Assembly (NCBI GenBank): GCA_028708105.1
Contig: JAQVZR010000021.1
Coordinates: forward strand, 1 to 13,106
DNA from: Desulfoplanes sp.
Lineage (GTDB): Bacteria; Desulfobacterota; Desulfovibrionia; Desulfovibrionales; Desulfomicrobiaceae
DNA length: 13,106 bases
Reading direction: 5' to 3'
Made by a program: the position numbers and the translations under genes. Every line of letters starts with the position of its first letter. Position 1 is the first letter of the stretch. A model generated the notes under the pieces. The model did no database searches and was not told the DNA's origin. It saw only the letters and a list, made by a program, of their open reading frames with translations. Positions 1 to 13,106 of the stretch are shown in pieces.

Positions 1-557
1 ATGACCATAATCTGGATTTCATTATTCAGGGCGAACTAACGAACTTTGCTCAGTTCCTTTGAACTGTAGACAAAATCATCAAACGCGACATTATTATAAA
101 GCCCCTTGAAATGATCACGCATCAACCGGATGGATGTGGTCACGCCTTCACGGATAGCAACCGAAGGAACGACAATGATGAATTTTTTGAACCCGTACAT
201 TTCGTGCAACTCGAGAAGGGTTCGCAGATATACATAGGTTTTGCCTGTACCAGTTTCCATTTCAACGGAAAAATTGGGAAATCCGTATTCATCATCCGGT
301 TCGACAAGACGGGAAGAGACCGGGATGACATTGCGTTCCTGGATGGTATGCAAATTCTTGAGCATCCGGGGTTGAAACATGCTCAAATCAAGAGTGTTCA
401 CCGTCCCTTTCGAATTCAACAAGGGAAGCTGACCTTTAGAACCGGGAAAAACAAGGTCAAAGCTCCCCTGGCGTCTAGGCAATCCCTCAAATAAGTCAGT
501 AACCGCCTTTATGGCTTCAAGCTGGTAGTCCAGTTCGGAATCAAACTGTAACTTCAT
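1..557 (-). pseudogene. res: Type III restriction subunit Res, 5' part, interrupted by an in-frame TAG
   Basis: This is the start of the ATP-dependent restriction (helicase-nuclease) subunit of a type III restriction-modification system, which partners with the Mod protein encoded just upstream. From ATG at 557 the frame gives 173 residues. It shows an N-terminal Q-like segment (DYQLEAI, residues 10-16), a Walker A motif ETGTGKT at 101-107 and a motif Ia-like segment IIVVPS at 127-132. I chose ATG 557 over the upstream TTG at 575 because AAAGGA lies 7 nt before it. Codon 174 is TAG (36-38). Directly after it, in the same frame, comes FALNNEIQIMV, which fits the segment following SSKELSKVR in Res proteins, and the frame then runs off the window. 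The gene is therefore interrupted, not naturally short. A nonsense mutation is the simplest reading; amber read-through or a sequencing error are alternatives. The rest of the gene, including any nuclease domain, is outside the window. Confidence 0.85.
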
Positions 558-625
558 ATGAGTGTCCTTTCTCAAATTTCTCGGATAGTGAAGGGGAAGA
601 GTGGTGAAACGGCATACAAGCGGTC

Positions 626-2704
626 CTACACCGTCCGGAAAACAATTTGATTGGATTTTTCCCGTCCCTGGTTCCGAGCGGCAAAAGTCTGCACTGCATT
701 GGTTTTGAGTTCGTCATTGCCACGAAAAGCCCGGTCCAGACAGATAAATCGCATGGGCTCAGCCAAGGCAACGGCGTCGATGAGTTCACGGGTCACCTCG
801 TCTTCCAGACAAATAAGAAGCGCTCCTTCGGCAATGGAAAAAATCGTCTTGTCGGCCATGGTCACCTGTGCGACCTTTTCAGTGGGCATAAAACCGGACT
901 TGAGGAGCAATTCATACAAAAGATCTTCCTGAGTCGCCCCGGTCACGATGTGTTCGACATGCATCTGGAGCTGATGTTCGATGTTCTTAACGCCATCCTT
1001 CTCCTTCAATCTCCCGTCCCAGACTTTGAAATTGGACCGATCGAGTTTCAAAACTTTGAATCCGAGATCCTGTTCAGGCAGTTTTTTACGCAAGTGAGGA
1101 AGCATACCTTTCATTTCCTGCATTTTCCCAGATCGTTCTTCCTCAATTCTGGAGATGACTCGTCTGATGCGTTCCTTACCAATGTCTGCAATGGTTTTAT
1201 ACCCGGCCTTGAACGCCTCAGATTTTTCGTCGCATGGTTCAGGTAACTGGACCATGATAAACTTGCGATTGCCACCGTCTTGTTTATTCAGGTCAAGGAC
1301 GGCATGGGCTGTTGTGGAGGAACCGGAGAAGAAATCGAGGATGATATCGCCATCCTTGCTCAAATATGAAACAAGCCTCCGCAGATCCCACCACGGCTTG
1401 GGATTATCAAATATTTTGGCACCCATGAGAACGTTAAAATCTTGAGTGACCTTTTGCGCATAACTATAAAAAACCGAGGGCATCACCTGTTCACTGCTTT
1501 CAAAAAGATAGGTAATTATGCGAGGGATTGTTGTTTCGTCTTCACCAAAAACAATCCGTCCATTATCATATTCTTCCCAAAATCTTTCTTTTGTGGGATA
1601 AATCCAACCGCGCGACGGTTTTTTGCAAACCAATCCGGTTCTCGGATGCGTTATATCATATCCTGGCCCTCCCCCTCCCGGCCAACTTATATTTCCGTCA
1701 TCACGATACGGTCCTCGAGGGCCAACCTTTGAAAATCGGCTTAGTTTTTTTCGGGGATCAGAATTCGGCAATTTATTGTAAAATAAACGCCATTCTTTTT
1801 GGATTGAATCGAAGTCATTATTATATTTGTTCGTAAGTCTTTGAATAAACAGTTTTGCTTCCTCTATGCCTTCCTTGGGTTCGCGAAGTATCTTTTTGTT
1901 ATCTAGAAGATGCTGCTTATTTTTTGAATAAACAAGCATGTATTCATGACCAACGGAAAAATATTTTGCGTCATTTTTGCGATTTTTATCCCAAACCAAC
2001 GTGGCAAGAAAATTTTCTTCGCCAAACACATCGTCGACCAATGTTTTTAGGTTTTTGAATTCAGCGTCATCGATACTCAAAACGATAAATCCATCTTCCG
2101 TGAGCAAATTCCTCGCAAGATACAACCGTGGGTACATCATATTCAACCAATTGGTATGAAACCGTCCCTCATTAGGGGTATTGGATGAAAATTTTCTCCC
2201 CTCCCCGTCCGTCAATCCGGCATAGGCCAGATAGGTATCCAGGGACTCGGAATATTTATCAGGATAGATGAATTCCTTGCCCGTATTATACGGAGGATCA
2301 ATATAGATCATCTTGATCTTGCCGTAATACGATTTTTGCAGGAGCTTGAGTACCTCGAGGTTATCCCCTTCAATAAAAAGATTTCCCGTGGCATCGAAAT
2401 CAACGGATTCGTCCCGACAGGGTTTGAGCGTTGCCATGGAAGGGTCCTCAATGACCTTCATGCATTCTTTTTTTCCGGGCCAATCCATGCCGTAATGCTC
2501 TCGACGTGCCTCGAAAGTATCAGAAAATATGCCCAGTTCGGCCTTGAGCTTTTCGAAATCAATGCCTTCGCTGATTTCACCATCTTTGTTTCTGGTTTCC
2601 ATAAACACATCGGGAAACATGGCCTTGAGTCGTTTCCGGTTGGTATCGGCGATATCCAGCGAAGCAAGTTCCTGTTTTTCGGGCATTATTGTGTCATCAT
2701 TCAT
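626..2704 (-). CDS. mod: Type III-like site-specific adenine DNA methyltransferase (Mod)
   Basis: It transfers a methyl group from S-adenosylmethionine to adenine in a specific DNA site, and in type III systems also gives the Mod-Res complex its sequence specificity. The 692-aa product has the catalytic motif IV DPPY at 136-139 (in MIYIDPPYNTG) and the AdoMet-binding motif I DFFSGSSTTAH at 457-467. DPPY before motif I is the beta-class order of type III Mod enzymes. A variable region around 240-440 is the expected place for the target-recognition part. The N-terminal WPGK and NLFIEGDNLEVLKLL segments are typical of the family. ATG 2704 is preceded by AAGGA, which overlaps the stop codon of the helicase gene (11-bp gap), so the two are almost certainly co-transcribed and probably coupled. 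The res start follows 68 bp downstream. The frame ends with TAG after FRTV, a normal-looking Mod C-terminus. The gene appears intact. Target site cannot be read from the sequence. Confidence 0.93.
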   Translation of the reverse strand: MNDDTIMPEKQELASLDIADTNRKRLKAMFPDVFMETRNKDGEISEGIDFEKLKAELGIFSDTFEARREHYGMDWPGKKECMKVIEDPSMATLKPCRDESVDFDATGNLFIEGDNLEVLKLLQKSYYGKIKMIYIDPPYNTGKEFIYPDKYSESLDTYLAYAGLTDGEGRKFSSNTPNEGRFHTNWLNMMYPRLYLARNLLTEDGFIVLSIDDAEFKNLKTLVDDVFGEENFLATLVWDKNRKNDAKYFSVGHEYMLVYSKNKQHLLDNKKILREPKEGIEEAKLFIQRLTNKYNNDFDSIQKEWRLFYNKLPNSDPRKKLSRFSKVGPRGPYRDDGNISWPGGGGPGYDITHPRTGLVCKKPSRGWIYPTKERFWEEYDNGRIVFGEDETTIPRIITYLFESSEQVMPSVFYSYAQKVTQDFNVLMGAKIFDNPKPWWDLRRLVSYLSKDGDIILDFFSGSSTTAHAVLDLNKQDGGNRKFIMVQLPEPCDEKSEAFKAGYKTIADIGKERIRRVISRIEEERSGKMQEMKGMLPHLRKKLPEQDLGFKVLKLDRSNFKVWDGRLKEKDGVKNIEHQLQMHVEHIVTGATQEDLLYELLLKSGFMPTEKVAQVTMADKTIFSIAEGALLICLEDEVTRELIDAVALAEPMRFICLDRAFRGNDELKTNAVQTFAARNQGREKSNQIVFRTV

Positions 2705-2715
2705 CTATGAATTCC

Positions 2716-5565
2716 TTATTCAAGTCTCCAGCCAATCGTAAAAAGCGGAGTTTCATGATCTTTTTGCTCCATACGGGCCTCGACCTCATCCAGCAAGGCA
2801 TCTTTGTCTTTTTCCACATTACGGGCCGCCTTGTCGTACTCTTTCCAGGCATTGTCCCGTTTGGCATTCAGGGTTCGCAACTTCTTTTGGATCGCCAGCT
2901 TTTGCGGCAGATTGGGTGCCGACCGGGCCTGTTTTTTCAACACAGTGAGGGCATCGTCATATTTCTTGAGCACGGCTTTCAAGGTCTTGCGCTTATCCTC
3001 GGCCCACCGATCCAGCTTATCCATTTCTTCTTCAAAAAAAACAGCGTTGCGTTCTGCAATAGTTGCGAGAATCTTATTTTTTTGCTCTTCCAAAACGTTT
3101 CGGACATTGTTCGGATCGACAGCATGTGCCTTTTCAACTCTTGCAGGCAGATCAAACAACCGTCTGGCCTGTTTCGCATCCAATATCTGCCCTTCATCGG
3201 TTACGGCCGCCAACAGGACATAATCTTCCGATTCCAGAGTGTCCACGGTCATGCCATGGACACACAGAGTTCCGGATTGCCCGACCAATTCTTCCAGTAT
3301 ACTGATATGTCTCGGTGTTCCTGAATAGTCGAAAACAAGCATTACCGGAGGCAATTCCTTTTTCGCCGCAGTGTTCAGCACCCACTGAGCCAAAGGGTGC
3401 TGTAAGCGATAATGATGCCCCCGCTCGACCCCGGGTTTGAGCGTGTACCTGCCCGGCTCCACATTGGGGATGGATGTATCATGGAGGTCGAATGTCAGAC
3501 TACGCTCGTCAAAATCTGCCTTGGAATGAAGCACGTGCTTTGATGTGTCCCAGAGCAGCGCCCCGTATTTGTTCAGGGAAGCCGTGGTCTCTATCTTATA
3601 TACATTGAGTTTTTCGGCCACGTCCGCATCAAAATGTTCCAGCAGCTTTTGCCTGGTGGAACGCATGGTCTGACCAATCTCAGTTTCCATTTCTTTTTGC
3701 AGGGCGTCAAACGAGTTTTTGATTTCCTCGGAGGTTCGGCAGGTCTGATAAATTTCCGCAATACGTTTTTCAAAATTAACCCCGGACTCGATGTTCCCCA
3801 GCACCTCGTCACTTGCCCCGAACACCCCGTCAAAGAGTTTGAATTTTTCAGACAGCAGCTGAAACACACGCAAATCCGCTGCATTATCTCTGTTCAGAAA
3901 ATTGATCACCACCACATCATGTTTCTGCCCATACCGATGACAGCGACCGATCCGCTGCTCTATCCGCTGGGGATTCCAAGGCAGATCATAGTTCACCACC
4001 AAAGAACAGAACTGAAGGTTGATGCCTTCGGCAGCGGCCTCAGTGGCAATCATAATCCGTGCACGATCCCTGAACTCTTCCACCAATGCAGCCCTGGTAT
4101 CGGAACTGCGTGATCCTGTGATCGCATCGCTTCCCTGATGCCGGGCCTTCCATGCCGAGAATATGGTCCTAGCTCCCTGATCCGTATTGGTCCCGTTGAA
4201 CAGGACAATATCACCGACATATCCGTTGGTTCTCAAGAGATCGGCCAGGTATTCCTGAGTCCGGCGCGATTCCGTAAAAATAACCGCCTTTTCCGCTCCG
4301 CCCAGTTCGGATGTGGTCCGAAAACCAACTTCCAATGCCTTGAGCAAGGCATTTCCTTTGGCATTTTCCGTAATGGTCACGGCCAGATCATGAAGCCCCT
4401 GAAGATCCTGGACTTCCTGTTCCAATTTTTTCCGTTCTTTGGGCGTCAGAGACTCAACCGGTTCTTCTTCGTTCATCCCCAATTCATCGGCCAATTCCCC
4501 GTAGGCCTCATAATCTTCCTGAACCGTAGCAAGAGATTGCATCCGTTCATCTTCCAGAATCCGTCCCTTCAGCTTGTGCGCCATGGTGGCCAAAGCCCCT
4601 GCAATGGCAAAAGTGGAAGAAGCCAGAAGCTTGCGCAAAACCAGAATCATCAACGTCCGCTGGCCAGAAGGCAGGGCCATGAGATCCGGTCGTTGAAGAT
4701 ATTCAGAAATCATATCATACAGAACAACTTCATCTTCGGTAGGCGTAAAATCCTGGGTATAGGCCTTGCGTTCGGTGTAACGGATGTACTCAAGGACCTG
4801 ACGTCGCAGGGTGCGTCTGCATACAGGGGCAAGACGAATTTTGAGTTCATCGAACCCGATATCAGAGGTAATACGGGCAAATTGGGTACGAAAACTTTTC
4901 AGGTCTCCAAAGGCGTGGTCATCGATAAAGGAGACCAGGCCATAGAGTTCGAGCAGGGAGTTTTGCAGCGGGGTTGCGGTGAGTAGGACCTTGGGCACAT
5001 GGGCCAAGGCAGATTTGAGTTCCCGGGCTATTTTGTTCCCGGGTTTGTACACGTTTCTAAGACGGTGGGCCTCATCAATAACAACCAGGTCCCAATTGAG
5101 AGCACGGAGGCAATCCGATTTATTGCGTGCAAAAAAATAGGAACAAAGCACAATATCCGGACAGTCGAAAGGATTACGCTCGCCGGACTTGATAGCGGCG
5201 TTGAAAGCCCGCGCATCCATGATACGCGAAGGCAGATAGAATTTTTCCAGCAGTTCCTGATGCCACTGTTTACGTAGGCTGGCAGGAAGGATAATCAGAA
5301 TCCTACGTTTTTTCTCGGCCCATTTCTGAGACAAGAGAATTCCGGCCTCAATGGTCTTCCCAAGCCCCACTTCATCGGCCAGAATGACCCCTTTTGAAAG
5401 CGGGGACCGGAAGGCGAACAGGGCGGCATCCACCTGATGCGGATTAAGATCCACCCGAGAATCCATGAGGGCTGCGGTAAATTTTTCAATACTGTCTGAC
5501 GGCAGACGCCGTAAAAGCTCATGGGCATAGAGTTTGGCGTGGAAGTCGGTGAGCATTGCAAACAT
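2716..5565 (-). CDS. SNF2-family helicase/ATPase linked to type III restriction genes
   Basis: A 949-aa superfamily 2 ATPase expected to move along or remodel DNA. Visible motifs are Walker A DEVGLGKT (64-71), DEAH (164-167), motif III TATP (196-199), motif IV-like region VIFTESRRT (428-436), motif V-like IATEAAAEGINLQ (506-518) and motif VI QRIGRCHRYGQ (537-547). This is the RapA/SNF2-like pattern. A long charged C-terminal part (about 800-940) is rich in Lys/Glu and looks coiled-coil. No nuclease motif is evident. The mod gene starts 11 bp after the TAA stop, so this is the first gene of a helicase-mod-res operon. That suggests a role in restriction or in an extended type III-like defence system. 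ATG 5565 is used; a GAGGT lies about 15 nt upstream, a loose spacing, and an internal ATG three codons later is a possible alternative. Helicases of this type also occur in DISARM and BREX-like systems, but no other DISARM or BREX gene is seen here. Confidence 0.88.
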   Translation of the reverse strand: MFAMLTDFHAKLYAHELLRRLPSDSIEKFTAALMDSRVDLNPHQVDAALFAFRSPLSKGVILADEVGLGKTIEAGILLSQKWAEKKRRILIILPASLRKQWHQELLEKFYLPSRIMDARAFNAAIKSGERNPFDCPDIVLCSYFFARNKSDCLRALNWDLVVIDEAHRLRNVYKPGNKIARELKSALAHVPKVLLTATPLQNSLLELYGLVSFIDDHAFGDLKSFRTQFARITSDIGFDELKIRLAPVCRRTLRRQVLEYIRYTERKAYTQDFTPTEDEVVLYDMISEYLQRPDLMALPSGQRTLMILVLRKLLASSTFAIAGALATMAHKLKGRILEDERMQSLATVQEDYEAYGELADELGMNEEEPVESLTPKERKKLEQEVQDLQGLHDLAVTITENAKGNALLKALEVGFRTTSELGGAEKAVIFTESRRTQEYLADLLRTNGYVGDIVLFNGTNTDQGARTIFSAWKARHQGSDAITGSRSSDTRAALVEEFRDRARIMIATEAAAEGINLQFCSLVVNYDLPWNPQRIEQRIGRCHRYGQKHDVVVINFLNRDNAADLRVFQLLSEKFKLFDGVFGASDEVLGNIESGVNFEKRIAEIYQTCRTSEEIKNSFDALQKEMETEIGQTMRSTRQKLLEHFDADVAEKLNVYKIETTASLNKYGALLWDTSKHVLHSKADFDERSLTFDLHDTSIPNVEPGRYTLKPGVERGHHYRLQHPLAQWVLNTAAKKELPPVMLVFDYSGTPRHISILEELVGQSGTLCVHGMTVDTLESEDYVLLAAVTDEGQILDAKQARRLFDLPARVEKAHAVDPNNVRNVLEEQKNKILATIAERNAVFFEEEMDKLDRWAEDKRKTLKAVLKKYDDALTVLKKQARSAPNLPQKLAIQKKLRTLNAKRDNAWKEYDKAARNVEKDKDALLDEVEARMEQKDHETPLFTIGWRLE

Positions 5566-5623
5566 GGCGTTCGGAGTTGGACCTCGTTAAAATTGAACAT
5601 ATCGGGATAAAACATAGCACGTC

Positions 5624-5638
5624 ATGGGCTATGCCCAT
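5624..5638. promoter_or_regulatory. Inverted repeat upstream of helicase-mod-res operon, possible operator
   Basis: ATGGGC-TAT-GCCCAT, two perfect 6-bp arms around 3 bases, lies 59 bp upstream of the helicase start codon. Its position fits a regulator-binding site or an mRNA hairpin in the operon leader. This is inference; no regulator gene is adjacent. Confidence 0.35.
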
Positions 5639-5791
5639 TCGAACCAATTAACATCGTTGAGTTTATGCTTCCCAAAAACCTGTTTTCCACGTTAAAATGA
5701 ACACCGCCGGCGTCAAATAACAGCAACAAAACCCTGCATAGATGTCATCCCCTCAAGCATGACAGATGCGTTAGGGCCTCCAGGGGGAGTG

Positions 5792-5812
5792 CCATTCGGG
5801 GCTGACCCCTCT
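5792..5812 (+). repeat. REP-like element, copy A
   Basis: CCATTCGGGGCTGACCCC is the first of three related copies (see 7809-7830 and 9686-9703). The GGGG/CCCC arms can pair around CTGA. Similar GGGTC-GACCC palindromes are known in many genomes as REP sequences spread by IS200-like (RAYT) transposases. No such transposase is in the window. Confidence 0.55.
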
Positions 5813-5976
5813 AAGCAGGATTTCCTGCAGGGAAGAATCAAAGCAGCCTCTCGTAGATGCCTGAATGGATGTGCGGATTCGTGGTGTTCATTAAGAATTT
5901 TTCCCTTCAAAATCGATACTTCTTCTGGTCCGGTTCCAAAGAAAGTGACTGGCCCACGCCACGAAAACCATCCGAA

Positions 5977-7791
5977 TTATACTTTTTCCTCTACCAAAGC
6001 CCTCCCAAATGCATTGACAGTCTCCTCGGATTCGCGTCCGGCAATTCGTTTCCCCATGGCAGTCTCAATTATGTCCAAAAGTCGAGTAGCCCGGTCAGCT
6101 ATAAAATTGTCGAAATCATCAGCCCTAAGCAAATCAGGGGTGATGAGATGAGAAACGAGGTGTTTAGTCAACGCAAGTTCATCCACATTATGATTATCCA
6201 CAATCCGCTTCAAATACGTTGAGGGAGCTTTACCCCCAAGGATGCGGTTGGTCCTGGCCATGAGAGGGGCCTTGTTGATGATACTATTCCAATATTTGCG
6301 TTTCAAACCTTGCTGCTCGCAATATTTTCTTGGAAAAATGTGATGAATATCCACGGCCTCATCGAAATAGTTAATCCGACCGATACCATCTCCGCTGATG
6401 AAATCCTGACTTCCTTCCCCCATCATCAGCCCCATGATGCCCTTGTAGGCAGCACTGTTTCTCGTCTGTAGAGACAGAAGACGCACAGGATCAAAAGTGG
6501 CGTCTCGCACGGTTACCGGAGATTCATCATCTTCGAGCCACTGAAAAAAATTCTGAACATCCAAAACAAAACGGGTCTCGTTAGCTCCCCCATACAATTC
6601 TCCAAGAACCCCACACCAGAACCATTGGGCGATCCTCTTTTTCACTGTATGATCATCGAAACGAGGTCCAAGTAACGAACATATCACGGACAAGGGAATC
6701 ATCTGGGTTTGATAGGGAAGGTTCCGGGTATCGTATATCTTCTGGGAATGCAGAAACCTAGCGGCCTTGCGCAACCCAGTCATAAGTTCCTGACTGCCTG
6801 ATCTGTAAGAAGCCAATTCGAGATTGAGGACGTCCCTTCGCTTACAACTGACGGCACTGCCTTTTTCAAGATTCCTCTTATAAGAACAAAGCAGGGTTAT
6901 GGACGTAAGAAAATCTTTTTCGTTCATCCCATGCAGCACAGGGTCGATGTCTCGGAGAATTTTCTGCCGTTCTTCCCAGTCCTGACGCAAACGAAAATCA
7001 TCGGCTGCATACGTAGCAGTAAGCAACTCGAATACCGTAAGTGAAACCCCACCAGTGTTCACGTCTTCAAAGACCTGGCAAACAGCCTCCTTAGGCGTCT
7101 CCTTGAGTAACTTGATGACCGGGATTTTGTATCTTTGGAAGGGAGCAAGCACATTGGACTGAAATTTGTGTCTGAATTTGATATGTTCCTTTTCGTATCC
7201 ATGATATTCCTCAAAATTTATGCTCCAGAGGTCCGAGAGTTCAGGATCGAAAATGATGTTGATGGGAAACATCCTGGCCTCGAATTCCTTGGACGGATCG
7301 CTCAGATCGAGATCCACGACCCTCCCAAAATCATAGGTGACCACCCTTGTTTCAGGTACGGAAACCACAGCATCTAAACGATCCACAGATTCGTCCAGAC
7401 ATTTAACCATGTCTAAATAGTAGAACCGTTTCAAATCCTTCTTACGCGTATCACATGTCGTCACCGCTTCCTGATTTTTCAAGGAAAGGAACAAAGACGT
7501 CATCCGTTGCTGGCCGTCGAGCATGAGATAATCTGGCAACTTGCCCGTCCCGGAAACGCCTTCAAACACCCGAGGGGCAAACCGAACACCATCGCCACCT
7601 GTCTCCATGGTCATGAGAGCACCAATTGGATAACCTTGGGAAACGCTGGCAATAAGTGCTCTGATATGGTTGTCATCCCAGACCCAACCGCGCTGAAAAT
7701 CAGGTAGCTGGATAATTTCCTCATCGATCTGCCGCAGCAGATCTCCAAGAAATGGTTCCTCGGTTCCAAAGGTATTGCTTATAGCAGGCAT
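5977..7791 (-). CDS. GmrSD-type type IV restriction protein (DUF262 + HNH nuclease)
   Basis: A 604-aa single-chain protein of the GmrSD family, which cuts DNA carrying modified bases such as glucosylated hydroxymethylcytosine in phages. The N-terminal DUF262 (ParB-like, GmrS) part shows LPDFQRGWVW (29-38) and the LDGQQR motif (91-96), which in the family takes part in nucleotide-dependent action. FEDVNTGG (241-248) is a further conserved DUF262 segment. The C-terminal HNH-type (DUF1524, GmrD) part shows DIHHIFP (481-487) followed by NSIINKAPL (502-510), giving the expected His and Asn residues. The length fits a fused GmrSD. ATG 7791 has AAGGAG 7 nt upstream. A REP-like hairpin sits in the leader just before this ribosome site. 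It stands beside type III-like genes on the same strand but is separated by about 410 bp from the helicase, so it is probably a separate unit. Substrate preference cannot be read from the sequence. Confidence 0.88.
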   Translation of the reverse strand: MPAISNTFGTEEPFLGDLLRQIDEEIIQLPDFQRGWVWDDNHIRALIASVSQGYPIGALMTMETGGDGVRFAPRVFEGVSGTGKLPDYLMLDGQQRMTSLFLSLKNQEAVTTCDTRKKDLKRFYYLDMVKCLDESVDRLDAVVSVPETRVVTYDFGRVVDLDLSDPSKEFEARMFPINIIFDPELSDLWSINFEEYHGYEKEHIKFRHKFQSNVLAPFQRYKIPVIKLLKETPKEAVCQVFEDVNTGGVSLTVFELLTATYAADDFRLRQDWEERQKILRDIDPVLHGMNEKDFLTSITLLCSYKRNLEKGSAVSCKRRDVLNLELASYRSGSQELMTGLRKAARFLHSQKIYDTRNLPYQTQMIPLSVICSLLGPRFDDHTVKKRIAQWFWCGVLGELYGGANETRFVLDVQNFFQWLEDDESPVTVRDATFDPVRLLSLQTRNSAAYKGIMGLMMGEGSQDFISGDGIGRINYFDEAVDIHHIFPRKYCEQQGLKRKYWNSIINKAPLMARTNRILGGKAPSTYLKRIVDNHNVDELALTKHLVSHLITPDLLRADDFDNFIADRATRLLDIIETAMGKRIAGRESEETVNAFGRALVEEKV

Positions 7792-7808
7792 ATATTATCT
7801 CCTTCAGT

Positions 7809-7830
7809 CCATTCGGGTCTGACCCCTTTA
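7809..7830 (+). repeat. REP-like element, copy B, in the leader of the GmrSD-type gene
   Basis: CCATTCGGGTCTGACCCC, with perfect GGGTC-T-GACCC arms, lies 18 bp before the GmrSD-type start codon and about 5 bp beyond its ribosome site. A hairpin here in the mRNA could affect translation or stability of that gene. Confidence 0.6.
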
Positions 7831-8009
7831 ACCACATAATATCCCGAACTTTTTCGTTCAAAAACACCCGTTTTTCGGTCTTAGAATCAACCGGACTCAG
7901 CTCTATCACCTTCAACCATACAAAATAACAAACAGTTTAGTACAATTCAGACTCGCCAAAAATCTCCCTCCAATGGTGTTCCTCTTCTCTTCCTCAGCCC
8001 CTTCAATGA

Positions 8010-8744
8010 CTATTTGGAGATCATCTCCTGCCAGAATCGATAGAACGCTTCCAATTCGGTTATCCTCGCATCCCTGTCCGGAATTTTTTCCAGGGTCAGG
8101 GCAAGCAAGGTTCTCCATCCAGCATCCGGGGGTTCGCTGGCAAGGGCGTTCATTTTGAAAACGACATCGAACGCACCTAATTTGCTGAATTCCGGCCAAA
8201 AGCTGGCGAACTGTGTTTCTTCCTCTTCGCATATCCTCTGACATCCGTAGACTTCCAGGAGAAATTCCTCCCGGCTCAGCAGGGGTTCTTCGGGGAAGTC
8301 ATTTTCCACAACCATCTCATGATACTCTTCATAGCTAAAGATGGCATTTTCCACTTTTCTGACCACGGAAAAATCAGCCGTCTTTCCGAAATCTTCCGGA
8401 AACTCATACATCGGATAGCGCATCATCTCCTGCTCATACAACCCCCCAGTATCTCCGATACGCAAACCGTTCAGAACCTTATATCCTTCCGGATCGTCCC
8501 GGAGCTTCTGCTGTTCGGGGGTCAGTTCGGGAATATTTGCGGGAAGATACTCGGCCAGCCAGGAAAAATACTCTTCATCCGGGATATCATACCATGGTCT
8601 GCCGTCACTGGTTTCGGGGAAAGCATTCATGCGGTAATCTTTCTGGAGAACAAATCCAAAAAGTGTCATCCATTCCGGCCACGGGATTTCATATTTTCCG
8701 GCAATCAGCCCCATAGGGACTCTTCCGGCAAATCCGTTTTTCAT
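8010..8744 (-). CDS. Hypothetical acidic protein, 244 aa
   Basis: I do not recognise this protein. ATG 8744 is preferred over the TTG at 8765 because GGAGG stands close before it. The product is soluble-looking, without signal peptide or membrane span, and strongly acidic (for example EEEET, DIPDEEYF, ELTPEQQ). It is rich in Trp, Tyr and Phe. No catalytic motif is evident. The frame ends with TAG; 20 more sense codons follow before the next stop but look like ordinary downstream sequence. It lies on the same strand as the GmrSD-type gene, 218 bp upstream of it, so co-transcription is possible. Its 5' end abuts a fragment of a permease gene (8755-8859) in a different frame, so the gene may have arrived by recombination. 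Composition resembles an immunity or phage-inhibitor type small protein only in being acidic, which is no basis for a function. Confidence 0.7.
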   Translation of the reverse strand: MKNGFAGRVPMGLIAGKYEIPWPEWMTLFGFVLQKDYRMNAFPETSDGRPWYDIPDEEYFSWLAEYLPANIPELTPEQQKLRDDPEGYKVLNGLRIGDTGGLYEQEMMRYPMYEFPEDFGKTADFSVVRKVENAIFSYEEYHEMVVENDFPEEPLLSREEFLLEVYGCQRICEEEETQFASFWPEFSKLGAFDVVFKMNALASEPPDAGWRTLLALTLEKIPDRDARITELEAFYRFWQEMISK

Positions 8745-8754
8745 ATTCCCTCCA

Positions 8755-8859
8755 TAAACCTGCAAGATAAAGAAGAAGTATTCTTACAGTTCCACCACCA
8801 ATACCAAACATACCACTCATAAAACCGGTAAAAAGACCAACACTTATATAAATTATACT
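8755..8859 (-). pseudogene. N-terminal fragment of a TauE/SafE-type membrane permease
   Basis: Reading the minus strand from 8859 gives about 35 residues ending in SGMFGIGGGTVRI, followed by LLLYLAGL. This matches the first-helix signature of TauE/SafE sulfite/sulfonate exporters as I know it (LSGxxGIGGGxVRIPxL). The frame is closed upstream by TAA at 8860-8862. Downstream it enters the start region of the 244-aa gene in another frame and ends within about 20 codons. Only one of the usual seven or eight helices is present, so this is a dead fragment. It sits directly between the 244-aa gene and the MITE-like element, which begins 6 bp upstream. Confidence 0.65.
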
Positions 8860-8865
8860 TTATAT

Positions 8866-9064
8866 TAAACCAAACCCAGTTTCAGACCCATAGTTTTCGA
8901 ACAGGTTATCACTGTTCAATTCTTTTTTCACCGCGAAGGGCACGAAGGGACGCGAAGGGTGAAGAATCTGGGATAGATTGGGCTTTGTTTTGTTGCTTTT
9001 CTTCGCGTTTCTTAGCGTTCTTCGCGGTGAAAAAAACTCAATCCCTCAAACGTGGTTTGGTTTA
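8866..9064. mobile_element. MITE-like palindromic element, 199 bp
   Basis: The ends are perfect 11-bp inverted repeats, TAAACCAAACC at 8866-8876 and GGTTTGGTTTA at 9054-9064. Inside, two 35-base arms (8923-8957 and 9001-9035) are inverted copies matching at 29 of 35 positions. They carry the CACCGCGAAG...ACGCGAAG motif seen in scattered repeats of many bacterial genomes. No coding capacity for a transposase is present, so it would be non-autonomous. No clear target-site duplication was seen. Its left part recurs at 10918-11004. It lies exactly between a permease fragment and the stop codon of a KilA-N-like fragment. Confidence 0.65.
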
Positions 9065-9226
9065 TCATAACTTTTTAGCTTTCAATAATCTTATACCATT
9101 TATATTTTGTATTTTCATTTGTTGAATGGCAGTGTCATTCAAAATTATGAGGCGTTCTGCCTGAGATAGAACTTTATGGAAGAAATGAGCATTCAACGCT
9201 TCAAGGTTGGCCAAGTAGACAAATTG
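9065..9226 (-). pseudogene. C-terminal fragment resembling a KilA-N-domain protein (fragment 2)
   Basis: The minus strand from 9226 reads QFVYLANLEALNA, then LSQAERLIILNDTAIQQMK, and ends with TGA at 9065-9067, 53 residues in all. This resembles the conserved C-terminal region of KilA-N-domain (phage-type DNA-binding) proteins. No start codon is available: the frame is closed by TGA about 12 bases before the match. The N-terminal DNA-binding part is missing. The stop codon touches the right end of the MITE-like element. The identification rests on remembered family consensus. Confidence 0.6.
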
Positions 9227-9685
9227 AAAAACAAAAATTCAAAAAATCGCTATCACAGTCTGACATTGATGTTAATACACCCTGCCAACTGATTTTCGGC
9301 AAAAACCCTACCATGGAACCCTACCATCACCCGGCGGCACACTGTAGACCACGTACTCCATCAAAATGAATCAGGCGCACAAAGAGACTATGGAAAAAAT
9401 AGCCTAAAATATGCCGTAATCATAATATATTCAAAAAAATAAAACGGAATATTTCGACCGAACATACTCGAAAGGGGGGATACTTTCGGGAATCACACGT
9501 AGGGGAAAACACGGTACGTGATCGTGGAAAAAGGGAGGGGGATTGAACTCTAGGTAGGGTTAAAAATAATTCTTTTTGATCGACAGGAATGGTCCATCTG
9601 ATTCCGGATTATGCGGGGAACGCCCTAGGATATACGGGGAGAGGCTAAGGGGCAAACGGACGCGAGCTTCCTCCCTTGCGGCCAT
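9227..9685. other. Gene-free interval
   Basis: About 460 bp in which I find no gene on either strand. It contains a short direct repeat CCCTACCATGG / CCCTACCATC near 9307-9327 and an imperfect inverted repeat ATCACACGTA / TACGTGAT (9492-9522). A G-rich plus-strand stretch runs from about 9470 to 9660. The frame open at 9576-9917 on the plus strand has no recognisable content and runs antisense to a KilA-N-like fragment. Confidence 0.5.
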
Positions 9686-9703
9686 GGGGTCTAACCCGAA
9701 TGG
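9686..9703 (-). repeat. REP-like element, copy C
   Basis: On the minus strand this reads CCATTCGGGTTAGACCCC, matching copies A and B except for the central bases. It stands exactly where the KilA-N-like fragment 1 loses its match, and its TAG ends that frame. Confidence 0.55.
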
Positions 9704-9869
9704 GCATTCAACGTTTCAAGGTTGCCCAGGCAGATCAGTTGGGAGACATTGGCCTCATCACGGATATTCCCTTTTTCCCCGGATTTTTATCCCGCCACTG
9801 CCTGGCGGTTTTGCCGAACAGGGCCATGTTCAGCAGATCCGCCTCGGTGGCATAGATGACATTGATCTG
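9691..9869 (-). pseudogene. Frameshifted C-terminal fragment resembling a KilA-N-domain protein (fragment 1)
   Basis: From 9869 the minus strand reads QINVIYATEADLLNMALFG, then KTARQWRDKNPGKKG. The match then continues in a second frame as GNIRDEANVSQLICLGNLET followed by LNA, and ends at TAG 9691-9693 inside a REP-like copy. This follows the consensus of the C-terminal region of KilA-N-type proteins as I remember it. The frame change falls at the AAAAAGGG run near 9768-9776. The N-terminal DNA-binding domain is absent. The last 13 residues are homologous to the first 13 of fragment 2, so these are two copies of one region and not two consecutive pieces. Confidence 0.65.
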
Positions 9870-9913
9870 GCTATGAGAAAGGGTTGGGGGAAAGAACAGA
9901 GAGGGCGCGCAGA

Positions 9914-9942
9914 TTGACAGGAAATACCAATGTGATTAATAT
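9914..9942 (+). promoter_or_regulatory. Sigma70-type promoter of the toxin-antitoxin operon
   Basis: TTGACA (9914-9919), a 17-bp spacer and TAATAT (9937-9942) lie 32 bp before the antitoxin ATG. The -35 is a perfect consensus. The -10 overlaps the palindromic operator, which fits autorepression. Confidence 0.7.
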
Positions 9943-9959
9943 TTGATAATTATCAAATA
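9940..9959. promoter_or_regulatory. Palindromic operator of the toxin-antitoxin operon
   Basis: TATTTGATAATTATCAAATA is a perfect 20-bp palindrome overlapping the -10 box and ending just before the AAAGGAG ribosome site. Type II antitoxins of this class bind such palindromes, alone or with the toxin, to repress their own operon. Confidence 0.7.
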
Positions 9960-9973
9960 AAAGGAGAATAATT

Positions 9974-10243
9974 ATGCCTCTAGTCAGCTATCTTTCTGCA
10001 ACCACCTTGTCCAAACAGACATCGGCAACGTTGGATTCCCTTGATAGTGGAGAGCTCGACACCATGATCATCATGAAAAATAACACCCCCAAGGCGGTGC
10101 TGCTTTCCATGGAAGCTTACGAGACCATGGTGGAAGAACTCGAAGACCTGCGGCTGGAAGCCATTGCCCAAAGCCGGGTCAGGAGTTTTGATCCCAACAG
10201 GGCCTTGACCCACGAAGCCATGATGGAAAAATTTGCCAAATGA
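9974..10243 (+). CDS. relB: Phd/YefM/RelB-type antitoxin
   Basis: An 89-aa antitoxin expected to bind and neutralise the RelE-like toxin encoded next to it and to repress the operon. The N-terminal half (to about residue 50) has the Phd/YefM pattern, including IIMKNNTPKAVLLSMEAYE, which is usual for the DNA-binding dimer part. The acidic C-terminal half is the expected flexible toxin-binding part. ATG 9974 is preceded by AAAGGAG with good spacing. The stop TGA overlaps the toxin ATG by four bases (ATGA), implying translational coupling. It appears intact, unlike its neighbours, as expected for a plasmid- or island-stabilising module. The exact family name (RelB, YefM or Phd) is less sure than the role. 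Confidence 0.88.
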   Translation: MPLVSYLSATTLSKQTSATLDSLDSGELDTMIIMKNNTPKAVLLSMEAYETMVEELEDLRLEAIAQSRVRSFDPNRALTHEAMMEKFAK

Positions 10244-10524
10244 CATGGTCAGTAATCTATCATCACGGAGTGGAGGAGGATCTCGAAGGAATCGGAAAAT
10301 CCATGGCCCGAAGAGTTCTCAAGGCGATCGAGAAAAAATTGACAAAAGCTCCCCTCGCCTACGGCATGCCGCTGTCCGGGAACCTAGCCGACTTTCGGAA
10401 ATTGAGGGTCGGGGACTGCCGTGTTGTGTATCAGGTTATCGGGACTGAAGTTGTCGTATATGTTCTGGCAGTCGGATTTCGACGGAACAAGGATGTTTAC
10501 AAGATCGCAGGAAAAAGGGAATAA
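10240..10524 (+). CDS. relE: RelE/ParE-superfamily toxin
   Basis: A 94-aa toxin of the RelE fold; RelE toxins cleave mRNA in the ribosomal A site. The family signature FRKLRVGDCRVVYQV (about 72-86 region, basic) is followed by VVYVLAVGFRRNKDVY. The basic residues in these segments are those used for RNA binding and cleavage in RelE. The start overlaps the antitoxin stop (ATGA). Length is usual. A ParE-type gyrase activity is possible, but the RVGDYRVVY-type strand with trailing RRxxVY fits RelE better. Confidence 0.88.
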   Translation: MTWSVIYHHGVEEDLEGIGKSMARRVLKAIEKKLTKAPLAYGMPLSGNLADFRKLRVGDCRVVYQVIGTEVVVYVLAVGFRRNKDVYKIAGKRE

Positions 10525-10602
10525 TTCCGAAAAATTCCAAGCAAACCACAGGAGTGTTTAACCTGAGAAAAGAAGAAAATACCTTTCTCCTTAAAATATG
10601 AA

Positions 10603-10625
10603 TATAATTCTATGGAACTCCATAG
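10603..10625 (+). promoter_or_regulatory. TATAAT box joined to a 16-bp inverted repeat
   Basis: TATAAT (10603-10608) is followed at once by CTATGGA-AC-TCCATAG (10610-10625), 7-bp perfect arms. It looks like a -10 box with an operator or start-site hairpin, but no good -35 is present and no plus-strand gene follows, so function is uncertain. Confidence 0.25.
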
Positions 10626-10696
10626 CCTTACCGCGAGAGAATACTATGACATAAGGCAATATTCGATTGCGTTACAACACGATTAATTACCGTTTT

Positions 10697-10990
10697 TCAA
10701 TTGCCCCTTTTGTACGCCGAATCATGATCCGGATGCAGTGACAATATACGCAGGTACTCCCCTTCACTGCAACCTATACCCCGAAACCCCTTACCCTCCC
10801 TGAAGCTGTAAAGCCTTGCTCCGGATGGTCCCTGTTTGGACAAAATCATTTCCCATTTGAGCCCCTGATCGGCATATATCTGCGGCCACGTCATTTTGGA
10901 CATCTTCCGGAGTGTAGTTAAACCATATATGGACCCATAGTTTTCGAACAGGTTATCACTGTTCAATTCTTTTCTCACCGCAAAGAGCAC
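10697..10990 (-). pseudogene. Small conserved protein with its 5' end replaced by a repeat
   Basis: The frame of 97 codons begins at GTG 10990, but the first 19 codons or so lie inside a copy of a repeat found also at 8885-8957. The rest, MSKMTWPQIYADQGLKWEMI followed by a basic middle and ending RILSLHPDHDSAYKRGN, resembles a family of small proteins I recall with a C-terminal LHPDHDSAY motif, of unproven, perhaps RelE/HigB-like, function. The original start and N-terminus appear lost. Whether the GTG in the repeat now drives expression is unknown, and no clear ribosome site precedes it. TGA stop at 10697-10699. Confidence 0.5.
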
Positions 10991-11004
10991 GAAGGAACGC
11001 GAAG
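10918..11004. repeat. Half copy of the MITE-like element
   Basis: Bases 10932-11004 match 8885-8957 at 69 of 73 positions in the same orientation. A TTAAACCA end (10918-10925) corresponds to the left terminus of the full element. The right arm and right terminus are absent, so this is a truncated copy. It supplies the 5' end of the reading frame at 10697-10990. Confidence 0.75.
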
Positions 11005-11489
11005 AAAGACAAAAAAATCAATATGCCTCGTAACTATTCTCAGGCTGTCAGTTTTTTTCTAATAAATTGATAAAGATGGCACCCAATGGCTGCCAGGATA
11101 GTAGATTCCGCAATCCACTCTGCGCAAGTCCTTCTGGCCAAGATGTTTATTTCATCTGAAAATTGTTTAGAGGCACATGTTATAATAACCAAAAGAAATG
11201 ACCACATCCCGTATCCATTTTCCGATTGGGTTATGGTCACCTTGAAAACTAAAAATCCTGTAGTTGATACGAAAAAAACCGTAGAAAATGCGGGAAAAAA
11301 GGGGAGACAGAAAAAAAAGGGATAGAGGAGACGGAGAGACGGGAGACGGACAGTCACAACCTGCCTTTGCTCTTCCAGACCTTTGTGATTGACAAATGAC
11401 GGTTGGTGGATAGAAATCGTCGTGGTCGTTGGTCACCCATCATCCGCGGTTTTCCAGCAACGGCGTCGTCAGTCCGCGTCACGGTCTGG
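11005..11489. other. Gene-free interval with polypurine tract
   Basis: About 480 bp without a gene I can support. A minus-strand frame at 11040-11357 encodes a hydrophobic then helical-looking segment ending IRKKLTA, but its start region is a reverse image of the polypurine tract and no family is recognisable. A second minus frame at 11167-11436 is likewise unconvincing. Confidence 0.45.
11293..11352 (+). repeat. Polypurine tract with GAGACGG triplication
   Basis: About 60 bases are nearly all purine on the plus strand. The 7-mer GAGACGG occurs three times at 11328-11334, 11336-11342 and 11343-11349. Such tracts can form triplex-type DNA or vary in copy number. Confidence 0.6.
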
Positions 11490-11528
11490 ATGAACCACAC
11501 CAACATTTCACCCCGGTGCTATTGCAGT

Positions 11529-11969
11529 ATGTCGGCTATGGATACTCATATATATCGTCCCCTGGTTTTTCTGCTGCTGAGCTTCTTGCTCATGCCTACG
11601 AATCCTGGTCATGCGGCGACAAACCATCAGTTCCTGAGCCATCACCAGGGTCCCATTGCCTTTTTCCCTGCCCTCAACGAAGAAGCTCCATCTGAAGCTT
11701 TCAGACTTGGCGAATCCAGTCCGTGTTCCAACTTCCCATCGTCGGCAACAGCTCTTCTCCCGGCTGCAATTTCAATAGATTGCAACGGGAGGATTGTACC
11801 CTTTCGTGCGGGATACGGTGATCGCCTTATCCCCAATCTCGGGGCAGAATCCATAGCGATCAGGGCCTCCCCGTTCCATGGCGTGATAATATCATCATTG
11901 ATCATTGTACCCGGGCGTTCAGTCGCCCGAGATGAACTTGATTTTCATGGAACAACGGAGGTTGTATGA
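11529..11969 (+). CDS. Possible exported protein of unknown function
   Basis: From ATG 11529 the frame gives 146 residues. The first 30 look like a signal peptide: a charged start, then a hydrophobic core (LVFLLLSFLLM) and a PGHAA end suited to signal peptidase I. The mature part has two Cys (CSNF and DCNG) that could form a disulfide, and no recognisable domain. The frame is open further upstream (TTG 11403, ATG 11490) and ATG 11538 is another option; none has a clear ribosome site, which weakens the call. Its TGA stop overlaps the start of the 56-aa gene by four bases (ATGA), supporting that it is translated. A hairpin CGGGCG-TTCAGT-CGCCCG lies within its last part. Confidence 0.45.
   Translation: MSAMDTHIYRPLVFLLLSFLLMPTNPGHAATNHQFLSHHQGPIAFFPALNEEAPSEAFRLGESSPCSNFPSSATALLPAAISIDCNGRIVPFRAGYGDRLIPNLGAESIAIRASPFHGVIISSLIIVPGRSVARDELDFHGTTEVV
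11912..11929 (+). promoter_or_regulatory. GC-rich hairpin upstream of the 56-aa gene
   Basis: CGGGCG-TTCAGT-CGCCCG forms a perfect 6-bp stem with a 6-base loop, 36 bp before the ATG of the small membrane protein. No T-run follows, so it is not a simple terminator. It could modulate translation of the downstream gene; this is inference. Confidence 0.35.
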
Positions 11970-12136
11970 ACAAGATCAATTCCCCTTCGTCCAATGACGA
12001 ACAGATGCGCACTTCAAATCCTGAAATCGCCATCGCCAACAGAAAACGCACCAACAGAGAACAACTCATTGCCGGCTTGAAGATGGCCGTCATCGCCAGC
12101 ATCTTTCTGCTGGCGATCTGGCTGCTTGAGAGATAG
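11966..12136 (+). CDS. Small single-span membrane protein, 56 aa
   Basis: ATG 11966 is preceded by an excellent ACGGAGG site. The product has a polar, charged N-terminus of about 36 residues (rich in Asn, Arg and Ser) and one hydrophobic helix near the C-terminus (about 39-54, MAVIASIFLLAIWLL) ending in ER. It would sit in the inner membrane with the N-terminus probably in the cytoplasm, since Arg/Lys precede the helix. I do not recognise a family. The ATGA overlap with the upstream frame suggests an operon of an exported protein and a small membrane protein. Stop codon TAG. Confidence 0.65.
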   Translation: MNKINSPSSNDEQMRTSNPEIAIANRKRTNREQLIAGLKMAVIASIFLLAIWLLER

Positions 12137-12287
12137 GCGATCCAACCGCTTCATGGCTTTATCAAAATCAAAATGTCGATGTCATAAAAATTCTACAAGG
12201 AAGCAGTAGGCTTATTCAGTTAATACCACGATTGGTAACCCTCGTTTCAAAAGTTCCAAAATACAGCAAGCGCTCAAAGGAAATGAG

Positions 12288-13037
12288 ATGGAAAAAAAAT
12301 ATGTGGATGTCTTAGTGATAGAAGACAGTAAAACGCTCTGTATTGTCCTGGGACGCATGCTGGAAGAAAACGGATTCTCATACACAACCGCAGCTTCGGC
12401 GTATGAAGCCCTGGAACTTTTGAAAACGATTGAGCCTCGGATGCTGATCGCGGACTATGTCATGCCGGGTATGGACGGGGTGGAATTGTTACGATCCTTT
12501 TGTCAGACAAATGTTCCGCCTTTTTATCCTCTTCTTTTTTCAGGTGCTGAGAATCCTGCAGTGGACAAGCTGGCTCTCTCGTCCGGTTTTGCAGAGTGTA
12601 TCCATAAATCCGAGGGATTGGATTATCTTTTGGCCCGTGTTAGAGAGGTTTTGATGGGTGATAATCAGAAAAAAGATTTTGTTCTTATTGTTGAGGACAG
12701 TATCAGTCAGGCCACACGCTTACGCTATATGATCGAAAAGGCAGGGTTGCCGTGCCAGCTTGCACGTGATGGCCGGGATGCTCTGGATCTGATGGCAGGC
12801 AGCAGGCCCCAATTAGTGGTAAGTGATATCCGTATGCCGAACATGGACGGTTTTGCTCTGTGCACCGCCATGAAGGCGGATTCTGCATTACGCAGTATCC
12901 CTGTTGTACTTATGACCTCCCTGGCTTCGCTGAAGGATATTACCGGGGCGCTCCAGGTGGGTGCAGACTATTATTTTCCTAAAGATGCCGATGACAGTTA
13001 TATTGTATCCAAACTAAAAAAACTTTTTGGAGACTAG
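12288..13037 (+). CDS. Response regulator with two receiver domains
   Basis: A 249-aa cytoplasmic protein made of two CheY-like receiver domains with no output domain. Receiver 1 (about 6-123) has acidic pair E12/D13, phospho-acceptor D56 (ADYVMPGMDG), S85 and K107. Receiver 2 (about 131-248) has E136/D137, D180 (SDIRMPNMDG), T210 and K232. All residues needed for phosphorylation are present in both. It may act as a phosphorelay hub, or serve a histidine kinase encoded just downstream, outside the window. ATG 12288 has AAGGAA six bases upstream. The gene ends with TAG at the natural end of the second receiver, but the same frame stays open for the remaining 23 codons of the window. No promoter is obvious in the 150 bp upstream. 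Confidence 0.9.
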   Translation: MEKKYVDVLVIEDSKTLCIVLGRMLEENGFSYTTAASAYEALELLKTIEPRMLIADYVMPGMDGVELLRSFCQTNVPPFYPLLFSGAENPAVDKLALSSGFAECIHKSEGLDYLLARVREVLMGDNQKKDFVLIVEDSISQATRLRYMIEKAGLPCQLARDGRDALDLMAGSRPQLVVSDIRMPNMDGFALCTAMKADSALRSIPVVLMTSLASLKDITGALQVGADYYFPKDADDSYIVSKLKKLFGD

Positions 13038-13106
13038 TCTCGGGAAGAAGGGGATGCGTCTGCTTTTACCGTGGCAGCTATGGATAAAGAGTTTTCCCTT
13101 TCCGTC

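Follow-up and report, generated by a model that had tools for sequence, protein, structure and literature searches.

An in-frame TAG at the tip of a metagenomic contig, in a type III restriction gene, looks like an assembly-end effect

Introduction

Does a TAG codon within the gene for a type III restriction subunit (res) mark a broken gene, a recoded one, or neither? The question arises at one end of a 13,106-nucleotide stretch from Desulfoplanes sp. (the window), which is the entire contig C59 of a metagenome-assembled genome (MAG) of 2,261,901 bases in 392 contigs, 77.57% complete. The initial annotation took the restriction subunit to be interrupted, and offered a recent nonsense mutation that leaves an orphan methyltransferase, read-through of TAG (including pyrrolysine insertion), or a base error. 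The answer reached here, with a probability of about 0.95, is that the TAG is a single-base variant at the contig tip, either a sequencing or assembly error or a minority-strain allele, and that res is intact. The stop thus resembles what contig ends ordinarily produce, and does not look like the sign of a broken or recoded gene.

The TAG Codon in the res Frame

The features at this end of the window are as follows.

1..35, minus strand: in-frame continuation of res, FALNNEIQIMV, as on contig C240 past the variant; it stops at the contig end
36..38, minus strand: TAG in the res frame; CAG (Gln) on the overlapping contig C240, by contig comparison
39..557, minus strand: N-terminal 173 codons of res, with ATG at 557; the other 806 codons lie on C240
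1..164, minus strand: overlap with the start of C240, 163/164 bases identical, the sole difference being window base 38

Plus-strand bases 36-38 are CTA, which gives TAG on the minus strand. When that strand was read directly, the arrangement first described was confirmed: an open frame of 179 residues ends in SSKELSKVR before the TAG, and 11 codons past it, FALNNEIQIMV, run to base 1, the end of contig C59, where C240 of the same MAG overlaps. That these residues are what a Res protein should have here also held up, since the same 11 are found on C240 and six close relatives differ from them by only 1-2 substitutions; the sequence past the TAG is true homology and not chance. The likely start of res is the ATG at 557, with 173 codons before the site.

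The 179-residue N-terminus matches Pfam ResIII (PF04851, 2.7e-9), PRK15483/NF012027 (8.9e-27, model positions 1-136 of 986) and PADLOC REase_III (PDLC03647, 1.9e-51, model positions 1-165 of 989). A Walker A motif, TGTGKT, is present in this part of the protein.

The Remainder of res on a Second Contig

A search of the MAG with the res N-terminus found two places only, the query's own locus on C59 and bases 1-126 of C240, where protein identity was 100% across query residues 138-179. A DNA search with window bases 1-300 again led to C240, at 1-164 on the minus strand. In an ungapped comparison of the ends, C240:1-164 and window bases 164-1 (reversed) were identical at 163 of 164 positions. The one difference is window base 38, equivalent to C240 base 127, and it turns TAG on C59 into CAG (Gln, codon 127-129) on C240. 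The observation named beforehand as speaking against a true stop was that 36-38 should hold a sense codon, for example CAG, and C240, as assembly consensus and not as raw reads, supplies it.

The frame on C240 is open for 806 codons, the CAG included, up to a TGA at 2545-2547. Whether the frame stays open for about 700-800 more codons on leftward extension had been proposed as a check. Together 173 and 806 codons give a Res of about 979 residues. The NF012027 model is covered at positions 1-136 on C59 and 152-960 on C240, and the PADLOC REase_III model at 1-165 on C59 and 124-965 on C240, of 989; a third NF012027 match in the MAG, on C198, is weak (20.9 bits). The endonuclease domain (RE_endonuc, PF19778, 1.6e-35) lies at C240 residues 740-840, and the C240 part of the protein has a match to 4zcf_C, the restriction subunit of EcoP15I (2.7e-48). 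On sequence grounds C59 and C240 each hold a part of one gene, and the parts complement each other. An N-terminal ResIII/helicase region with Walker A motif, a C-terminal endonuclease and an adjacent type III Mod were all found; the uninterrupted frame is seen on C240, across the site to TGA, and not on the C59 tip alone. Read over C59 and C240 together res is complete, and so the claim that the restriction subunit is interrupted is not supported.

How unusual is such an overlap of contig ends? Of the 784 ends in the MAG, 21 were compared with a criterion of no more than 3 mismatches over 60-399 bases, and only two end-to-end pairs emerged, C59/C240 (164 bases, 1 mismatch) and C388/C311 (127 bases, exact). 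The end regions of C54 and C55 have 116 bases in common at 97.4% around a tRNA-Lys, not end to end. The right ends of the window and of C240 have no match to any other contig of the MAG. In the second pair the overlap joins the end of C388 to the start of C311, and because it is exact over 127 bases these are probably neighbouring contigs as well. A fixed overlap of 127 bases points to de Bruijn assembly at k = 127.

The Residue at the Site in Relatives

The site was aligned in 11 loci together with C240 and the window piece. In all six close relatives (N-terminus identity 61-65%, taken from 150 pattern-matching stretches in a scan of genome contigs) the residue is Gln. Five distant relatives from a kinship search (37-48% identity) have Gln in one case, Asn in one and Ser in three. 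The alignment that had been proposed to find which residue the TAG replaces therefore gives Gln in 6/6 close and 1/5 distant relatives. A weak kin match (locus L013 in genome G009; 25.7 bits, 93-codon frame) and plasmid relatives (300 records with a match, two examined) stand outside this alignment, and among viral contigs 2 pattern-matching stretches gave 0 confirmed Res relatives. CAG to TAG is one transition. To judge from the close relatives, the CAG of C240 is likely the ancestral reading.

Searches for Amber Decoding

Pyrrolysine decoding of UAG, as in Bilophila wadsworthia, resembles the present case in that an in-frame TAG has homology past it. In the MAG, by contrast, neither pylS nor pylB reached its cut-off, and a tRNA for CUA was not found. 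In this 77.6% complete genome the best PylS match reached 24.2 bits against a cut-off of 178.15, and the best PylB match 51.1 bits against 348.2. Both models match in 13 of 14 control genomes and pass the cut-off in 1 only; the weak matches are probably explained by related enzymes. PylS was above cut-off in 3 of 61 genomes, all of one genus (g14) in another family of the same order; the 22 genomes searched from the family of the window, of which the MAG is one, all stayed below it. None of the 44 tRNAs found in the MAG by the Rfam tRNA model has the anticodon CUA (anticodons from ARAGORN); the Rfam model may miss tRNA-Pyl. The URO-D family (PF01208) had no match in the MAG and is not taken as evidence. 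The suggested search for pyl genes and their tRNA, made for pylS, pylB and a CUA tRNA, gave no match above cut-off and no such tRNA.

TAG as an ordinary stop, which had been pointed out as an argument against recoding, was borne out in the genes checked: of seven other window genes tested, mod, the 244/251-aa frame and the response regulator end in TAG and the remaining four in TAA or TGA. PMC3941956 describes pyrrolysine as all but confined to methylamine methyltransferases.

How the Stop May Have Arisen

The observations would be accounted for if a C to T variant, lying within the last 38 bases of C59, split the path of the assembly graph at res. The T branch would continue on C59 for 37 bases beyond the variant and then die out, and the C branch would begin, as C240, at the first 127-mer with the C allele and bear the remainder of res. 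The MAG would then encode a single, ordinary type III Res of full length (about 979 aa), with Mod immediately upstream of it. C59 and C240 would be neighbours, and the T allele an error or a minor variant. The first 127-mer of C240 ends exactly on the variant base and C388/C311 overlap by exactly 127 bases, so the variant probably caused the break. Some points count against the contig-tip variant: up to the variant base the two contigs agree exactly over 126 bases, one short of the 127 in C388/C311, and the value k = 127 comes from that one other pair; the TAG sits on C59, the longer contig; and Gln at the site is not invariant (1/5 distant relatives).

PMC5607848 deals with contigs that break at strain variants or errors when metagenomes are assembled from short reads, and the end-to-end overlap with a one-base difference near the tip is like such breaks. 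Here, in distinction, the variant happens to make a stop codon, and for that reason the site looked like a gene lesion. Of the options first listed, the base error fares best, in that a single-base variant at the tip is supported; the data support either such an error or a minority-strain allele. That the T allele is real and segregating, in a sub-strain with a nonsense res that is methylation-plus and restriction-minus beside intact relatives, is a tentative suggestion that we hold to be somewhat doubtful, a matter of judgement and not of computation.

A fixed nonsense mutation, recent and inactivating res so that mod is left as an orphan methyltransferase, has the TAG of the C59 consensus in its favour, but C240 of the same MAG has CAG followed by an open frame to its TGA, and we consider this account very unlikely; as a fixed pseudogene with an orphan Mod it was rejected because C240 carries the gene on in an open frame. 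Still less probable is that C59 and C240 represent two near-identical res copies, one with the TAG and one intact. A difference of a single base in 164 is what such copies might show, and a second copy could be missing from the data because the MAG is incomplete. Each piece is nevertheless found once, the N-terminus query and NF012027 return complementary N- and C-terminal parts, and the contigs overlap at their very ends, oriented as adjacent contigs would be; a paralogous copy was judged unlikely.

Read-through of UAG by pyrrolysine or a suppressor tRNA, to give a full-length Res, appears the most improbable of all, a matter of a fraction of a percent. The frame does carry on with homology, and PylS does occur in a genus of the same order. 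Against this stand the low PylS and PylB scores, the 44 tRNAs lacking CUA, the ordinary use of TAG as a stop in the window and the sense codon on C240. As the MAG is incomplete, absence of PylS, PylB and a CUA tRNA is not proof by itself; the missing signals together with the CAG of C240 leave no need for recoding. The PylS, PylB and tRNA searches led to the rejection of pyrrolysine and amber suppression as candidates. With the contig-tip variant as the preferred reading, the type III system is complete over two contigs, and there is no need to invoke read-through or an orphan methyltransferase.

Apparent stops in the final bases of MAG contigs call for caution, since they can be graph-branch variants, and a look in the same bin for an overlapping contig end can settle such cases quickly. 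If this one is a true minority variant, it would show on a small scale how restriction is lost within a population, which is nothing unexpected; a real, segregating T allele would be ordinary population variation.

Mod, the DrmD-like Helicase and Gene Order

Two further genes precede res on the same strand.

626..2704, minus strand: mod, type III N6/N4 DNA methyltransferase, 692 aa (Pfam N6_N4_Mtase 9.4e-35; PADLOC MTase_III 2.6e-199)
2716..5565, minus strand: SNF2-family DrmD-like helicase, 949 aa, next upstream of mod (PADLOC DrmD 3.6e-213)

As in EcoP15I-type systems, Mod is directly upstream of Res, and the MAG's Res combines an N-terminal ResIII/DEAD helicase match with a C-terminal RE_endonuc domain. 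Unlike those systems, a DrmD-like SNF2 helicase gene stands before mod on the same strand, and res is split over two assembly contigs. The helicase scores 716.1 bits against NCBIfam DISARM_DrmD_b, under the 950-bit cut-off, and DrmD is assigned to DISARM by the names of the matching models. Among the PADLOC matches listed for ten proteins of the window and C240, a DrmA model matched the helicase only (3.5e-43), and no DrmB or DrmC occurred among the best 25.

The order helicase-Mod-Res (window 626-5565 plus res, with C240 1-2547, locus L014) recurs elsewhere. SNF2-Mod-Res was found in both plasmid loci examined (of 300 records with a match); in one of them a DUF262 gene separates Mod from Res. 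Three of six genome contig loci (L028, L029 and L030) show a DrmD-like match upstream of Mod; in L025 and L026 the DNA begins at or inside mod, and in L027 about 2.9 kb upstream of mod show no such match. Near mod, all five kin loci lack a full DrmD match: the upstream helicase matches in L018 and L019 are weak (~1e-10), L016 and L017 have no helicase match upstream of mod, and the contig of L015 starts about 500 bases upstream of the mod frame. The DrmD-like helicase may serve this type III branch as an accessory component. A literature search returned no paper combining DISARM, SNF2, type III restriction-modification and helicase.

Other Neighbours and an Interspersed Repeat

The window and C240 form a defence-rich stretch with Phd/ParE-type toxin-antitoxin genes, a DUF262/GmrSD_N protein, the DrmD-like SNF2 helicase, Mod and Res. 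After Res on C240 come IetA (AAA ATPase) and then IetS (subtilase), the frame of the latter overrunning the end of the contig.

C240 (L014) 2683-5879: IetA-like AAA ATPase and IetS-like subtilase, directly downstream of res (PADLOC 4.2e-95 and 8e-239)
8010-8765, minus strand: open frame of 251 aa (244 from an inner ATG), between the DUF262 gene and the repeat
8866-9064: interspersed repeat of about 200 bp (query 8840-9090)

Nothing in Pfam, NCBIfam or PADLOC matches the 251-aa frame at E 0.001. The repeat next to it has at least 41 matches of at least 122 bases in the 2.26-Mb MAG, the window copy counted, and this number is a lower bound from 40 of 67 candidates scored. Identity is 94-100% in 39 of these matches and 87% and 93% in the other two. 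The repeat has no Rfam match. Ten aligned copies have sharp ends, TA-AACCAAACC...GGTTTGGTT-TA, with unrelated flanks, and a long hairpin is the fold of the window copy (DNA z-score -6.1). The repeat resembles a MITE with a TA target duplication like that of IS630/Tc1-mariner elements. At least four copies reach a contig end (C276, C279, C335 and C352).
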